From Pseudomonas putida (GTDB lineage: Bacteria; Pseudomonadota; Gammaproteobacteria; Pseudomonadales; Pseudomonadaceae), in assembly GCF_005080685.1 (NCBI RefSeq), contig NZ_CP039371.1:2728001-2792000 (forward strand): 64,000 nt of DNA. The letters run 5' to 3'. A program made the position numbers and the translations under genes. Positions 1 to 64,000 of this stretch are shown one piece after another. Each line of letters opens with the position of its first letter. Within the stretch, counting starts at the first letter, position 1. The notes beneath the pieces were generated by a model. The model worked only from the letters and a program-made list of their open reading frames with translations. It ran no database searches and had not been told where the DNA came from.

Positions 1-585
1 CCAGCCCCAACTCATCATGTCTTCATGGGGCAGCATCTGCACCAGGTAGAACGCCGCCGCCGACAATACGAAGCCGCCAGAGACGCCCAGCTGGCTCCAG
101 GCCGCATAGAAACCGACACGGTCCTTGGGCGCGTTCTCGCTGAGCAGCAGCACACCGCCGCCCCATTCGCCGCCCGAGGCCACGCCCTGCAGGACACGCA
201 AAATCACCAGGCAGGCGGGGGCCAGGTAGCCGGCCTGTTCGAAGGTCGGCAGCAGGCCCATGGCGAAGGTGGCTGCGCCCATGATCGCCAGGGTCATCAC
301 CAGGGCTTTCTTGCGTCCAGCCTTGTCGCCGATGTGGCCGAAGATCAGGCCGCCCAGCGGACGCGCCAGGAAACCTACGGCAAAGCCTGCGAACGAGGCC
401 ATGGTACCGAGCACCGGGTCGGTACCGGCGGGGAAGAACAGCGGAGCGAAGATCAGCGCCGCCGCGGTGCCGTAGAGGAAGAAGTCGTACCATTCCAGGG
501 CGTTGCCCAGCACCGAGGCAATGACGATGCGACGCATGGTGCGAGGGTCGGTATCACGGGTGATGCTGGTGTTCAGATTGCTCAT
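1..585 (-). CDS. MFS transporter, metabolite:H+ symporter (MHS) type, C-terminus outside window
   Basis: The first 195 codons are present and the gene continues beyond position 1. The N-terminus reads ALEWYDFFLYGTAAAL, followed by ARPLGGLIFGHIGDKAGRKKAL, the typical MHS/ShiA-like cytoplasmic loop between TM2 and TM3, and later GGEWGGGVLL, another family hallmark. The product should be an inner-membrane proton-coupled importer of an organic acid. An ATG at 585 with a GGAG-containing ribosome site sits 22 bp after the OprD porin stop, so it is the last visible gene of the leftward operon lysR - iacC2 - iacD2 - iacF2 - oprD - MFS. Uptake of IAA or a related aromatic acid is inferred from context only. 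Confidence 0.85.
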   Translation of the reverse strand, partial: MSNLNTSITRDTDPRTMRRIVIASVLGNALEWYDFFLYGTAAALIFAPLFFPAGTDPVLGTMASFAGFAVGFLARPLGGLIFGHIGDKAGRKKALVMTLAIMGAATFAMGLLPTFEQAGYLAPACLVILRVLQGVASGGEWGGGVLLLSENAPKDRVGFYAAWSQLGVSGGFVLSAAAFYLVQMLPHEDMMSWGW

Positions 586-607
586 GAGCCATCTCCATGC
601 AGGCCGG

Positions 608-1852
608 TCACCAGAACTTCCAGGTATAGGAAGTGATCAGGCGATATTCGTTGTAGTCGTTGCCGTACTTCTGCTGGGTACGCATGTTCTTCAGGTCGAA
701 CGACAGGTCTTTTAGCGGGCCGCTTTGCACCACGTAGCTGAGCATGATGTCACGTTCGCTTTCCTGGTCGCGCGAAAGGCCTGCGCCGCGGTCGATGTCG
801 GTGCCTTTGATGTAGCGGGTGAACAGCTTCAGCCCCGGCAGGCCCATGGCGGCGAAGTTGTAGCCATAGCGTACCGACCAGCTGCGCTCGTCCGGGCGTA
901 TGAAGGGCAACCCGGCCCAGTTCGGCAGCCACAGTTGCGGCACGTAGCCGTTGAGCGTCGGGAACACGGTGTCGCCGGTCATGCGCTGGTAGCTGGCGCC
1001 GATCATGTGGCCGCTCTTTTCCAAGGTGACCAGGCCGAAGTAGGCGCGATTGTCCACCGCGCCACTGCGCGCGGCGCCGTCCTCGCGGTTGTTGAAATAG
1101 CCGACGTCGGTCTTGAGCTGGTAGCCGTCGGCGAACCGCAGGGTATGCTTGATGCCGCCGTAGTCCTGCTTGTAGATATCGTTGAGCACGCCGTGGAAGT
1201 AGCTGCCTTGCAGGTCCGGGGTCAACGCATAGGTGGCGCCGACGAAGTCCAGGCCATCGCTGTCCTGGCTGTCCGTGGTGCCGTAGCGGTACAGGCGTTC
1301 ATGATTGGACGACTCGCGGGTGACGATCGACCAGAAGCGTCCACCTACCAGGGTCAGGTTGTCGATATCGCGCGACTCGAATACCGCGCCTTGGTAGATG
1401 GTGTCGAGCTGGCGGCTGGGGTCGTTGGACGCCACGGGGTAGAACGGCTTCTGGTCACCGATCTTGACCACGGTCTTGGCGTATTTCAGCTTCAGCGTGG
1501 CACCGCCCCGGCTGTAGTCGTCGGCGGCCTGCTGGCGATGGCGGCTGAACGGCAGCGAACCATCGTTGCCGGTGGAGTCCAGGCGCAAGGCATACTGGCC
1601 ATTGATGTCGAGGCCGACGGCCAGGGGCGTGTCGGTATAACCGGACTCGAACTGCAGGTCGAAGCCCTGCGACCAGTTGCCGACCTTGGAGGTCGGGGCG
1701 CTGGAGTTGGTGAAGTTGCGGTTCAGGTAGAGGTTTCTGAAATTGAGCGAGAGGTGGCTGTCATCCACCACCTCGGCCAGGCTGGTCAGGGGTATTACGG
1801 TGCCTAGGCACAGGCACAACGATTTCGCACGCAACGGCCATTTGGGTTCCAT
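608..1852 (-). CDS. OprD-family outer membrane porin
   Basis: A 414-aa protein with an N-terminal signal sequence (about residues 1-26, ending near SLAEVVDD). It has an OprD-like start of the mature chain (LSLNFRNLYLNRNF), many alternating amphipathic strands and a C-terminal aromatic residue (TSYTWKFW), as expected of an outer membrane beta-barrel. OprD porins take up basic amino acids or small aromatic acids. It lies between the dioxygenase reductase copy and an MFS importer on the same strand, so a matched outer/inner membrane uptake pair is likely. The substrate cannot be read from sequence. Length is normal for the family. Confidence 0.88.
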   Translation of the reverse strand: MEPKWPLRAKSLCLCLGTVIPLTSLAEVVDDSHLSLNFRNLYLNRNFTNSSAPTSKVGNWSQGFDLQFESGYTDTPLAVGLDINGQYALRLDSTGNDGSLPFSRHRQQAADDYSRGGATLKLKYAKTVVKIGDQKPFYPVASNDPSRQLDTIYQGAVFESRDIDNLTLVGGRFWSIVTRESSNHERLYRYGTTDSQDSDGLDFVGATYALTPDLQGSYFHGVLNDIYKQDYGGIKHTLRFADGYQLKTDVGYFNNREDGAARSGAVDNRAYFGLVTLEKSGHMIGASYQRMTGDTVFPTLNGYVPQLWLPNWAGLPFIRPDERSWSVRYGYNFAAMGLPGLKLFTRYIKGTDIDRGAGLSRDQESERDIMLSYVVQSGPLKDLSFDLKNMRTQQKYGNDYNEYRLITSYTWKFW

Positions 1853-1962
1853 GGGGTAATCCTGGAAGTGTGATCAGTACGAGGTCCGGGCAGTCGAAAA
1901 ACTGGGCAGGGGAGGTCTGCAGGTCTGGGCCCGCTTGTCTGTCACGTATTGTTTTTGTTGTT

Positions 1963-2922
1963 TTAGATATCCAGCACCAGGCGCTTTCCACGCGCCCGGG
2001 AACAGCACAGTACGATCTGTTCGTTGCTCTGTTTCTCCTCATCGGTCAGGTATTGGTCACGGTGATCGGGTTGGCCTTCGAGCACATCGCACAGGCAGGT
2101 GCCGCACACACCTTGCTCGCACGACACCTCGACCTTGATGCCGACCTCGCGCAGCGCGGCGATCAGCGTCTGGCCCTGTTGCACCTGCACGGTCTTGCCG
2201 CTGCGTGCGGCGACCACCTCGAAACTGTCGCCCGAGGTGTCGACCTCGGCCTGGAAGTATTCGTGGTGGATGTGCCGGTCGTCGTAGCCTTGCTGGCGGG
2301 CACTTTCGATCACCCAGTCCATGAAGCCCGTGGGGCCGCAGGTATACAGGTGCACGCCCGGAGTACCTGGGCCCAGCACACGGGCGAGGTCCAGTTGCTG
2401 GTCGCAGCCTTCGTCACTGAAATGGGTGAACACGCTGGCGGCGAAGGGCGCTGCCAGCAGTTCGTCGACGAAGGCGCAGCGGCTGCGCGAGCGGGCCCGG
2501 TAATGCAGCTCGAAGGGCTCGCCCTTGGCGTGCAGGGCGTGGGCCATGGCGATCATCGGGGTGATGCCGATGCCGCCGCCGAGCAGGATCGAGCGTTTGG
2601 CATCGCTCACCAGCGCAAACAGGTTACGTGGCGCGCTGATGCGCATCGGCGTGCCGGGTTGCAGGTGTTCATGCACCGCCAGCGAGCCGCCGCGCGATTG
2701 TTGGTCCTTGAGTACGCCCAGGCGGTAGACATTGCTGCGCGCCGGGTCGCCGCACAGCGAGTACTGGCGCACCAGGTCAGGGCCCAGGTGCAGGTCGACG
2801 TGGGCACCTGCTGCAAAGCGCGGCAGTGCCTGGCCGTCGACCGCCGCCAGTTCGAGGACGACGACATCGCCGCCTTGTACCTCGCGGGCCTGGACGAATA
2901 CGTCGAGCAATTGGTCGCTCAT
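1963..2922 (-). CDS. Second copy of iacF-like dioxygenase reductase (FNR/2Fe-2S)
   Basis: A 319-aa electron-transfer reductase of the phthalate dioxygenase reductase/vanillate demethylase type. The FMN/FAD-binding part contains RQYSLCGDP, the NAD(P)H-binding part GGGIGITPMIAM, and the C-terminus a plant-type ferredoxin domain with CEQGVCGTC and a distal CC pair. It should pass electrons to the adjacent Rieske oxygenase. The start is taken at the second of two adjacent ATGs (2922), giving MSDQLL and the same length as iacF at 10791. The two proteins match at roughly two thirds of positions by eye, so this pair is clearly older than the near-identical oxygenase pair. The gene follows the beta subunit with a gap of about 10 bp. 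Confidence 0.9.
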   Translation of the reverse strand: MSDQLLDVFVQAREVQGGDVVVLELAAVDGQALPRFAAGAHVDLHLGPDLVRQYSLCGDPARSNVYRLGVLKDQQSRGGSLAVHEHLQPGTPMRISAPRNLFALVSDAKRSILLGGGIGITPMIAMAHALHAKGEPFELHYRARSRSRCAFVDELLAAPFAASVFTHFSDEGCDQQLDLARVLGPGTPGVHLYTCGPTGFMDWVIESARQQGYDDRHIHHEYFQAEVDTSGDSFEVVAARSGKTVQVQQGQTLIAALREVGIKVEVSCEQGVCGTCLCDVLEGQPDHRDQYLTDEEKQSNEQIVLCCSRARGKRLVLDI

Positions 2923-2932
2923 CATCGTGGCC

Positions 2933-3412
2933 CTAGAGGATATAGCCGATGCCGGCGAGGGCATCGTCGCTGTTGATCAGGCTGATCACCTTGCGGTGGA
3001 TCTTGAAACCGCCCTCGGCGCGCACCAGGGTGTAGACCAGGTCGGCGCTGTAGTGCTTGAGGCTTTCCTTGCGGAACTCGCGGATGTTCTGCGCGGCGCG
3101 CACGGTGACGTTGACGCCGTCGTCGCCGATCACGCGGATGCGCGAAAGGGTGCGCACGGTGCGCGGCTGCGGGCTGGTCGAGATCGACTCGCCACCGATC
3201 AGCCGCTGCACGCGCAGGCCGCGCATGTGGTGGTCGTCGTAGGCGTAGTTCAGGGTGTTCTCGTAGTCGCTTTCCTTCGGGTCGATCGGGATGATGTACG
3301 TCCCCTTCTCGGTCCACAGGTCGAGCCAGCCGTCGTACTCGCCATGGTCGAGCATGTCGCCTTCCTGCCAGATGAACGCGGTGACTTCATTGAACAGATT
3401 CAGGTCCATCAT
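2933..3412 (-). CDS. Second copy of iacD: Rieske dioxygenase small (beta) subunit
   Basis: A 159-aa ring-hydroxylating dioxygenase beta subunit (NTF2-like fold; structural, no metal). Its first ATG overlaps the stop of the alpha gene in an ATGATGA junction, the same arrangement as in iacC/iacD at 9513. Against IacD there are 15 substitutions in 159 residues by hand count (about 91% identity), mostly in the first 95 residues. The alpha subunits encoded next to them differ at only two residues, so beta marks the diverged side of a homogenised tract. It is translationally coupled to alpha. Confidence 0.92.
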   Translation of the reverse strand: MMDLNLFNEVTAFIWQEGDMLDHGEYDGWLDLWTEKGTYIIPIDPKESDYENTLNYAYDDHHMRGLRVQRLIGGESISTSPQPRTVRTLSRIRVIGDDGVNVTVRAAQNIREFRKESLKHYSADLVYTLVRAEGGFKIHRKVISLINSDDALAGIGYIL

Positions 3413-4692
3413 TTGGCCTCCGCGGTCATCATCTTCTTCCACTGCTGGTACGCCGCGCGCATGCCGGTCTCGGCGCTGACGTCGGAGATCAAGCCGTCTG
3501 CGCTGGGCTTCTCGCCAGGCAGGCCACGGTTGAGCATGATCCACAGGTTCTCGCCGGCATTGGCGCCTTTCTGCACCCGCTCCCAGGCCTCGGAATCGTC
3601 CGGGGTGCCGAAGCCCATCGGGCCCTGGAAGTGTTCGTGCAGGCGCAGGCGGTAGCGGTTGGCCGCAGCCGGGCCGCCGTCCATGGTGATCACCGAGTGG
3701 TGGATTTCCGTTTCCGTGACCGAGATCGGCTGCAAGACGCGGAAGAACGCCATCGAGCAGGCGACGTTGGGGAACAGGTTGAGGTTGAAGCCCGAGCCAC
3801 CGACGGCGCGCACGATGCGCCGCACCTGTTGCTCCTCGATGCCCTCGTCACGCAGTTCGGCGGCAAGGCTTTCGAAACGCTCGGGGATCGGCTTGTCGAG
3901 GTCGGCTTCAAGGTCCACCAGCTCGGGGATCATCACCATCACGCTGTGGCCGTTGCCCAGGTCCTCGACGTAGCCGGGGCCCTTGACGAAGTCGAACAGC
4001 TCCAGGGTCTGCTCGTCGACCGAGGACAGGAAGCTCTTGTGCACCAGCGGGAAGTGGTAGGCGTCGGTGGTGTTTTCCAGCTGGATCTTCCAGTTGCCGG
4101 GGAAGCGGAAGCGGTGCTCGCCGGGGACCTTGATGCCGTAGCCGGCGCCCTGTTTCATGAACAGGTCCATCCACTTCCTGGCGGCGCCGAGGAAGTCTTG
4201 CAGCGGCTCGATATCGTCCTTGAAGGTGGCGAAGATCATGCCGGCGTAGCTTTCGGTGCGCAGGCTGACCAGCGGCAGCTCGGCCTTGTCGATGCAGTCG
4301 CCGTAGCTTTCCGGGTGCGGGATGCCGCGCAGCGAGCCGTCCAGGGCGTAGCCCCAGCCGTGGTAGGGGCAGACGAAGCTGTTGGTCTTGCCCTTCTTGT
4401 GCTCGCAGACCGTGGCGCCACGGTGGCGGCAGCGGTTGAGCAGGACGTTGATGCCCTTTTTGCGATCACGTACCACGATCACTGGCTGCTTGCCGATGTA
4501 GGTGGTCTTGTAGCTGCCGGCGTCGGGGATTTCGCTTTCGTGGGCGACCCAGATCCAGGTGCTGTGGAAGATCTTTTCCAGCTCGGCGTCGAACAGCGCC
4601 GGGTCGGTGTACAGGGAGGTGTGGACGCGGTCGGCCTGCACCAGCTCGGCCGGGTCGACCGCCAGGTTGACGGCGGGAATCAGGTTGCTCAC
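3409..4692 (-). CDS. Second copy of iacC: Rieske dioxygenase large (alpha) subunit
   Basis: A 427-aa oxygenase subunit. The Rieske [2Fe-2S] ligands are C88, H90, C108 and H111 (CRH...CPYHGW), and the mononuclear iron region follows at about 207-218 with D210, H213 and H218. It starts with GTG, as does iacC, behind the conserved ribosome site GCAGAGG. It differs from iacC (8233-9516) at two residues near the C-terminus. By hand count there are 19 nucleotide differences in 1284, only two of them in the first 852. It forms the left arm of an inverted repeat. It probably acts on the same oxidised indole intermediate as IacC but lies in a separate leftward transcript. Confidence 0.93.
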   Translation of the reverse strand: MSNLIPAVNLAVDPAELVQADRVHTSLYTDPALFDAELEKIFHSTWIWVAHESEIPDAGSYKTTYIGKQPVIVVRDRKKGINVLLNRCRHRGATVCEHKKGKTNSFVCPYHGWGYALDGSLRGIPHPESYGDCIDKAELPLVSLRTESYAGMIFATFKDDIEPLQDFLGAARKWMDLFMKQGAGYGIKVPGEHRFRFPGNWKIQLENTTDAYHFPLVHKSFLSSVDEQTLELFDFVKGPGYVEDLGNGHSVMVMIPELVDLEADLDKPIPERFESLAAELRDEGIEEQQVRRIVRAVGGSGFNLNLFPNVACSMAFFRVLQPISVTETEIHHSVITMDGGPAAANRYRLRLHEHFQGPMGFGTPDDSEAWERVQKGANAGENLWIMLNRGLPGEKPSADGLISDVSAETGMRAAYQQWKKMMTAEAK

Positions 4693-4830
4693 GGGATTAC
4701 CTCTGCAAGGCGTTTTCTTATGTGAGCAACGCTAAAGGGCAGGGGGGAGGGGCTCAATGACAGGCGGGAACAATGTCGTTGCGTTTTGTGCAACGAGTGT
4801 TCAGCTGCGGTGCCAGGCACAAGGACTGTG
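4693..4830. promoter_or_regulatory. Upstream region of the second iacC copy
   Basis: This short gene-free stretch lies between the GTG of the left alpha gene and the first REP repeat. It should hold the ribosome site (GCAGAGG in the gene's direction, just before GTG) and possibly the promoter of the leftward iacC2-iacD2-iacF2-oprD-MFS transcript. I found neither the 17-bp putative IacR box seen upstream of iacA and iacH, nor a convincing sigma-54 element. Homology with the upstream side of iacC ends at the ribosome site. Confidence 0.4.
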
Positions 4831-5160
4831 GTGTCTGCTTCGCGGGCAAGCCCGCTCCTACAGGGGGATGTGCCGGACCTGGGCGTAGCGGTGATCCTGT
4901 GGGAGCGGGCTTGCCCGCGAACACCGGCGAAGCCGGTGCCATACACCGAGGTGTCTGCTTCGCGGGCAAGCCCGCTCCTACAGGGGATGTGCCGGACCTG
5001 GGCGTAGCGGTGATCCTGTGGGAGCGGGCTTGCCCGCGAACACCGGCGAAGCCGGTGCCATACACCGAGGTGTCTGCTTTGCGGGCAAGCCCGCTCCTAC
5101 AGGGGATGTGCCGGACCTGGGCGTAGCGGTGATCCTGTGGGAGCGGGCTTGCCCGCGAAT
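4831..5160. repeat. Tandem REP-doublet array, nearly three copies of a ~120-bp unit
   Basis: Units begin at 4831, 4951 and 5070 (periods 120 and 119) and are nearly identical. The third is cut off at about 5160. Each holds two Pseudomonas REP palindromes facing each other (GCGGGCAAGCCCGCTCCTAC and its complement), plus a small hairpin ACCGGCGAAGCCGGT. Open frames across it (products such as MYGTGFAGVRGQARSH) are translations of the repeat, not genes. It separates lysR from the second iacC copy on the same strand and could end or attenuate read-through. Confidence 0.92.
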
Positions 5161-5210
5161 GCGTAGGTCAATTCACCGCAGCATTCGCGGGCGAAGCCGC
5201 TGCGGCGGTA

Positions 5211-6134
5211 TCAGGCATTGGCCGCCATGCGCACCGCCTTGGCCATTTCCGTTGCCAGTTCGCGGCTCAGGCCATCCAGGGTGCGCCCGCGTCGCGTGAC
5301 GATCTGGATGTCGGTGGCGTTCATCGCCTCGCAATCGATCGCCAGCGCCTTGAAGGTGCCGCTCTTGATCTCGTCGATGATCGGCAACTCGGCCAGCAAC
5401 GTGGCACCAAGCCCCGACCGCACGTAGTCGAGAATCACCGCAAGCGAATTGGAGGTGAGGGTCGGCACGATGTCGAACGGCAAATCCTTGCACGCCGCAT
5501 CGGCCAATTCGCGCACGCGGAAGTTGGCACCCGGCAACACCAGCGATTCACGCGCCACTTCCGCGAGGCTGACGGTGGAGCGCTGGGCCATGCGGCTGTC
5601 ACGGTGCACGATCATGCGCAGTGGCTGGGCCAGGCTGAACAGGCGGGTTAGGCGCGCCGTCGCGCTGGGGGCGAACACCACGCCAAGATGAGCCTCGTCG
5701 GCCAACACCATACGTTGTACCTCCAGCGACGGCGCGCTGATGATCTCGGCCTTGTGCGCGCCATGGGCATGCAGGAAGCCCTGCAGCGAATTGATCGCCC
5801 GCGCGCCGAGCAGACCTTCGCCGATGGCGATGACCGTCGATGCCTGCTGGCGCTGACGCAGTTCGTCGAGGCGGTCGATCAATGCACAGTGCTGGCGCAA
5901 GCGTTCGATGTAGTAGTCCACCGCCGCCTCGCCAGCAGCCGTGAGACTGATGCGGTGAGTGCCGGGACGAACCAGCTCGATGTCCAGCTCCTGTTCCAGC
6001 CGGGCAATCTGCCGGCTGACCGATGAAGTGGCGACGCCCAGGGCCTCTGCGGCGGCGCGCATCGAACCCTTGTCATGGCTCAGGTGCAGGTAGCGCAGGC
6101 GGTGGTCCTGCATGTCGATGTGGCGGGTGGGCAT
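5211..6134 (-). CDS. LysR-family transcriptional regulator
   Basis: A 307-aa LysR regulator. Its N-terminal winged helix-turn-helix reads SMRAAAEALGVATSSVSRQIARLEQELD (about residues 25-52), followed by a co-inducer-binding domain. A GAGGTC-type ribosome site precedes the ATG at 6134. It is divergent from iacA, with 531 bp between them, and points toward the second dioxygenase set. It could control that set, iacA, or both. The cluster also has its own MarR regulator (iacR), so the region has two regulators, and the effector of this one is unknown. Confidence 0.9.
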   Translation of the reverse strand: MPTRHIDMQDHRLRYLHLSHDKGSMRAAAEALGVATSSVSRQIARLEQELDIELVRPGTHRISLTAAGEAAVDYYIERLRQHCALIDRLDELRQRQQASTVIAIGEGLLGARAINSLQGFLHAHGAHKAEIISAPSLEVQRMVLADEAHLGVVFAPSATARLTRLFSLAQPLRMIVHRDSRMAQRSTVSLAEVARESLVLPGANFRVRELADAACKDLPFDIVPTLTSNSLAVILDYVRSGLGATLLAELPIIDEIKSGTFKALAIDCEAMNATDIQIVTRRGRTLDGLSRELATEMAKAVRMAANA

Positions 6135-6665
6135 GACCTCGACCTCGGGGTAATCACGGCAGGCATTGGCGTGGTCCCCGCCATCCTGGTGGGGCGCTGG
6201 CTGGCTTGTTGTTATCGGCCCTGCGCGGTTGTCGGGCCTTGTCGCATTCCATGCCTCGCCATCCTACACCAGGTTTTTTTGCTTCGAAATCATGTGAAAA
6301 GTGCGCTAAAAATTTTTTCGCATATTGGCGTGCGTGGTTAGTTTTTTTGGCCCTGTGTCGCGTGGCGGACCACAGTATAAAAACATAACTAAATCAAGAT
6401 GATACGAGTTTCTATGCGGAATTTATGGTGAGTGTCTCAGAGTAAAATCTGGATTTTAAGCGTGAAAAGTCAATTGACAATTCACGTAATTGGTCGCAAA
6501 TTTTGCTCACCGGCACACAAAACAAGAGAGACAGACCATGCCGCCCAGACTCGCCTTTGCCTTCCCGCGTGGCCACTGTTCGCCCCTGGTGAGCCCAGCC
6601 ATTTCGCGTCCTGCCCTTCAGCTCCTGCATCACTACAAGAACCGCGCCTGAGACGGAGAATGTCC
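6135..6665. promoter_or_regulatory. Divergent lysR-iacA intergenic region
   Basis: 531 bp without a convincing gene. The middle (about 6270-6500) is clearly AT-rich compared with its surroundings, with runs such as AAAAATTTTTTCG near 6310, as expected of a regulatory region with bent DNA or promoters. It contains the putative IacR box at 6474-6490 and the palindrome GTCAATTGAC at 6469-6478. The frame of iacA is open upstream to 6432. The ribosome site GGAG at 6655-6658 sits 7 bp before ATG 6666, which favours that ATG over the one at 6660 and over longer versions. Confidence 0.6.
6474..6490 (+). promoter_or_regulatory. Putative IacR operator / promoter box upstream of iacA
   Basis: TTGACAATTCACGTAAT occurs here and, with one mismatch, at 12868-12884 between iacR and iacH, the other intergenic promoter region of the cluster. 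The similarity extends a few bases on each side (TCARTTGACAWTTCACGTAATNG). TTGACA could also be a -35 hexamer, so a repressor bound here would block polymerase. MarR-type binding is inferred from the shared position and motif. Confidence 0.55.
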
Positions 6666-7835
6666 ATGGATTCGCTTTGCCTGCGTGCCGCGCCAGCGTC
6701 GGCGCTCGCCTCCGGCCCTGCCTTCGAGGCCTTGCTTGACGGTGTTCGTGATCGTGCCCGCTTGGGCGAGTTCGATCGCCAGCGCCACATTTCCCGCGAC
6801 GTGATCGATGCTTTCAAGGCCCACGGCGTCTATCGCGCCCTGGTGCCAAAACGCTTCGGTGGACTGGAGTGTTCGCCTGCTGCGTTCTGCGAAATGATCG
6901 AACGCATTTCCCACGCCGACGGTTCGGCCGGTTGGGTGGCCAGCTTCGGCATGAGCCCGGTGTACCTGGCGGCGTTGCCGCTGGAGACCATCGCCGAGAT
7001 CTACGGCAACAGCCCCGACACCGTGTTCGCTGGCGGCATCTTCCCGCCCCAAGCAGCCGAGATCGTCAGCGGTGGCTTCAAGATCAACGGGCGCTGGAAA
7101 TACTCCAGCGGCTCGATGGGCGCCGACATCGTCGGCGTCGGTATCGCCCCGCGCAATGGCGACAAGCTCGACCTGCCACGCCTGGCGGTACTGCCACGCA
7201 GTCAGGCGCGCATCGAGGAAACCTGGGACACCGTCGGCCTGCTCGGCACCGGCAGCCACGACCTGGTGGTCGAGGATGTGGTAGTGGGCGAGCAGTGGAC
7301 CTTCGTGCGCGGCGGCAAGCCGAACCTGGACGAGCCGTTCTTCCGCTATCCCTCGCTGTCGTTCGCGACCCAGGTGCTCTCGGTGGTTGGCTTGGGTATT
7401 GCCCGCGCCGCCCTGGACGAGTTGTCCGGCATGGCCAGCGGGCGTATCTCGGTGACTGGCGCTCCGGCCCTGGCTGACCGGCCATTGGCCCAGGTGGATG
7501 TGGCCAAGGCCGAGGCTGCGCTGCGTTCGGCCCGTGCCTTCTTCTACGAATCCATCGAGCGGGCCTGGGAGCACGTGTTGGCGGGCGACCCGGTACCGGT
7601 CGACGTCACCAACCTGCTGCGCCTGTCCTCGACCCATGCCGCCCGCGTCGCCGCCGAAGTGGCGCGGAGCGCGCAAATGCTCTCGGGCATGACCGGTATC
7701 TACAACGAAAGCCCGCTGGCCCGTTGCGTCAACGACGCGCAGGTGGTCACCCAGCACGCCTTCATGGGCGACGTCACCTATCAGAACGCCGGGGCGATGT
7801 TCTTCGGTAAACAGCCTCTTCCGGGCTACCTCTAA
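6666..7835 (+). CDS. iacA: IacA: acyl-CoA dehydrogenase-like flavin-dependent monooxygenase
   Basis: A 389-aa group D flavoprotein monooxygenase related to HsaA and the oxygenase component of 4-hydroxyphenylacetate hydroxylase. It has an acyl-CoA dehydrogenase fold: FDRQRHISRDVIDAFKAHGV near the N-terminus, ISHADGSAGWVASF, the middle beta-domain KINGRWKYSSG, and the C-terminal helical part ending KQPLPGYL. It uses reduced flavin supplied by a reductase (IacG in this cluster is the candidate). In iac pathways IacA starts IAA breakdown by oxidising the indole ring. It is first in iacABCDEFG, with iacB 18 bp downstream. The start at 6666 is chosen by ribosome-site spacing. Confidence 0.92.
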   Translation: MDSLCLRAAPASALASGPAFEALLDGVRDRARLGEFDRQRHISRDVIDAFKAHGVYRALVPKRFGGLECSPAAFCEMIERISHADGSAGWVASFGMSPVYLAALPLETIAEIYGNSPDTVFAGGIFPPQAAEIVSGGFKINGRWKYSSGSMGADIVGVGIAPRNGDKLDLPRLAVLPRSQARIEETWDTVGLLGTGSHDLVVEDVVVGEQWTFVRGGKPNLDEPFFRYPSLSFATQVLSVVGLGIARAALDELSGMASGRISVTGAPALADRPLAQVDVAKAEAALRSARAFFYESIERAWEHVLAGDPVPVDVTNLLRLSSTHAARVAAEVARSAQMLSGMTGIYNESPLARCVNDAQVVTQHAFMGDVTYQNAGAMFFGKQPLPGYL

Positions 7836-7853
7836 TTTTCAGGGATCTTTGTC

Positions 7854-8216
7854 ATGAGCGATAAGAAAGCCTTGCGCGTGCTGTTCTGCATGGGCATCAA
7901 CCAGAACTTCTTCGATGCCCCGCGTGAGGAACAGCTGCAGGTGTGGGCCGCCTTCAGCGCCATGTGGAACGGCATCCACGACCTGGCCGGGGTCAGTGTG
8001 CTGGGCAACATGGACGACGACCAGAGCATGGTCGGCCCCTCCGACGGCTTCCCGTGGACCACCTACCTGCTGGCCGACGTGCCGGATATCGAGACTGTGC
8101 ACGCCGCCTGCAACCTGTTCCGCACCACCGCCGTGGGCGAGGGGCCGTACAAGTTGTGGCGCTACGCCAAGGTCGAGGCCCGTGTCGGCCGCGAACTGAT
8201 CATCCAGCGCGCCTGA
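7854..8216 (+). CDS. iacB: IacB: small conserved protein of the iac cluster
   Basis: A 120-aa soluble protein with no signal or membrane segment (MSDKKALRVLFCMGINQNFF...). Position and size match IacB of iac clusters, whose role is poorly settled. The pattern suggests a small alpha+beta, EthD-like fold, but no catalytic motif can be named. It is placed tightly between iacA (18-bp gap) and iacC (16-bp gap), so it is co-transcribed. There is no second copy next to the left-hand dioxygenase set. Confidence 0.85.
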   Translation: MSDKKALRVLFCMGINQNFFDAPREEQLQVWAAFSAMWNGIHDLAGVSVLGNMDDDQSMVGPSDGFPWTTYLLADVPDIETVHAACNLFRTTAVGEGPYKLWRYAKVEARVGRELIIQRA

Positions 8217-8232
8217 AGCAGAGGAATATCCC

Positions 8233-9516
8233 GTGAGCAACCTGATTCCCGCCGTCAACCTGGCGGTCGACCCGGCCGAGCTGGTGCAGGCCGACCGCGT
8301 CCACACCTCCCTGTACACCGACCCGGCGCTGTTCGACGCCGAGCTGGAAAAGATCTTCCACAGCACCTGGATCTGGGTCGCCCACGAAAGCGAAATCCCC
8401 GACGCCGGCAGCTACAAAACCACCTACATCGGCAAGCAGCCAGTGATCGTGGTACGTGATCGCAAAAAGGGCATCAACGTCCTGCTCAACCGCTGCCGCC
8501 ACCGTGGCGCCACGGTCTGCGAGCACAAGAAGGGCAAGACCAACAGCTTCGTCTGCCCCTACCACGGCTGGGGCTACGCCCTGGACGGCTCGCTGCGCGG
8601 CATCCCGCACCCGGAAAGCTACGGCGACTGCATCGACAAGGCCGAGCTGCCGCTGGTCAGCCTGCGCACCGAAAGCTACGCCGGCATGATCTTCGCCACC
8701 TTCAAGGACGATATCGAGCCGCTGCAAGACTTCCTCGGCGCCGCCAGGAAGTGGATGGACCTGTTCATGAAACAGGGCGCCGGCTACGGCATCAAGGTCC
8801 CCGGCGAGCACCGCTTCCGCTTCCCCGGCAACTGGAAGATCCAGCTGGAAAACACCACCGACGCCTACCACTTCCCGCTGGTGCACAAGAGCTTCCTGTC
8901 CTCGGTCGACGAGCAGACCCTGGAGCTGTTCGACTTCGTCAAGGGCCCCGGCTACGTCGAGGACCTGGGCAACGGTCACAGCGTGATGGTGATGATCCCC
9001 GAGCTGGTGGACCTTGAAGCCGACCTCGACAAGCCGATCCCCGAGCGTTTCGAAAGCCTTGCCGCCGAACTGCGTGACGAGGGCATCGAGGAGCAGCAGG
9101 TGCGCCGTATCGTGCGCGCCGTCGGTGGCTCGGGCTTCAACCTCAACCTGTTCCCCAACGTCGCCTGCTCGATGGCGTTCTTCCGCGTCTTGCAGCCGAT
9201 CTCGGTCACGGAAACGGAAATCCACCACTCGGTGATCACCATGGACGGCGGCCCGGCTGCGGCCAACCGCTACCGCCTGCGCCTGCACGAACACTTCCAG
9301 GGCCCGATGGGCTTCGGCACGCCGGACGATTCCGAGGCCTGGGAGCGGGTGCAGAAAGGCGCAAACGCTGGCGAGAACCTGTGGATCATGCTCAACCGCG
9401 GCCTGCCGGGCGAGAAGCCCAGCGAAGATGGCCTGGTCTCCGACGTCAGTGCCGAAACCGGCATGCGGGCGGCGTACCAGCAGTGGAAGAAGATGATGAC
9501 GGCGGAGGCCAAATGA
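8233..9516 (+). CDS. iacC: IacC: Rieske dioxygenase large (alpha) subunit
   Basis: A 427-aa Rieske oxygenase alpha subunit. The [2Fe-2S] ligands are C88/H90/C108/H111, and the catalytic iron region is ENTTDAYHFPLVH at about 206-218. A GTG start follows an AGAGGA ribosome site. The stop overlaps the ATG of iacD by 4 bp. In the iac pathway IacC and IacD, with IacF as reductase, process an oxidised indole-acetate intermediate on the way to catechol. It is the right arm of the near-perfect inverted repeat with 3409-4692. Confidence 0.93.
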   Translation: MSNLIPAVNLAVDPAELVQADRVHTSLYTDPALFDAELEKIFHSTWIWVAHESEIPDAGSYKTTYIGKQPVIVVRDRKKGINVLLNRCRHRGATVCEHKKGKTNSFVCPYHGWGYALDGSLRGIPHPESYGDCIDKAELPLVSLRTESYAGMIFATFKDDIEPLQDFLGAARKWMDLFMKQGAGYGIKVPGEHRFRFPGNWKIQLENTTDAYHFPLVHKSFLSSVDEQTLELFDFVKGPGYVEDLGNGHSVMVMIPELVDLEADLDKPIPERFESLAAELRDEGIEEQQVRRIVRAVGGSGFNLNLFPNVACSMAFFRVLQPISVTETEIHHSVITMDGGPAAANRYRLRLHEHFQGPMGFGTPDDSEAWERVQKGANAGENLWIMLNRGLPGEKPSEDGLVSDVSAETGMRAAYQQWKKMMTAEAK

Positions 9517-9992
9517 TGAACCTGCAATTGCTCAATGAAGTCACCGCGTTCATCTGGCAGGAAGGCGACATGCTCGACCACGGTGAATACGACACCTGGC
9601 TGAGTCTGTGGACCGAGAAAGGGACCTATATCATCCCGATCAACCCGAAAGAGACCGACTACGAGAACACCCTGAACTACGCCTACGACGACCACCACAT
9701 GCGTGGCCTGCGCGTGCAGCGGCTGGTCGGTGGCGAGTCGATTTCCACCAGCCCGCAACCACGCACCGTGCGCACGATCTCGCGCTTTCGGGTGCTGGCC
9801 GACGACGGTGTCAACGTCACCGTGCGTGCCGCGCAGAACATCCGCGAGTTCCGCAAGGAGAGCCTCAAGCACTACAGCGCCGACCTGACCTACACCCTGG
9901 TGCGGGCACAGGGCAGCTTCAAGATCCACCGCAAGGTGATCAGCCTGATCAACAGCGACGATGCCCTCGCCGGCATCGGCTACATCCTCTGA
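9513..9992 (+). CDS. iacD: IacD: Rieske dioxygenase small (beta) subunit
   Basis: A 159-aa ring-hydroxylating dioxygenase beta subunit (NTF2-like), including EFRKESLKHYSADLTYTLVR. It starts in ATGATGA overlapping the iacC stop, so it is translationally coupled and should assemble with IacC as an alpha3beta3-type oxygenase. It differs from its copy at 2933-3412 at 15 residues, far more than the alpha subunits differ. Confidence 0.93.
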   Translation: MMNLQLLNEVTAFIWQEGDMLDHGEYDTWLSLWTEKGTYIIPINPKETDYENTLNYAYDDHHMRGLRVQRLVGGESISTSPQPRTVRTISRFRVLADDGVNVTVRAAQNIREFRKESLKHYSADLTYTLVRAQGSFKIHRKVISLINSDDALAGIGYIL

Positions 9993-10002
9993 GGAACTGG
10001 CC

Positions 10003-10743
10003 ATGAACCAAGTCGCATTGGTAACCGGCGCCGGACAGGGGCTGGGGCAACGTTTCTGCTCGCGGCTGCTGGCCGCAGGCTTCGACGTGGTGGTCTCGGA
10101 CCGTGACCTGAACCTGGCCCAGGCCGCTGCCGAGCAGCTGCAAGGGCAGGGTGGCCGGGTGTTGGCGGTCAAGCTCGACGTCGGCAACAAGGCTGATTTC
10201 GAGGGCGCCCTGGCCCAGACGCTGGAGCACTTCGGTGCGCTGCACGTGGTGGTCAACAACGCAGCGGTAACCAAGACCACGCCGCTGATGCAGATCAGCC
10301 CGGAAGAGTTCGACGCCGTGGTCGGCCTCAACCTGCGCAGCGTGTTCCTCGGCTGCCAGGTGCTGGGTGCGCACCTGGCCGAGGCCGGCTACGGGCGGAT
10401 CATCAACATGGCCTCGCTGGCCGGGCAGAACGGCGGCACCGCCACCGGCGCGCACTATGCGGCGAGCAAGGGCGCCATCGTCACCCTGACCAAGATTTTC
10501 GCCAAGGAGTTCGCCGCACGTGGGGTCACGGTCAACGCCATTGCCCCAGGGCCGATCGACTCGCCGGCCGTGCATGCTGCCGTGCCAGCCGAGCGGCTTG
10601 AGGGGCTACTGGCGAACATCCCGGTGCAGCGCCTGGGCGATGCCGATTTCCTCGGCGACCTGATCGTGCAACTGGCACGGCCCGACGCGTACTTCACCAC
10701 CGGGGCGACCTGGGACGTGAACGGCGGCCTGTTCATGCGTTGA
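10003..10743 (+). CDS. iacE: IacE: short-chain dehydrogenase/reductase
   Basis: A 246-aa classical SDR. The cofactor loop is TGAGQGLGQ near the N-terminus, followed by an NNAA motif (VVNNAAVTK) and the catalytic YxxxK as HYAASKGA. GAGGA precedes ATG 10003; the frame stays open upstream but overlaps iacD, so the short start is preferred. IacE is reported to work early in IAA oxidation together with IacA. It has no counterpart in the left-hand operon. A GC-rich hairpin separates it from iacF. Confidence 0.92.
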   Translation: MNQVALVTGAGQGLGQRFCSRLLAAGFDVVVSDRDLNLAQAAAEQLQGQGGRVLAVKLDVGNKADFEGALAQTLEHFGALHVVVNNAAVTKTTPLMQISPEEFDAVVGLNLRSVFLGCQVLGAHLAEAGYGRIINMASLAGQNGGTATGAHYAASKGAIVTLTKIFAKEFAARGVTVNAIAPGPIDSPAVHAAVPAERLEGLLANIPVQRLGDADFLGDLIVQLARPDAYFTTGATWDVNGGLFMR

Positions 10744-10750
10744 ATTTTCT

Positions 10751-10770
10751 GGGGCGCCAGGCGCCCCTTT
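10751..10770 (+). terminator. Short hairpin with T3 between iacE and iacF (possible attenuator)
   Basis: GGGGCGC (10751-10757) pairs with GCGCCCC (10761-10767) around a 3-base loop, followed by TTT. It begins 7 bp after the iacE stop inside an otherwise tight operon. The T-run is short, so it is probably a weak terminator or an RNA-processing/stability element rather than a full stop. Confidence 0.45.
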
Positions 10771-10790
10771 GGTAATCCGAGGCACCGGCC

Positions 10791-11750
10791 ATGAATGAAG
10801 AATTGTTGAACGTCATCGTGCGTAAGCGCGAGATCCAAGGGGCCGACGTGGTCGTCCTCGACCTGGGGCGGGCCGATGGCGCCGCTCTGCCTGCCTTCGA
10901 GGCTGGCGCGCACGTCGATATCCATGTGGCACCCGGCCTGGTGCGCCAGTATTCGCTGTGCAGCGACCCCGCCGAGGTGTCCGTGTACCGCTTGGGCGTG
11001 CTCAAGGACCCAGCGTCCCGAGGCGGCTCGGTACAGGTGCACGAAGCGTTGCACGAAGGCCGCGAGGTGCAGATCAGCGCGCCGCGCAACCTGTTCCCGC
11101 TGGCCAAGGACGGCAAACGCTCGATCCTGCTGGGCGGTGGTATCGGCATCACCCCGATGATCGCCATGGCCCACGCCCTGTATCGCCAGGGCGCGGACTT
11201 CGAACTGCACTACTGCGGGCGTTCACGCAGCCGCAGCGCGTTTCTCGACGAGCTGGCCAAGGCGCCGTTCGCCGCGCAAGTAGTCACCCACTTCGACGAT
11301 GAGGACGCGGCCCAGCGCCTTGACCTGCCTAGCGTGCTCGGCAAGGCCGACGCCGGCGTGCACCTGTATACCTGCGGCCCGTCGGGCTTCATGGACTGGG
11401 TCATCGCCGGGGCGCGAGCGCAGGGCTTTGAGGAGGCGCAGATCCACAAGGAGTATTTCCAGGTCGAGGTCGACGTCAGTGGCGGCAGCTTCGAAGTGGT
11501 CGCCGCGCGCAGCAACAAGACCGTGCAGGTCGCCGAAGGCCAGAGCATTCTCGATGCGCTGGCCCAGGTCGGCATCAAGATCGATATCTCCTGCGAGCAG
11601 GGCGTCTGCGGCACTTGCATGTGCGAGGTGCTCGAAGGCGAGCCGGACCACCGCGATGTGTACCTGACCGATGAAGAGAAAGCCGCCAACGACCAGATCC
11701 TGGTGTGTTGCTCGCGGGCCAAGACCAACAAGCTGGTGCTGGATATCTGA
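10791..11750 (+). CDS. iacF: IacF: dioxygenase reductase (flavin, NAD(P)H, 2Fe-2S)
   Basis: A 319-aa reductase. It has a flavin-binding RQYSLCSDP motif, a nucleotide-binding GGGIGITPMIAM motif, and a C-terminal ferredoxin domain with CEQGVCGTC and a later CC. It should reduce the IacC/IacD oxygenase. A GAGG site precedes ATG 10791. iacG follows after 10 bp. It shares about two thirds of its residues with the copy at 1963-2922. Confidence 0.92.
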   Translation: MNEELLNVIVRKREIQGADVVVLDLGRADGAALPAFEAGAHVDIHVAPGLVRQYSLCSDPAEVSVYRLGVLKDPASRGGSVQVHEALHEGREVQISAPRNLFPLAKDGKRSILLGGGIGITPMIAMAHALYRQGADFELHYCGRSRSRSAFLDELAKAPFAAQVVTHFDDEDAAQRLDLPSVLGKADAGVHLYTCGPSGFMDWVIAGARAQGFEEAQIHKEYFQVEVDVSGGSFEVVAARSNKTVQVAEGQSILDALAQVGIKIDISCEQGVCGTCMCEVLEGEPDHRDVYLTDEEKAANDQILVCCSRAKTNKLVLDI

Positions 11751-11760
11751 GGAGATGACC

Positions 11761-12258
11761 ATGGTAGACGTAACCCAATTTCGCAACGCGATGGCGATGC
11801 TCGGTGGCGCCGTGTCGGTCATCACCACCGATGGCCCAGCCGGACGCTTCGGTTTCACGGCCTCTGCGGTATGCAGCGTGACCGACTCACCGCCCACCTT
11901 GCTGGTATGCATGAACCGGTCTTCGTACTCCAACGAGCAGTTCAAGGCCAACGGCGCGCTGTGCGTCAACGTGCTGGCCGGCACCCACCAGGAGTTGTCG
12001 GGCGCTTTCGCCAACCGCAACCTGAACATGGACGAGCGCTTCGCAACCACTGGCTGGACCGTACTGGAGAGTGGGGCGCCGGTGATGCAGGAAGCGCTGG
12101 TCAACTTCGACTGCCGCATCGCCCAGGTGCACGAGGTGGGCTCGCACAGCATCTTCTATTGCGAGATCCAGGACATCCGCCATGGCGGCGCCGACGATGG
12201 GCTGGTGTATTTCAACCGGGCCTATCACCGCGTGTGCGAAGACTCCAAGGCCTGCTGA
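11761..12258 (+). CDS. iacG: IacG: flavin reductase
   Basis: A 165-aa HpaC/FMN reductase-like protein (MLGGAVSVITTDGPAGRFGFTASAVCSVTDSPPTLLVCMN, the usual flavin-binding strand arrangement). It reduces free FMN or FAD with NAD(P)H. In this cluster the partner should be the IacA monooxygenase. The start at 11761 has GAGGAG 6 bp upstream; the frame is open earlier only inside iacF. It is the last gene of the rightward iacA-G operon and converges on iacR with an 11-bp gap. Confidence 0.92.
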   Translation: MVDVTQFRNAMAMLGGAVSVITTDGPAGRFGFTASAVCSVTDSPPTLLVCMNRSSYSNEQFKANGALCVNVLAGTHQELSGAFANRNLNMDERFATTGWTVLESGAPVMQEALVNFDCRIAQVHEVGSHSIFYCEIQDIRHGGADDGLVYFNRAYHRVCEDSKAC

Positions 12259-12269
12259 GGCCCCTGGCG

Positions 12270-12773
12270 TTACAAGGTCTCGAGGTTATGGAAGACCACT
12301 TCGAGCATGCGGTTCAAGCGCTGCACCTGGGCCTCGGTCAGGCCCTTGAAACTGCGCTGGAACAATTCCCGGGTCACTTCTTGCATGCGTTCGATGTTCT
12401 GCAGGCCGACCTCGGTGATACGCACCTGGGTCACGCGCCCATCCTCGGGGCTGGGGGCGGTGTCGACCAGGCCATCTTCCTTCATGCGATAGACGATCTT
12501 GGTGATCGTCGACAGCTTGGCGATGGCATGGGTCGAGATCTCGGAAATGCTCGATTCGCCGTTCTCGTTGAGGATCCACAGCACCCGCCAGCGTGGTACG
12601 TCGAGGTCGATCTTCTTGAGCAGACGTTCCATGTTCTGGGTGTAACGGCCATGCACGCGGGCCAGCCAGTAGAAGGGGAAATCCTCTTTGCGAAATTCAT
12701 CGCTGGCCGGGTCGTGATGGCTGTGGCCCTTCCTGGCCGGGGACGCTGCTGAAGTGTTCTTGGCGTTGCTCAT
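12270..12773 (-). CDS. iacR: IacR: MarR-family regulator
   Basis: A 167-aa MarR-type winged-helix regulator. The helix-turn-helix lies around SISEISTHAIAKLSTITKIVYRMKEDGLV, followed by the wing and LTEAQVQRLNRMLEVVFHNL. IacR in other iac clusters is a repressor released by IAA. It is divergent from iacH and convergent with iacG. The putative operator at 12868-12884 lies 95 bp upstream of its start, which would allow self-control together with iacH. Confidence 0.9.
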   Translation of the reverse strand: MSNAKNTSAASPARKGHSHHDPASDEFRKEDFPFYWLARVHGRYTQNMERLLKKIDLDVPRWRVLWILNENGESSISEISTHAIAKLSTITKIVYRMKEDGLVDTAPSPEDGRVTQVRITEVGLQNIERMQEVTRELFQRSFKGLTEAQVQRLNRMLEVVFHNLETL

Positions 12774-12867
12774 CGATTCACTACTTGTGCGGAAATAGTC
12801 GCGACATCATAGACCTTTCCGCGAATTTGGCTACCGCAAAGCGCTCGCGAATTGCTGGAATGTTCAG

Positions 12868-12884
12868 TTGACATTTCACGTAAT
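12868..12884 (+). promoter_or_regulatory. Putative IacR operator / promoter box between iacR and iacH
   Basis: TTGACATTTCACGTAAT matches the box upstream of iacA (6474-6490) at 16 of 17 positions, and flanking bases also agree. It sits 79 bp upstream of the iacH ATG in the iacR-iacH divergent region (12774-12962), whose remaining sequence shows no other clear element. Confidence 0.55.
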
Positions 12885-12962
12885 AGAAACGCATTTTAAC
12901 GGTTGCGCCACTAACGGCTGGGCCAGGCTCCGGCATCCATTCTTGAAAAGGGCTGCACGAAA

Positions 12963-14087
12963 ATGACAATCATAGTTGAAACCCTGGACCTGGGCGGCAG
13001 TGGCCCCCGGGTCGTGGTCAAGGACACCCTCGATGTCGCCGGTACCGCGACCCGCGCCTCCAGCCAGGCACTCGAGCATGCGCCGCTGGCCGAGCGGCAT
13101 GCCGAAGTGGTCAGCAATCTGCTGGCTGCCGGTGCGCGCCTGACCGGCAAGGTCAGCCTGCATGAACTGGCGTTCGGCACCACGGGCATCAACCGCTACA
13201 CCGGCACTGCGGCCAACCCGCGCTTCCCTGGGCGTATACCCGGTGGCTCGTCCAGCGGCTCGGCCGCTGCGGTGGCTGCAGGCCTGGCCGACTTCAGCCT
13301 GGGGACCGATACCGGTGGTTCGGTGCGCATACCGGCCTGTTGCTGCGGCGTGTTCGGGCTCAAGCCCACCTTCGGCCGGGTCAGCCGCAAGGGCGTGATG
13401 CCTGCGCGTACCAGCCTGGACTGCGTCGGCCCGTTCGCCGCGAGCCTGCCGATGCTGGTTCGAGCCATGAGCATGATCGATCCGACTTTCACGCCTGCCC
13501 AGGTGCCGACCAAGGCCCGGATCGGTGTCCTGCGGGTCACTGCCGAAGCTGCGATCCACAAAGTGGTGCAAGGCGCCCTGGCGGCCAGCGGCCTGCCATT
13601 GGGCAATGTCGAACTCAAACACTTCGGTGCCGCCTATGAGGCCGGCATGGTGGTGATCAACCGCGAGACCTTCGAGGGCTGCGGGCACCTGCTGGAAACC
13701 GGCAAGGTCGGCGCCGACATCGCCGGGCGCCTAGCGGCGGCGGGGCAAACCAGCGACAGCGCGTTGGCGGAAGCCGAAGGGGTGCGCACGCGCTTCACCG
13801 AGGAAGTCGACCGCATGCTGGCCAGCTACGATGTGCTGGCCCTGCCGACCATGCCGGACTTCCCGCTGCGCCTGGAAGATGCCACCGACACCCGCGCGGT
13901 ATTGGGCATGACCTCCCTGGTGCGGCCGTTCAACCTGTCGGGGCACCCGGCATTGAGCATTCCGCTGGGCAGCGAGTGCGGCTTGCCGGTCGGCTTGCAA
14001 CTGGTGGCGGCCAAGGGCGCCGACGAGAAACTGCTGGCGGTGGCCGAGCGCTTGCTGCTCAACCTGTATGCCAACACCGGACGCTGA
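12963..14087 (+). CDS. iacH: IacH: amidase-signature hydrolase
   Basis: A 374-aa amidase-signature enzyme, somewhat short for the family. The Ser-Ser-Lys machinery is visible: the lysine in VVVKDTLDVAG (K20), the serine cluster GGSSSGS (96-100), and the nucleophile in GTDTGGSVRIPA (S120). In the iac pathway it probably hydrolyses the amide (lactam) of an oxindole-type intermediate; that role is inferred from chemistry. It starts the iacHI unit, with iacI 7 bp downstream. Confidence 0.9.
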   Translation: MTIIVETLDLGGSGPRVVVKDTLDVAGTATRASSQALEHAPLAERHAEVVSNLLAAGARLTGKVSLHELAFGTTGINRYTGTAANPRFPGRIPGGSSSGSAAAVAAGLADFSLGTDTGGSVRIPACCCGVFGLKPTFGRVSRKGVMPARTSLDCVGPFAASLPMLVRAMSMIDPTFTPAQVPTKARIGVLRVTAEAAIHKVVQGALAASGLPLGNVELKHFGAAYEAGMVVINRETFEGCGHLLETGKVGADIAGRLAAAGQTSDSALAEAEGVRTRFTEEVDRMLASYDVLALPTMPDFPLRLEDATDTRAVLGMTSLVRPFNLSGHPALSIPLGSECGLPVGLQLVAAKGADEKLLAVAERLLLNLYANTGR

Positions 14088-14094
14088 GGTGACG

Positions 14095-14607
14095 ATGACC
14101 GATATCGTTGAGCTGCAGGCGCGCCTGCAGCGGTTCGAAAGCCAACAGGCCATTCGTGTCTGCATCAATCGCTACATGGAACTGTGTGACCAGCTCGATG
14201 CCAGCACCCCACTGGATGAACTGGCGGCATTGTTCAGCCGTGAGGCGCTGTGGGAAGGCAAGGGTGCCAAGTATGCCGAGAGTTTTGGCGGCTACCGGGG
14301 CCGCGAGGCGATCCGGGCGATGTTCGCCACCTACATGAAGACCCCGGCGCACTTCGCCCTGAACGTGCACTTCCTGACCAGCGAGGTGATCGAGGTGGAT
14401 GGTGAGCAGGGCCTGGGGCGTTGGGTGATGTTGCAGACCAGCACCTTCGCCGATGGCGCCTCGCACTTGAACGCGGCACGCCTGACGGTGCGCTTCGCGG
14501 TGGAGGACGGGCAGTGGCGGATGGCGCATTTCCAGACCGAGAACCTGTTCAGCCGGCCGGTGACCGGCTGGAACAGCGAGGCCCCGTTGCCGGTGCCTGA
14601 GCGGTAA
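14095..14607 (+). CDS. iacI: IacI: SnoaL/NTF2-like protein
   Basis: A 170-aa protein with the SnoaL-like cone fold pattern (INRYMELCDQLDASTPLDELAALFSREALWEG, then HFALNVHFLTSEVIEVDGEQG and WRMAHFQTENLFSRPV). Such proteins often act as small dehydratases, isomerases or hydroxylases without a metal. The exact step in IAA catabolism is not established to my knowledge. GAGGTGAC precedes ATG 14095. It is the last gene of the cluster; a hairpin follows at 14620. Confidence 0.88.
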   Translation: MTDIVELQARLQRFESQQAIRVCINRYMELCDQLDASTPLDELAALFSREALWEGKGAKYAESFGGYRGREAIRAMFATYMKTPAHFALNVHFLTSEVIEVDGEQGLGRWVMLQTSTFADGASHLNAARLTVRFAVEDGQWRMAHFQTENLFSRPVTGWNSEAPLPVPER

Positions 14608-14619
14608 TCCGGTTGGCTT

Positions 14620-14645
14620 CTTCGCGGCGCCGAGCCGCCGCGAAG
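14620..14645. terminator. GC-rich hairpin between convergent iacI and porin gene
   Basis: CTTCGCGGCG (14620-14629) pairs perfectly with CGCCGCGAAG (14636-14645) around a 6-base loop. No T-run follows on either strand, so it is a candidate bidirectional end signal of limited strength. Confidence 0.5.
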
Positions 14646-14653
14646 AGGACACC

Positions 14654-15973
14654 TCAGAAGGTACTGACGAACACCACCTGGCCATACAGGTTCTTGTCAT
14701 CGCTGCCCAACTGCGTGCCACCTTGCGCGGCACTGCGGTCCGGTTGGTACAGGCCCACCAGCGGCACGATCATCAGGTGCTCGTTGATCGTCCATTCGGC
14801 ATACACGTCCAGCTCCTTGCCATCGACATTGCCCAGGTTGCGATCGATGGTGTCGAAGTGGAAGCCCATCACCCCGACATTGAGCGTTTCGCTCGGGCTC
14901 ACCGTCAGGCCCACTTTCTGGATCCGTGCATTGCTGTTGAACGGCCCGGCGTAGTTGCCCGCCACCTCGCCCTGGAACCAGGTGCCCAGACCACGACCAA
15001 GGCCATAGAACAAGGTGTCGTAGCCTTCGGAGAAGCGGCTGTAGCGGTAGCTCAGGTTCGGCTTCCAGGGCAGGTCGGCGAAGGTCCAGCCGGCCTCCAG
15101 GTACCAGGCATCCTCGGTGGCGGTATGCGGCTTGTCCTGCTTGGCGTATTCGCCGGACAGGAACAGGTTCTCTACCCCGGCATTGCCCTGGCCACGCAGG
15201 CTGTAGGTCTTCATGCCGTCGCGTTCGAGTTGTTGCGCCGAGGCGTACTGCTCGTCGACGTGGGTTGTGCCGATGTAGGTCAGGCCCACGGTGCCGGCCT
15301 CGGCCACGTGCTCGAGGGTGGCCACGTGCATTTCGGTGTTGGCCTGGGCGCGGTTGTCCGATTGCAGCCACATCAAGTCGCCGCGCCAGCCCTGACTGCC
15401 GCCCAGGCGCAGCACGGCAGTCTTGTCGAAGCTTTTGCGCGCCGCCAGGTAGTAGGCGCCGCCGCGGTTGAACTCGCCATCGGCCAGGCCCTTGCCGACG
15501 TTCAACGAGTCGCCCTGGATCAGGAAACCGTCACCCACGGCCACCATCTGCTTGCCGAACGACAGGTCGATGCCATCCTCGCCCAGCAGCGGCACCAGGT
15601 TGCCGGACTTCCAGCCCAGGTAGGCGTCCTCGATCTTGCTGGTGCGTTCGCTGCCGTCGCTGAAACCTGCGGCATCGCCGTCGCCCCAGGTCGCCGAGCT
15701 GAGCATGGCGAAGGCGCCATACAGCGAGCCGACAGCGCCCAGGCGCTGGTCGCCGCTCAGGCCGTATTTGACATAGCCCTCCTGCCAAGCGGTCGAGCCG
15801 GCCCGGTCGCGGGCGATGGCGTAGCTCTCGTCGCTGTGGAACACGCCGTACACGGCCTCCAGGTTGGCATTGAGGTGGCGCTGGTCATCGCCGTAGAGTT
15901 CCAGGGCCGGCGCCTGCAGCGAAGCGCCGGCGAGGATCGCGGCCAAGGTAAGACGGAACGGGCGGTGGTGCAT
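14654..15973 (-). CDS. Outer membrane porin-like protein (alginate export-like)
   Basis: A 439-aa protein with a signal peptide (about 1-24, ending PALELYG). It has a beta-barrel pattern of alternating aromatic/hydrophobic strands and ends in a C-terminal Phe (QVVFVSTF). It resembles the alginate-export/porin family found next to catabolic operons. It lies upstream in position of a cytochrome c and the amine dehydrogenase genes on the same strand, which suggests uptake of an amine or passage of a product. The substrate is not known. GGAAG precedes the ATG. Confidence 0.75.
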   Translation of the reverse strand: MHHRPFRLTLAAILAGASLQAPALELYGDDQRHLNANLEAVYGVFHSDESYAIARDRAGSTAWQEGYVKYGLSGDQRLGAVGSLYGAFAMLSSATWGDGDAAGFSDGSERTSKIEDAYLGWKSGNLVPLLGEDGIDLSFGKQMVAVGDGFLIQGDSLNVGKGLADGEFNRGGAYYLAARKSFDKTAVLRLGGSQGWRGDLMWLQSDNRAQANTEMHVATLEHVAEAGTVGLTYIGTTHVDEQYASAQQLERDGMKTYSLRGQGNAGVENLFLSGEYAKQDKPHTATEDAWYLEAGWTFADLPWKPNLSYRYSRFSEGYDTLFYGLGRGLGTWFQGEVAGNYAGPFNSNARIQKVGLTVSPSETLNVGVMGFHFDTIDRNLGNVDGKELDVYAEWTINEHLMIVPLVGLYQPDRSAAQGGTQLGSDDKNLYGQVVFVSTF

Positions 15974-16117
15974 GGTCTGGCTTCCTTTGTTATGGGTTTG
16001 GCAGAAGGTCCAAATTCATGCGGTCGATGATGAAGCAAGGCCAGGCGCGGGCTTTTGCCCTGGCTGCCAGTTGCCTTTGGCACTGTGCCAAGGTGAGGTA
16101 AAGGCGGGATAAATGCA

Positions 16118-16139
16118 GAAGGCCCCAAGCGGGGCCTTC
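16118..16139 (-). terminator. Terminator-like hairpin after the cytochrome c gene
   Basis: GAAGGCCCC (16118-16126) pairs with GGGGCCTTC (16131-16139) around AAGC. In the minus direction it follows the cytochrome gene stop at 16155 and leads into TGCATTTATC, a weak T-rich tail. Confidence 0.6.
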
Positions 16140-16154
16140 GTCGAGGGTGGGCGG

Positions 16155-16556
16155 TTATTGCTTGAGGCCGGCCAGGAAGCAGGTCACTGCCTGGCGTTCG
16201 TTGGCATCGGCAAGGCCCGCGTAGGGCATGTAGGTGCCGGGCACGGCGGCTTGTGGTTGCTGGATGAAGGCATCGACGCCCTGCGCGGTCCACACGGCCT
16301 GGCGGCTCTTCATGGCCTGGGAATAGTTGGCCCCTGCCACGCTACCGGGAGCACGGCCGATCACGTCGTGCAGGTTGGGGCCCATCATCACCGGGCCGTC
16401 TTTGTTGGCCGAGTGGCAGGCGGCGCAGTCGCGAGCGAACACCTGCTCGCCTTGCTGGGCCTTGGGCGCGGCGCATTGCTCGGCCAGGGCCAGGGGACTG
16501 GCCAGGGCGGCGAGCAGGAAGGGGATTGCGAACTTGCTGGATACGACGGTCGACAT
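16155..16556 (-). CDS. Periplasmic class I c-type cytochrome
   Basis: A 133-aa protein with a signal peptide (MSTVVSSKFAIPFLLAALASPLALAEQ), one heme-binding CAACH, and a downstream methionine in the YMPYAG loop as probable axial ligand. GPNLHDVIGRAPG is typical of cytochrome c550/c552-like carriers. ATG 16556 is preferred to the GTG one codon upstream because AGGAA lies 8 bp before it. It probably carries electrons from a periplasmic dehydrogenase, plausibly the aromatic amine dehydrogenase a few genes away. Confidence 0.85.
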   Translation of the reverse strand: MSTVVSSKFAIPFLLAALASPLALAEQCAAPKAQQGEQVFARDCAACHSANKDGPVMMGPNLHDVIGRAPGSVAGANYSQAMKSRQAVWTAQGVDAFIQQPQAAVPGTYMPYAGLADANERQAVTCFLAGLKQ

Positions 16557-16684
16557 CACGCACGGTTCCTGGGTGGTTCTTGTTGGTATTGGCTTGATTG
16601 TGAGCCTGCCTGCGGCGGCGGGTTTTGTTGTGCCTGCCAGGGTGTTTGCTGGGCTTGTCAGCGGTGGGTCTGCATCGGCCCTGT

Positions 16685-16744
16685 CGCGGGTAAACCCGCT
16701 CCTACAGGGACTGTGAAGATCCTGTAGGAGCGGGTTTACCCGCG
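16685..16744. repeat. REPIN: perfect 24-bp inverted repeat
   Basis: The arms 16685-16708 and 16721-16744 are exact inverted copies of a Pseudomonas REP sequence (CGCGGGTAAACCCGCTCCTA...) separated by 12 bp. It lies in the gap between the cytochrome c gene and the AraC regulator and explains most of that gap. No gene is seen in 16557-16766. Confidence 0.92.
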
Positions 16745-16766
16745 AAAGGGCCGGTGCGGATGAACG

Positions 16767-17681
16767 TCAGTTGGCGTGACGCTTGCGATATTCCCCGGGC
16801 GTCATGCCAAAGCGTCCCTTGAACGCGGTACTGAAATAGCTCGAGTCGGAGAAGCCCCAGGCATACCCCAGCGACGACACCTTCTGATCCATCGCCGGGT
16901 TGCGCAGGCTCTCCGCGCAGAAGTCCAAGCGGCGGTTGCGGATGTACTGGGCGATGACCAGATCGTGCTTGGCGAAGATGCGATACAGGCTGCGCATGGA
17001 AATGCCCACTTCACGGGCGATGGATTCAGGCGTGAGGGTCTCGCACGTGATGTTCTGATCTATCAATGCCAGGGCCTTGCGGAACAGCCGTTCGTGGCTA
17101 CCCGGCACGGTGTCCTGGCTGATGGCCGGGCGCAACAGGGCGATCAGCGCGTCGAGCACGGCCTGGCTTTCGTTGTTGGTCATGTGCTGCGTGCGTCCGG
17201 CCTCGAGCATCAACTGCCGGGCCATGCTGGCGAGCGGTGTGCACGCCTCGATGCGCTTGGCACAGGTCACGTTCATGCCACGGGTGCCGCTGGCGACCTG
17301 GGCACGTGGCAAGATCAGCGACAACTGCCGCGAGCGCTGGTGAAAGTACATGTCGAGCGGGGCGCTGGCATCGATCAAGGTCAGGTCGCCGGCTTGCAGT
17401 TCGATGCACGTTTGCTGGTGCTCGATGCGTGATGTGCCGGCCATCTGCAGCACGGCATAGTAGTTGTCGGCGCCGCTGGCACGGATTTCCCGCTGCCCGC
17501 GGAACAGGTTGACCTGGGTCATGTCGACGATGCTCATGGACATCTGGCCTACCTGGCACTTTTCGAGCTGGCCGACGAACCCTGGGTCGAGCATGCGGCC
17601 ATTGAAATGGCCACAGGCTTCGTTGACCTGGCCGAGCCAAGCCTGGAAATGGTCGTCGCGAACACGGGTTGCAGGGAGCAT
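16767..17681 (-). CDS. feaR: AraC-family regulator, FeaR-like
   Basis: A 304-aa regulator with an N-terminal AraC-binding-like sensor domain (residues about 30-190) and a C-terminal double helix-turn-helix (TPESIAREVGISMRSLYRIFAKHDLVIAQYIRNRRLDFCAESL..., GYAWGFSDSSYFSTAFKGRFGMTPGEYRKRH). FeaR activates phenylethylamine/tyramine oxidation genes in enteric bacteria. Here the gene sits next to an aromatic amine dehydrogenase operon, which fits the same effector class. GAGG lies 5 bp before ATG 17681, so this start is chosen over one 90 bp upstream. Confidence 0.78.
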   Translation of the reverse strand: MLPATRVRDDHFQAWLGQVNEACGHFNGRMLDPGFVGQLEKCQVGQMSMSIVDMTQVNLFRGQREIRASGADNYYAVLQMAGTSRIEHQQTCIELQAGDLTLIDASAPLDMYFHQRSRQLSLILPRAQVASGTRGMNVTCAKRIEACTPLASMARQLMLEAGRTQHMTNNESQAVLDALIALLRPAISQDTVPGSHERLFRKALALIDQNITCETLTPESIAREVGISMRSLYRIFAKHDLVIAQYIRNRRLDFCAESLRNPAMDQKVSSLGYAWGFSDSSYFSTAFKGRFGMTPGEYRKRHAN

Positions 17682-18000
17682 GGGGGCCTCGCACGGTGTG
17701 ACGTGGAACGGGTCGCTGGGGCGAACTCTTGGATTAAGGGGTAAAGCATTAAAATTCACTTGAATATTCAAGCAAAAAACGAGCCTGTCGAGCAGGGGCT
17801 ACCTTGTGATTTCTATATAACTATCTGAAATCAAAGGTTTTAATTTTGCGAAGTGGGCAAATTGCGCGATGACGGCAGGCGGCGGAGGAGAGGCTTGTGC
17901 ATCAAAGTGTAGCAATTTGTCGCACGGAGTGTTTCCAGATGTTGCACTTAGAAAAAAGCCCGCAGAGGAGGCGGGCTAAGGGGCACGTCGCACACGTGAA
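17682..18000. promoter_or_regulatory. AT-rich intergenic region upstream of feaR-like gene
   Basis: 319 bp without a gene. The part 17750-17880 is AT-rich, with several TTGAATATTCAAG-like short palindromes (about 17759-17772), and probably holds the promoter of the AraC regulator. The far end contains the terminator of the cytochrome/amine dehydrogenase operon at 17951-17976. Confidence 0.5.
17951..17976 (-). terminator. Rho-independent terminator of the aau operon
   Basis: In the minus direction, AGCCCGCC and GGCGGGCT-type arms (read as AGCCCGC / GCGGGCT) close a small loop and are followed directly by TTTTTTC. This is a strong canonical terminator located 25 bp after the stop of the last operon gene at 18001. 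Confidence 0.85.
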
Positions 18001-18540
18001 TCAATGGTTCAGGCCGTCTCCGATGGCGATCCCCTGGGCGCGCATCGCCTCGATCAACCCGGCCCGAACGTGCGGCAGGTTGAGCATGCTGCGCGCACGA
18101 ACCCGTTGCACTTCCTCGCCGCTGTAGGGTTCCCAGTGCGCGGGAGTGCTGTTACCGGCCATGCCCTCGGCCGCCAACAGCCAGTTGAGCAGGTCGGCGA
18201 TCTGCTGATCGCTGAGCGCCGATTGCGAAATCCCCGGCACCCGCACCAGAAACTCGCGGCCACCCGGCACCCGCAGGAAGTTGCCGACGAAACCCTGCAT
18301 GCGCGGGGTATCGTTGGCCGCCGAGCCTTCGCCGTGGTCGCGGTGGCAGCCAGCGCATTGCAGCTGGTAGTTCACCGGCGTCGAGTACCCGGCCTGGGCA
18401 ATGGGTACAGGAGGCTCCTCGTTGCCCGGCGCCGGGCGTTGGTTGGGGTTGGGCAAGGTCCGGGTCTGGGCGAGCGGCGCCAGCAGGCACAGGACCAGAA
18501 ACGCCAGCAGCGCTTTCACGGCGCTATACCGCCACGCCAC
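18001..18540 (-). CDS. Cytochrome c associated with aromatic amine dehydrogenase
   Basis: A protein of up to 179 aa with an N-terminal hydrophobic signal (VKALLAFLVLCLLAPLAQ) and one heme site CAGCH (LQCAGCHRDHGEGSA). The GTG at 18540 overlaps the light-chain gene by 17 bp; a GTG at 18519 would give a more typical signal peptide and remove most of the overlap. Amine dehydrogenase operons in other bacteria carry similar downstream cytochrome genes (orf2/orf3 of the Alcaligenes aau cluster). It may accept electrons from the TTQ enzyme or assist cofactor formation. It is the last gene before a strong terminator. Confidence 0.78.
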   Translation of the reverse strand: MAWRYSAVKALLAFLVLCLLAPLAQTRTLPNPNQRPAPGNEEPPVPIAQAGYSTPVNYQLQCAGCHRDHGEGSAANDTPRMQGFVGNFLRVPGGREFLVRVPGISQSALSDQQIADLLNWLLAAEGMAGNSTPAHWEPYSGEEVQRVRARSMLNLPHVRAGLIEAMRAQGIAIGDGLNH

Positions 18541-19045
18541 GGATGATGGTCACGGTGCAGTTGTAGATCTTCGACTCCGCACCCAGGCACCAGTTGATGT
18601 CATTGTTGTTGAACGGTCGGTACAGCGGCTGTTCGTCATCGTTGCGCGAACAGGCGCACTGGCCACAGGCGTGCTTACCGCAGCAATCGTTGTACGAAAT
18701 GATGTAGTTCTTGCCGTCGGCGGGGTTGCGGCAGGTGCCGATCCAGGTCACCAGCGAGGCGTCGGTGCCCGGTGGGCAGGAGGTGATCGAGCCGCCGCAG
18801 CACGAGCAGAGGAAACCGTCGATCGAGCAGTTGCGCCAGTAGTCGCAGCTGGTCGGATCGCCCGGGTCGCCCATTTTCGGCTCATCGGCGGCCAGCGCCT
18901 TGGCCGTGCGGTCGATCGGCAGCAGCACCGGCAGGGCCGCACCGGCGACGATCAGCGAGCCAAGGCGTGCCAGTACCTTGCGTCGCGACGTGGTGTCGGC
19001 GACGTGGCGGCTGGAGCGTTCAAACAGTTTGTCGAGAAAACTCAT
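18524..19045 (-). CDS. aauA: Aromatic amine dehydrogenase light (TTQ) subunit
   Basis: A 173-aa quinoprotein light chain. A twin-arginine signal (TSRRKVLARLG, residues 19-29) is followed by a hydrophobic stretch. The mature part is very cysteine-rich. Two tryptophans, W101 and W152, are 51 residues apart, the same spacing as the tryptophan tryptophylquinone pair of methylamine and aromatic amine dehydrogenases. It forms the catalytic subunit that oxidises primary amines in the periplasm, with AauB as heavy chain. The gene order is aauB-E-D-A. Confidence 0.9.
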   Translation of the reverse strand: MSFLDKLFERSSRHVADTTSRRKVLARLGSLIVAGAALPVLLPIDRTAKALAADEPKMGDPGDPTSCDYWRNCSIDGFLCSCCGGSITSCPPGTDASLVTWIGTCRNPADGKNYIISYNDCCGKHACGQCACSRNDDEQPLYRPFNNNDINWCLGAESKIYNCTVTIIRGVAV

Positions 19046-19059
19046 GGTCGGCTCCGCGA

Positions 19060-19701
19060 TCAGTGTTGCGCGCTGTGTGGGTGGGCGTGGTCATGGTGGT
19101 GGTCGTGCGCATGCGGGTGGTCGCCATGCAGGAACTGCTGCAGGCTAGCGCTGCCCAGGTGGACGGTCTCGAACAGGCTGTCGAGGTGTTCGCGCGAGTT
19201 GACCAGCCCTTTGGCGCGTAGGGTGCCGGCCTGGTCGATCAGCACGGCGTAGGGCAACTTGCCGATCTGGTAGGTCATGCCGATTTCCGGGCCGACCACA
19301 TAGGTCGCCTGCTGCAGGCCGTTGGCCTCGATCAGCGCCTGCTGTTCGGCGAAGTCGCCGTCGCTGACGTAGATCACGTCCAGCGCGCCGCTGTTGTCCT
19401 TGGCGATGGATTTCACCGCTGGCAGCAGCGACTTGCACACCGGGCAGCCGGGGGCGAGGAAGAACAGCAGCTGCGAGCGTTCGCCACGGTAGCCGATGTT
19501 CACGGGGCGACCATGGCGATCGGCGGCGGTGACCTGGGGCGCGGGGTCGTTGACGGTAACGCCCTTGTCGACCATCAGCGCGCCGGCCGGAGCGATGCGC
19601 CCATGCAGCACGCCGATCTGGCGTACCAGGGCCATGACGGTGAAGGCGACCGCGATCAGCAGCAGCCAGAGCAGGATGTTCGATGCGATGAGCAGTTGCA
19701 T
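19060..19701 (-). CDS. aauD: MauD/AauD-like thioredoxin-fold maturation protein
   Basis: A 213-aa protein with an N-terminal membrane anchor (about residues 5-27) and a periplasmic thioredoxin-like domain with CPVC (C86-C89, in FFLAPGCPVCKSLLP). MauD helps form the many disulfides of the TTQ light chain. The C-terminus is unusual: the last 20 residues contain ten histidines in a His/Asp-rich tail. It lies between aauE and aauA with short gaps. Confidence 0.88.
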   Translation of the reverse strand: MQLLIASNILLWLLLIAVAFTVMALVRQIGVLHGRIAPAGALMVDKGVTVNDPAPQVTAADRHGRPVNIGYRGERSQLLFFLAPGCPVCKSLLPAVKSIAKDNSGALDVIYVSDGDFAEQQALIEANGLQQATYVVGPEIGMTYQIGKLPYAVLIDQAGTLRAKGLVNSREHLDSLFETVHLGSASLQQFLHGDHPHAHDHHHDHAHPHSAQH

Positions 19702-19705
19702 GGGG

Positions 19706-20242
19706 TTATCTCCCGGTCAATTTGGCAAGACGCGGCTGGTTGGCCAGCAGGCCGTCCACCGCTACATGAATCAGCAGTGCCACGGCACCGGCCGCGATCA
19801 CCACGAAGATGTCCAGCGCCCCCAGGGCGCGTTCGGCCATGGGCCACGCGGCAAGGCCGGCAAGCAGGGCGATCGCCAGGTTGCGCAACAGCAATACCGG
19901 GCGCAGCGGTTGCGCGGCGCCGGGGCCGGAGCAACCGCAGTCGATGTCGCGGCGGCCACGCCACAGGTTGAGCCCGATGAGGCTGGCGTACAGCGCCATC
20001 AGCAGCATCACCCCGAGCGCCGCGAGCTGCCGCCATGGCGGCAGTAGCAGTGCCAGCGCCAGGCCCAGTTCGGCCAGGGCCAGGCTGGCAGTGGCTGCAG
20101 GCACCAGGGCAGCAGGGACCACCTGGTAGGCCCGGGCGATGCCGTTGAAGGCGCGCCAGTCACGCAGCTTGTGGCTGGCGGCGCTGGCCAGCAGGGCTGC
20201 CACGGCGGTGCCGCTGGCAATCACGAAGACAGGATCGAGCAT
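19706..20242 (-). CDS. aauE: MauE/AauE-like membrane protein
   Basis: A 178-aa integral membrane protein of the MauE/DoxX-like family with several hydrophobic helices (LDPVFVIASGTAVAALLASAASHKLRDW, SLALAELGLALALLLPPW, LGVMLLMALYASLIGLNL, plus a C-terminal helix) and a DIDCGCSG loop. MauE works with MauD in light-chain maturation. GGAG 7 bp before ATG 20242 favours this start over ATG 20257. The gene ends 4 bp before aauD. Confidence 0.82.
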   Translation of the reverse strand: MLDPVFVIASGTAVAALLASAASHKLRDWRAFNGIARAYQVVPAALVPAATASLALAELGLALALLLPPWRQLAALGVMLLMALYASLIGLNLWRGRRDIDCGCSGPGAAQPLRPVLLLRNLAIALLAGLAAWPMAERALGALDIFVVIAAGAVALLIHVAVDGLLANQPRLAKLTGR

Positions 20243-20257
20243 GGTCTGCACTCCCAT

Positions 20258-21406
20258 TCACCAAGGCGCCAGGGTCAGCACCGGGGTATCGGCGATCTGA
20301 TCCATGGCGCCACTGTGCTTGCCGCTGACCAGGTCGAAGAACTGCACGCCGCCTTCGAGGTCGGTGGCGGTCAGAATCGGTGCCTTGTCGTGGCTGGCCT
20401 GCAGGCTCCACACCGGCTTGGGCGACTCGAGGGTGCCGACACGCTTGCCAGTCTTGAGGTCGAAGGCCCAGATGGTGGTGCTCGGGTCTTCCCACTTGCC
20501 GTCGGTGTGCTGATCGTGCATCAGCGCATACAGCCGATTCAGGCCAGGGGCCACGGCCAATGCCTGCCAGCCGCCCGGTGCCCAGCCTTGCTTGCGCTCG
20601 GTGTCGCTGACCAGCGACCAGGTGGGCAGGGGCTTGGCCTTGCCGCCCTCGAAACTCACCGGGTACACCTCGCCATGGGTGGTGGTGAAGTAGTAGGTGT
20701 CGCCGTTGGCGATGGCGCGTTCGTTGAGGCGCACCTTGTTGGGATCGAAGAACGGAGTCTGCGTGCGCGAGACCTCTTTGCCGGCGTCGTCGAGGGTCAC
20801 CACCAGCAGTTGCCCGTCACCGCACAGCGAGGCGAAGCTGCGCTTGCCCACCGGGTAGTTGAGCACGCAGCCGCTGATGGCCACTTCGCTGGCGACCTTG
20901 TGCGCCTGGGTGTCGACCACGGTCACCGACGTCGAGGGGGTGAGGTTGAAGACGTACGCCAGCTTGCTGTCGGCGCTCACGCCCATGGCGTACTTCTCGG
21001 TCAGCGTCGAGGCGCGCTTGGCCGGCAACACCACTTCCCATTGCGGGCGCAGGGTCTGGGTGTCCCAGGCCACCAGCACGTCGGTGCGCTCGCCGTAGGT
21101 GCCGCGCGAGTAGAACAGGTTGGCCGAGTACAACGTGCGGTTGTCGGGGCTCAGCGCGGTCGGGGCGACGAAGGCGTTGGTGGTCATGCCCAGCATGCGC
21201 TTGGCCTTGGGGTCGACCACCACCACCTTGCCGGCGATGGGGTTCTTGAAATCCACATCGAGGATATAGACCCGGTGCGGGTCGGGCGGGAAGGGCAAGG
21301 TGTTCTGGCCGATCTGTTCGGCGGGCAACTCGGCCCGCACCGCGCTGGTACTCGCGGCCAAGGCCAAGGCCAGGGCTGAGATGCTGAGCCTGTCTACGCG
21401 ACGCAT
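20258..21406 (-). CDS. aauB: Aromatic amine dehydrogenase heavy subunit
   Basis: A 382-aa protein with a signal peptide (about 1-25, ALALAASTSAVRAE) and a seven-bladed beta-propeller pattern of the MADH/AADH heavy-chain family (RVYILDVDFKN, GKVVVVDPKAKRMLGM, ALSPDNRTLYSANLFYSRGTYGERTDVLVAWD). The ERTDVL loop and length fit the family. It assembles with AauA. First gene of the operon, with a GGAG site before ATG 21406. Its upstream gap (21407-21605) is the divergent control region with the aldehyde dehydrogenase gene. Confidence 0.9.
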   Translation of the reverse strand: MRRVDRLSISALALALAASTSAVRAELPAEQIGQNTLPFPPDPHRVYILDVDFKNPIAGKVVVVDPKAKRMLGMTTNAFVAPTALSPDNRTLYSANLFYSRGTYGERTDVLVAWDTQTLRPQWEVVLPAKRASTLTEKYAMGVSADSKLAYVFNLTPSTSVTVVDTQAHKVASEVAISGCVLNYPVGKRSFASLCGDGQLLVVTLDDAGKEVSRTQTPFFDPNKVRLNERAIANGDTYYFTTTHGEVYPVSFEGGKAKPLPTWSLVSDTERKQGWAPGGWQALAVAPGLNRLYALMHDQHTDGKWEDPSTTIWAFDLKTGKRVGTLESPKPVWSLQASHDKAPILTATDLEGGVQFFDLVSGKHSGAMDQIADTPVLTLAPW

Positions 21407-21605
21407 TGGCTATCTCCGATGTTGTTATGGGTTATGCAGAAATCGCAGTGATCGCAGTGTGCCGCCTGGCCCGAGGTGGTGATTTGGCCAGCGTGACATT
21501 CTGTTGAGGCTCCCTGACAAAACGCCGGCTGGGGCTGGCAGGCGGCTCGGCAGGCGTTGAAGATCGCCCCGCATACCTTTTGCGCTGCCATCCAGGAGTC
21601 ATGTC

Positions 21606-23092
21606 ATGAGCGATATCCAGCTGTTACCTGCCGTGGTCGAGTTCCTCGCCCGGCCCCACGGCCACTTCATCGACGGCCGTTACGTGGCGGGCGAGGCGGG
21701 GCTGTCGATCGACATACACGACCCGTCCAGCGGCACGATCGTCAGCCGCGTCGCCGATGCCAGCGAGGCGGAGGTACAACAAGCGGTGCGTAGTGCCCGG
21801 CACGCGTTCAAGGGCGCTTGGGCTGAGGTTTCGCCGTATCAGAAGGGCGTGATACTCAACCGCCTGGCCGACCTGATCGAGGCCAATGCCGAAGAGCTGG
21901 CCCAACTCGAAACCCTTTGTTCGGGCAAATCGATCAATCTCTCGCGCGGGTTGGAGATCGCTCAAAGTTTAGTTTTCCTGCGTTACTTCGCCGGCTGGGC
22001 GAGCAAGATCACCGGCCAGACCATGACGCCTTCGATCCCCTCGTTCGGCACTGAGCGCTACACGGCCTTCACCCTGCGCGAACCGGTGGGTGTGGTGGCC
22101 GGGATCGTGCCGTGGAATTTCTCGGTGATGATCGGCATCTGGAAGATCGCCTCGGCGCTGGTCACCGGCTGCACCATCGTGGTCAAGCCCAGCGAATTCA
22201 CGCCGCTGACCCTGCTGCGCATCGCCGAGCTGGCCATCGAGGCGGGTGTGCCGGCGGGGGCGTTGAACGTGGTCAATGGGCGCGGCAGTGCCGGGCAGTG
22301 GCTGATCGAGCAGCCGCAGGTGGCCAAGGTAGCCTTCACCGGCTCGGTGCCGACCGGCATCGCCGTGGGCAAGGCGGCGATGGCGGCCAACCTGACCCGC
22401 GCCACGTTGGAGCTGGGCGGCAAGAACGCGGCGGCGTTGCTGGCCGATGTCGATGTCGATAGCGCCGTGGCGGGCATCGTACAGACGGCCTATGTGCATC
22501 AGGGGCAGGTCTGCGCCTCGCCGGAGCGGCTGTATGTGCACCGCAGCAAGGTTCAGGCGTTTACCCAGAAGCTCGGGGCTGCGTTGGGGCAGATGACGAT
22601 CGGCTCGGCGCTGGATCCGCAGGCGCAGTTCGGTCCGTTGGCCAATGCCCAGCATCTGGAAAAGATCGTCGGTTTCTTCGAACGGGCCAAGGCCAGCAAT
22701 ACGGTCGTGTGTGGGGCAATGCGCTGGATCGGCCGGGGTATTTCGTCGAGCCTACGGTGGTGTTGGCCAATGGTGCGGATGATCCGCTGCTGCACGAGGA
22801 GACCTTTGGACCGATCGTGTGTGTGTTGCCGTTCGATGATGAAGAGCAGCTGCTGGAGATGATGAACGACAGCCCCTACGGCCTGACTGCGAGCGTCTGG
22901 ACCAACGACCTGTCCAAGGCATTGCGCCTGATTCCACAGATCGAGGCGGGCACGGTCTGGGTCAACATGCATACCTTCCTTGACCCGGCAGTGCCGTTTG
23001 GCGGAGTGAAGGCTTCGGGGGTTGGGCGGGAGTTCGGAAGTGCGTTCATCGAGGATTACACGGAGTTGAAGTCGGTGATGATTCGGTACTGA
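21606..23092 (+). pseudogene. Phenylacetaldehyde-type aldehyde dehydrogenase, interrupted by a one-base frameshift
   Basis: A full-length aldehyde dehydrogenase of about 495 residues split into two frames. The first frame (21606-22862) carries the NAD-binding core, including GIVPWNFSVMIGIWKIASAL, KPSEFTPLTLL, FTGSVPTG, LELGGKNAA and QGQVCASPERLYV (catalytic Cys). It is normal to about codon 369 and then degenerates. The second frame (to 23092) continues the family sequence with GNALDRPGYFVEPTV, EETFGPIVCVLPF and FGGVKASGVGREFG. Inserting one G into the GGGG run at 22713-22716 restores VCGGNALDRPGYF. It resembles FeaB/PadA (phenylacetaldehyde to phenylacetate). It is divergent from aauB, as expected for the second step of amine oxidation. 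It could be a real mutation or a homopolymer base-calling error. Confidence 0.85.
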
Positions 23093-23235
23093 GTCTGGCT
23101 GCTGTGGGGCAGCGCGGTATCCGTTGACGGCGCTGCCAACCACGAGGCGAGAGCAGAGGCGCCACGGATTTACCTGTCGAGCGACCGCAAGGCATGGTAA
23201 AAAGCCGCATTGCCATTCAGAAGTCGAATACCAAG

Positions 23236-24117
23236 ATGTCCAACAGCGTTAAATCGAATAGATCACTGTTCGACCTCGACCTGCTCCGCGCCATCGTGGT
23301 CGTAGCCGACTGCGGCAGCTTCACCACCGCCGCGACACGCCTGCACTCCACCCAGTCGACCATCAGCCAGAAGGTGCGCCGCCTGGAAGACATGGTCGGA
23401 CATCGCCTGCTCGTGCGCGGCAATCGCGACGTGCTGCCTACCGACGCCGGGCAGACTTTGCTCGGTTATGCCCGGCACATGCTGGCGCTCAACGACCAGA
23501 TGCTCGAGGCCCTCGCCGGAGCCATGGTCGGCATCAGCGTGCGCCTGGGCGTGCCCGAGGACTTCGTCGGCGGACCAACCACCAATGCCTTGTCGGCCTT
23601 CAGCCGCCTGCACCCGCAGGTCAAGCTGGAAGTCACCAGCGGACTGTGCCGCGATCTCGCCCAAGCGTACGACAATGGCGAACTCGACCTGGTGCTGCTC
23701 AAGCAGAAGCGCAACAGCCGTGAAGGTGTGGCCTGCTGGCCGGAACGTCTGCAATGGATCGACAGCGCCAGCAGCCCGACTTTCGAACTCGATCCTGTGC
23801 CCCTGGTGACCTTCCCACCGCGCGGGCTGTACCGGGATGACATGATCAGTGCCATCGAAGGCATGGGCCGGCGCTGGCGCATCAGCTTCACCAGCTCAAG
23901 CCTCAGTGGCATCCAGGCCGCGGTCGCCGATGGCATGGGCATCAGCCTGCTGCCACCGCGAGCGGCGACCCGTGAGCATCGGGTGCTGGGCGCCGGGCAG
24001 GGGTTGCCAGAGGTGGACAGCTACGAAATCGTCATCCATCACCGCCCCACCGCCGATGTCATGGTCAAGGCGTTGGCCGAGGTGCTGCAGAAACTGCTGG
24101 CCGCCGGCGCTATCTGA
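23236..24117 (+). CDS. LysR-family transcriptional regulator
   Basis: A 293-aa LysR regulator, with the N-terminal helix-turn-helix SFTTAATRLHSTQSTISQKVRRLEDMVGHRLL and an effector domain including RLGVPEDFVGG. ATG 23236 gives a typical N-terminus; the frame is open to 23194, and neither start has a strong ribosome site. It follows the broken aldehyde dehydrogenase by about 140 bp on the same strand and may belong to the amine region or control something else. Confidence 0.85.
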   Translation: MSNSVKSNRSLFDLDLLRAIVVVADCGSFTTAATRLHSTQSTISQKVRRLEDMVGHRLLVRGNRDVLPTDAGQTLLGYARHMLALNDQMLEALAGAMVGISVRLGVPEDFVGGPTTNALSAFSRLHPQVKLEVTSGLCRDLAQAYDNGELDLVLLKQKRNSREGVACWPERLQWIDSASSPTFELDPVPLVTFPPRGLYRDDMISAIEGMGRRWRISFTSSSLSGIQAAVADGMGISLLPPRAATREHRVLGAGQGLPEVDSYEIVIHHRPTADVMVKALAEVLQKLLAAGAI

Positions 24118-24265
24118 GCCTGCCGTGAGCGTTTCAAAAGGCCTGCGGTGGTGGATCAGAGCAAGTGTTTCAGGCTGTGGCTGCTGGGAATGGTTGGGGC
24201 TCCATGCGGTCCCACCTTTTACGTGGGTACGACACCCGCCCAATTCCAAGCCATGGAGATACGAC

Positions 24266-24781
24266 ATGAAAGCAGTGGTGTTCACCGCATTGCTGGCCAG
24301 CGCTGGCCTGGTCCAGGCCGCGCAGACCGTGGAGCTGAAGATGGCCGGAGCCGATGGCCCCGGCAAGGCCATCGGAACCATCAGCATCGAGCAGAACACA
24401 TACGGCACCTTGCTCACCCCCGACCTCAAGGACCTGCCGCCCGGCGTGCACGGTTTCCACCTGCACCAGAAAGCCTCCTGCGATCCGGCCCAGGAAAACG
24501 GCAAGGCCGTGCCGGCGGGTGCGGCAGGTGGGCATTGGGACCCGGATTCGACCAACGCGCACAAGGGCCCCTATGACGACAGTGGCCACCGCGGCGATCT
24601 GCCTGCGCTGTATGTCGGCGCTGACGGCAAGGCCACTTACCCAGTACTGGCGCCACGGCTCAAGGCCGAAGACTTCAAGGGCCATGCGCTGATGGTGCAC
24701 GCCGGTGGCGACAATCACAGCGACCACCCCGAAAAACTGGGCGGCGGCGGGGCCCGCGTGGCCTGCGGCGTGGTGCAGTAA
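24266..24781 (+). CDS. sodC: Periplasmic Cu/Zn superoxide dismutase
   Basis: A 171-aa SodC. The signal peptide is MKAVVFTALLASAGLVQA. Copper/zinc ligands are visible in GVHGFHLHQKASCDP (copper histidines), GGHWDP, HKGPYDDSGHRGDLP (zinc loop His and Asp) and LMVHAGGDNHSD. The GGGGARVACG end and the two cysteines form the usual disulfide. GGAG lies 8 bp before ATG 24266. It protects the periplasm from superoxide. It converges on the START-domain gene. Confidence 0.95.
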   Translation: MKAVVFTALLASAGLVQAAQTVELKMAGADGPGKAIGTISIEQNTYGTLLTPDLKDLPPGVHGFHLHQKASCDPAQENGKAVPAGAAGGHWDPDSTNAHKGPYDDSGHRGDLPALYVGADGKATYPVLAPRLKAEDFKGHALMVHAGGDNHSDHPEKLGGGGARVACGVVQ

Positions 24782-24813
24782 CGCGCGGGGCGGCCCCCAG
24801 CGAGCCTGGCGTC

Positions 24814-25410
24814 TCACGGTTGCCGCTCGGCCACGGCACGCAGGGTGCGCAAGGTCACCACGGGTGCGTCGACGACGAAGCGATTGGCCAGCCAACCAGG
24901 GACGTCACCGGCCGGGTCGGCCTGGAGTTGGTAGGTGACCTCGGTTTCGCGCTCGCCCAGCGGCTTCATGATCCATTCTCCGCTCAGGTGCTGCACGCGG
25001 ATCAGCCCCGGCTCCTTGGGCAGCTTGCCCGGTTCGGCCTGAAGGTGCCGCACCAGGGTGCCGTCGTCCAGCCGCTCGGTGCTGACCTTGAGGATGATGT
25101 CCCGGGGTAGCGTCGGCCACGGTAGGTTGGTGGTCAGGTAGACCCAGGTGCTATCGCCTTCGACCTCCACCAGGCGCATCTGGTCGCACGCGTACAGCCA
25201 TTTGCAGGCCACCCGCAGGTTTTCCTGCAGGTCGACGAGTGTGCGTACGCTGGCCTTGATGGTACTGACGCCACGAAATTGCTGGTAGGGCGAATCGGCC
25301 ACGCCGCTGAGGTACACGCGGATGCCCTCGCGGTCATAGGCGAGGTTCCAGTCGTCGGCCTGTCCAGGCGGGGACAGGAGCGCAATGACAAGCAACAGAC
25401 AGCGATTCAT
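24814..25410 (-). CDS. START-domain lipid-binding-like protein
   Basis: A 198-aa protein with a signal peptide (MNRCLLLVIALLSPPGQA) and a START-like domain: DWNLAYDREGIRVYLSGVADSPYQQFRG, then TNLPWPTLPRDIILKVS and a C-terminal helix VVDAPVVTLRTLRAVAE. Bacterial START proteins of this type are exported and of unknown ligand. It stands alone, convergent with sodC. Confidence 0.82.
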   Translation of the reverse strand: MNRCLLLVIALLSPPGQADDWNLAYDREGIRVYLSGVADSPYQQFRGVSTIKASVRTLVDLQENLRVACKWLYACDQMRLVEVEGDSTWVYLTTNLPWPTLPRDIILKVSTERLDDGTLVRHLQAEPGKLPKEPGLIRVQHLSGEWIMKPLGERETEVTYQLQADPAGDVPGWLANRFVVDAPVVTLRTLRAVAERQP

Positions 25411-25653
25411 GGATAGAGCCGCAATAGTTGAGCGTTTCGATTATGCGCGGCAAACGACAGGGGCGCCAAGGGGTACAGGTCCGATCCTGGATCGAGTGAA
25501 TTCCCACCAGAGACAGCGTCGTTTCTAAGTGTTTGCAGAATGTTTACCTAGATATCTCGGCAAGGGCGGGGCGTATCGTTTTTCTGCCTGCAGTAGCCAA
25601 GTGAACACGACGTCTGCAGCAGGTAACTCCATAACCCACAAAGAAAGACACTT
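25411..25653. other. Intergenic region before a small secreted peptide gene
   Basis: 243 bp with no gene of its own. The sequence shows no palindromic repeat or clear promoter match. It presumably contains the promoter of the 48-aa secreted peptide. Confidence 0.4.
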
Positions 25654-25800
25654 ATGAAATCTATTGCATGGATAACGCTGGTGGCGATGACCGCCCTGGC
25701 TCAAGTCGCACACGCACAGACGCCAATGCCAATACCTTGTCCAGAAGGTACTTACGAAACGCCTGCAGGCCATTGTCAGCCGGAATGGGAGTTCGACTGA
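25654..25800 (+). CDS. Small secreted peptide (48 aa), unknown function
   Basis: ATG 25654 opens a 48-codon frame: a textbook signal peptide (MKSIAWITLVAMTALAQVAHA, cut after AHA) followed by a 27-residue mature peptide rich in Pro and Glu with two cysteines (PCPEGTYETPAGHCQPEW). The signal sequence and cysteine pair argue that it is real. A purine-rich AAGAAAG precedes the start by a few bases. No family recognised. A long hairpin follows 54 bp downstream. Confidence 0.6.
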   Translation: MKSIAWITLVAMTALAQVAHAQTPMPIPCPEGTYETPAGHCQPEWEFD

Positions 25801-25853
25801 TCGTAAATGGCTTGAAAGGTCACGAGCGGCGTAGTCCGCTCGGGCGATGAACG

Positions 25854-25914
25854 CTGGAAAGGAGGGGCAGACCCTGATCCGATGTTCGGGGTCTACAACG
25901 CCCCACCTTTCCAG
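25854..25914. terminator. Long imperfect stem-loop between peptide gene and allE
   Basis: CTGGAAAGGAGGGGC (25854-25868) pairs with GCCCCACCTTTCCAG (25900-25914) with one mismatch, and AGACCC pairs with GGGTCT inside it. The result is about 60 nt of folded RNA. No T-run follows. It may end the peptide transcript or be a small structured RNA. Confidence 0.5.
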
Positions 25915-25940
25915 TCCCGGCATTCAGCCAAGCGAAGCCA

Positions 25941-26777
25941 TCAGCGCTGCGGGTTGAGCGTCAGGTGCACGTGGCGGTTGACGTCTTTGTACAGCAGGTA
26001 GCTGAACTTGCCTGGGCCGCCGGCGTAGCAAGCCTGCGGGCAGAAGGCACGCAGCCACATGAAGTCGCCGGCTTCGACTTCCACCCAATCCTGGTTCAGG
26101 CGATACACTGCCTTGCCCTCGAGCACGTACAGGCCATGTTCCATGACATGAGTCTCGGCGAATGGAATCACGCCGCCGGGCTGGAAGGTGACGATGTTGA
26201 CGTGCATGTCATGGCGCATGTCGGCCATGTCGACGAAGCGGGTGGTGACCCAGCGGCCTTCGGTGCCCGGCATCTCGATGACCGTGGCATTGTCGCGGTG
26301 GGTGACGAAGGACTCCGGTGCGGCCAGGCCCTCGACTTTCTGGTAGTGCTTGCGCAGCCAGTGGAAGGTGACGTTGGACTTGCTGTTGTTGCGCAGGCTC
26401 CACTCGGCGCCTGGCGCCAGGAAGGCGTAGCCACCGGGTACCAGGGTGTGATGCTTGCCTTCGACGGTGATGTCCAGTTCGCCTTCGACGATGAACACCA
26501 CGGCTTCGGCGTTCGGGTCCAGCTCAGGGCGTTCGCTACCACCTTCCGGGGCTACTTCGACGATGTATTGCGAGAACGTCTCGGCGAAGCCAGTCAGCGG
26601 GCGGGCGATGACCCACATCCGCATCTTGTCCCAGAACGGCAAGTGGCTGGTGACGATGTCACGCATCACGCCCTTGGGGATGACGGCATAGGCCTCGGTG
26701 AACATGGCACGGTCAGTCAGCAGCTCGGTTTGAGCCGGGTGCCCACCGTGGGGGGCGAAGTACGAATGGTTCGACAT
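25941..26777 (-). CDS. allE: (S)-ureidoglycine aminohydrolase (two-domain cupin)
   Basis: A 278-aa bicupin close in size and pattern to AllE/YlbA: an N-terminal cupin (PELDPNAEAVVFIVEGELDITVEGKHHTLVPGGYAFLAPG) and a C-terminal metal-binding cupin (PGGVIPFAETHVMEHGLYVLEGKAVYRLNQDWVEVEAGDFMWLRAFCPQACYAGG) with the Glu/His ligand set. The enzyme converts ureidoglycine to ureidoglycolate and ammonia in allantoin use. No other allantoin genes are visible nearby. ATG 26777 matches the family N-terminus; the frame is open 102 bp further up. Confidence 0.82.
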   Translation of the reverse strand: MSNHSYFAPHGGHPAQTELLTDRAMFTEAYAVIPKGVMRDIVTSHLPFWDKMRMWVIARPLTGFAETFSQYIVEVAPEGGSERPELDPNAEAVVFIVEGELDITVEGKHHTLVPGGYAFLAPGAEWSLRNNSKSNVTFHWLRKHYQKVEGLAAPESFVTHRDNATVIEMPGTEGRWVTTRFVDMADMRHDMHVNIVTFQPGGVIPFAETHVMEHGLYVLEGKAVYRLNQDWVEVEAGDFMWLRAFCPQACYAGGPGKFSYLLYKDVNRHVHLTLNPQR

Positions 26778-26909
26778 GGACGATCTCGACTTGTTGTTCT
26801 CTCCCCATGCCTGGTACCACACCGGCCGGTGCGCGCAGGGGATGTACGGACAGCATAAGAGCCTGTCCGCAGCATCCACAAATTAAATGTTGAAATACCC
26901 AGTATCCAT

Positions 26910-28283
26910 TTACTGAATGCTGACCTGTTGCCCAGCATGTGTCTCTGCCAGGCGATCGCCCTGGCCGAACAGCTTGTGGCGCAAGGTGCCGTCGCGGTAC
27001 GCGCTTGGATAGCGGCCGCGCCGCTGCAATTCAGGCACCAGCAGATCGACGACCTGGGTCAGGTCGTCTGGTTGCACGGCATAGGTCAGGTTGAAGCCGT
27101 CGATGCCGGTCTGGTCGATCCACTGCTCGAGCTGGTCGGCGATGTCGCTCGGCGACCCAACCAGTACCGGTCCGCGGCCCCCCAGGCCGATGAACTCTGC
27201 AGCCTCGCGGACCGTCCAGCGGCGGTTCGGGTCTGCTGCGGTGAATGCTGCGAGGGCAGCACGGCCTGCGTCGTTTTCCACATAATCGATGGGCGCGTCC
27301 GGTTCCAGTCCGGCGAAGTCGATGCCGGTCCAGCCCGAGAGCAGCGCCAGGGCGGCGTCGAGGTCGACGTAGCGACGGTACTCGGCGAAACGAGCCTGGG
27401 CCTCCTCGTGCGTGGGGGCCACGATCAGCAGCGCCTGGGCGTAGATCAGTACCTCGTCGCGGCCCCGCCCGACCGCCTCGCTGGCCTGGCGGATGCCATC
27501 GGCGTAGCGGCGCAGCACCGTCGGGGTCGGCCCGCTGATGAACACGCACTCGGCGTTCCTGGCGGCGAACTGCTGGCCCCGCGCCGAGGCGCCTGCCTGG
27601 AAGAGGACCGGCGTGCGTTGCGGTGAGGGCTGGCACAGGTGCATGCCCGGTACCTGGAAGTGTTCGCCAACGTGGCCGATCGGGTGAACCCGCGTGGGCT
27701 CGATATAGCGGCCGGTTTCGCGCTCGAGCAGCACCGCGTCATCTTCCCAGCTTTTTTCCCAGAGTTTGTACAGCACCTCCAGGTATTCCTCGGCCAGGTC
27801 GTAGCGCTGATCGTGACCCAGCTGGCGTGGCAGGCCAAGGTTGCGTGCGGCGCTGTCGAGGTAACCGGTGACGATGTTCCAGCCGACCCGACCGTTGCTC
27901 AGGTGGTCGAGCGTGGACATGCGCCGGGCGAAGGGGTAGGGGTGTTCGTAGGTGAGCGAGAAGGTGATGCCGAAACCCAGGTGCTCGGTCACCCCGGCCA
28001 TTGCCGGCACCAGCAGCAGCGGGTCGTTGACCGGCACTTGCACGCCGCCGCGCAAGGCCGCCTCGGGCCCACCCTGGTAGACGTCGTAGATACCCAGTAC
28101 GTCGGCGATGAACAGGGCATCGAACAGCCCGCGTTCGAGCAGGCGGGCGAGGTCGGTCCAGTAGTCCAGGCGGTTGAAGGCCACGCTGGTGTTGCGCGGA
28201 TGGCGCCACAGGCCAGGGGACTGGTGGCTGGCGGCATTCATGCTGAAGGCGTTGAAGCGGATCGGACGGGGCATTGCCGGCAA
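26910..28283 (-). CDS. LLM-class flavin-dependent monooxygenase (NtaA/SnaA/DszA type)
   Basis: A 457-aa bacterial luciferase-like oxygenase. It begins RPIRFNAFSMNAASHQSPGLWRHP, then YWTDLARLLERGLFDALFIADVLG, STLDHLSNGRVGWNIVTGYL and FQAGASARGQQFAARNAE, all typical of NtaA/SnaA/DszA/SoxA monooxygenases that use reduced FMN. It lies immediately before a sulfonate/nitrate-type binding protein gene (7-bp gap, same strand), so desulfonation or use of a sulfur compound is likely. The substrate is unknown and no flavin reductase is adjacent. Confidence 0.85.
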   Translation of the reverse strand: MPAMPRPIRFNAFSMNAASHQSPGLWRHPRNTSVAFNRLDYWTDLARLLERGLFDALFIADVLGIYDVYQGGPEAALRGGVQVPVNDPLLLVPAMAGVTEHLGFGITFSLTYEHPYPFARRMSTLDHLSNGRVGWNIVTGYLDSAARNLGLPRQLGHDQRYDLAEEYLEVLYKLWEKSWEDDAVLLERETGRYIEPTRVHPIGHVGEHFQVPGMHLCQPSPQRTPVLFQAGASARGQQFAARNAECVFISGPTPTVLRRYADGIRQASEAVGRGRDEVLIYAQALLIVAPTHEEAQARFAEYRRYVDLDAALALLSGWTGIDFAGLEPDAPIDYVENDAGRAALAAFTAADPNRRWTVREAAEFIGLGGRGPVLVGSPSDIADQLEQWIDQTGIDGFNLTYAVQPDDLTQVVDLLVPELQRRGRYPSAYRDGTLRHKLFGQGDRLAETHAGQQVSIQ

Positions 28284-28290
28284 ACTCCTG

Positions 28291-29271
28291 TCAGGGCAGT
28301 ACGGAAGCGGGATAGACCGCGTCGGCCACTTGCAGCTTGTGTGGGATCAGGCCCAGGCCCTGGAAGGTGTCGGCGAGCTTCTGTTGCTCGGCGACGATCT
28401 GCGGGGTAATGGCCACGGCATTGTAGTTACGCCGTTCGCTGGCGATTTCCAGCACGTCGGCCTTGATCCCCAGTTGTGGTGCCAGCAGTGCGGCGACTTC
28501 GGCAGGCTTGGCGTTGGCCCACTGGCTAACCTTGGCCAGTTCGCCGAAGAAGGTCTTGAGCAGGTCGCGGTTGTGGTCGGCGAAGTCGGCGGTGGACAGA
28601 TAGAAGGTACGGTTGTTGGAGAGCCCGCTACCATCGCGCAGGTTTTTCAGCCCAGGCTGGCTCTCGGCAGCCGCCAGGAACGGATCCCACAAGGTCACGG
28701 CCTGGACGCTGCCCGATTGCAGGGCGGCCACGGCGTCGGCAGCATTGTTGACGTAGGCCGGGGTGATGTCCTGGTAGCTCAGGCCAGCTTGCTCCAACGC
28801 AACGGCCAGCAGGTACTGGGCGTTCCAGCCACGGCCGGTGGCCACGCGCTTGCCTTTGAGGTCTTGCACGCCGGTAAGGTGGTCTTGCTCGCGCACCACC
28901 AGGCCGATACCGCGTGGGTAGGGCTGCTCGGCGGCCAGGTAGACCACGGGTTTGCCTGCAGCCTGGGCGAACACCGAGGGGGCGTCGGCGGCGTGGCCAA
29001 GGTCGATGGCGCCGGTGCTCAGTGCTTCGAGCAGCTGCGGGCCGGCGGCGAACTCGTGCCAGCTTACCTTCACGCCCTGTGGCGCCAGGGCTTTTTCCAA
29101 GGCACCACTGCCTTTGAGGATGTTGATGCTGTTGAACTTCTGGTAGCCGATGCGCAGGGTCTTGCCGTCATCGGCAAGCGCACTGGACCAAGGCAACAGG
29201 GCGCTGGCGACACCGGCCAGCAGGCCGCCTACCAACAGGCGGCGCAGGGGAGAGAAGACGCGGGCGGGCAT
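28291..29271 (-). CDS. ABC transporter substrate-binding protein, sulfonate type (SsuA-like)
   Basis: A 326-aa periplasmic protein with a signal peptide (about 1-28, ending SSALADDG). The SsuA/TauA-like fold includes LRIGYQKFNSINILKGSGALEKAL, GVKVSWHEFAAGPQLLEALSTGAIDLGH and LTGVQDLKGKRVATGRGWNAQYLL. GGAG before ATG 29271 sets the start. No permease or ATPase gene is adjacent, so it must share membrane parts encoded elsewhere; a related transporter is at 55684-58247. Confidence 0.88.
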   Translation of the reverse strand: MPARVFSPLRRLLVGGLLAGVASALLPWSSALADDGKTLRIGYQKFNSINILKGSGALEKALAPQGVKVSWHEFAAGPQLLEALSTGAIDLGHAADAPSVFAQAAGKPVVYLAAEQPYPRGIGLVVREQDHLTGVQDLKGKRVATGRGWNAQYLLAVALEQAGLSYQDITPAYVNNAADAVAALQSGSVQAVTLWDPFLAAAESQPGLKNLRDGSGLSNNRTFYLSTADFADHNRDLLKTFFGELAKVSQWANAKPAEVAALLAPQLGIKADVLEIASERRNYNAVAITPQIVAEQQKLADTFQGLGLIPHKLQVADAVYPASVLP

Positions 29272-29504
29272 GAACGACGCTCCTTGAGCGAGAATGAAAG
29301 AGAGCCTCAGCCTAAGCAGGTGGCGTTGGGCTTTCAATTTTTTAATTCCATTTGGTTAGAATGTTTTGTTCTTTTTATATCTTTTTGTGTTTTATCGCGG
29401 TGTCGCGTGGGGAGCGTGCTGGCAACGCCCGGTTGCCGGGCCGGTCACGACATTTTTTTCACATCCGCTTGCTAGGATCCTTGCGCCAATCAAGGAGCCA
29501 CTAC

Positions 29505-30383
29505 ATGCCCATCCTGCGCCGGCGCGGCGTTCGCGTCGCCCTGACCACCACCACAGGCCTGCTTGCCGCCACCTTGGGCTTCTTCGCCTGGCAAACCTTC
29601 TATCCGGTGCAGGCCTCCGATGGCTGGGCAGTCGAGGTACTGCACAGCAAGGTCGACAAGGCGGCGTCCTTGTTGCCCCAGGCCGACGGCAGCCTGATCG
29701 TCAGCCGTGAGCTGGATGATGGTCGCGGCAGCATCCTCAAGATCACCCCGCAAGGCGATCGAGTGGTGTTGGTGGCCAACCTGTCCAAGCCCGACGGCAT
29801 GGTGGCAGCGCAGGGGGGATGGGTATTCAGCCAGGAAGGCGGGCACGCGCCGGTGAGCCTGTCACGTAACGGCCAGGTGACTCGCTTGTTCGATGGCGAA
29901 AGCGTGCAGGGCTTGTGGAACGAAGCCGATCATTTGTTCGCCATCGAAGACCGCAAGGGCAATGGCCGTCTGCTGCGCTACGACTGGCAGAGCGGCCAGC
30001 TCGACGTGCTGCGCTCGGGCCTGAGTGAAACCGAAGGCCTGACGCGCTGCGGTGATGGTCGGTTGCTGTACACCGAGAAAGCCGCGGGCGTCGTCCGCGC
30101 GCTGTCCGATGATGGCCAGGACCCGGTGGTGGTCAGTGGCTTGCGCAACCCTACCTTTTTGCTCTGTGACCAGCGAGGCCTGTGGATCAGCGAGGACAAT
30201 ACCCACCGTTCACGCCTGGTGCGGGTCGACGCCGATGGCAGCCAGCACACGGTGCTGACGTTCCTCAAGGCCCCGCAGTCCATCGTGCCCGATGGCAAGG
30301 GGGGGTACCTGCTGGCCGAGGGTGGTCGCAACCGAGTGTTGCAGCTGACGCCACCGGCAGAAAAAGTCACGGCCCAGCGCTGA
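29505..30383 (+). CDS. SMP-30/NHL-like beta-propeller protein with N-terminal anchor
   Basis: A 292-aa protein with an N-terminal membrane/signal segment (ALTTTTGLLAATLGFFAW). The remainder is repeated propeller blades (DGSLIVSRELDDGRGSILKITPQGDRVVL, LWNEADHLFAIEDRKGNGRLLRYD, GRLLYTEKAAGVVRALSDDG, GLWISEDNTHRSRLVRVDADG). It resembles SMP-30/gluconolactonase-like or strictosidine-synthase-like proteins. An enzymatic role cannot be assigned. AAGGAG precedes ATG 29505. It is divergent from the sulfonate-binding gene across an AT-rich 233-bp gap (29272-29504). Confidence 0.7.
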   Translation: MPILRRRGVRVALTTTTGLLAATLGFFAWQTFYPVQASDGWAVEVLHSKVDKAASLLPQADGSLIVSRELDDGRGSILKITPQGDRVVLVANLSKPDGMVAAQGGWVFSQEGGHAPVSLSRNGQVTRLFDGESVQGLWNEADHLFAIEDRKGNGRLLRYDWQSGQLDVLRSGLSETEGLTRCGDGRLLYTEKAAGVVRALSDDGQDPVVVSGLRNPTFLLCDQRGLWISEDNTHRSRLVRVDADGSQHTVLTFLKAPQSIVPDGKGGYLLAEGGRNRVLQLTPPAEKVTAQR

Positions 30384-30386
30384 GGT

Positions 30387-31049
30387 TCAGCCGGCGACCA
30401 TCAGCAACGACTGCGGCACGGCGCTCTGCGGGTGCTGCGGTTCCTGTAGGCTAAGCAAGCCGAAGCCGGCCATGTCCAGCGCGTTCAGCCAACTGGCCAG
30501 GGTACGGAAGTACCACGGCATCGGCTGCCAATCGCCGCTGAAACCGGCAAACGATTCCTCGCGCCAGCCATCCTGGTAGTCCCCGTTCGCCACGCTCCAG
30601 GGATGCAAGGTCTGGATCAGCAGCGCCCCGCCTGGCGCCAGCAGCGCTTTCATCGCGGCCAGCAATGGGATGATGTCCTGATGCAGGAGGGCGAAGTTGG
30701 CGCAGATCAGGTCATATCCACTGCCGACATCCACTCCGTCGTTGGCCAGTTGCGCGTAGCTGGCCTGATGCACACGCGGCGAGCCCGCTGCCTGGGCAGC
30801 GGCGACCAGTGCGGCATCGCCATCTACGCCAGTGGCGTCGATACCGCGGTCTGCCAATGCCCGCAGCAACCATCCTTCGCCACAGCCCAGGTCAAGCACC
30901 CGCTCGGGCTGGCGGCCAAGGATCGCCAGGAGGATGGCTTGATCGGTAACCTGCCGACGGCTTTCGATGGCGCCGCCGCGCACGGTGTCGATCCAGGCCC
31001 GGGCATTGTGTTGCCAGCTTTGCAGCAAGGCGTTTTCAGGGTCGCGCAT
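30387..31049 (-). CDS. SAM-dependent class I methyltransferase
   Basis: A 220-aa protein with motif I as VLDLGCGEGWLLRALADRGIDATGVDGD, a post-I acidic residue, and motif IV around YDLICANFALLHQD. It is a soluble methyltransferase of the UbiE/Coq5-like superfamily. The substrate is unknown. GGGAG precedes ATG 31049. It ends 3 bp from the convergent propeller gene. Confidence 0.85.
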   Translation of the reverse strand: MRDPENALLQSWQHNARAWIDTVRGGAIESRRQVTDQAILLAILGRQPERVLDLGCGEGWLLRALADRGIDATGVDGDAALVAAAQAAGSPRVHQASYAQLANDGVDVGSGYDLICANFALLHQDIIPLLAAMKALLAPGGALLIQTLHPWSVANGDYQDGWREESFAGFSGDWQPMPWYFRTLASWLNALDMAGFGLLSLQEPQHPQSAVPQSLLMVAG

Positions 31050-31116
31050 CGTATGCTCCCGGGCAGTGGCTGGCCTCTAGCATAGGCACTCAAGGGTTGC
31101 TGGGCTTGCCGTTGGG

Positions 31117-32001
31117 TCAGCTTGGCAGGCGCCGGGAGCGGGTCGGTAGCAGCCCCAGCACCAGCATGCAGCCTATCAGGATCACCACGCCTCCGGCAGC
31201 TTGCAGCAGGCTCAGCGCTTCGTCGAGGAACAGTGCGCCGATCAGCACGGCGACCAGCGTGACCACGAACTCCACGCTGATGGTGCGGGTCGCGCCGATG
31301 CGGGCCACCAGTCCGAAGTACAGCACATAGGTGGTCGCGCTCATCACGCTGCCGCTGAGCAGCAGGTATAGCCAGTCACTGGCCTGTGGCATGGCAGGTA
31401 CCGGTACCAGCACGAGCAGTGGCAAGGTCAGCACGCCGCCGGCCAGGAACGCCCCGCCGGTCACGGTCCAAGGGTCCTGCCCACGCAGGTGGAGGCTGGC
31501 ATAGTTACTGCCGAAGGCTGCGCACAGGCAACCGAACAGCGAGGCGATGCAGCCGTGGATGAACGTCTCGGTGACCGGTTGGGCCGGGAAACCCACCAGC
31601 ATGACGATGCCGAGCACGCCCAGAAGCAGCCCGAACAATCCTCGCACGGTGATCTTCTCCAACCCCCAGAGGCGACCGATGATCATCGAAAAAAGCGGGA
31701 TGGTGGCCACCAGGATGGCCGACATGGCGGTGCCGATGCGCGGGGTGGCATAGGACAGGCCGACCAACTGCCCGGCCACGGTCGTGGCACCCACTACCAG
31801 CAAGGGTTTGAGCAGCGGTCGCAGGCGCAGGCTGCGGCCGACCAGGGCGGCCAGCAACGCCAAGGTGCCGCCAGCGACGAATGCCCTGAAGGTGACGGCC
31901 CCCACCCAGCCGAAGGCATGCACCACTTTCAACACCACCAGGAAGGAAAAGCCCCAGGCAATGGCCAGGAACAGGTAGGCGGCAATGTCGCGCGGTTGCA
32001 T
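31117..32001 (-). CDS. EamA/DMT-family transporter
   Basis: A 294-aa inner-membrane protein with ten predicted helices in two EamA repeats (AYLFLAIAWGFSFLVVLKVVHAFGWVGAVTFRAF...; ...LFLDEALSLLQAAGGVVILIGCMLVLG). DMT proteins export metabolites or amino acids; the substrate is unknown. It shares direction with the methyltransferase (67-bp gap). Confidence 0.88.
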   Translation of the reverse strand: MQPRDIAAYLFLAIAWGFSFLVVLKVVHAFGWVGAVTFRAFVAGGTLALLAALVGRSLRLRPLLKPLLVVGATTVAGQLVGLSYATPRIGTAMSAILVATIPLFSMIIGRLWGLEKITVRGLFGLLLGVLGIVMLVGFPAQPVTETFIHGCIASLFGCLCAAFGSNYASLHLRGQDPWTVTGGAFLAGGVLTLPLLVLVPVPAMPQASDWLYLLLSGSVMSATTYVLYFGLVARIGATRTISVEFVVTLVAVLIGALFLDEALSLLQAAGGVVILIGCMLVLGLLPTRSRRLPS

Positions 32002-32034
32002 ACGGCAGGGTCCATCCAGGGCAGGTGACGCAGG

Positions 32035-32265
32035 CTAGCGGTTGCCGGGGGGAGATTTCAAGCGCTCTGGGATGGCTATCGATCGCGCTGGGCGCGGACC
32101 TTTGGCGCGCTGGCCAGAGAGGCTCGCTGCTTTTCGGGGAGCGGCATACCCGGTGTGGGCCAACAGCGCGATGGATATTGGCCCGGCAGTCCTTTCGTGC
32201 ACCTCGTCAGGCAGGTGCGAATCAAACTGGGGATCGGGCCGGATTGCGGCGTCGTAGCTGAACAC
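32035..32265 (-). CDS. Possible small protein, doubtful
   Basis: A 76-codon frame with a GTG start behind AGGAA at suitable spacing (MFSYDAAIRPDPQFDSHLPDE...). The second half is basic and Pro-rich. No family recognised. Other frames over the same bases are also open, so coding is uncertain. It is the only candidate in the 32002-32300 gap, which otherwise should hold the promoter of the KGG gene. Confidence 0.22.
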   Translation of the reverse strand: MFSYDAAIRPDPQFDSHLPDEVHERTAGPISIALLAHTGYAAPRKAASLSGQRAKGPRPARSIAIPERLKSPPGNR

Positions 32266-32300
32266 AGACTTTCCTGTGTGATGACATGAGGTGAAGGATC

Positions 32301-32660
32301 ATGACCAACAGCCACGATGACAAACATGGCAAGCAGGGCGGTACCGCCCAGAACAACCCCGGCAACTTCGCCAACGACCGCGAGAAAGCCTCCGAAGCCG
32401 GTCACAAGGGCGGACAAGCTTCGGGTGGCAATTTTGCCAATGACCGAGAACGGGCCTCCGAGGCCGGACACAAAGGTGGACAGATGTCCGGCGGCAGCTT
32501 CGAGAAGGATTCTGAAAAAGCATCCGAGGCCGGACACAAAGGTGGCAAGTCCTCCGGTGGCAACTTCGCCAACGATCACGAACGCGCCTCCGAGGCCGGC
32601 CGCATGGGTGGCCAGCACAGCCACGGCGGTGGTCGCAAAAGCGAAGACAGCGAGCGCTGA
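32301..32660 (+). CDS. KGG-repeat stress-induced protein
   Basis: A 119-aa, very hydrophilic protein built from four to five repeats of about 22 residues with the core SEAGHKGGQxSGGxFxxDxERA (KGG domain, as in GsiB/con-10-like general stress proteins). No signal or membrane segment. Such proteins are thought to protect cells in desiccation or osmotic stress. A short GC hairpin (32676-32697) with TT after it follows the stop. Neighbouring small genes may share regulation. Confidence 0.88.
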   Translation: MTNSHDDKHGKQGGTAQNNPGNFANDREKASEAGHKGGQASGGNFANDRERASEAGHKGGQMSGGSFEKDSEKASEAGHKGGKSSGGNFANDHERASEAGRMGGQHSHGGGRKSEDSER

Positions 32661-32727
32661 GTACGCCTGAACCAGGCCGGGGCGGCTATGCCCCGGCTTC
32701 CAGAATCCTCCTGTGAAGAGACCGAAC

Positions 32728-32982
32728 ATGGCCAGGAATCCGTTTCTGATCAGCTACATCTGTGACAACCAGGCTGGACATTGCCATATGGAGAGTGAAG
32801 ACCACGCGCTGAGCATGGAGCAGGCCCGCAGCTACCTGCAGGGGTTGTACCGAGGCGAGGCTTGTTCGTTCCGTGACGTGCAGGTTCAGCGGATGCATTC
32901 GGCAAACCTGGGGCAGACCTCTACGCCGGGCGATCCGATTGAATTTTTTCCTCATGGCTCTGCTCCATTAGGCGAGTGCTGA
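32728..32982 (+). CDS. Small conserved-looking hypothetical protein
   Basis: An 84-aa soluble protein (MARNPFLISYICDNQAGHCHMESEDHALSMEQARSYLQGL...), with His/Cys residues near the N-terminus. A GTGAAGAGACC purine-rich stretch precedes the start. The next small gene follows after about 14 bp and reads as a partner. No family recognised. Confidence 0.65.
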   Translation: MARNPFLISYICDNQAGHCHMESEDHALSMEQARSYLQGLYRGEACSFRDVQVQRMHSANLGQTSTPGDPIEFFPHGSAPLGEC

Positions 32983-32996
32983 CTGAGGAGTCACTA

Positions 32997-33281
32997 ATGG
33001 CTGGAACCAACCTGTACGTAATTGAATACGAGCTTCACGGGGAGTACCGAACGTTTATCCTGCGTACCGAGCGGATGGACAACGCCGAAGCCTGGCATTG
33101 GGCCAGTTGCGATGCTGGCGTAGGCATCATTCCGCGCTTTGGGCAACACAAGATCAAGAAGGTCAGTCGGCCCATGGCCGAACGCTACGGATTGTCCAAT
33201 GTGCGCTGGCATCGGTCGGGGCAAGGCCCTGAGTTCGTGCCGTTGCCCGTGGACCCTAAGAAGTTCTCGGAATCGCTGTAA
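32997..33281 (+). CDS. Small hypothetical protein
   Basis: A 94-aa protein (MAGTNLYVIEYELHGEYRTFILRTERMDNAEAWHWASCDAG...). DUF-type small soluble protein, beta-rich at the N-terminus, like others found near stress genes in Pseudomonas. GAGGAG 7 bp before ATG 32997 is an excellent ribosome site and fixes the start. Function unknown. Confidence 0.72.
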   Translation: MAGTNLYVIEYELHGEYRTFILRTERMDNAEAWHWASCDAGVGIIPRFGQHKIKKVSRPMAERYGLSNVRWHRSGQGPEFVPLPVDPKKFSESL

Positions 33282-33352
33282 CTGGCAGCTGCGGGAGTGG
33301 CGAAAGGTGACGCCGCTCCTGTGCCAAGGCCGATCGCCGAGGAGCCCGTACC

Positions 33353-33886
33353 GTGCCACGTATCATTACGCCCGCAACCCCCGACCATGAAATCAGCGAG
33401 CTGACCGAAAGCAACAGCAAAGTATTCGGCTCGCCCAAGGACCGTCTGGATTTCTACCGGCGTGAGATCCAGTACGAAACCAGCATCCTCGCCAACCGCA
33501 CCGATGCTTATCTGGCTGCCCAGGCGTTCCTGGTGATCGCCTTCTGCTCCTCGATGGCCAACCTCAACCCGGACTGGGGTAAGGCTTTCACCTTGGTGGT
33601 GCCGCCGTTTCTGGCCCTGCTCGGTGCATTCAGCTCCTTGAACGCCTGGCCCGGGATTCATGCCGCCTACAAGATCATCGAACACTGGCAGTTCAAGCAG
33701 AGCCAGTTGCTGCGCAGCGAGCCGATGATGGGCATAGCGTACGACGAATCCCCCCTGTTCAGCGACACCGAAACCTCACAGCGTGGCTATCGCAAAGCGT
33801 TGCTATTTTCCTTGCGCACGCCGTGGGTGTTTCTGGTGTGCTGGATATTTCTGGGTGTCTATGCGCTGTTCGTGCAGTTGGCGTGA
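33353..33886 (+). CDS. Membrane protein with three hydrophobic segments, unknown function
   Basis: A 177-aa protein. The soluble N-terminus includes SKVFGSPKDRLDFYRREIQYETSILANRTDAYL. A helix pair follows at about 53-70 and 77-98 (AFLVIAFCSSMAN, FTLVVPPFLALLGAFSSL), with a C-terminal helix TPWVFLVCWIFLGVYALFVQL. It starts with GTG 33353 behind GAGGAG. The layout is reminiscent of small SLATT-like membrane proteins, but this is not established. Confidence 0.7.
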   Translation: MPRIITPATPDHEISELTESNSKVFGSPKDRLDFYRREIQYETSILANRTDAYLAAQAFLVIAFCSSMANLNPDWGKAFTLVVPPFLALLGAFSSLNAWPGIHAAYKIIEHWQFKQSQLLRSEPMMGIAYDESPLFSDTETSQRGYRKALLFSLRTPWVFLVCWIFLGVYALFVQLA

Positions 33887-33914
33887 TGTTTCTGCAGGGG
33901 CGCCAATGATGGCG

Positions 33915-35294
33915 TCAGCCCTCCCAGCCGCCGCCCAGCGTCTTGTACAAGGTCACCCGGTTGACCTGCTCGGCCAGTTCCAGGCTGATCAGCGACTGCT
34001 GCGCCGAGTACAGTGAGCGCTGCGCGTCCAGTACTTCCAGGAAGCTTTCCGAGCCTTGCTTGTAGAGCGTTGACGACAGCTCAAAGGCCTTGTCCGTCGC
34101 TTCGGTGAGGTTACGCTGGGCGTCGAGCCGCTCGCTGATATGGGCCCGCACCGACAACGCATCGGCCACCTCGCTGAAGGCGGTCTGCAAGGTCTTTTCG
34201 TAGGTCGCCACCTCGATCTCGCGGGTCACCTTGGCGGCATCGAGGCTGGCGCGGTTGCTGCCGGCATTGAAGATCGGCAGGTTGATCGATGGGGCGAAGC
34301 TCCAGGCCTTGCTGCCCCCCTTGAACAGCCCGGACAACTCGCCGCTGGCGCTGCCGCCGGTGGCGGTCAGGGTCACGCTGGGGAAGAACGCCGCGCGTGC
34401 GGCGCCAATGTCGGCGTTCGCCGCCTTGAGCGTATGCTCTGCGGCCAGCACATCCGGGCGTCGCTGCAGCAGTGACGACGGCAGACCCGCCGGCACGCCG
34501 ACCAGCACCGCAGTGTCGAGCTTGCCGGTATCGGGCAGCAGCCGGTCCTCCAGGCGCTGCCCGACCAGCAGTTCCAGGGCGTTGCGGTCCTGCTCGACCT
34601 GGCTCGCATAGTTGGCGGCATCGGCCCGGGCCGACTCCACCGTGCTGCGCGCTTGCGCCAGGCTCAGCCCGGAGTCACCGCCCAGGGCGTGGCTTTGCTG
34701 CACCAGCGCGTAGGTTTTCTGCTGGCTGGCATAGGTGTCGTTGGCCAGGGCCAGCAATTGCTGGTCGGCGGCCAAGGTCATCCACGCCGTGGCCACTTCG
34801 GCCACCAGGCTCAACTGGGTGCTGCGACGGGTCTGTTCCAGCGCCAGGTAGTCTTGCAGGGCGGCATCCTTGAGGTTGTCCAGGCGGCCGAACAGGTCCA
34901 GCTCGTAGCTGCTCACACCAAGGCCGACGCTGTACTGGCTGCTGACCCCGGAACTGCTGCTCGACACCGAGCGCTGGCGGCTGCCGTCAGCGCTGGCCGA
35001 CACCGCAGGGAACAGCTCGGCGCGCTGGATGCGGTACTGCGCCCGCTGATACTCGACGTTCAGCGCCGCTACCCGCAGGTCGCGGTTGTTCGCCAGGGCC
35101 AGCGCCACCGTATCGCGCAGGCGGGCGTCGACGAACAGCGACTGCCAGGCGATATCGGCGCTCTGCTGGCCGCTGCTGGCGTATGCCGGCCATTGCTCGG
35201 CCACCGGCGCCGCCGGTTGCTGGTAGTCCGGCGCCAGGTTGACGCAACCGGTCAGCGCCAGGGCGCACAACAAATACAGAGGGGACAGGCGCAT
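33915..35294 (-). CDS. RND efflux outer membrane channel lipoprotein
   Basis: A 459-aa OprM/NodT-family protein. The lipobox signal is LLCALALTGCVNLAPDYQQP (Cys17), followed by paired outer-membrane-efflux domains (LALANNRDLRVAALNVEYQRAQYRIQRAELFPAVSASADGSRQ, and QRRPDVLAAEHTLKAANADIGAARAAFFPSVTLTATGG). Its ATG overlaps the stop of the pump gene. It completes a tripartite pump with the next two genes. Confidence 0.93.
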   Translation of the reverse strand: MRLSPLYLLCALALTGCVNLAPDYQQPAAPVAEQWPAYASSGQQSADIAWQSLFVDARLRDTVALALANNRDLRVAALNVEYQRAQYRIQRAELFPAVSASADGSRQRSVSSSSSGVSSQYSVGLGVSSYELDLFGRLDNLKDAALQDYLALEQTRRSTQLSLVAEVATAWMTLAADQQLLALANDTYASQQKTYALVQQSHALGGDSGLSLAQARSTVESARADAANYASQVEQDRNALELLVGQRLEDRLLPDTGKLDTAVLVGVPAGLPSSLLQRRPDVLAAEHTLKAANADIGAARAAFFPSVTLTATGGSASGELSGLFKGGSKAWSFAPSINLPIFNAGSNRASLDAAKVTREIEVATYEKTLQTAFSEVADALSVRAHISERLDAQRNLTEATDKAFELSSTLYKQGSESFLEVLDAQRSLYSAQQSLISLELAEQVNRVTLYKTLGGGWEG

Positions 35295-38200
35295 CAGGCT
35301 TCTCCGCTAGCAGGAGTCGGTGCTTGGGCGTTAACGCGGCGTGCAGCCAGGCGTTGCACCAGCACATAGAACAAAGGAATGAAGAACAGGCCGAGCACCG
35401 TGGCGGCGAGCATGCCGCCCAGTACCCCGGTACCGATCGCCTGGCGCCCGCCGGCACCGGCACCGCTGCTCAATGCCAGCGGCAGCACGCCGAGGATGAA
35501 CGCCAGCGATGTCATCAGCACCGGCCGCAGGCGGATCCGCACGGCCTCCAGGGTTGCCTCCAGCAGGCCTTGGCCCCGCTCGTAGCCTTCCTTGGCGAAT
35601 TCGACGATGAGGATGGCGTTTTTCGCCGCCAGGCCCACGGTGGTCAACAGGCCGACCTGGAAGTACACGTCATTCGACAGCCCGCGCAGGCCGGTCAGCA
35701 GCAGGGCGCCGAGGATACCCACCGGCACCACCAGCATCACCGCGAACGGCACCGACCAGCTTTCGTACAATGCCGCCAGGCAAAGGAACACGAACAACAT
35801 CGAAATGGCGTACAGCAACGGGGCCTGGTTGCCTGCTAGGCGTTCCTGGTAGGACTGCCCGGTCCAGGCATAGCCGATGCCTTCGGGCAACTGCGCCATG
35901 ATCTCCTCGACGCCAGCCATCGCATCGCCCGAACTCACCCCCGAGGCAGGTTCGCCAACCAGTTCGTAGGAGCCGAAACCGTTGAAGCGTTCGAGCAGCG
36001 GCGAAGCGGTGGTCCAGTGGGTGCTGGTGAATACCGACAGCGGCACCATCGCGTCGCTGTCGTTGCGCACGTACCAGTCGCCGATGTCCTCGGCCTGCAT
36101 GCGCTTGCTGGCCTCACCTTGCAGGTAGACCTTCTTCACCCGCCCGGCATCGAGGAAGTCGTTGACGTAGCTACCGCCCATCACCGTGCTCAGGGTGTCG
36201 TTGATATCGCTGGCGGCCACGCCCATGGCACCGGCCTTGCGGTCGTCGATGTCGATGTTCAGTTGCGGCGTGTCTTCCAGGCCTTGGGCGCGCACGTTGG
36301 CCAGGCGCGGGTCCTTGGCGGCCAGCGCGATGAACTGGTCGCGTGCCTTGAGCAACTGCGCATGGCCCAGGCCGCCGAGGTCTTGCAGTTGCACGTCAAA
36401 GCCAGAACTCTGGCCCAGACCCTGGATGGCGGGAGGCGCGATCACGAACACGTTGGCATCGAGGATCTTCGACAATGCCATGTTGGCCCTGCGCGCCACG
36501 GCGGCGGCGCTGTGCTCCTCGCCCTGGCGCTCGTCCCAGTCCTTGAGCTTGATGAAACCACGCCCGGCATTCTGCGCGTTACCGCCATTGCCCAGGCCGC
36601 GTACGCTCAGCAGCGATGCCACCTCCGGCTGTTGCAACATGTATTGCTGGACCTCGCGGATCACTGTCTGCAGGCGTTCGTCGGTGCTGCCTACCGGCAG
36701 GGTGATCTGCATCATCAGCATGCCCTGGTCTTCCTCGGGCAGGAACGCGGTCGGCAGTTTGTGGAACATCAGCGCCACGCCGCCGAGCACCAGCGCGTAC
36801 ACCAGCAGGCTGCGCAGGGGTTTGGCCAAGACGCCGCCGACAGCGCGCTGGTAGCGTTGCGCGGTGCGCTCGAAGTTGCGGTTGAACCAACCGAAGAATC
36901 CGCGACGAGGCTCGCCATGGGTGGCACCGGGCTTGAGCAGGGTGGCGCACAGCGCTGGCGTCAAGGTCATGGCCACCAGTACCGACAGGGTCATGGCCGC
37001 CACCAGCGTCACCGAGAACTGCCGGTAGATCACCCCGGTGGAGCCGCCGAAGAAGGCCATCGGCACGAACACCGCCGACAGCACCACGGCAATGCCGACC
37101 AGCGCGCCGCTGATTTCGCCCATCGATTGGCGTGTCGCCTCACGCGGCGGCAGCCCTTTTTCGGCGATGATCCGCTCGACGTTTTCCACCACCACGATGG
37201 CATCGTCGACCAGCAGGCCGATGGCCAGCACCATGCCGAACATGGTCAGGGTATTGATCGAGTAACCCAGCAATGCCAGCACGCCGAAGGTGCCCAGCAA
37301 TACCACCGGCACGGCGATGGCCGGGATCAGCGTGGCGCGCAGGTTCTGCATGAACAGGCACATGATCAACACCACCAGGACGATGGCCTCGAACAGTGTC
37401 TTGACCACTTCCTCGATGGAAATCTTCACGAAGGGCGCGGTGTTGTAGGCAACCTCGGTGCGCAATTGCAGGTTGCTGGGGAAAAACCGCTCCAGTTCGG
37501 CAAGCTTGGCCTGTACCGCTTCCGATACATCCAGGGCATTGGCGCCGGTGGCCAGGCTCACTGCCATGCCCCCGGAAGGCTGGCCATTGTGCTCGGCGAC
37601 CACATCGTAGCTTTCGCTGCCCAGTTCCACCTGCGCTACGTCAGCCAGGGTCACCACAGCGCCATTGCTGGAATGCTTGAGCACCACGTCGCGGAATTGC
37701 GCCGCAGTCTGCAGCTTGCTGCGCGCGCTGATGGTGGCGTTGAGTTGCTGGCCGGTGCGGGCGGGCAGGGCGCCGAGTTGGCCGGCGGAGGTGTCGACGT
37801 TCTGCGCCTGGAGGGCACTGGTGACGTCGGACGGCATCAGCGAGTACTGTTTGAGCTTGTCCGGGTCGAGCCAGATGCGCATGGCATAGCTCGAACCCAG
37901 GGTGGTCACCTGGCCCACGCCGTTGACCCGGCTGATCTGGTCGTAAAGGGTGCTGGAGATGAAATCGCTGATGTCGGTGGCGCTGACGTTGGGGTTGTCC
38001 GAAACCAGCGAGACGATGATCAGGAAGTCACTGGCCGAGTTACGGATCTTGATCCCTTGCTGCTGCACGGTGTCGGGGAGCCGCGCCTTGGCCTGCTCGA
38101 GCTTGGTCTGCACCAGCATCTGCGCAGTGTTGATGTCGGTCCCGGCCTCGAAGGTCAGGGTGATGGTGGCGCTGCCCGCCGAGCTGCTGCTCGACGACAT

Positions 38201-38431
38201 GTAGGTCAGCCCATCCAGGCCGGTCATCTGCTGCTCGATGACCTGGGTCACCGAGTCTTCCATGGTCTTGGCAGAGGCACCGGTGTAGGTGGCGCTCAGG
38301 GTGATTTGCGGCGGCGCGATATTGGGGTACTGGGCCAGCGGCAAGGTGGAGATCGCCAGGCCACCGCCGAGCATCACCAGGATCGCGAGGACCCAGGCGA
38401 AGATCGGTCGGTCGATGAAGAAGCGTGCCAT
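35294..38431 (-). CDS. RND multidrug efflux pump, HAE1 family
   Basis: A 1045-aa inner-membrane RND transporter of normal length. It starts [27 protein letters not shown] and shows the proton-relay motif with the paired aspartates in [22 protein letters not shown], a second-half [19 protein letters not shown], and large periplasmic loops. It resembles AcrB/MexB/TtgB pumps, but which known pump it equals cannot be decided here. It lies between the adaptor (10-bp gap) and outer membrane channel. Confidence 0.95.
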
Positions 38432-38441
38432 GGGAGCGCCC

Positions 38442-39623
38442 TCAGTGGCTGTCGTTGGTTGCGGTCAGGCTGGCATCGCGCACCTGGACCGGTTGGCCGA
38501 CCTGCACTTTCTGCAGGCCCTGGACGATCACCTGGTCGCCTTCGGCGAGCCCTTGGCTGACCCACCAGCGGTTGCCCACGGCGCGGTCGAGGGTCAGTTC
38601 GCGCTGCTGCACCTTGCCGTCGACCACCACCAGCGCGGTGGCGCCGCCGCGCTCGTCGCGGGCCACGGCCTGTTGCGGCACCAGGATCGCGTTCTGCTGC
38701 ACGCCCTCCTGCAAGGTGGCCTTGAGGTACATGCCCGGCAACAGCAGGCCCTCGGGGTTGGGGACCAGGGCGCGCAAGGTCACGCTGCCGGTGCTCTCGT
38801 CCACGCTCACGCCGTTGAAGGTCAGGGTGCCCTCGTGCTCGTAGGTGCTGCCGTCTTCCAGTTGCAGGGTGATGCGTGCGGCATCCTTCTGCTCGGCCGG
38901 TGCGAGCTTGCCTTCGGCCAGCTCGCGCTTGAGGCGCAGCAGGGTGGCGCTGGGCTGGGTGAAGTCGACGTAGATCGGGTCGAGCTGCTGCACCGTGGTC
39001 AGGGCGGTGGTCTGCTCGGCCGTTACCAGGGCGCCGGGGGTGACCGACGAGGTGGCGGTACGGCCCTCGATCGGGGCGTTGATGCGGGTGTAGTCGAGGT
39101 TGATCTTGGCCGTGCGCTGGCTGGCCTGGGCCGATTGCAGACTGGCGCGTGCTTCGAGCAGGGCGGCCTGGGCGCTTTCGTTGTCTTCGGCGCTGATGGC
39201 GTCGAGCTTGACCAATTGGGCGTCGCGCTTGGCCTTGAGCTCGGCAGCCTTCAGTGTGGCGCGTGCCGAATTGACCGAGGCGTCAGCTTGGGCCAGGGTG
39301 GCCTCAAACGGCTTCGGATCGATCTGGTACAGGGCCTGGCCGGCCTTGACCGTGTCACCTTCGGTGAACAGCCGCTTCTGGATGATGCCGCCCACCTGCG
39401 GACGGATCTCGGCGATCAGGTGCGCATTGGCCCGGCCGGGCAAGGTGGTGCTCAGGGCCAGCGGTTCACTGCTCACGTCGAGCACGGCCACTTCCTGTAC
39501 GGCGGCGGGGGGTGGCTGATTGTCCTCGCGGCAACCTGCCATGGCGAGTAGGCCGGCGCCCAGCAGAAAGGCGCGCGCCAGGGGCGAGCGGGTAATGAAC
39601 AGGGTCTGGAACAGTGTGGGCAT
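38442..39623 (-). CDS. RND efflux periplasmic adaptor (membrane fusion protein)
   Basis: A 393-aa adaptor. The lipoprotein-type signal is [18 protein letters not shown]. It has a lipoyl-like half ([30 protein letters not shown]), an alpha-hairpin ([36 protein letters not shown]) and beta-barrel/membrane-proximal parts. ATG 39623 fits the signal peptide; the frame is open 222 bp upstream. First gene of the adaptor-pump-channel operon, divergent from a two-component system with a 151-bp gap. Confidence 0.93.
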
Positions 39624-39774
39624 CCGAGGGCTCCGAGCCAGGAAATTTGACTGGTGCCAGGGTGCTCGGCAATTGTGCAGGCAATGTGCAGAAAGCATGG
39701 AGATTGGCCAATGCGCCTTGCGGGCAGGGGAGTGGCGCGCTTCAATGTCGGCAATTACGCAGCGCGGCGTCACC

Positions 39775-41169
39775 ATGAGAATCAACCTTTCCAGCAAGTT
39801 TTTCCTCGCCATGCTCGCGGTGTGCACCTTCGCCGTGCTGGGCATGGTCTTCGCCGCCTATCTGAGCTTGAAGTACGGCTTTCTCGGCTATCTCAACCAG
39901 CAGGCCGAGGAGCGCATGGACCGCATCGTCCCGCGGGTCGAACAGGCCTATGCCGAGCACGGTAGCTGGGACTTCATCCGCCAGGACAAGGACCAATGGT
40001 TCGAACTGCTGCGCCCAGAGGATGCCACCCCGGACAAGACCTTCGACCCCCGGCTGCTGACTGTGTCCGACCTGACCGGCGCGTTCGTGCGCTTTGCCCT
40101 GCTCGACGCCGAGCGGCGGCCGATCATCGGCTACCAGGCGCCCGAAGCGGAGATGACCCTGCGCCCGATTCATCACCAGGACCAGGTGGTCGGCTGGATG
40201 GCGCTGGCGCCGTTGCAGTCGGTGGCCAGCGTCGGCGACCGGCGCTTCCAGCTCAATCAACTGCGCTCGAGCCTGCTCATCGGCCTGGCCTGCCTGCTGG
40301 GCACGGCGGTGATTGCATGGTGGCTCAGCCGGGCGTTGTTGCGACCGATTCGTGAAGTGGCCAGTGCCACCCACCGCCTGGCTGCCGGGGACTACGCCAT
40401 TCATCTGCCGGTGCGCTCGGCGGACGAGGCCGGGCAACTGGCGGGTGACTTCAATCGCATGGCGGCGACGTTGGCCAGCAACGAACGTATGCGCCGCGAC
40501 TTCATGGCCGATATTTCCCACGAGCTGCGCACCCCGCTGGCGGTGATGCGCGCCGAGCTCGAGGCCATGGAAGACGGTATCCGCCCGCTCGATGGCCAGG
40601 CCTTGCGCTCGTTGCAGGGCGAGGTGGGGGCTCTGAGCAAGCTGGTCGACGACCTGTTCGACCTGTCGCTGGCCGAAGTCGGTGGGCCCACCTACCGGCG
40701 TGAACGCATCGACTTGTGCGTGCTGTTGCCGGTGGTCGCCGAGGCGTTCGCCGCCAGCTTCGCCGAACGCGGCCTGCAGTTGCACCTGGAGTTGCCTGGG
40801 GAGCCCTTGTGGGTGCTGGGTGACGAGTCGCGGTTGAACCAACTGCTGCACAATCTGCTGGAAAACAGCCGACGCTACACTGACCGGGGCGGGCAGACGA
40901 TATTGCGCGCGTTGCAGGTCGGCGATGAGATCCTGGTGCAGTGCGAAGACAGCGCGCCGGGCGTCGATGCCGAGTCGCTGGCGCGCTTGTTCGAGCGCTT
41001 CTATCGCGCCGAACGCTCGCGCAACCGGGCCAGCGGCGGCACCGGCCTGGGTCTGGCCATTTGCCGAGGCATCGCCGAGGTGCACGGCGGCAAGCTCACT
41101 GCCCAACCTTCGGCCCTGGGCGGCCTGTTGCTGGCCCTGGCACTTCCCGTTGCAGGAGATGATGAATGA
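39775..41169 (+). CDS. Sensor histidine kinase, BaeS-like
   Basis: A 464-aa kinase. TM1 is at about 9-31, a periplasmic sensor at about 32-165, and TM2 is LLIGLACLLGTAVIAWWL. A HAMP region (LRPIREVASATHRLAAGDYAIHLP), a phospho-His box (DFMADISHELRTPLAVMRAELEAM) and an ATPase domain (LLHNLLENSRRYTD, then SGGTGLGLAICRGIAEVHGG) follow. It is divergent from the RND operon and overlaps the regulator by 4 bp, so it probably controls the pump in response to envelope stress or antimicrobials. Confidence 0.9.
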   Translation: MRINLSSKFFLAMLAVCTFAVLGMVFAAYLSLKYGFLGYLNQQAEERMDRIVPRVEQAYAEHGSWDFIRQDKDQWFELLRPEDATPDKTFDPRLLTVSDLTGAFVRFALLDAERRPIIGYQAPEAEMTLRPIHHQDQVVGWMALAPLQSVASVGDRRFQLNQLRSSLLIGLACLLGTAVIAWWLSRALLRPIREVASATHRLAAGDYAIHLPVRSADEAGQLAGDFNRMAATLASNERMRRDFMADISHELRTPLAVMRAELEAMEDGIRPLDGQALRSLQGEVGALSKLVDDLFDLSLAEVGGPTYRRERIDLCVLLPVVAEAFAASFAERGLQLHLELPGEPLWVLGDESRLNQLLHNLLENSRRYTDRGGQTILRALQVGDEILVQCEDSAPGVDAESLARLFERFYRAERSRNRASGGTGLGLAICRGIAEVHGGKLTAQPSALGGLLLALALPVAGDDE

Positions 41170-41834
41170 CCCAGGCGCAGATTCTCCTGGTCGAGGACGA
41201 ACCCAAGCTGGCAGCGCTGGTAGGCGATTACCTGCGCGCAGGTGGCTACCAGGTCGAACATCTGGCCGATGGCCTGGCGGTGATCCCGGCGATCCGCCAG
41301 CAGCACTACGACCTGATGTTGCTCGACCTGATGCTACCGGGCCGCGATGGCCTGGATATCTGCCGGGAGCTGCGTGGCTTCAGCCATATGCCGGTGATCA
41401 TGATGACCGCCCGGGTCGACGAGATCGACCGGCTGCTGGGGCTGGAACTGGGCGCCGACGACTATATCTGCAAACCCTTCTCGCCCCGCGAACTGGTGGC
41501 GCGGGTCAAGGCAGTGTTGCGCCGCAGCGGCGCGCAGGCACCGACCCTCGGGCTGGAGCTGGATGCGCGCACGTTCCATGCCCGCTACCAAGGCGTGGCG
41601 CTGGACCTGACGCCGGTGGAATTTCGCATGTTGGCGGCGCTGGCGGCCCGCCCGGGGCAGGTGCTCTCGCGCGATCAGCTGATGAACCATATCTACCAGG
41701 ACCACCGCGTGGTGGCCGACCGTACGGTCGACAGCCATGTGAAGAACCTGCGGCGCAAGCTGACGGCGATCGCGCCTGGGCAGGATCCGCTGCGCTCGGT
41801 GTATGGGGTGGGTTACAGCTTGGAGTTCGAGTGA
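41166..41834 (+). CDS. OmpR-family response regulator, BaeR-like
   Basis: A 222-aa regulator. The receiver domain (VEDEPKLAALVGDYLRAGGY; phospho-acceptor Asp in MLLDLMLPGRDGLDI; Lys in YICKPFSPRELVARVK) is followed by a winged-helix DNA-binding domain (LDLTPVEFRMLAALAARPGQVLSRDQLMNHIYQDHRVVADRTVDSHVKNLRRKL). The ATG overlaps the kinase stop (ATGA). Presumed activator of the divergent efflux operon. Confidence 0.92.
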   Translation: MTQAQILLVEDEPKLAALVGDYLRAGGYQVEHLADGLAVIPAIRQQHYDLMLLDLMLPGRDGLDICRELRGFSHMPVIMMTARVDEIDRLLGLELGADDYICKPFSPRELVARVKAVLRRSGAQAPTLGLELDARTFHARYQGVALDLTPVEFRMLAALAARPGQVLSRDQLMNHIYQDHRVVADRTVDSHVKNLRRKLTAIAPGQDPLRSVYGVGYSLEFE

Positions 41835-41858
41835 GTTGGATCCAATCACCGAAAAGAT

Positions 41859-41887
41859 GGAACCCCGACCGCTTCCGGCTTGCCAAC
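41859..41887 (+). promoter_or_regulatory. GGAAC-N15-CTTGCCAAC promoter-like element, copy 1
   Basis: AAAGATGGAAC, then 15 bp, then CTTGCCAAC, about 44 bp before the cupin ATG. The same two blocks with the same spacing occur upstream of the next gene (42489-42517). The GGAAC start resembles -35 elements of extracytoplasmic sigma factors; identity is not established. Confidence 0.45.
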
Positions 41888-41930
41888 CGCGATAGATGTC
41901 CCACACCGATTGGCAACCAAGGAGAGGCCA

Positions 41931-42461
41931 ATGTCCCCTGCACCAGGCAAATCCGTGCAAACCCTTTACTTTGGCGATGACGGCGCTACCCCGAACAGCG
42001 CATTGCCGGTCCTGCTGTACCCCTCGCGGCTGGGTGCGACGCAAGATAAAGCCGCCGAATTCGAGGCCCTGTGTGCCGAGCACCGCTGGAGTGCTTTGTG
42101 GCGCGGCGGCATCTTCGACTACCACCACTTCCACCCCAACGCCCACGAGGCCCTCGGGGTCGCCAGCGGCCATGCCCGGGTCACCCTGGGCGGCCAGTCG
42201 GGGCAGACACTGACCATTCGCGCAGGCGACGTGCTGGTGCTGCCGGCCGGCACTGGCCATCGCTGCATCGAGCACAGCGACGATTTTCTCGTCGTCGGTG
42301 CCTACCCGCGAGGGCAGGAGAACTATGAGATCCAGCGGCCCGCTTCGGGCTCCCACGCCCGCACGTTGATGCGCATCGCCCAGGTGCCGCTGCCCGAGGA
42401 AGACCCCCTGGCAGGTGGAAAGGGACCGCTGATGGCGCAGTGGAGCAGGCGACGCGCCTGA
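41931..42461 (+). CDS. Cupin-domain protein
   Basis: A 176-aa single cupin. The metal-type strands are GIFDYHHFHPNAHEALGVASGHARVTLGG and ITIRAGDVLVLPAGTGHRCIEHSDDFLVVGAYP, close to uncharacterised Pseudomonas cupins. GGAG precedes ATG 41931. It is followed by a Gfo/Idh oxidoreductase with a matching promoter-like element, which suggests shared control. Ligand unknown. Confidence 0.82.
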   Translation: MSPAPGKSVQTLYFGDDGATPNSALPVLLYPSRLGATQDKAAEFEALCAEHRWSALWRGGIFDYHHFHPNAHEALGVASGHARVTLGGQSGQTLTIRAGDVLVLPAGTGHRCIEHSDDFLVVGAYPRGQENYEIQRPASGSHARTLMRIAQVPLPEEDPLAGGKGPLMAQWSRRRA

Positions 42462-42488
42462 TGGCGTGACAGCCGTGGGCAAAAAGAT

Positions 42489-42517
42489 GGAACTGCGGCG
42501 CTGCTGCGCTTGCCAAC
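42489..42517 (+). promoter_or_regulatory. GGAAC-N15-CTTGCCAAC promoter-like element, copy 2
   Basis: AAAAAGATGGAAC-N15-CTTGCCAAC upstream of the oxidoreductase, with the same block spacing as at 41859-41887. The intervening 15 bases differ, so it is not a simple duplication of the whole region. Confidence 0.45.
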
Positions 42518-42560
42518 TTCCTCGTGAGTTCCGCATTTGTCCGCAAACGAGGAGGAGTCA

Positions 42561-43667
42561 ATGCCTGACGCACAAGGCAAGGTTCGTTATGCAGTAGTGG
42601 CCGGGGGGGCGATTTCCCAAGGTGCGTTCATGCCAGGTGTCGGCCAGACCGACAATTCGGTGATGACGGCCCTGGTTACCGGTGACCCGGTAAAGGCGCG
42701 GGTGCTGGCGGGCCACTATGGCCTGTTGGCCTACGCCTACGACGAATACCCGGCGCTGCTCGCCTCGGGTGAAATCGACGCGGTGTATGTCGCCACGCCC
42801 AACTTCCGCCATCGCGAATTCGTGGTGCCGGCGCTGGAGGCGGGCATCCATGTGCTGCTGGAAAAACCCATGGCCACCACCGAAGCCGATTGCCTGGCCA
42901 TGATCGAGGCCGCCAAGCGCTCGGGCGCCAAGCTGATGGTCGCCTACCGCTTGCACTGCGAACCCGGCACGCTGGACATGATCGGACGGGTGCATGCGGG
43001 CAACTTCGGCGAGCCACGGTTGTTCACCTCGACCTTCACCCAGACCGTCAAGGCCAGCAATCATCGTACTCAGAACGGCTTCGCCGCCGGCCCGGTGCCG
43101 GACATGGGGCCGTACCCGCTGAACATGGTGCGCCAACTGTTCAATGCCGAACCGATCGAGGTGTCCGCGCTCGGCGTCCGTAGCCCAGGCAGCCAAATGA
43201 ACACCTGGGACACTGTCACGGTGAGCCTGCGCTTCCCGGACGAACGCCTGGCGCAGTTCACCGTGAGCTATAGCCTGCCGGATACCGAGCGCTTCCAGTT
43301 GCTGGGGACCAAGGGCGAAATCGAAGCGTCGCCGTGCTTTGGCTATGGCGAAGGGGTGTCGATCAGCTATCGCGCCACCATCGATGGAGAGACGCGGGTC
43401 CACGTCAATCCGGTGGTGGACCAGTTCGCCGGCGAAACGGCCTATTTCTCCGATTGCATCCTCAACGATGAAACCCCCGAGCCTGACGGCGAGGAGGGTT
43501 GGCGCGACGTACGGGTGATCCTGGCCATCGAGCAGGCGCTCGAAACCGGGCAACCGCAGCGCCTGGAATCGCTACCGCCGCGCCAGCAACCTCGGCGCGA
43601 GCAGCGCCGCACGTTTGCCCTGGCGAGCGCGCCGGACTACATCAATACCGAATCACCGACCGAGTGA
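42561..43667 (+). CDS. Gfo/Idh/MocA-family oxidoreductase
   Basis: A 368-aa NAD(P)-dependent sugar-type dehydrogenase. The nucleotide-binding N-terminus (VRYAVVAGGAISQGAFMPGV) is followed by the EKP motif (HVLLEKPMATTEADC) and a C-terminal alpha/beta domain. The C-terminal tail is basic (PPRQQPRREQRR). GGAGG before ATG 42561. Substrate unknown. Confidence 0.88.
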   Translation: MPDAQGKVRYAVVAGGAISQGAFMPGVGQTDNSVMTALVTGDPVKARVLAGHYGLLAYAYDEYPALLASGEIDAVYVATPNFRHREFVVPALEAGIHVLLEKPMATTEADCLAMIEAAKRSGAKLMVAYRLHCEPGTLDMIGRVHAGNFGEPRLFTSTFTQTVKASNHRTQNGFAAGPVPDMGPYPLNMVRQLFNAEPIEVSALGVRSPGSQMNTWDTVTVSLRFPDERLAQFTVSYSLPDTERFQLLGTKGEIEASPCFGYGEGVSISYRATIDGETRVHVNPVVDQFAGETAYFSDCILNDETPEPDGEEGWRDVRVILAIEQALETGQPQRLESLPPRQQPRREQRRTFALASAPDYINTESPTE

Positions 43668-43674
43668 CCTGATG

Positions 43675-43700
43675 CCTGCGCGCCGGCTCCGGCGCGCAGG
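43675..43700. terminator. Perfect hairpin between convergent genes
   Basis: CCTGCGCGCCGG (43675-43686) and its complement (43689-43700) form a 12-bp stem with a 2-base loop, followed by TCGATTT on the plus strand. It lies between the oxidoreductase and the convergent GH15 gene. Confidence 0.6.
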
Positions 43701-43706
43701 TCGATT

Positions 43707-45524
43707 TCAGCGCTGGGGGCCGTAACCGGCGATAGCCAGCGCTGCGCGCAGCGCCGCGAGATGCGAGAGGCCCTGGGGCAGGTTGCCCAGGTACTGGCCG
43801 TTGTCCGGGTCGATCATCTCCGAGTAGATGCCCACTCCATGGGCAAGCCCATCCACGGCCTGCCGCAACGCCGTTTCGGCGCGTTCGCGTTGGCCGAGCA
43901 GGGCCCAGGCTTCTATGATCCAGAAAGTGCACGCCAGGAAACAGCCTTCTTCCTCGGCTGCCTGACTGTAGCGGTAGTGGAATGCCCCGGCAGCGAGTTC
44001 GCGCTGCACTGCCTCCAGGGTACTGCGCAGCCGATCCTGCGAGGGGTAGCCGAAACGCACGGCGAGGGCGATCGAGGCGTCCAGGCGGGCGCTGCCGGGG
44101 TAGAACAGGTACGCCTGGTGAGTCTCGCTCCAGCAATGCTGCTCGATCCAATCGCGAATCCGTTCACGCTCACGGTCCCAGCGTTCACGGCAGGTTGTGG
44201 GCAGGTGGCCGTTATCGGCCAGCTCGATGGCACGGCTCAGGGCTTGCCAGCAGCTGATCTTTGACGTGGTGTAGTGCTGGGTTTGGGGCAGTTCCCAGAT
44301 CCCGGCATCGGCCTGGCGCCAGCAGTCCGCGCATTGGTCGGCAAGCCTCGCCAGCAACTGCGCACTGTGGGCATCGAGGATGTTGCCGCTGTCGATGAAG
44401 CAGCGCGCGGTCTCGAAGATGTCGCCGAACACCCCATGCTGCAATTGGTCCCTGGCGTCGTTGCCGACCACCGGCGGCGACTGTTTGTAGCCGGGCAGGT
44501 CGATGGCGCGGGTGCAGTCGCCCAGCGCTCCGTCGAGGGTGTAGAAAACGTGCGCGCCATGTTCTGCCAGGCGGCGCAGCAGCCAGGTGAAGGCGGCCTT
44601 GGCTTCGGGCTGCGCACCGATGGCGAGAAAGGCCTCGATGGTATAGCCGGCGTCGCGCACCCAGGCGAAGCGGTAGTCGTAGTTTTTCGGGCCGCCAATA
44701 CGCTCGGGCAATGAGGTGGTCGCGGCGGCCATGATCGAACCGCTGGGCGAGGACAGCAACAACTTCAGTGCCAGGGCGTTGCGTACCACGAAGGACTTGT
44801 ACGGGCCATCGTAGACCAGACTGCGCGACCATTGCCGCCACTCCCGGTCCGAGCCGTCGATACGCTCGTCCACCAGCTCCAGCGGCGGCACCACCAACGG
44901 CTCGTTGCGGCCGGCGATCATCGCCAGCACGCTGCGTTCACCCCGCGCCAGGCCAATGAAAGCGCGCACGCCCATGTCGTCCTTGCGTTCGATCTGCAAA
45001 CGGTCGTCGTGCAGGAACATCCCCAGGATGTCGCCGGCGTGGAATACACAGCCATTGCCGTTGGCCGCCAGGTAAGGGCTGACGGTGTCGGCCTGGGTGC
45101 CGAAGTCGATGGCGATGTCCAGGTCGACATGCCCGTCGAGGCATTCGACGCGGCGCGCCAGCTCTGCCCAGGGCAGGCGTCCGGCCGGGCCGCTGTTGAG
45201 CGATTCGGTGAGGCGCGCGCGGCCGTTGGCGGTGATGAACAGGGTTTCCAGGACATTGCTGTCCGGCCGGTAACGGCGCTCGCAGGTGAACGGCTCGCGT
45301 GGGGTGATGGCGAAGTAGCCCCCGGTTTGCGGCGCCAGTATCCGGTCGAAAAGCGGCGGCGAGTCCATGTGCGGCACGCACCACCAGTCGATCGAGCCGT
45401 CCAGGCCGATGAGCGCCACCGAGCGCCCGTCGCCAAGCGCCGCATAGGCCTCCAGGGCAAGCCATCCGCCGTCGTCCCGCTGAGGTTCGCCGTGTTGCCT
45501 GTCATCCATCGAAATTCCGTCCAC
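43707..45524 (-). CDS. Glycoside hydrolase family 15 protein (glucoamylase/trehalase-like)
   Basis: A 605-aa protein. The N-terminal beta-sandwich (LEAYAALGDGRSVALIGLDGSIDWWCVPHMDSPPLFDRILAP) is typical of bacterial GH15. The (alpha/alpha)6 catalytic domain contains NYDYRFAWVRDAGYTIEAFLAIG and ends near FWIIEAWALLGQRERAETALRQAV. It is probably cytoplasmic and acts on alpha-linked glucose such as trehalose or glycogen fragments. A perfect AGGAGG site 6 bp before GTG 45524 sets the start. Confidence 0.88.
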   Translation of the reverse strand: MDGISMDDRQHGEPQRDDGGWLALEAYAALGDGRSVALIGLDGSIDWWCVPHMDSPPLFDRILAPQTGGYFAITPREPFTCERRYRPDSNVLETLFITANGRARLTESLNSGPAGRLPWAELARRVECLDGHVDLDIAIDFGTQADTVSPYLAANGNGCVFHAGDILGMFLHDDRLQIERKDDMGVRAFIGLARGERSVLAMIAGRNEPLVVPPLELVDERIDGSDREWRQWSRSLVYDGPYKSFVVRNALALKLLLSSPSGSIMAAATTSLPERIGGPKNYDYRFAWVRDAGYTIEAFLAIGAQPEAKAAFTWLLRRLAEHGAHVFYTLDGALGDCTRAIDLPGYKQSPPVVGNDARDQLQHGVFGDIFETARCFIDSGNILDAHSAQLLARLADQCADCWRQADAGIWELPQTQHYTTSKISCWQALSRAIELADNGHLPTTCRERWDRERERIRDWIEQHCWSETHQAYLFYPGSARLDASIALAVRFGYPSQDRLRSTLEAVQRELAAGAFHYRYSQAAEEEGCFLACTFWIIEAWALLGQRERAETALRQAVDGLAHGVGIYSEMIDPDNGQYLGNLPQGLSHLAALRAALAIAGYGPQR

Positions 45525-45597
45525 GGTTTGCCTCCTAGCCTGGGTATCCAGTTCCGACCGACTCGCTTGCTGCAGAGTTCGAGTCCGATGCGGGCGC

Positions 45598-46041
45598 TCA
45601 GTCCCGGGGGATGATGGAGATCTTGCCGTTGCGCTCGACGATGGCGAACTTGATCTGTTCGACCTGCTCGATGCCTTGGCTGTCTCTCGCCGATTCGAGG
45701 ATGTCGTCCTCGGTCAGGCGTGCACGGCGCATACGCTGGTGAAGGAAGCGGCCCTGTTCGACCACCAGCGTGGCATGGCCGTCGAGCAGCCGGGCCAGGC
45801 GCTTTGAATTGAGCTTGGCCAGCGACAGGCCCACATCCAGCACGATCAGCGTGGCGATCACCAGCATGGCGTTGATGAAGGAAAAGTCGTCGCCGAGCAG
45901 GGCCTGCTGGGTGGCCTCGCCGATGATCATCAGCAACACGAAATCGAACGTGGTCAGGTCGGCCAACGAACGCCTGCCTGCCACACGAAACAGCACCATC
46001 AAGGCCAGGTACATCCCTGCGGCGCGCAGGATCGAGTCCAT
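45598..46041 (-). CDS. DUF421/YetF-like membrane protein
   Basis: A 147-aa protein: three hydrophobic segments at the N-terminus (AAGMYLALMVLFRVAGRRSLADLTTFDFVLLMIIGEATQQALLG, INAMLVIATLIVLDVGL) and a cytoplasmic DUF421 tail (LDGHATLVVEQGRFLHQRMRRARLTEDDILESARDSQGIE). GGAG before ATG 46041. It is found in stress-related clusters; function unknown. Confidence 0.85.
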   Translation of the reverse strand: MDSILRAAGMYLALMVLFRVAGRRSLADLTTFDFVLLMIIGEATQQALLGDDFSFINAMLVIATLIVLDVGLSLAKLNSKRLARLLDGHATLVVEQGRFLHQRMRRARLTEDDILESARDSQGIEQVEQIKFAIVERNGKISIIPRD

Positions 46042-46050
46042 GGAACGCTC

Positions 46051-46557
46051 CTAGGGGTAGAGGAAGGTGGAAAAGCGCACGGCAGTGGTCGGGCCGATCC
46101 TGGCCACGCCCTCGAGGCCGCCGACGTGCTCGCTGCGCAAGGTCAGGTACAGTGTGGCGACGCCGTCGTCGCTGGTGCCCAGTTGCAGCAGCAGCGCCTT
46201 GCCGTGCGAACGTGAGGCCTGTGGCTCGGGCTGCAGGGTTTCGATGCTGGCCTCGCGCAGCAGCGAGCCACCCAGCAGCAACTGCACCGGCTCGCCGGGA
46301 GTGCCACGCACGGTGATGCGCAGGCTGTCGGTGGTGCCCACGCGACTCAGCCGCTGGTAGTCCACCTGCAGCCGGCCATCACTGCTCACGACCCTGGCAT
46401 CGCTCAGCGGGCCATTGCCGAAGACGCCGGCCAGGGCCAGTAGCACGATCAGCAACAGCACATACCAGCCGACCCGTTCGAAGCGCCAGACACGGCGCTG
46501 CATCGACATGTTCTCTTCGACCGGATACTGCCTGGAAACCTGCTCGTCTTCGTTCAT
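46051..46557 (-). CDS. Single-pass membrane protein, unknown function
   Basis: A 168-aa protein with one transmembrane helix (VGWYVLLLIVLLALAGVFG, about 29-47) and a periplasmic beta-rich domain (SDGRLQVDYQRLSRVGTTDSLRITVRGTPGEPVQLLLG). It lies 9 bp upstream of the DUF421 gene in the same direction, so it is likely co-transcribed. No named family. Confidence 0.75.
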   Translation of the reverse strand: MNEDEQVSRQYPVEENMSMQRRVWRFERVGWYVLLLIVLLALAGVFGNGPLSDARVVSSDGRLQVDYQRLSRVGTTDSLRITVRGTPGEPVQLLLGGSLLREASIETLQPEPQASRSHGKALLLQLGTSDDGVATLYLTLRSEHVGGLEGVARIGPTTAVRFSTFLYP

Positions 46558-46756
46558 CTTCGTCTCCCAGACGCCAAGCGCCTCCTAGCGATGGACGTGC
46601 ACGTCCGGCCTTTGGTTCAGGGAATGTTGGTGTCCACTCATCCTTGCAGCATCGAGGCCGGCTGAACTTTGCTGGCGGCCATGGCTTCCTCTTTGGTAGA
46701 GGCCTCGCGCTCCGCGCGCCGGTCATTGCGTTCGCCATTGGAAGAGGAGAGTGGTC

Positions 46757-46990
46757 ATGACTGACCCCGTGACGTATTTCTGGATTGCCGTGGTAGCGAT
46801 CATCCTGCTGGTCGACCTATGGGCGATCGTCAGCGTGTTTCGTAGCGACAAATCCGATGCCACCAAGATCATGTGGGCTTTGCTGTTGGTGATATTCCCG
46901 GTGGTCGGGCTGGTCATCTGGGGTGTTGCCGGCCCGCGTGGGATCAAGCGGGGCACTGGCCCGAGCTCACCTGAACACAGCAAAGGGTAG
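46757..46990 (+). CDS. PLDc_N-domain small membrane protein
   Basis: A 77-aa protein with two hydrophobic helices (VTYFWIAVVAIILLVDLWAIV, KIMWALLLVIFPVVGLVIWGV) and the PLDc_N pattern. GAGGAG precedes ATG 46757. Small envelope protein of unknown function. The gap 46558-46756 to its left contains no convincing gene. Confidence 0.8.
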   Translation: MTDPVTYFWIAVVAIILLVDLWAIVSVFRSDKSDATKIMWALLLVIFPVVGLVIWGVAGPRGIKRGTGPSSPEHSKG

Positions 46991-46998
46991 GCAGGATC

Positions 46999-47166
46999 AT
47001 GAACAAGCCGAACGACAAAAAGCCGATGCCCGGTGCCGGGGCGGGACCCGATGGCGAAGCTGAGCGGGATAACGACGCCAAGCGCCCGGATGGCTCGGGC
47101 GGCACGTCTCACGATTCCACTGCACAGAAGACCGCCCGGGACAAAGGTCGGCAAAACGCACGGTAG
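46999..47166 (+). CDS. Small hydrophilic, intrinsically disordered-looking protein
   Basis: A 55-codon frame with ATG 46999, almost wholly charged or small residues (MNKPNDKKPMPGAGAGPDGE...AQKTARDKGRQNAR). It starts 8 bp after the preceding stop with GCAGGA before it, so it is probably co-transcribed with the PLDc_N gene. Composition fits a stress-related disordered protein. No family recognised. Confidence 0.6.
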   Translation: MNKPNDKKPMPGAGAGPDGEAERDNDAKRPDGSGGTSHDSTAQKTARDKGRQNAR

Positions 47167-47179
47167 GGTGCAGGCCAAG

Positions 47180-47207
47180 GCGGCCTGTCGTGGAGTCGAC
47201 AGGCCGC
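47180..47207. terminator. Perfect 11-bp stem between convergent genes
   Basis: GCGGCCTGTCG (47180-47190) pairs with CGACAGGCCGC (47197-47207) around TGGAGT. No long T-run on either side. Probable bidirectional end signal between the small hydrophilic gene and the convergent SDR. Confidence 0.65.
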
Positions 47208-47216
47208 GCAAACCGT

Positions 47217-48074
47217 TTACAAGATCGGTTTGCCGCCTGTGACCGCGTACCGCGAACCGGTGATATAGCTGGCTTCGTCCGACCCGAGAAGTACGTAGAT
47301 CGGCGCCACTTCCACCGGTTGCCCAGGACGGCCCAATGGCGTCTTCGAGCCGAAGTTGCACACCGCATCTTCAGGCATGGTCGCCGGAATCAGCGGGGTC
47401 CAGATCGGACCGGGTGCGACACTGTTGACTCTGATCCCCTTGCTGCCGAGCAACTGTGCAAGACCTGCGGAAAAGTTGGCGATGGCGCCTTTGGTGGTGG
47501 CATACGCCAGCAGGCTTGGCGAGGGGTCATCGGAGTTGACCGAGCTGGTATTGATGATCGAACTGCCCTTGGGCATCGAAGGCAGCGCTGCCTGGCAGAT
47601 GCGGAAGATGGCGGTGATATTGATGTCGAAGGTCTTCACCCACTCATCGTCATCGATTTCTTCCAGCGTTTCGTGGCTCATTTGAAACGCTGCATTGTTG
47701 ACGAGGACATCGATGCGACCGAACTTCCCGACCGTTTTCGCGACCACTTCGTAGCACGTCTGTTTGTCGGCCAGGTCACCGGGAAGCAGCAGGCATTGGC
47801 GGCCTGCCTTTTCGACCCAACGGGCTGTTTCCTGGGCGTCCTCGTGTTCGTCCAGGTAGGCGATGGCGACGTCGGCGCCCTCGCGAGCGTAGGCAATGGC
47901 CACGGCGCGGCCGATGCCGCTGTCGCCACCGGTGATCAAGGCGATCTTGCCGGCCAGGCGGCCGGAACCTGTATAGCTATGTTCGCCACAATCGGGAAGC
48001 GGGTCCATCTTGTGCTGGGTGCCTGGAACCTTTTGCGGCTGCGCTGGGAAGGGAGGCGTCGGGTAGCTGGGCAT
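47217..48074 (-). CDS. SDR-family oxidoreductase (YghA/general-stress type)
   Basis: A 285-aa SDR with the Pro-rich N-terminal extension seen in YghA/YhdF-like enzymes (MPSYPTPPFPAQPQKVPGTQHKMDPLPDCGE). The glycine motif is TGGDSGIGRA, with NNAAFQ and the catalytic YxxxK as YATTKGA. GGAG before ATG 48074. Substrate unknown. It lies in a block of stress-type genes. Confidence 0.9.
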   Translation of the reverse strand: MPSYPTPPFPAQPQKVPGTQHKMDPLPDCGEHSYTGSGRLAGKIALITGGDSGIGRAVAIAYAREGADVAIAYLDEHEDAQETARWVEKAGRQCLLLPGDLADKQTCYEVVAKTVGKFGRIDVLVNNAAFQMSHETLEEIDDDEWVKTFDINITAIFRICQAALPSMPKGSSIINTSSVNSDDPSPSLLAYATTKGAIANFSAGLAQLLGSKGIRVNSVAPGPIWTPLIPATMPEDAVCNFGSKTPLGRPGQPVEVAPIYVLLGSDEASYITGSRYAVTGGKPIL

Positions 48075-48240
48075 GGGTGCTCTCCTGCAGTGAGTGATGT
48101 ACCTGCTGCGTTGGAAAAGCATGACTGCCGGGGGTTGGAGCGGATATGCGTGCTGGACGACGGGCGGTCGGTGCAGTACCAGGGCTGGAAAACGATTGCG
48201 CCACGCTGCCTTTGCACACCTTGCGCATGATGAACCTGCG

Positions 48241-48639
48241 TTACGACTTCTTAGCCTGCAACTGGCGCGCGGAGGCTTTCAGCGTTTGCGGGCAGTCCAG
48301 GTCGCTGATCCAGGCAACCAGGCGTGTCGGATCATCACCGCCCATGCGCTTGAAGGTGTCCGATTCGAGCATGGCCTTGGTGCGCCAGCCCAGGGCCAGC
48401 AGGTGCTCGACCATCTCCGGACCCACTGGGCCGTTGTCCTCCAACGACAGGCCACTGCGGCCGTGCTGGATGGCCAGGTGGTACTGGTTTGCCCCCAGGC
48501 CGTCACCGCTGCCGGCCAGCACCACGGTGTAGCCGGTACCGAGCAGGCTCGCCAGGCGCTGCTGTATCAGGTCGAGCAACGAGACGGGCATCTCGTCGTG
48601 CACCGCGCAGGCTAGAACGTTGGGGGCGAATGGGGGCAT
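48241..48639 (-). CDS. Hypothetical protein
   Basis: A 132-aa soluble protein (MPPFAPNVLACAVHDEMPVSLLDLIQQRLASLLGTGY...). It ends in the basic QAKKS tail. No family recognised and only a weak AGAG ribosome site. Codon use is like its neighbours. The gap 48075-48240 holds no further gene. Confidence 0.6.
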   Translation of the reverse strand: MPPFAPNVLACAVHDEMPVSLLDLIQQRLASLLGTGYTVVLAGSGDGLGANQYHLAIQHGRSGLSLEDNGPVGPEMVEHLLALGWRTKAMLESDTFKRMGGDDPTRLVAWISDLDCPQTLKASARQLQAKKS

Positions 48640-48741
48640 GGTGGGTCTCTGCTTTGGTGTTTGCGTATGGCTACAAGATTAGGCGAGCCAAGGGTCAAGG
48701 AGGGTTAAGCGCGGGTAAAAACGAGTAATACCCGCGACCAC

Positions 48742-51105
48742 TCAGAACGTCTGCCCCAGCGAGAACTGGAACACCTGGGTCTCGGCGTTATCCGGTTTCT
48801 TGATCGGCATCGCCAGGCTGAAGCTCAACGGCCCCATCGGGCTGTACCAAGTCACTCCGAAGCCCAGCGACACCGCCAGCTGGTCGAGGCTGACCGTGCC
48901 GCAGCCCTGGGTGGTGGACAGGTAGCAGGTATCGGCATACACGTTGCCGGCATCGACGAATACCGAGCTGCGCAACTGGCTCTGGTCCTTGATGAACGGC
49001 ATCGGGAAAATGTACTCCGCACCGCCGGTGATCAGGATGTTGCCGCCCAGCACGTCGGTATCGCGGTCGGAGTAGTACGCTTGCCCGGCACTGGCGTAGG
49101 TGCCGGTGGCTGGGGTGCTGCGTGGCCCCAGGGTGCCGTCCTTGAAGCCGCGCACCGAGCCCTGGCCACCTGCGGTGTAGCTCTCGTAGAACGGCAGGCC
49201 ATCGGTCGAGCCATAGCCGTTGCCGTAGCCCAGGCTGGTGTGCAGGCGCACGCTGCTGCTGTTGCTGACCGGCAGGTAGGTCTGGCCGGTGTAGTCGATC
49301 TTGTAGAACGACAGGTCGCTACCGGGCGTGGTCGCCATCAGCGTCAGGCTTTGGGAGTGGCCACGGGTCGCCAGTACGCCTTTGTTCAGGGTCGACTCGG
49401 ACCAGCCGATCGAGGCCTTGAGGTTGTTGAAGCTCTTGCCTTCGCGATCGATGAAGTCGTAGATCTCGTCGGCACTGTAGGTGCCGGGCGAGATGTCGTC
49501 GTGTTGCAGGGTCAGGCCGTAGCTCAGGCGCGAAGTCTCGTTGATCGGGTAACCGAAACTGACGCCGGCGCCATAGCTGTTGATGGCGTAGTACGACACC
49601 CCATCGTCGTAGTAGTCGCTGTAGTCGGTGCTGCTGTAGAACAGGTTGTAGCCCAGGCTCACGCCATCGGCGGTGAAGTAGGGGTCGGTGAACCCGAAGT
49701 TGTACTTGGTCTGGTATTCCGAGCGGGTCAGGCCGATCGAGACCTTGTTGCCGGTGCCGAGGAAGTTGTTCTGGCTGATCGAGCCGCCGAGGATCAACCC
49801 CGCGCTTTGGGCGAATCCGACGCTGGCGGTGATCGAGCCGGAGGCTTGCTCCTCGACGCTGTAGTTGACGTCGACCTGGTCGTCGCTGCCGGCAACCTGT
49901 GGAGTCTCGACGTTGACGGTCTTGAAGAAGCCCAGGCGCTCGAGGCGGGTCTTGGACTGATCGATCAGGTAGGTCGAGGCCCAGCCGCCCTCCATCTGGC
50001 GCATCTCGCGGCGCAGCACCTGGTCTTCGGTCTTGGTGTTGCCGCGGTAGTTGATGCGGTTGACGTAGGCACGCTTGCCCGGATCGACCACGAACGTGAT
50101 ATCGACGGTGTGGTCCTTGTCGTTGGGCTGTGGCACGCCATTGACATTGGCGAAGGTATAGCCCTCGTTGCCCAGCCGACGGGTGATCAGGTCGGAGGTA
50201 TTGGTCATCACCTTGCGCGAGAATACCTGGCCAGGTTGTACCAGCAGCAGCGACTTGACCTGGTCTTGCGGCACCTTGAGGTCACCGGACAGCTTCACGT
50301 CGCGGACGGTGTACTTCTCGCCTTCGTTGATGTTGACGGTGATGAACACGTGCTTCTTGTCCGGGCTGATCGACACTTGGGTGGAAGCGATGTCCATGTT
50401 GATGTAGCCGCGGTCCAGGTAGTAGGAACGCAGGCGCTCCAGGTCACCGGAGAGTTTTTCGCGGGCGTACTTGTCGTCGTTCTTGAAGAACGACAGCCAG
50501 TTGGTGGTGTGAAGCTCGAACAGCTGTTTCAGGGTGTCGTCGTCGAACACATCGTTGCCGACGATGTTGATGTGCGCGATGGCGGCCACGGTGCCTTCGT
50601 TGATCTTGATCTTCAGCGCCACGCGGTTGCGTGGCTGTGCCTCGACCTGGGCATCGACCTCGGCCGAGTAGCGGCCCTGGGCCACGTACTGGCGCTGCAG
50701 CTCGTTGCGCACGCCTTCGAGGGTGGCGCGCTGGAAGATCTCGCCTTCTGCCAGACCCGATTGTTTCAGGCCTTTCATCAGGTCTTCGGTGCTGATCGCC
50801 TTGTTGCCTTCGATCTCGATGCCCGACACCGAGGGGCGCTCGACCACGTTGATGATCAGCACGTCGCCGTCGCGGTCGAGCTGGATGTCCTGGAAGAAGC
50901 CGGTCTTGAACAGCGAGCGGGTCGATTCCACCAGGCGCTTGTCGTCGGCCTGGTCGCCCACGTTCAGGGGCAGGGCGCCGAACACGCTGCCGGCGGAGAC
51001 CCGCTGCAAGCCATTCACGCGGATGTCGGCGATCCTGAATGGCTCGGCCTGGGCCAGGGAGGCTTTTAGCAGCAGGATGGAGAGCAACAGTCGCGGGTAG
51101 TTCAT
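48742..51105 (-). CDS. BamA-family outer membrane assembly protein (likely paralog)
   Basis: A 787-aa protein with a signal peptide (LLLSILLLKASLAQA), five POTRA domains (EPFRIADIRVNGLQRVSAGSVFGALPLNVGD first) and a 16-strand C-terminal barrel with the VRGF motif (GQGSVRGFKDGTLGPRS) and final Phe (FQFSLGQTF). Full length and intact. In Pseudomonas the essential bamA normally sits between rseP and skp. Here it stands alone, divergent from a two-component system, which suggests a second BamA. Variation from the standard protein seems concentrated in barrel loops such as STDYSDYYDDGVSYY. Confidence 0.9.
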   Translation of the reverse strand: MNYPRLLLSILLLKASLAQAEPFRIADIRVNGLQRVSAGSVFGALPLNVGDQADDKRLVESTRSLFKTGFFQDIQLDRDGDVLIINVVERPSVSGIEIEGNKAISTEDLMKGLKQSGLAEGEIFQRATLEGVRNELQRQYVAQGRYSAEVDAQVEAQPRNRVALKIKINEGTVAAIAHINIVGNDVFDDDTLKQLFELHTTNWLSFFKNDDKYAREKLSGDLERLRSYYLDRGYINMDIASTQVSISPDKKHVFITVNINEGEKYTVRDVKLSGDLKVPQDQVKSLLLVQPGQVFSRKVMTNTSDLITRRLGNEGYTFANVNGVPQPNDKDHTVDITFVVDPGKRAYVNRINYRGNTKTEDQVLRREMRQMEGGWASTYLIDQSKTRLERLGFFKTVNVETPQVAGSDDQVDVNYSVEEQASGSITASVGFAQSAGLILGGSISQNNFLGTGNKVSIGLTRSEYQTKYNFGFTDPYFTADGVSLGYNLFYSSTDYSDYYDDGVSYYAINSYGAGVSFGYPINETSRLSYGLTLQHDDISPGTYSADEIYDFIDREGKSFNNLKASIGWSESTLNKGVLATRGHSQSLTLMATTPGSDLSFYKIDYTGQTYLPVSNSSSVRLHTSLGYGNGYGSTDGLPFYESYTAGGQGSVRGFKDGTLGPRSTPATGTYASAGQAYYSDRDTDVLGGNILITGGAEYIFPMPFIKDQSQLRSSVFVDAGNVYADTCYLSTTQGCGTVSLDQLAVSLGFGVTWYSPMGPLSFSLAMPIKKPDNAETQVFQFSLGQTF

Positions 51106-51316
51106 GGGGGGTTCCAGACGAGCGGGTGGGGGAGGTGACAGGTGTCACCGAAGGCGCACGGCGGCTGCCAGCAAGCGGGCGATGAGAATAAGGGCGGGCT
51201 GTGTACGGCGCCGTTAACCCTGGGTAAAGATGTGTAAAGTTGCGGTGGCCGGCGGTGACAGCCCGGCCCCCTGGGGCGATCATTGGCCTTTCGAAACAAC
51301 TGGCAACGTACCCACC
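51106..51316. promoter_or_regulatory. Divergent bamA-like / response regulator intergenic region
   Basis: 211 bp between divergent genes. The sequence includes GTTAACCCTGGGTAAAGATGTGTAAAG (about 51212-51238), where GTAAAG-type repeats 10-11 bp apart resemble binding sites of OmpR/CpxR-type regulators. The opposite end of the same bamA-like gene also has GGGTTAAGCGCGGGTAAAAA near 48705. The link is inferred. Confidence 0.4.
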
Positions 51317-52009
51317 ATGACCCCCGTGCTGTTGGTCGACGACGACCGCGAACTCACCGAAATGCTCGCTCTCTACCTGGCCCGCGAAGGCTTTGCGGCC
51401 ACCGCCGTGGGCACTGGCGAGGAAGGCGAGATGCAGGCCCTGGGCGGTGCCTACCAATTGGTGGTGCTGGACGTGATGCTGCCGGACATCTCAGGTATCG
51501 AGGTGCTGCGGCGCATCCGAGCGCGCAGTCAGGTGCCTGTGTTGCTGCTGACCGCTCGTGGCGACAACATCGACCGCATTGCCGGGCTGGAGCTGGGTGC
51601 CGACGACTACGTGCCCAAGCCCAGCTCGCCCGGTGAGTTGGTGGCGCGCATGCGGGCGATCCTGCGTCGGGTGCAACCGCAGGTGGTACTGGAAACCGTG
51701 GTGCCCGAGCGGGTCAGCAGTGGTGGCCTGACCCTTTGGCCAGGTCGACGCCAGGCCCAGTGGGGCGCAATTGGGCTGGAGCTCACCGGCACCGAGTTCA
51801 GCCTGCTCGAAGCCCTGGCGCGTAACGCCGGGCAGTTGGTGAGCAAACAGGACCTGTCGCTCAATGCCCTGGGCCGCCCCTTGACCCGCTACGACCGGCG
51901 CATCGATGTGCACGTCAGCAGCATCCGCCAGAAACTCGGCCCCCGCGCCGATGGCAGCAGCTGGATCCAGAGCGTGCGGGGCATGGGCTACATGCTGATC
52001 GTCGAATGA
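51317..52009 (+). CDS. OmpR-family response regulator, CpxR-like
   Basis: A 230-aa regulator. The receiver (VDDDRELTEMLALYLAREGF; Asp in LVVLDVMLPDISGIEVL; Lys in YVPKPSSPGELVARM) is followed by a winged helix (ELTGTEFSLLEALARNAGQLVSKQDLSLNALGRPLTRYDRRIDVHVSSIRQKLG). ATG 51317 begins directly at the receiver, whereas the frame is open to 51230. It is divergent from the BamA-like gene, so it may respond to envelope state. Confidence 0.92.
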   Translation: MTPVLLVDDDRELTEMLALYLAREGFAATAVGTGEEGEMQALGGAYQLVVLDVMLPDISGIEVLRRIRARSQVPVLLLTARGDNIDRIAGLELGADDYVPKPSSPGELVARMRAILRRVQPQVVLETVVPERVSSGGLTLWPGRRQAQWGAIGLELTGTEFSLLEALARNAGQLVSKQDLSLNALGRPLTRYDRRIDVHVSSIRQKLGPRADGSSWIQSVRGMGYMLIVE

Positions 52010-53259
52010 TCCGCCGGCGCCTGTTCTGGAAGCTGTTCCTGGCCTTCTGGCTGGCCAACTGCCTGACCTTCCTGGTGGGCGCCGGCGCGTTCATGCTAGA
52101 CGAGTTGCGCGGCGACACCCCAGCGCTGCGCTCGCTGCTGTCCACCGAACTGAACATGTTGCAGCGCTATGGCGAACAGGCCGGGCGGCAGTTGCTCGAC
52201 GTCTCGCCGCAAGCGCCGGATGTGCAGGTCGGCTTGTACGACGAACAGGGCCGGTTGCTGGCCGGGCGCGCCGTTGCGCACGCGCGTTTCGAGCACAAGG
52301 TATTCGACGCCCAGGGTCGACCACTGCTGCTGCGGGCATCGGCCGCCACCAGCCTTGACCAGGGACCTCGTCCACGCGGCATGGGCCCCCTGGTCACCGG
52401 TACGCTGATGAGCGCCCTGTTCGCCTTGCTCTGCAGCTTCTACCTGACCCGTCCGCTGGCTTGGCTGCGCGCAGCGATGGCCCAGGTCGCCCAAGGCCGC
52501 TTCGACGTGCGGGTGCGACCGCGCCTGGGCCGGCGCCGGGACGAAATCGTCGACCTGGCCGAGGACTGCGACCGCATGGCCGGCCAACTGAAGGCGCTGG
52601 TGCAGGCGCAACAGAACCTGCTGCATGACATTTCCCACGAGCTGCGCTCGCCGCTGACGCGCCTGCACGCTGCCATCGGGCTATTGCGCCAGCAACCGGA
52701 GCGACACGAGATGCTCGAGCGCATCGAGCGCGAGTCGCGGCGCATGGATGACCTGATCGAGCAACTGCTGACCCTGGCGCGGGTCCAGGCAGAGCAGGGC
52801 GAGGGCGCGTGCTCGGCGCTGGATGTGGTCGAGCTGTTGGCGCAGATCGTCGAGGATGCCCGCTTCGAGGCGGGTATCAAGCAGTGTCAGGTGGTACTCG
52901 CCGCACAGGGGCCATTCCTCACCGAGGGCCATGAAGAACTGTTGTATCGGGCGTTCGAGAACGTCATCCGCAACGCCGTGCGCTATACCGCGCCGGGCAC
53001 GCAGGTACGGGTGGAGGCGACGCTGTTGGCCGATGAGCGCTTGCAGGTGTGCATCAGCGATTGCGGGCCGGGCGTGGATCCGGCGCGATTGAAGGCCATT
53101 TTCGAGCCCTTCGACCGGGGGCACGACACCGGTGGCGATGGTTTCGGCCTGGGCCTGGCCATCGCCCAGCGGGCCGTTGCCCTGCACCAGGGCACGATCA
53201 CTGCACAGCCAGGCGCCGAGGGTGGCTTGCAGGTGCGTATCGAGCTGCCAAGGCTCTAG
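52006..53259 (+). CDS. Sensor histidine kinase, CpxA-like
   Basis: A 417-aa kinase. TM1 is LFLAFWLANCLTFLVGAGAF, the periplasmic part is short (about 30-127), and TM2 is LVTGTLMSALFALLCSFYL. A HAMP region, the phospho-His box LLHDISHELRSPLTRLHAAI and an ATPase domain (AFENVIRNAVRYT, GDGFGLGLAIAQRAVALHQG) follow. It overlaps the regulator by 4 bp. Its last 19 codons are copied in each of the following tandem repeats (QPGAEGGLQVRIELPRL). Confidence 0.92.
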   Translation: MIRRRLFWKLFLAFWLANCLTFLVGAGAFMLDELRGDTPALRSLLSTELNMLQRYGEQAGRQLLDVSPQAPDVQVGLYDEQGRLLAGRAVAHARFEHKVFDAQGRPLLLRASAATSLDQGPRPRGMGPLVTGTLMSALFALLCSFYLTRPLAWLRAAMAQVAQGRFDVRVRPRLGRRRDEIVDLAEDCDRMAGQLKALVQAQQNLLHDISHELRSPLTRLHAAIGLLRQQPERHEMLERIERESRRMDDLIEQLLTLARVQAEQGEGACSALDVVELLAQIVEDARFEAGIKQCQVVLAAQGPFLTEGHEELLYRAFENVIRNAVRYTAPGTQVRVEATLLADERLQVCISDCGPGVDPARLKAIFEPFDRGHDTGGDGFGLGLAIAQRAVALHQGTITAQPGAEGGLQVRIELPRL

Positions 53260-54260
53260 CCGAATGCGCCCCGGTCGATGTGGGAGCGGCCTTGTGTCGC
53301 GAAAGGGCCGCAAAGCGGCCCCAGTATTTCGGCAGCGCCGCGAAGATCCTGGGGCTGCTGCGCAGCCCTTTCGCGACACAAGGCCGCTCCCACATCGAGC
53401 GTGGGGTGTTTTGGCGCTTGCCGCGCTTTCAAGTATCCTGCGCGCCCTTCGACTGAAAACCTCCCCTGCCCAGCCAGGCGCCGAGGGTGGCTTGCACGTG
53501 CGTATCGAGCTGCCACGGCTCTAGCCGAATGCGCCCCGGTCGATGTGGGAGCGGCCTTGCGTCGCGAAAGGGCCGCAAAGCGGCCCCAGTATTTGGGCAG
53601 CGCCGCGAAGATCCTGGGGCTGCTGCGCAGCCCTTTCGCGACACAAGGCCGCTCCCACATCGGGCGTGGGGTGTTTTGGAGCTTGCCGGGCTTTCAAGTA
53701 TCCTGCGCGCCCTTCGACTGAAAACCTCCCCTGCACAGCCAGGCGCCGAGGGTGGCTTGCAGGTGCGTATCGAGCTGCCAAGGCTCTAGCCGAATGCGCC
53801 CCGGTCGATGTGGGAGCGGCCTTGCGTCGCGAAAGGGCCGCAAAGCGGCCCCGGTGTTTCGGCAGCGCCGCGAAGATCCTGGGGCTGCTGCGCAGCCCTT
53901 TCGCGACACAAGGCCGCTCCCACATCGAGCGTGGGGTATTTTGGAGCTTGCCGCGCTTTCAAGTATCCTGCGCGCCCTTCGACTGAAAACCTCCCCTGCC
54001 CAGCCAGGCGCCGAGGGTGGCTTGCACGTGCGTATCGAGCTGCCACGGCTCTAGCCGAATGCGCCCCGGTCGATGTGGGAGCGGCCTTGCGTCGCGAAAG
54101 GGCCGCAAAGCGGCCCCAGTATTTCGGCAGCGCCGCGAAGATCCTGGGGCTGCTGCGCAGCCCTTTCGCGACACAAGGCCGCTCCCACATCGAGCGTGGG
54201 GTGTTTTGGCGCTTGCCGCGCTTTCAAGTATCCTGCGCGCCTTTCGACTGAAAACCTCCC
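53201..54260. repeat. Four tandem 265-bp repeats carrying kinase tail, REPIN and downstream promoter
   Basis: Units begin at 53201, 53466, 53731 and 53996, each exactly 265 bp; the last ends at 54260, two bases before the next gene's ATG. Each unit contains the final codons of the kinase gene (out of use in copies 2-4), a REPIN with perfect 31-bp arms (copy 1: 53277-53307 and 53366-53396), and a promoter-like TTGGCG/TTGGAG-N17-TATCCT (copy 1: 53411-53439; copy 4: 54206-54234) with AAAACCTCCC at the end. Small differences between copies form a mosaic. Repeated open frames (134, 147 and 100 aa) are artefacts of the REPIN. Confidence 0.95.
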
Positions 54261-54261
54261 C

Positions 54262-54462
54262 ATGGCCAAAGACATCGACAACCCCTGCGTCTCGCTCTGC
54301 CAGCTCAACAGCGAGCTGTGCGTCAGCTGCGGCCGCACCCGCGAGGAAATTCGCAAATGGCGCGGCATGAAGCGCCCGGAAAAAATGGCCACCGTGCAGC
54401 GCGCCGCTACCCGGATGAAGGCCATCAACAAGAAAGCCGCCAAGCGCCAAGGCAACGATTGA
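54262..54462 (+). CDS. DUF1289-domain small protein
   Basis: A 66-aa protein with the DUF1289 cysteine pattern (DNPCVSLCQLNSELCVSCGRTREEIRKWRGM) and a basic tail. Probably a small iron-sulfur- or zinc-binding protein, function unknown. ATG 54262 comes right after the fourth 265-bp repeat, so its promoter region is present four times in tandem upstream. Confidence 0.85.
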   Translation: MAKDIDNPCVSLCQLNSELCVSCGRTREEIRKWRGMKRPEKMATVQRAATRMKAINKKAAKRQGND

Positions 54463-54526
54463 TCCCATCCGGCAGCGCTTTGCGCTAGCCTGAACGCCGA
54501 CGACACCACCCGAAAAGAGGCATGAC

Positions 54527-54979
54527 ATGTCCGTTGGCAACGCGATCTACCTTGACGACCTGCACGTAGGCCAGACCTTCACCAGCGGCGAATTCGCCCT
54601 CGATGCGCAGCAGATCATCGATTTTGCCCGCCAGTTCGACCCGCAGCCCTTCCACTTGGATGACGCAGCCGCGCAGGGCACGTTTTTCAAAGGCCTGGCC
54701 GCCAGCGGCTGGCACACCGCAGCCATCACCATGCGCCTGCTGACCAGCTGCCTGCCGATCGGCAGTGGCGTGATCGGTGCCGGTGGCGATATCCAGTGGC
54801 CGCGCCCGACCCGGCCCAACGACACGTTGCATGTGATCTGCAAGATACTGCAGATCCAGCCCTCGAACTCCAAGCCGGACCGGGGCATGGTGACCACCGA
54901 GTGCTTGACCCTCAACCAGCACGACGAAGTGTGCCAGCGCATGGTCAGCAAGCTGATGGTCATGCGCCGGCCGCAATGA
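54527..54979 (+). CDS. MaoC-family (R)-hydratase/dehydratase-like protein
   Basis: A 150-aa single hot-dog fold protein of the MaoC family (GQTFTSGEFALDAQQIIDFARQFDPQPFHLDDAAA, then FKGLAASGWHTAAITMRLL and GVIGAGGDIQWPRPTRPNDTL). The conserved Asp/His pair is in DPQPFHLD. Acts on acyl-CoA-type substrates. AGAGG lies 6 bp before ATG 54527, favouring it over ATG 54522. Confidence 0.88.
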   Translation: MSVGNAIYLDDLHVGQTFTSGEFALDAQQIIDFARQFDPQPFHLDDAAAQGTFFKGLAASGWHTAAITMRLLTSCLPIGSGVIGAGGDIQWPRPTRPNDTLHVICKILQIQPSNSKPDRGMVTTECLTLNQHDEVCQRMVSKLMVMRRPQ

Positions 54980-55058
54980 CCTTGCTTGGGCAGGCACTGG
55001 ATCATGCCTTGCCTGTCCCGGCATAATCGCCCCTCCGACCTGCCGGGATCCTCAGCAT

Positions 55059-55679
55059 ATGTCCATCGCCGACAATCTGATCGCCTTCACCTTGGCCGCC
55101 ACCGTGCTGACGCTCACTCCCGGCCTGGACACCGCGCTGATCCTGCGTACCGCGGCGGTGGAAAGCCGCCAGCAGGCGATGCGCGCTGCCTTGGGCATCA
55201 ACGCCGGCTGCCTGCTCTGGGGCGCAGCGGTGGCCTTCGGCCTCGGGGCGTTGATCGCAGTCTCGGAACTGGCTTACAGCGTGCTGAAATACTGCGGTGC
55301 CGGGTACCTGGCCTATCTCGGCGTCAACATGCTGTTGCGCCCACGGCAGTCGCTCGCACCTGCCGCCACTACCGATGGGGCAGGGGCCAACTGGTTCATC
55401 AAGGGCATGCTGGGCAACCTGCTCAATCCAAAGGTTGGGATCTTCTACGTTTCGTTCCTGCCGCAGTTCATTCCCCAAGGCCAACCCCTGGTGGCCTGGA
55501 CCTTCGGTCTGGTGGGCATCCACGTGCTGCTCGGTCTGCTCTGGGCGATTGTCCTGATCGCCGCGACCCAGCCCCTGGCCGGCATGTTGCGGCGCCCACG
55601 GGTGATCCAGTGGATGGACCGCACCACTGGCCTGATCTTCGTCCTGTTCGCTGCCCGGCTGGCCTTCAGCAAACGCTGA
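55059..55679 (+). CDS. LysE-family translocator
   Basis: A 206-aa inner-membrane exporter with six helices and the LysE/RhtB pattern (FTLAATVLTLTPGLDTALILRTAAVESRQQAMRAALGINAGCLLWG, MLGNLLNPKVGIFYVSFLPQFI). Exports amino acids or similar compounds; substrate unknown. It converges on the ABC ATPase gene with a 4-bp gap. Confidence 0.9.
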   Translation: MSIADNLIAFTLAATVLTLTPGLDTALILRTAAVESRQQAMRAALGINAGCLLWGAAVAFGLGALIAVSELAYSVLKYCGAGYLAYLGVNMLLRPRQSLAPAATTDGAGANWFIKGMLGNLLNPKVGIFYVSFLPQFIPQGQPLVAWTFGLVGIHVLLGLLWAIVLIAATQPLAGMLRRPRVIQWMDRTTGLIFVLFAARLAFSKR

Positions 55680-55683
55680 AGGA

Positions 55684-56433
55684 TCAGATCACCCGGGCGC
55701 TGTGCAGGGCCTCCAGGGCCTCTGCGCGCAGGCGGCCGAGGCGTTCGTCGCGGCGGTCACGCGGGGTGGGCAACGTTACCCGCAGTTCCCGGCAAATGGT
55801 CCCGGGGCGGTTGCCGATCACCAGCACGCGGTCGCTGAGGTAGAGCGCTTCGTCGACGTCATGGGTGACCACCAGCAAGGCGGTGTGGTGGCGCCGGGCC
55901 AACTCCAGCAACAGGTCCTGTAGCTTGAAGCGGGTAAAGGCATCGACCGCACTGAAGGGTTCGTCGAGCAGCAGCAATTGCGGCTGACCGTACAGCCCGC
56001 GGGCAATGGCGACACGTTGCGCCATGCCGCCCGACAGCGCCTTGGGCAATGCGTCGGCAAAGCCCGTCAGGCCAACTTCATCGATCAGCCGGGCCACGCG
56101 CTCGTGGTCATAGCCCTTGTCGGCACTGAAGCCGATGTTGTCGGCAACGCTCAGCCATGGCATCAGCCGCGGCTCCTGGAACACGAAACCGACCTGTTCC
56201 GGGCGGCGGCGCAAGGTGCCGGTGAATTCGTGATCGAGCTGCGCCACCAGGCGCAGCAGGGTGCTCTTGCCGCAGCCACTGGGGCCCAGCAGGCTGACGA
56301 TCTCCCCCGGTTGCAATTGCAGGTCGAGTTGACCGAGCACGGGCGTATCGCCGAAGGCCTTGCGCTCGACCTGCAGGTCGAGCAGTGGCGCCGCAGGCGC
56401 AGGTTGCGGGGTGACGCGCAAGGGTTGGTTCAT
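55684..56433 (-). CDS. ABC transporter ATP-binding protein (sulfonate/taurine/nitrate type)
   Basis: A 249-aa ATPase: Walker A GPSGCGKST, signature LSGGMAQRVAIARGL, Walker B LLLLDEPFSAVD and the switch His (VVTHDVDEALYLSDRVLVI). It belongs to the SsuB/TauB/NrtD group. It lies 3 bp after the permease gene in one operon (binding protein - permease - ATPase). Confidence 0.92.
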   Translation of the reverse strand: MNQPLRVTPQPAPAAPLLDLQVERKAFGDTPVLGQLDLQLQPGEIVSLLGPSGCGKSTLLRLVAQLDHEFTGTLRRRPEQVGFVFQEPRLMPWLSVADNIGFSADKGYDHERVARLIDEVGLTGFADALPKALSGGMAQRVAIARGLYGQPQLLLLDEPFSAVDAFTRFKLQDLLLELARRHHTALLVVTHDVDEALYLSDRVLVIGNRPGTICRELRVTLPTPRDRRDERLGRLRAEALEALHSARVI

Positions 56434-56436
56434 GCT

Positions 56437-57270
56437 TCAGGCTCCTTGGTCCGTGCCGTCGAAGGTGTCGCGCCAGGCCAGCCAGCGTCGTTCCAGCCCG
56501 GCCAGCAGGCCATCGCTGAGCTTGCCCAGCAGCGCCAGGACGATGATCGCCGCCAGCACCAGGTCGGGGCGGGAGGTCTCGCGGCCATCGCTGAGCAGGT
56601 AGCCCAGGCCGCGGGTGGCGGCGATCAGCTCCGCCGCCACGAGAAACATCCAGCTCAGGCTCAGGGCGCTGCGCAAGCCGGTGAACACGCCAGGAATGGC
56701 CGCCGGCAACAGGATCCGCCGGGCCAGGCGCAAGGGCCCGAACCCGTACATGCGGCCTACCTCGACCAGCTTGCGGTCGATGTTGCGGATCGCCGCCACC
56801 CCGTTGAGGTACACCGGGAAGAACGCGCCGATGGCGATCAGCGTAACTTTGGAGGTCTCGCCGATGCCCAGCCACAGCAGCAACAGCGGCACCCAGGCCA
56901 GGCTCGGGATCGCGCGCAGGCTGGCGAAAGTGGGCTCGAGCCAGGCCTCGGCCTCGCGGCTCAGGCCCACCCAGGCGGCGAACAGCAGCCCGAGCAGAGA
57001 GCCGATGGCGAACCCGGCCAGCACCCGCGACAGGCTGGCGCCGATGTGTTTCCACAAGGCGCCATCAGCCAATTGCACCAGGGTCTGCGCGACTTCGCTG
57101 GGGGCGGGCATCTGGTACGAGGCGATCCAACCCAGGCGCACCACGGCTTCGAGCAGCAGGATCAGCGCCAGTGGCAACGCCAGCCCCTTGAGGCGGCGGG
57201 GCCACTGGCTGGGCCGTGCCTGCGCCGGCGTGGCGCTGGCTACGAGGGTCTTGCTGGAGGTGCTCATCAC
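56437..57270 (-). CDS. ABC transporter permease (SsuC/TauC-like)
   Basis: A 277-aa permease with about six helices and the EAA loop (AAIRNIDRKLVEVGRMYGFGPLRLARRILLPAAIPGVFTGLRSALSLSWMFLVAAELI). It overlaps the binding-protein gene by 4 bp. Imports sulfonates or similar compounds with its partners. Confidence 0.92.
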   Translation of the reverse strand: MMSTSSKTLVASATPAQARPSQWPRRLKGLALPLALILLLEAVVRLGWIASYQMPAPSEVAQTLVQLADGALWKHIGASLSRVLAGFAIGSLLGLLFAAWVGLSREAEAWLEPTFASLRAIPSLAWVPLLLLWLGIGETSKVTLIAIGAFFPVYLNGVAAIRNIDRKLVEVGRMYGFGPLRLARRILLPAAIPGVFTGLRSALSLSWMFLVAAELIAATRGLGYLLSDGRETSRPDLVLAAIIVLALLGKLSDGLLAGLERRWLAWRDTFDGTDQGA

Positions 57271-58247
57271 TCGATACTGGCCTTGCCGAAGGTGGGGTCG
57301 ATCAGCTGATCGATCACCTGGTTGACGTCGACGCCACGCTTGACCAGTTCCTCGGAAACCAGGATCGGCGCCGCAGCCTTGGACGCGGTCACGTCCTGGG
57401 CGGTCAGTGCCGGGGCGGATAGATCGGTGCGCGACAGTTGCAACTTGGCCACGTCCAACGGCAGCTTGGACTCGTCGGCCAGCAGTTTGGCGAACTCATC
57501 GGGGTGGGCGACGGCCCAGTGACGGGCTTTTTCGTAAGCCTTGATCACGGTGGCGATGGTTTGCGGATGCTCCTTGGCGAAGGTCTCGGTGACGCTGACC
57601 ACGCCATAGCTGTTGAAGTCCTTGTTGCGGTACAGCAAGCGCGAGCCGGCCTGCAGTTCGCTGGCAGCCATGTGCGGGTCGAGGCCGGCCCAGGCATCGA
57701 CGTCGCCTTTTTCCAGCGCGGTACGGCCGTCCGGGTGCTGCAGGTGCAGCAGTTCGACGTCGTCTTTCTTCAGGCCGGCCTTTTCCAGGGCGCGCAGGGT
57801 GAACAGGTAGGGGTCGGTGCCCTTGGTGGCGGCGATCTTCTTGCCCTTGAGGTCTTGCACGGTTTTCAGCGGCGAGTCCTTGGCTACCACCAGTGCGGTC
57901 CATTCGGCGCGGCTATACACGTACACCGATTTGATCGGGCTGCCGTTGGCGCGGGCCAGCACGGCGGAGAGGCTGGCCGAGGAGCCGAAGTCGGCGCCGC
58001 CGCTGTTGAGGTATTCCAGCGAGCGGTTGCTGCCCTGGCTGAACACCCAGCTGACCTTGGAGTCGGGCAGAGCTTGTTCCAGCCAGCCGAAGTGCTTGAG
58101 CACCAGGCTCACGGGCGAGTAATAGGCGTAGTCCAGGCGCACTTCCTTGGGCGCGTTTTCGGCGTAGGCGCAGGGGTTGCAGGCCAGGGCCAGCAGGCCG
58201 GCGGCGCTCAGGGCCTTGAGGGCGCGGGGCAGGGTGTTCAGACGCAT
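57267..58247 (-). CDS. ABC transporter substrate-binding protein (aliphatic sulfonate type)
   Basis: A 326-aa periplasmic protein with a signal peptide (about 1-29, ACNPCAYAENA) and an SsuA-like fold (KEVRLDYAYYSPVSLVLKHFGWLEQAL, LNSGGADFGSSASLSAVL, DSPLKTVQDLKGKKIAATKGTDPYLFTLRAL). First gene of the three-gene operon. Related to the orphan binding protein at 28291-29271. The exact substrate is unknown. The gap 58248-58456 shows no gene. Confidence 0.9.
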   Translation of the reverse strand: MRLNTLPRALKALSAAGLLALACNPCAYAENAPKEVRLDYAYYSPVSLVLKHFGWLEQALPDSKVSWVFSQGSNRSLEYLNSGGADFGSSASLSAVLARANGSPIKSVYVYSRAEWTALVVAKDSPLKTVQDLKGKKIAATKGTDPYLFTLRALEKAGLKKDDVELLHLQHPDGRTALEKGDVDAWAGLDPHMAASELQAGSRLLYRNKDFNSYGVVSVTETFAKEHPQTIATVIKAYEKARHWAVAHPDEFAKLLADESKLPLDVAKLQLSRTDLSAPALTAQDVTASKAAAPILVSEELVKRGVDVNQVIDQLIDPTFGKASIE

Positions 58248-58456
58248 TGCGAAATCCAGTCGAGTGAAGGTGTGACAATGCGGTTGCAGGGGTCATGCCA
58301 TTGCGCCATCTCCTTGTTTGGCGGGCTTGCAGGCGGGCGGGGCAATGCGCGGCTGTAGCGTGGAGGACACTGTGTTGGAGTGCTGTTGCTGGGCGAACAG
58401 TTGCGCCCGGAGGACGCTGCTGAACCCAGGGCGCCGCCCGGGTTCAGCAGTTGCTG

Positions 58457-58927
58457 TCAGGGGTTGACCTGATAGCCGCGTCCTTGCAGGCAGCCAGTGT
58501 AGGCGCTGGCATGTGCCGAAGCCTGCGCCTGGCCTTGGTTACGTCGATCCTCACGGCGCTCCTGGCGCTGGCGCGAGGCGCCAACCACGGCGCCGGCTGC
58601 GGCAGCGTCGCCGGCGCGGTTTTGCCGGTACTCCTGCTTGGCGTCGTCGCCAACGCGGTCGTAGACCTCATCGTGACGGTTGCCGCGCACCTGGGCCGCG
58701 GTTGCACCGGCCACGGCGCCGGTGGCAGCGCCTTTGACCCTGCCACCGACGTGGGGGCTCGAAGTTGAGGCGCTGTTCGCGGCGTTGGTGGCTACTGTGT
58801 TGCAGTCGTTGATATCCAGCTGCATCTGCTGGCTGCTCTGGCCCTTGAGTGGGGTCACGGATTGAGCTTGTACGGCAGGCACTGCGAGCAGCCACAGTGC
58901 CAGGGAGCCCGGGAAGAACGTACGCAT
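58457..58927 (-). CDS. Glycine-zipper (YMGG-like) periplasmic protein
   Basis: A 156-aa protein: signal peptide (MRTFFPGSLALWLLAVPAVQAQ), a glycine-zipper segment (GGRVKGAATGAVAGATAAQVRG ... AGDAAAAGAVVGASRQRQERRE), and a C-terminal CLQGRGYQV pair with an upstream Cys. It resembles YMGG-like Gly-zipper envelope proteins of unknown function. GGAGG 6 bp before ATG 58927 sets the start; the frame is open to 59362. Confidence 0.8.
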   Translation of the reverse strand: MRTFFPGSLALWLLAVPAVQAQSVTPLKGQSSQQMQLDINDCNTVATNAANSASTSSPHVGGRVKGAATGAVAGATAAQVRGNRHDEVYDRVGDDAKQEYRQNRAGDAAAAGAVVGASRQRQERREDRRNQGQAQASAHASAYTGCLQGRGYQVNP

Positions 58928-59066
58928 CGCACACCTCCAAACGGACGGAATGGCATTTGGAAGGATAGGTGGTTTTGGGCACTCGGATGGGGTCGGTTGC
59001 CTCGGGAGGTGCAGGGGGGATTGGATTGAAGAGTGCCCGGCTGGAGAGTCGCAGCGCCGCATAAAT

Positions 59067-59312
59067 CGAGCGCCGCCCGCGCGGCGCATCGCGACACAAG
59101 GCCGCTCCCACATTTGTTGCAACGTGCCACTGTCTGTCAGGCCATGGTTGCTCGCTTTTGGTGGCACCACGGGATATCGGGGTGCGCCCTGCGCCAACAC
59201 AAATATCGCGCCGGGCCCACCAGGCCGACAACCATGGCCTACCAGACATGATTGGCCCGAAACAGATGTGGGAGCGGCCTTGTGTCGCGATGCGCCGCGC
59301 GGGCGGCGCTCG
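59067..59312. repeat. Long nested inverted repeat (REPIN-like, ~246 bp)
   Basis: The outer arms 59067-59113 and 59266-59312 are nearly exact inverted copies (CGAGCGCCGCCCGCGCGGCG ... complement). Inside them a second pair reads CAGGCCATGGTTG (about 59139) and CAACCATGGCCTACC (about 59230). The arm ends share the GCGACACAAGGCCGCTCCCAC core with the REPIN of the 265-bp array. No gene is supported in 58928-59425. Confidence 0.85.
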
Positions 59313-59425
59313 ATCTCAAGAACGCCATAATTCCCAAGGCAAGCACCTGGCCGCCCCAACACCGATCTTCCGTAAGATATTTCCGAACTTGAAACTTAAT
59401 GCTTCAAGATTGATTTGAATGAGAT

Positions 59426-59686
59426 CTATCCTACGACCGCTGCTGAACTATCGCTGTTGTCGGGCAAATAGCCCAGAGATAACGTTCTCAGGTCGTTTAG
59501 GCGACCGGGCGTGAGAACCCGACGATTAGCAGACGCGGTCAGCGTTAATGGTGGCCGTGCGCGGGCAGACTCCGGTCTGGCCGAGTTTCCTTTGCTTCCT
59601 CGGTTCTCACCCCGTGCATGGCCGCCACCCAAACCCGTGAGAAGGTTCAGGTGGTGGTTCCTCTAACGAAGTGAAGGACCAACACC
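59426..59686 (+). ncRNA. Structured leader-like region before the DUF6124 gene
   Basis: 261 bp without a gene. It contains GTTCTCA...TGAGAAC (about 59483-59517), which can close a hairpin over a GACC/GGTC-rich loop. A longer arm pair follows, GGTGGCCGTGCGCGGG (about 59551) with CCCGTGCATGGCCGCCACC (about 59612), and a TGAGAAGG...GGTGGTGGTTCCTC tail before the ribosome site. The spacing suggests a folded 5' untranslated RNA. Function unknown; not matched to any named riboswitch. Confidence 0.4.
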
Positions 59687-59962
59687 ATGAAAAAACTCGT
59701 CCCTGACCCACCCCACCGCAAATCCCCCCGCACCCCATTCTTCACCGTCCAATCCGACATGTACCCACCCGACGCCCTGGCCCACACCAGCGAACTCCTG
59801 CGTGGCGTCGCCGAAACCATCGACGAACACTGCCGCGCACGTGCAGGCGAACCCGGCATGGGCATGCTGAGCAACGCCATGCACGCCACTGAAGTCGCCC
59901 ACGAACTGGTCGAACACGTACTGGCCTGCTTCCCCCGTGAACACACGCAGCCGGAGGGATGA
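59687..59962 (+). CDS. DUF6124-like small protein
   Basis: A 91-aa protein (MKKLVPDPPHRKSPRTPFFTV ..., then LAHTSELLRGVAETIDEHCRA and MLSNAMHATEVAHELVEHVLACF), matching the DUF6124 pattern common in Pseudomonas. It has no signal peptide. AAGGA lies before ATG 59687. The next gene begins 4 bp after its stop, so the pair forms an operon behind the structured leader. Function unknown. Confidence 0.78.
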   Translation: MKKLVPDPPHRKSPRTPFFTVQSDMYPPDALAHTSELLRGVAETIDEHCRARAGEPGMGMLSNAMHATEVAHELVEHVLACFPREHTQPEG

Positions 59963-59966
59963 AGAC

Positions 59967-60236
59967 ATGGCAGACAAGGCCAAACCCGTTACGACCGCCG
60001 GCGTGGAAACCTTCCTGGATGTCGGCAACCCACCTCTGGACCTGCTCCGCGTGCAACCCGGCATCCCGATCGATGATGCCTACGAACAAGTCTCCATTCT
60101 GTTGGGTTACATCAAGCATCTGGTACGCGAAGGCGATATGGAAGATGACCATAAGTTGTTAGGGGCTGCGGATTATCTCAATGCTCTGGCGAAGGCGCTT
60201 ATGAACGATATCGAGATAGCCAAAAACAAACATTGA
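59967..60236 (+). CDS. DUF3077-family small protein
   Basis: An 89-aa protein (VETFLDVGNPPLDLLRVQPGIPIDDAYEQVSILLGYIKHLVREG ... DDHKLLGAADYLNALAKALMNDIE) matching DUF3077, a Pseudomonas family often paired with DUF6124-type genes. GGAGG lies about 10 bp before ATG 59967. Function unknown. The gap 60237-60350 to the convergent carboxylase gene contains a GC-rich hairpin (CTCGGGC ... GCCCGAG). Confidence 0.82.
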   Translation: MADKAKPVTTAGVETFLDVGNPPLDLLRVQPGIPIDDAYEQVSILLGYIKHLVREGDMEDDHKLLGAADYLNALAKALMNDIEIAKNKH

Positions 60237-60350
60237 GTCAGCGCTTCGCTCTCGCTTCTAGGTGCGCATAAGTTCACTTTCCGGCAGCACGCGGCCCCTC
60301 GGGCGCGAAGGCCCGAGTGCGCGTGTTACTTCAGGATGAGGCGGGGTGGA

Positions 60351-62081
60351 TCAGTCGATGTGGCCGATACGGGCGCGGGCATCGTAGTAAGTGCCGGGCT
60401 GCTCGGTGATTTTCAGCGTGCCGGCGCAAGGCGCCAGGATCGAAGTTTCCATCTTCATCGCTTCCATCACCGCGATCACCTGGCCGGCTTCCACCTGGGC
60501 ACCGTCTTCAGCCACCCAGGCATGCAGGTTGCCGGCCACGGGCGTGACCACGGCGCGCTCGTCCACGGCTTCGGCGGAGGCAGGGGTATCTGCCACTGGC
60601 ACCGCACCGCCAAGATTGATACCCGCCAGCAAGCCGGCCGGCAGACCCAGTTCGTGGCGTTTACCATCGATTTCGACGAAGGTGCGCAGCACGCCTGCGT
60701 CAGCAGTGCTGGCGGCACGCGGGGCAATGGTGATGTGTTCGGCGAAGTCGGTCTCGATCCAGCGGGTGTGCACCGAGAAGGTGTCGTCGGCGGTGAAATC
60801 TGCGTGATCCATCACCGCTCGGTGGAACGGCAACACGGTCGCCACGCCGTCGACGCCGAATTCAGCCAGGGCGCGGCGGGCACGGCGGATGGCCTGCTCG
60901 CGGGTGGCACCGGTGACGATCAGCTTGGCGATCATCGAATCGAAATTGGGCGACACCCGCGAGCCCTCGACCACGCCGCTGTCCAGGCGTACACCTGGGC
61001 CGCTCGGTGGCTGGAAGCGCTCGATGGCCCCAGGTGTGGGCAGGAAGCCGTTACCCGCATCCTCGGCATTGATACGGAACTCGAAGCTGTGGCCACGCGG
61101 GGCAGGGGTGCCCTGGAACGACAGCGCCAAGCCATCGGCGACGCGCAACTGTTCGATCACCAGGTCGATACCGCTGGTTTCCTCGGTGACCGGGTGCTCC
61201 ACCTGCAAGCGGGTGTTGACCTCCAGGAACGACAGGGTGCCATCGCTGCTCAGCAGGAATTCGACGGTACCGGCGCCGACATAACCGGCCTCGGCGCAGA
61301 TCTTGCGGGCCGAGTCGTGAATGCGTTGGCGCAGGGCGTCATCCAGGTATGGCGCCGGGGCTTCCTCGATGAGTTTCTGGTTACGCCGCTGCAGCGAACA
61401 GTCGCGGGTACCGACCACCTCGACGCGGCCATGGCGGTCGGCAATGATCTGCGCCTCGATGTGGCGTGGGCGGTGGAGGAAGCGCTCGACGAAGCATTCG
61501 CCACGGCCAAAGGCAGTGACCGCCTCGCGCACTGCAGACGCGTACAGGTCGCTGACTTCGTCGAGCTTCCAGGCCACCTTGAGGCCGCGACCGCCACCAC
61601 CGAAGGCTGCCTTGATGGCGATCGGCAGGCCGTGTTGCTCGGCGAAGGCCAGGACTTCAGAGGCGTCCTTGACCGGGTCCTCGGTGCCGGCCACCAGCGG
61701 TGCGCCGACCTTCAGGGCGATGCGCCGGGCCTGCACCTTGTCGCCCAGGGCATCGATGGTGTCGGGGTTGGGGCCGATCCAGATCAGCCCGGCATCGAGC
61801 ACCGCGCGGGCGAAATCGGCACGCTCGGAAAGAAAGCCGTAGCCCGGGTGCACGGCATCGGCACCAGCACGGGCCGCCACGGCCAGCAGCTTGTCGATGT
61901 TCAGGTAGCTGTCGGCTGGGCGCTGGCCATCGAGTGCATAGGCTTCGTCGGCCTGGCGTACGTGCAGGGCATCGATGTCGGCATCGGCGTACACCGCCAC
62001 GCTGGCGACGCCATAGTCACGGCAGGCGCGGGCGATACGCACGGCGATTTCGCCACGGTTGGCAATCAGGACCTTTTTCAT
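60351..62081 (-). CDS. Biotin carboxylase with C-terminal biotin-carrier domain
   Basis: A 576-aa protein: an N-terminal carboxylase domain ([23 protein letters not shown]), an ATP-grasp glycine loop ([15 protein letters not shown]), and a C-terminal biotinyl domain with the acceptor lysine in [11 protein letters not shown]. It is shaped like the alpha subunit of acyl-CoA carboxylases. It overlaps by 4 bp with a KipI/KipA-type (5-oxoprolinase-like) fusion gene instead of a carboxyltransferase subunit, so the substrate may not be an acyl-CoA. Confidence 0.9.
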
Positions 62082-63679
62082 CGGGCTTGGATCTCGTCGG
62101 AATGGGCAGGCCGCACGGGCTCGAAGGCGCCCAGCGGATTGAAGCGGATATGCGCGTTGACCGGGATCTGCCCGGCCAGGTCCAGGTGATACGGCGCGAC
62201 CACGCCGATCACCGGGTAGCCACCGGTCAGCGGGTGGTCGGCCAGGAACAGCACCGGTTGCCCGCTGGGGGGCACCTGGATGGCGCCGACGCTGGTGCCT
62301 TCGCTGGGCAGCTCACCGTCGATGGCGCGTTGCAGCGGCTGATCGCCTGCCAGGCGAATACCGATGCGATTGGACTGCGGGGTCACTTGCCATTGCTGCT
62401 CGGCCAGCAGCGCCTGGGCTTGGGGGGTGAACCAGTCGCTGCGCGGGCCCATCACCACATCCAGGGTGACGACCTCGCCGGAGCGCGGCATGGCGAACGC
62501 GGGTTGTTCATCGAGCGAGACAGCGGCGCCGCCAACGCGGGCGTTGAAACCCAGGCGATCACCTGCAGCCACGGCCTTGGGGCCGACCTGGGCGAGGGTG
62601 TCGGTGGCCAGGCTGCCCAGTACAGGAGTAGCGCTGAAGCCGCCACGGATGGCCAGGTAATTACGCAAGCCGGCGCTGGGCGCCTGCAAGCTGACCTGAT
62701 CGCCCGCCTGCAACGTGAACGGCGCATACAGGGCAGGGCGCAGCACCTGGCCACTGGCGGTACGGACTTCGATCACGGTGCTGGCACCGGTGACGGCTGC
62801 CACGGTATGGCCTCGGCAAATGAAGCTCAGGCCGCCCATGAGCACTTCCAGGCAGGCACTGCCCGGGTCGTTGCCCACGGCGCGGTTGGCTGCCCGCAGT
62901 GCGCCCCGGTCCAGGGCGCCGGAGGCCGATACGCCTTGGCCGGCGCGACCAGGGCGACCGAGGTCCTGGAACAGGGTCTGCAGGCCTGGCGAGAGGATTT
63001 CGAGGTGGCCGTCAGTGGCCGAATCGGCCGGCGCGGCGGCAGCTTGCACCTGCACCTGCACCGCCGCCTGCGGCCCCGCATCGACGAAGCGCACGCGATA
63101 ACCAGGTTGCAACAGGGCCGGCTCGGCGCGGTCCAGGTCCCACATGCGGGTCGCGGTGACGCCGATGATCTGCCAGCCGCCGGGGCTGGCCTGCGGGTAG
63201 ATGCCGCTGAAACCGCCGGCCAACGCCACCGCGCCAGCCGGGATGCGGGTGCGCGGGGTGCTGCGCCGGGGCACGACGAAGCCGGCACCGCCGCTGAGAT
63301 AGGCAAAGCCTGGGGCAAAACCACAGAAGGCTACGCTGTAGTCGCTGCCGGTGTGGCGGCGGATCACTTCGTCGCGGCCGATGCCCAGCTCGCGCGCCAC
63401 GTCGTCGAGGTCTTCGCCGTCGTAGTGCACCGGGATCTCGATGAGCTTGCCGGCCTCACGCGCCGTGGCGCTGATATCGCGCCCGGCAATCTGTGCGGCG
63501 AGCGCCTCGCGGCTGACCGCACTGGGGCGAAAATACACCAGCAACGTGCGCGCCGCGGGCACGATCTCTTCTACGCCAGCGATGGGCGCCTGCTGCAAGG
63601 CGTCGAACAGGGCGAGGGTCTCGTCCAGGTTCGCCAGCTCGACCAACAGCGCATCCAGGCTGACCGGATAGAAACGCAT
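62078..63679 (-). CDS. 5-oxoprolinase-like PxpB-PxpC (KipI-KipA) fusion protein
   Basis: A 533-aa fusion. The N-terminal half matches PxpB/KipI ([47 protein letters not shown]). The C-terminal half, from about residue 225, matches PxpC/KipA ([44 protein letters not shown] ...). In 5-oxoprolinase systems these are separate B and C subunits. AGGAG precedes ATG 63679. It sits between a DUF1445 gene and the biotin carboxylase. Confidence 0.9.
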
Positions 63680-63688
63680 GATCCACTC

Positions 63689-64000
63689 CTATACGTGGTA
63701 ATGGCTGTCGGGAACGTCGGTGATGAACATGTGCCCTGGCGCGTGGGAGATGGCGAACGGCACTTTCGAGGCCATCACCACGGCCTGGGGGGTGACCCCG
63801 CACGCCCAGAACACGGGGATTTCCCCTGGATTGATGGTCACCGCATCGCCAAAATCGGGGCGAGCGATGTCGGCGATACCGAGCAGGCCGGGCTCACCGA
63901 CATGCACTGGCGCACCGTGCACGCCGGGGTAGCGGCCAGTGATCTTGGCCGCGTCGGCGACGCGGTCGGCCGGGATCGGGCGCATCGACACCACCATGTT
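63689..64000 (-). CDS. DUF1445 (YcsI-like putative hydro-lyase / D-glutamate cyclase-like), N-terminus outside window
   Basis: The last 103 codons are present, ending with TAG at 63689. The fragment includes [59 protein letters not shown] and [15 protein letters not shown], the conserved C-terminus of the DUF1445 family. Such genes often accompany the 5-oxoprolinase-like set. It lies 9 bp upstream of the fusion gene on the same strand. Confidence 0.85.

Follow-up and report, generated by a model that had tools for sequence, protein, structure and literature searches.

Why would two copies of a Rieske oxygenase gene be almost identical in one genome, next to reductase genes that have clearly diverged? 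The question is raised by a stretch of 64,000 nucleotides of Pseudomonas putida DNA (hereafter the window), whose source is very probably strain 1290, a model auxin degrader. A LysR gene, a partial duplication of iacCDF and an OprD-like gene were already named in P. putida 1290 by Laird and Leveau in 2019 (PMC6624763). That study shares the duplication with the present locus and does not deal with divergence of the copies, conversion, or other genomes with the pair. The explanation that we favour, at a probability of roughly 0.87, is an old operon duplication with recurrent gene conversion of the alpha-beta genes between the two operons, here called L and R.

Organization of the duplicated locus

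The features of the window that are relevant here are as follows.

608..1852, minus strand: OprD-family outer-membrane porin (Pfam OprD PF03573, E 2e-121), last gene of operon L
1963..2922, minus strand: F_L, the iacF-type reductase of operon L, with a Fer2 domain
2933..3412, minus strand: iacD-type beta subunit, L copy (Ring_hydroxyl_B PF00866)
3409..4692, minus strand: iacC-type Rieske alpha subunit, L copy (Rieske and Ring_hydroxyl_A); putative homogenised part about 3563-4692
4777..4795, minus strand: palindrome CGTTGC-N7-GCAACG in the leader of operon L, its sole exact match in the window
5211..6134, minus strand: LysR-type regulator between operons L and R (HTH_1 and LysR_substrate)
6660..7835, plus strand: iacA-type oxygenase, opening operon R (acyl-CoA dehydrogenase families in Pfam)
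7854..8216, plus strand: iacB, assigned by position and synteny; a Pfam search gave no family
8233..9516, plus strand: iacC alpha subunit, R copy; putative homogenised part about 8233-9362
9513..9992, plus strand: iacD beta subunit, R copy
10003..10743, plus strand: iacE, missing from operon L, assigned by synteny and presumably a short-chain dehydrogenase
10791..11750, plus strand: F_R, the iacF reductase of operon R, assigned from the reductase trees

The gene order is LysR-iacC2-iacD2-iacF2-oprD for L and iacABCDEFG for R, and the order iacABCDEFG-R-HI, with Rieske alpha, beta and reductase present, agrees with that described in PMC6624763. The alpha-beta blocks form inverted repeats of 1.77 kb, with the alpha genes 3.5 kb apart in 1290. 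The palindrome is a possible operator of operon L; its core GTTGC-N7-GCAAC is found in all nine leaders displayed.

Divergence between the two copies of strain 1290

A preliminary description of this DNA had reported two alpha genes differing at 19 of 1284 nucleotides and two residues, and both these counts and the gene coordinates proved exact. Two differences lie within the first 852 nucleotides and 17 within the last 432, as first counted (positions 186, 744, 864, 873, 876, 1089, 1131, 1134, 1137, 1167, 1176, 1193, 1197, 1201, 1204, 1218, 1224, 1236 and 1269); the residues affected are 398 (A/E) and 402 (I/V). The divergence reported for the partners was also borne out, with 15 of 159 residues (49 of 480 nucleotides) for beta and 101 of 319 residues, about one third, for F_L and F_R. 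Upstream homology, described as ending at the ribosome site, stops 14-15 nt 5' of the GTG start. Downstream, it extends through the whole of beta, breaks off where operon R has iacE, and is found again in the reductase, at 75% nucleotide identity. The next best match in the 1290 genome is at 38% identity.

The differences within alpha are strongly clustered (hypergeometric P = 6e-7, or 3e-7 on variable columns only), and the run test gave P = 0.001 for the longest run and 0.0003 for the sum of squares. Across alpha and beta, a single change point fits best at nt 1130 (2-lnL interval 1077-1130), that is, window position 9362 in R and 3563 in L, with 6 differences in the 1130 nt before it and 62 in the 631 nt after it; permutation of alpha alone gave P 0.0002. 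The earlier proposal that conversion was limited to the 5' two thirds of alpha, with a break at nt 852, has to be revised accordingly, the homogenised part being about 1.1 kb long. Synonymous divergence is far from uniform, with dS rising from 0.010 in alpha 1-852 to 0.169 in alpha 3', 0.309 in beta and 0.771 in the reductase. At the two differences in 5' alpha, the L base is carried by 28 and 27 of the 29 other copies, which suggests later mutation of the R copy at these sites and does not indicate the donor.

Pairing of the copies in seven two-operon genomes

Operons L and R are both present, in inverted orientation, in seven genomes including 1290, the six others being 6.6-15.6% distant from it in the gyrB region. 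In all seven pairs, C_L is flanked by LysR and C_R by iacA-B; with this same linkage throughout, there is no sign of inversion by crossover between the repeats. The order LysR-C-D-F_L-porin is common to the six genomes with contigs long enough. Both beta copies of P. cremoricolorata are partial, the contig ending within each of them, and the reductases of this genome enter no count. The synteny survey dropped matches covering less than half of the query, and the pair measurements leave out G131 and G073, each with two iacC matches. A search for F_L relatives in 194 genomes found orthologues of at least 79% solely in G000 and G003, and a 70% match in G045.

Separate trees were built from 31 of the 109 extracted alpha copies (all L/R pairs, the L copy of P. 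rhizoryzae and 16 single R copies) and from 29 reductases. Their topologies disagree. The reductases split by operon, with 7 L and 22 R rows in two clades (100/100), and L and R are 25.6-29.9% apart within the six genomes measured. A wider reductase tree, quick and with long branches, held 75 of 92 rows after removal of 9 duplicate loci and a second P. cremoricolorata contig. For alpha 1-852, the L and R copies of the same genome are starred sisters in six of seven cases, the exception being P. cremoricolorata, placed in a four-row clade with G003. This segment differs by 0.1-3.8% within genomes versus 3.9-12.8% between them (dS 0.005-0.152 versus 0.161-0.530), and orthologues in related genomes are all less alike than the 1290 pair. 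Forcing the 8 L rows into a single clade is rejected, with p-AU of 3.7e-5 for alpha 1-852 and 7e-76 for alpha 3' plus beta. The beta pairs of the six other genomes are 0.4-3.8% apart, one being measured on partial genes. In four genomes measured with a second iacCD set that is not of the L type, the alpha copies are 17.1-20.0% apart, without sign of conversion.

The most alike stretch is 5' alpha in 1290, 3' alpha in G003, 3' alpha with partial beta in P. cremoricolorata and the whole alpha in capeferrum; such variation is as expected from separate tracts. The older duplication and the conversion put forward in the preliminary description are thus both retained, but not its single footprint, since the pattern recurs in several genomes and concerns alpha as well as beta. 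Copies more alike within than between genomes, a shared synteny, at least five species and a diverged neighbouring reductase: this is concerted evolution.

Independent recent duplications of iacCD in each lineage, without conversion, would likewise yield fresh copies clustering by genome, and the leader is not uniform, the gap between LysR and iacC2 being about 1.7 kb longer in G003 and P. cremoricolorata. We nevertheless consider them improbable. The operon L order is shared by six genomes and F_L forms one old clade, so that each new copy would have had to land repeatedly between LysR and F_L, which amounts to replacement, and the step within alpha would be left unexplained. Even less probable is an assembly or polishing artefact. 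Near-identical repeats invite such errors, and the contig of P. cremoricolorata breaks within beta, but the 1290 copies retain 19 distinct bases, the mean PacBio subread of 1290 (3.7 kb; PMC6624763) is longer than the repeat, and the pattern is also present in the single-contig genomes G307, G322 and G003. Collapse, a concern of the preliminary description, is not the cause.

Strong constraint on 5' alpha without any exchange would agree with an alpha protein more conserved than beta or the reductase. It is contradicted by the variability of 5' alpha between genomes, where the median dS is 0.355 and 324 of the 483 columns variable among the 29 other copies lie in the first 852 nt, and we give it almost no credence. 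Slow evolution of alpha has some part, however, since the L alpha of P. rhizoryzae, for which no R-type partner was found, differs by only 10-15% from those of 1290. In that genome, the best match to iacA was 48%, and iacB gave no match in a search whose empty answer carries no weight.

Some other observations weigh against the concerted reading. G003 and P. cremoricolorata are only 2.6-3.3% apart in alpha 3' and 1.8-2.3% in beta; at 2.1%, the two beta copies of G003 are no more alike than the betas of the two genomes, so their pairing is unclear, and the alpha 3' and beta pairs of these two genomes are weakly supported (90/50 and 90/74). Run tests were not significant for G322 (0.69/0.50) and weak for G307 (0.13/0.04).

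Origin of the divergent 3' alpha end and beta in strain 1290

The preliminary description took the unlike 3' end and beta for a relic of the old duplication. They are probably secondary, because each of the six other genomes has two similar beta copies and the 1290 copies lean to different lineages, R beta towards G307 and L beta towards S31/G322. In tests with 24 of the 31 rows, the R tail with its beta gene agrees with G307 (p 0.485) and not with S31/G322 (p 0.048), and the L tail shows the reverse (p 0.049 and 0.28, respectively). These tests are marginal overall (p 0.042-0.049), and a grouping that keeps the 1290 pair undivided, next to the G307 pair (p 0.14) or to L040 (p 0.26), is not rejected. 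For the 5' tract (alpha 1-1128), the pair may group with S31/G322 (p 0.35) or with G307 (p 0.26), as neither affinity is rejected. The simplest account, to which we give about an even chance, is that an allele of a foreign lineage entered one of the two 1290 copies, either L or R. A point against this account is that in G322 the iac cluster conflicts with the gyrB and parE regions of that genome, so that iac genes move between lineages and the foreign iacA-B may be that of S31.

Such an import could also explain the step by itself, if the 1290 pair was once homogeneous over the whole of alpha and beta and one copy received foreign 3' alpha-beta DNA, the 5' part of alpha undergoing no conversion afterwards. 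The alike beta pairs elsewhere and the opposite leanings of the two tails would agree with this scenario, which is compatible with earlier concerted evolution. On the other hand, iacA-B of 1290 also rejects grouping with S31/G322 (p 4e-8, 18 R rows), and a single import reaching from there to the tail would take in 5' alpha, which would need to be re-homogenised afterwards. This argument weakens if the iacA-B of S31 is the foreign one. We hold the foreign piece as sole cause to be possible, though unlikely.

Discussion

According to the favoured reading of duplication and recurrent conversion, the old duplication would have left operons L and R in inverted orientation, and homologous recombination between the 1.77-kb repeats would copy stretches from one onto the other. 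Alpha and beta would then evolve in concert within each lineage, whereas the reductases, 26-30% apart, would be too unlike for recombination and diverge freely. The tree pattern and the divergence step are observed, and RecA-dependent conversion is the process that we propose for them. In 1290, the latest conversion would have extended over roughly the first 1.1 kb of alpha, and the foreign allele could account for the unlike 3' end and beta.

Near identity of alpha and similarity of beta suggest a breakdown product of auxin as the substrate of operon L. This operon would supply the same oxygenase as R, IacCD, which presumably converts dioxindole-3-acetate in the direction of catechol, along with a separate reductase, a porin and probably another regulator, and a single shared oxygenase sequence could keep the subunits compatible across both operons. 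Self-repair has been proposed for the inverted repeats found in plastids and on sex chromosomes. By analogy, and as a speculation that we rate as doubtful, the inverted arrangement could be a self-repairing palindrome, in which close copies are held for mutual correction and the two operons are fed one interchangeable oxygenase, one operon serving auxin and the other perhaps plant-made oxidised auxin such as dioxindole-3-acetate. A foreign allele in one copy would then be erased or spread to the other.

Near-identical aromatic-catabolism genes kept alike by gene conversion in two operons are known from Acinetobacter baylyi (catIJF/pcaIJF), whose enzymes differ from IacCD. Recurrent concerted evolution in prokaryotes was described by Wang and Chen in 2018 (PMC6053082) for tuf, amoABC, haoA and others. 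As in the cases presented in the available part of that paper, paralogs with conserved synteny group by species in at least five species and whole enzyme complexes are homogenised; unlike them, the present copies are close and inverted, and a reductase of the same operon has escaped. Its Tables 1-2 list no iac gene, and its main text does not contain the word "dioxygenase". Among the matches listed in the literature searched, none dealt with conversion of iac genes, nor with a second copy other than the one in PMC6624763, and the available part of PMC8383072 names no second iac copy. While the iacCDF duplication has been known since 2019, the concerted evolution of its copies appears new, as we found no report of it.

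For work on strain 1290, single iacC knock-outs, primers and short reads need to be interpreted with the other, near-identical alpha copy in mind, and a change made in one iacC copy may get overwritten or repaired. More generally, the locus adds an oxygenase pair to the bacterial protein genes evolving in concert, with the escaped reductase as a built-in control, and offers a tractable inverted pair for measuring conversion.

Organization of the two iac operons

The window's genome, very probably that of P. putida 1290 (hereafter 1290), comprises two contigs with 6,610,151 bases in all, the second of 114,265 bases. Two iac operons, R and L, lie in inverted orientation on the two sides of a LysR-type gene (window positions):

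608-4692, minus strand: operon L, iacC2D2F2 and an OprD-family porin gene
3409-4692, minus strand: iacC2, Rieske alpha subunit gene of L
5211-6134: LysR-type gene
from 6660: operon R, iacABCDEFG
8233-9516, plus strand: iacC, alpha gene of R

Three of these features had already been named in P. putida 1290 (Laird and Leveau 2019, PMC6624763): the LysR gene, iacCDF as a partial duplication, and the OprD-like gene.

The preliminary description had interpreted the alpha genes as a gene-conversion footprint, and recounting confirmed its figures: 19 of 1284 bases differ, 2 before and 17 after base 852. At the protein level, alpha differs at 2 residues, beta (iacD) at 15 of 159 and the iacF-type reductases at 101 of 319. 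The L-R homology starts 14-15 nt 5' of the start codon. The uneven spread of alpha differences exceeds chance (hypergeometric 6e-7; 3e-7 with variable columns only; run tests 0.001 and 0.0003). A step inside alpha was thus confirmed but not its position at 852, since the best break in a likelihood scan of alpha plus beta is base 1130 (interval 1077-1130): the 1130 bases 5' hold 6 differences and the 631 bases 3' hold 62.

Homogenization of iacC and iacD recurs in several lineages

An iacC relative at E <= 1e-150 is present in 80 of 398 genomes of the genus, and at least 8 genomes have two such matches, a lower bound because at most four candidates were scored per genome. Orthologues of the L reductase (F_L) at >=79% identity occur in 5 of 388 genomes. 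Adding S31 (L038) and P. capeferrum WCS358 (L045; capeferrum) from a genome collection brought the number of genomes with both operons to seven. P. rhizoryzae (L056) carries operon L, with no R operon at that locus and a best iacA match of 48%.

Within-genome L versus R nucleotide divergence, % (alpha 1-852 / alpha 853-1281 / beta / reductase); G-numbers are handles of compared genomes
1290: 0.23 / 3.96 / 9.85 / 27.6
S31: 1.17 / 3.03 / 3.77 / 26.4
G307: 0.59 / 0.70 / 1.47 / 25.6
G322 (L117): 0.35 / 0 / 1.89 / 29.9
capeferrum: 0.12 / 0 / 2.74 / 27.2
G003: 3.17 / 1.17 / 2.10 / 29.3
P. cremoricolorata (L118): 3.76 / 1.40 / 0.38 (partial genes) / no value

The P. cremoricolorata contig (L118 / L055) breaks off within each of the two beta copies, presumably because these were too alike for short-read assembly. 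Comparison between genomes gives a divergence of 3.9-12.8% for alpha 1-852 and, in six genomes, of 9.9-21.1% for reductase orthologues. G003 and P. cremoricolorata are so close (alpha 3' only 2.6-3.3% apart, beta 1.8-2.3%) that beta cannot separate within- from between-genome divergence for this pair.

In the reductase tree, L and R form separate groups (100/100, two branch-support values). In a rapid protein tree built from 75 reductases, with long branches in it, F_L lies outside a cluster of 54 R reductase rows that come from Pseudomonas and close relatives (support 97), which suggests that the L/R reductase split is old. For alpha 1-852, the L and R copies of the same genome are joined with starred support in 6 of the 7 genomes; for alpha 3' plus beta they are again joined in six, two of them weakly (G003, 90/50; P. 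cremoricolorata, 90/74), the exception being 1290. A single group of all L rows was rejected for alpha 1-852 (p-AU 3.7e-5) and for alpha 3' plus beta (7e-76). The alpha/beta pattern is concerted evolution, recurring in several lineages, and the footprint proposed for 1290 is real, one example of this recurrent process.

The process is known in kind; for these iac genes, no report exists in the literature searched. The list of genes under recurrent concerted evolution has 26 entries, with no iac gene among them in the accessible part of the source (Wang and Chen 2018, PMC6053082). A search conducted mostly without subscription papers found a second iac copy only in the 2019 announcement (PMC6624763) and no report of iac gene conversion.

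Where the second iacCD set is of another type (NFACC02, P. cedrina, P. ovata and G188; n=4), the alpha copies are 17.1-20.0% apart within a genome, so that a second set is not automatically homogenised. Across four genomes (L074, L075, L077, L120), one such type differs by 2.0-7.2%. Inverted orientation and high identity are confounded as causes of homogenisation. In all, such other second iacCD sets are found in L050, L074, L075, L077, L120, L060, L133 and L135; they form further types 16-20% apart in alpha, and most adjoin an amidase-like H gene.

Mixed affinities of the iac genes in 1290

The gyrB region and a second one, which we take to be parE, join 1290 and S31 (100/100). The groups for the topology tests were partly named after earlier trees were seen. 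For iacE-F-G, 1290, S31 and G322 are joined (100/100) and 1290 with G307 and L040 is rejected (p 1e-9). For iacA-B, 1290 with S31 and G322 is rejected (p 4e-8) and 1290 with G307 and L040 allowed (p 0.28); the tree places 1290 in a nine-row group including capeferrum, G307 and L040 (100/98). For alpha tail plus beta, grouping the L copy of 1290 with S31/G322 is accepted (p 0.28) and grouping it with G307 is rejected (p 0.049); for the R copy, G307 is accepted (p 0.485) and S31/G322 rejected (p 0.048). A single clade of both copies is rejected (p 0.042). It is about an even chance (50%) that one 1290 copy carries an allele of another lineage, together with a converted 1.1-kb stretch at the 5' end of alpha. 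Against a foreign allele, a group of both copies and G307 was not rejected (p 0.14), nor was one that also included L040 (p 0.26), and, given the movement of iac genes in this group described below, the iacA-B of S31 may itself be the foreign one.

In the gyrB and parE regions, G322 joins L044 (100/100) and 1290+S31+G322 is rejected, unlike iacE-F-G and iacA-B, where G322 joins S31. This conflict indicates that iac genes of that group moved between lineages; judging from these trees, the cluster of G322 probably moved between species. L039, titled Pantoea sp. Ap-967, falls among Pseudomonas beside G307 and L040 in both regions, and its organism name is probably wrong.

Leaders, loss of C-D-F and function

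In a comparison of nine operon L or porin leaders (1290, G307, G322, capeferrum, P. rhizoryzae, L041, L042, L043 and L122), every leader contains the core GTTGC-N7-GCAAC, and six contain the longer CGTTGC-N7-GCAACG. In L041, L042, L043 and L122, the LysR and porin genes adjoin iac and iacC2D2F2 is absent between the promoter-like and porin leaders, hence these three genes of L can be missing as a block. Their loss is more probable than C-D-F never having been present, because P. rhizoryzae, whose F_L is deepest in the L clade, has it.

Among the genomes measured, the LysR-iacC2 gap is shortest in G322, capeferrum and G307 (123-234 nt), longer in P. rhizoryzae (374 nt) and 1290 (518 nt), and longest in G003 and P. 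cremoricolorata (~1.7 kb). Within the gap of 1290, 4839-5159 of the window contains repeat units, presumably REP/BIME-like, at 119-nt spacing with 26-nt inverted arms and a 58-nt part in three copies, 100% alike. Elsewhere, 53201-54261 holds tandem direct repeats of ~265 nt with 97-98% identity; these give matches in the inverted orientation as well.

According to PMC9613470, iacC is needed in 1290 for the conversion of dioxindole-3-acetate, an auxin breakdown product, to catechol, and iacCDF takes part in this conversion in P. phytofirmans. If the need for iacC was demonstrated in 1290 itself, operon L does not replace R during growth on auxin.
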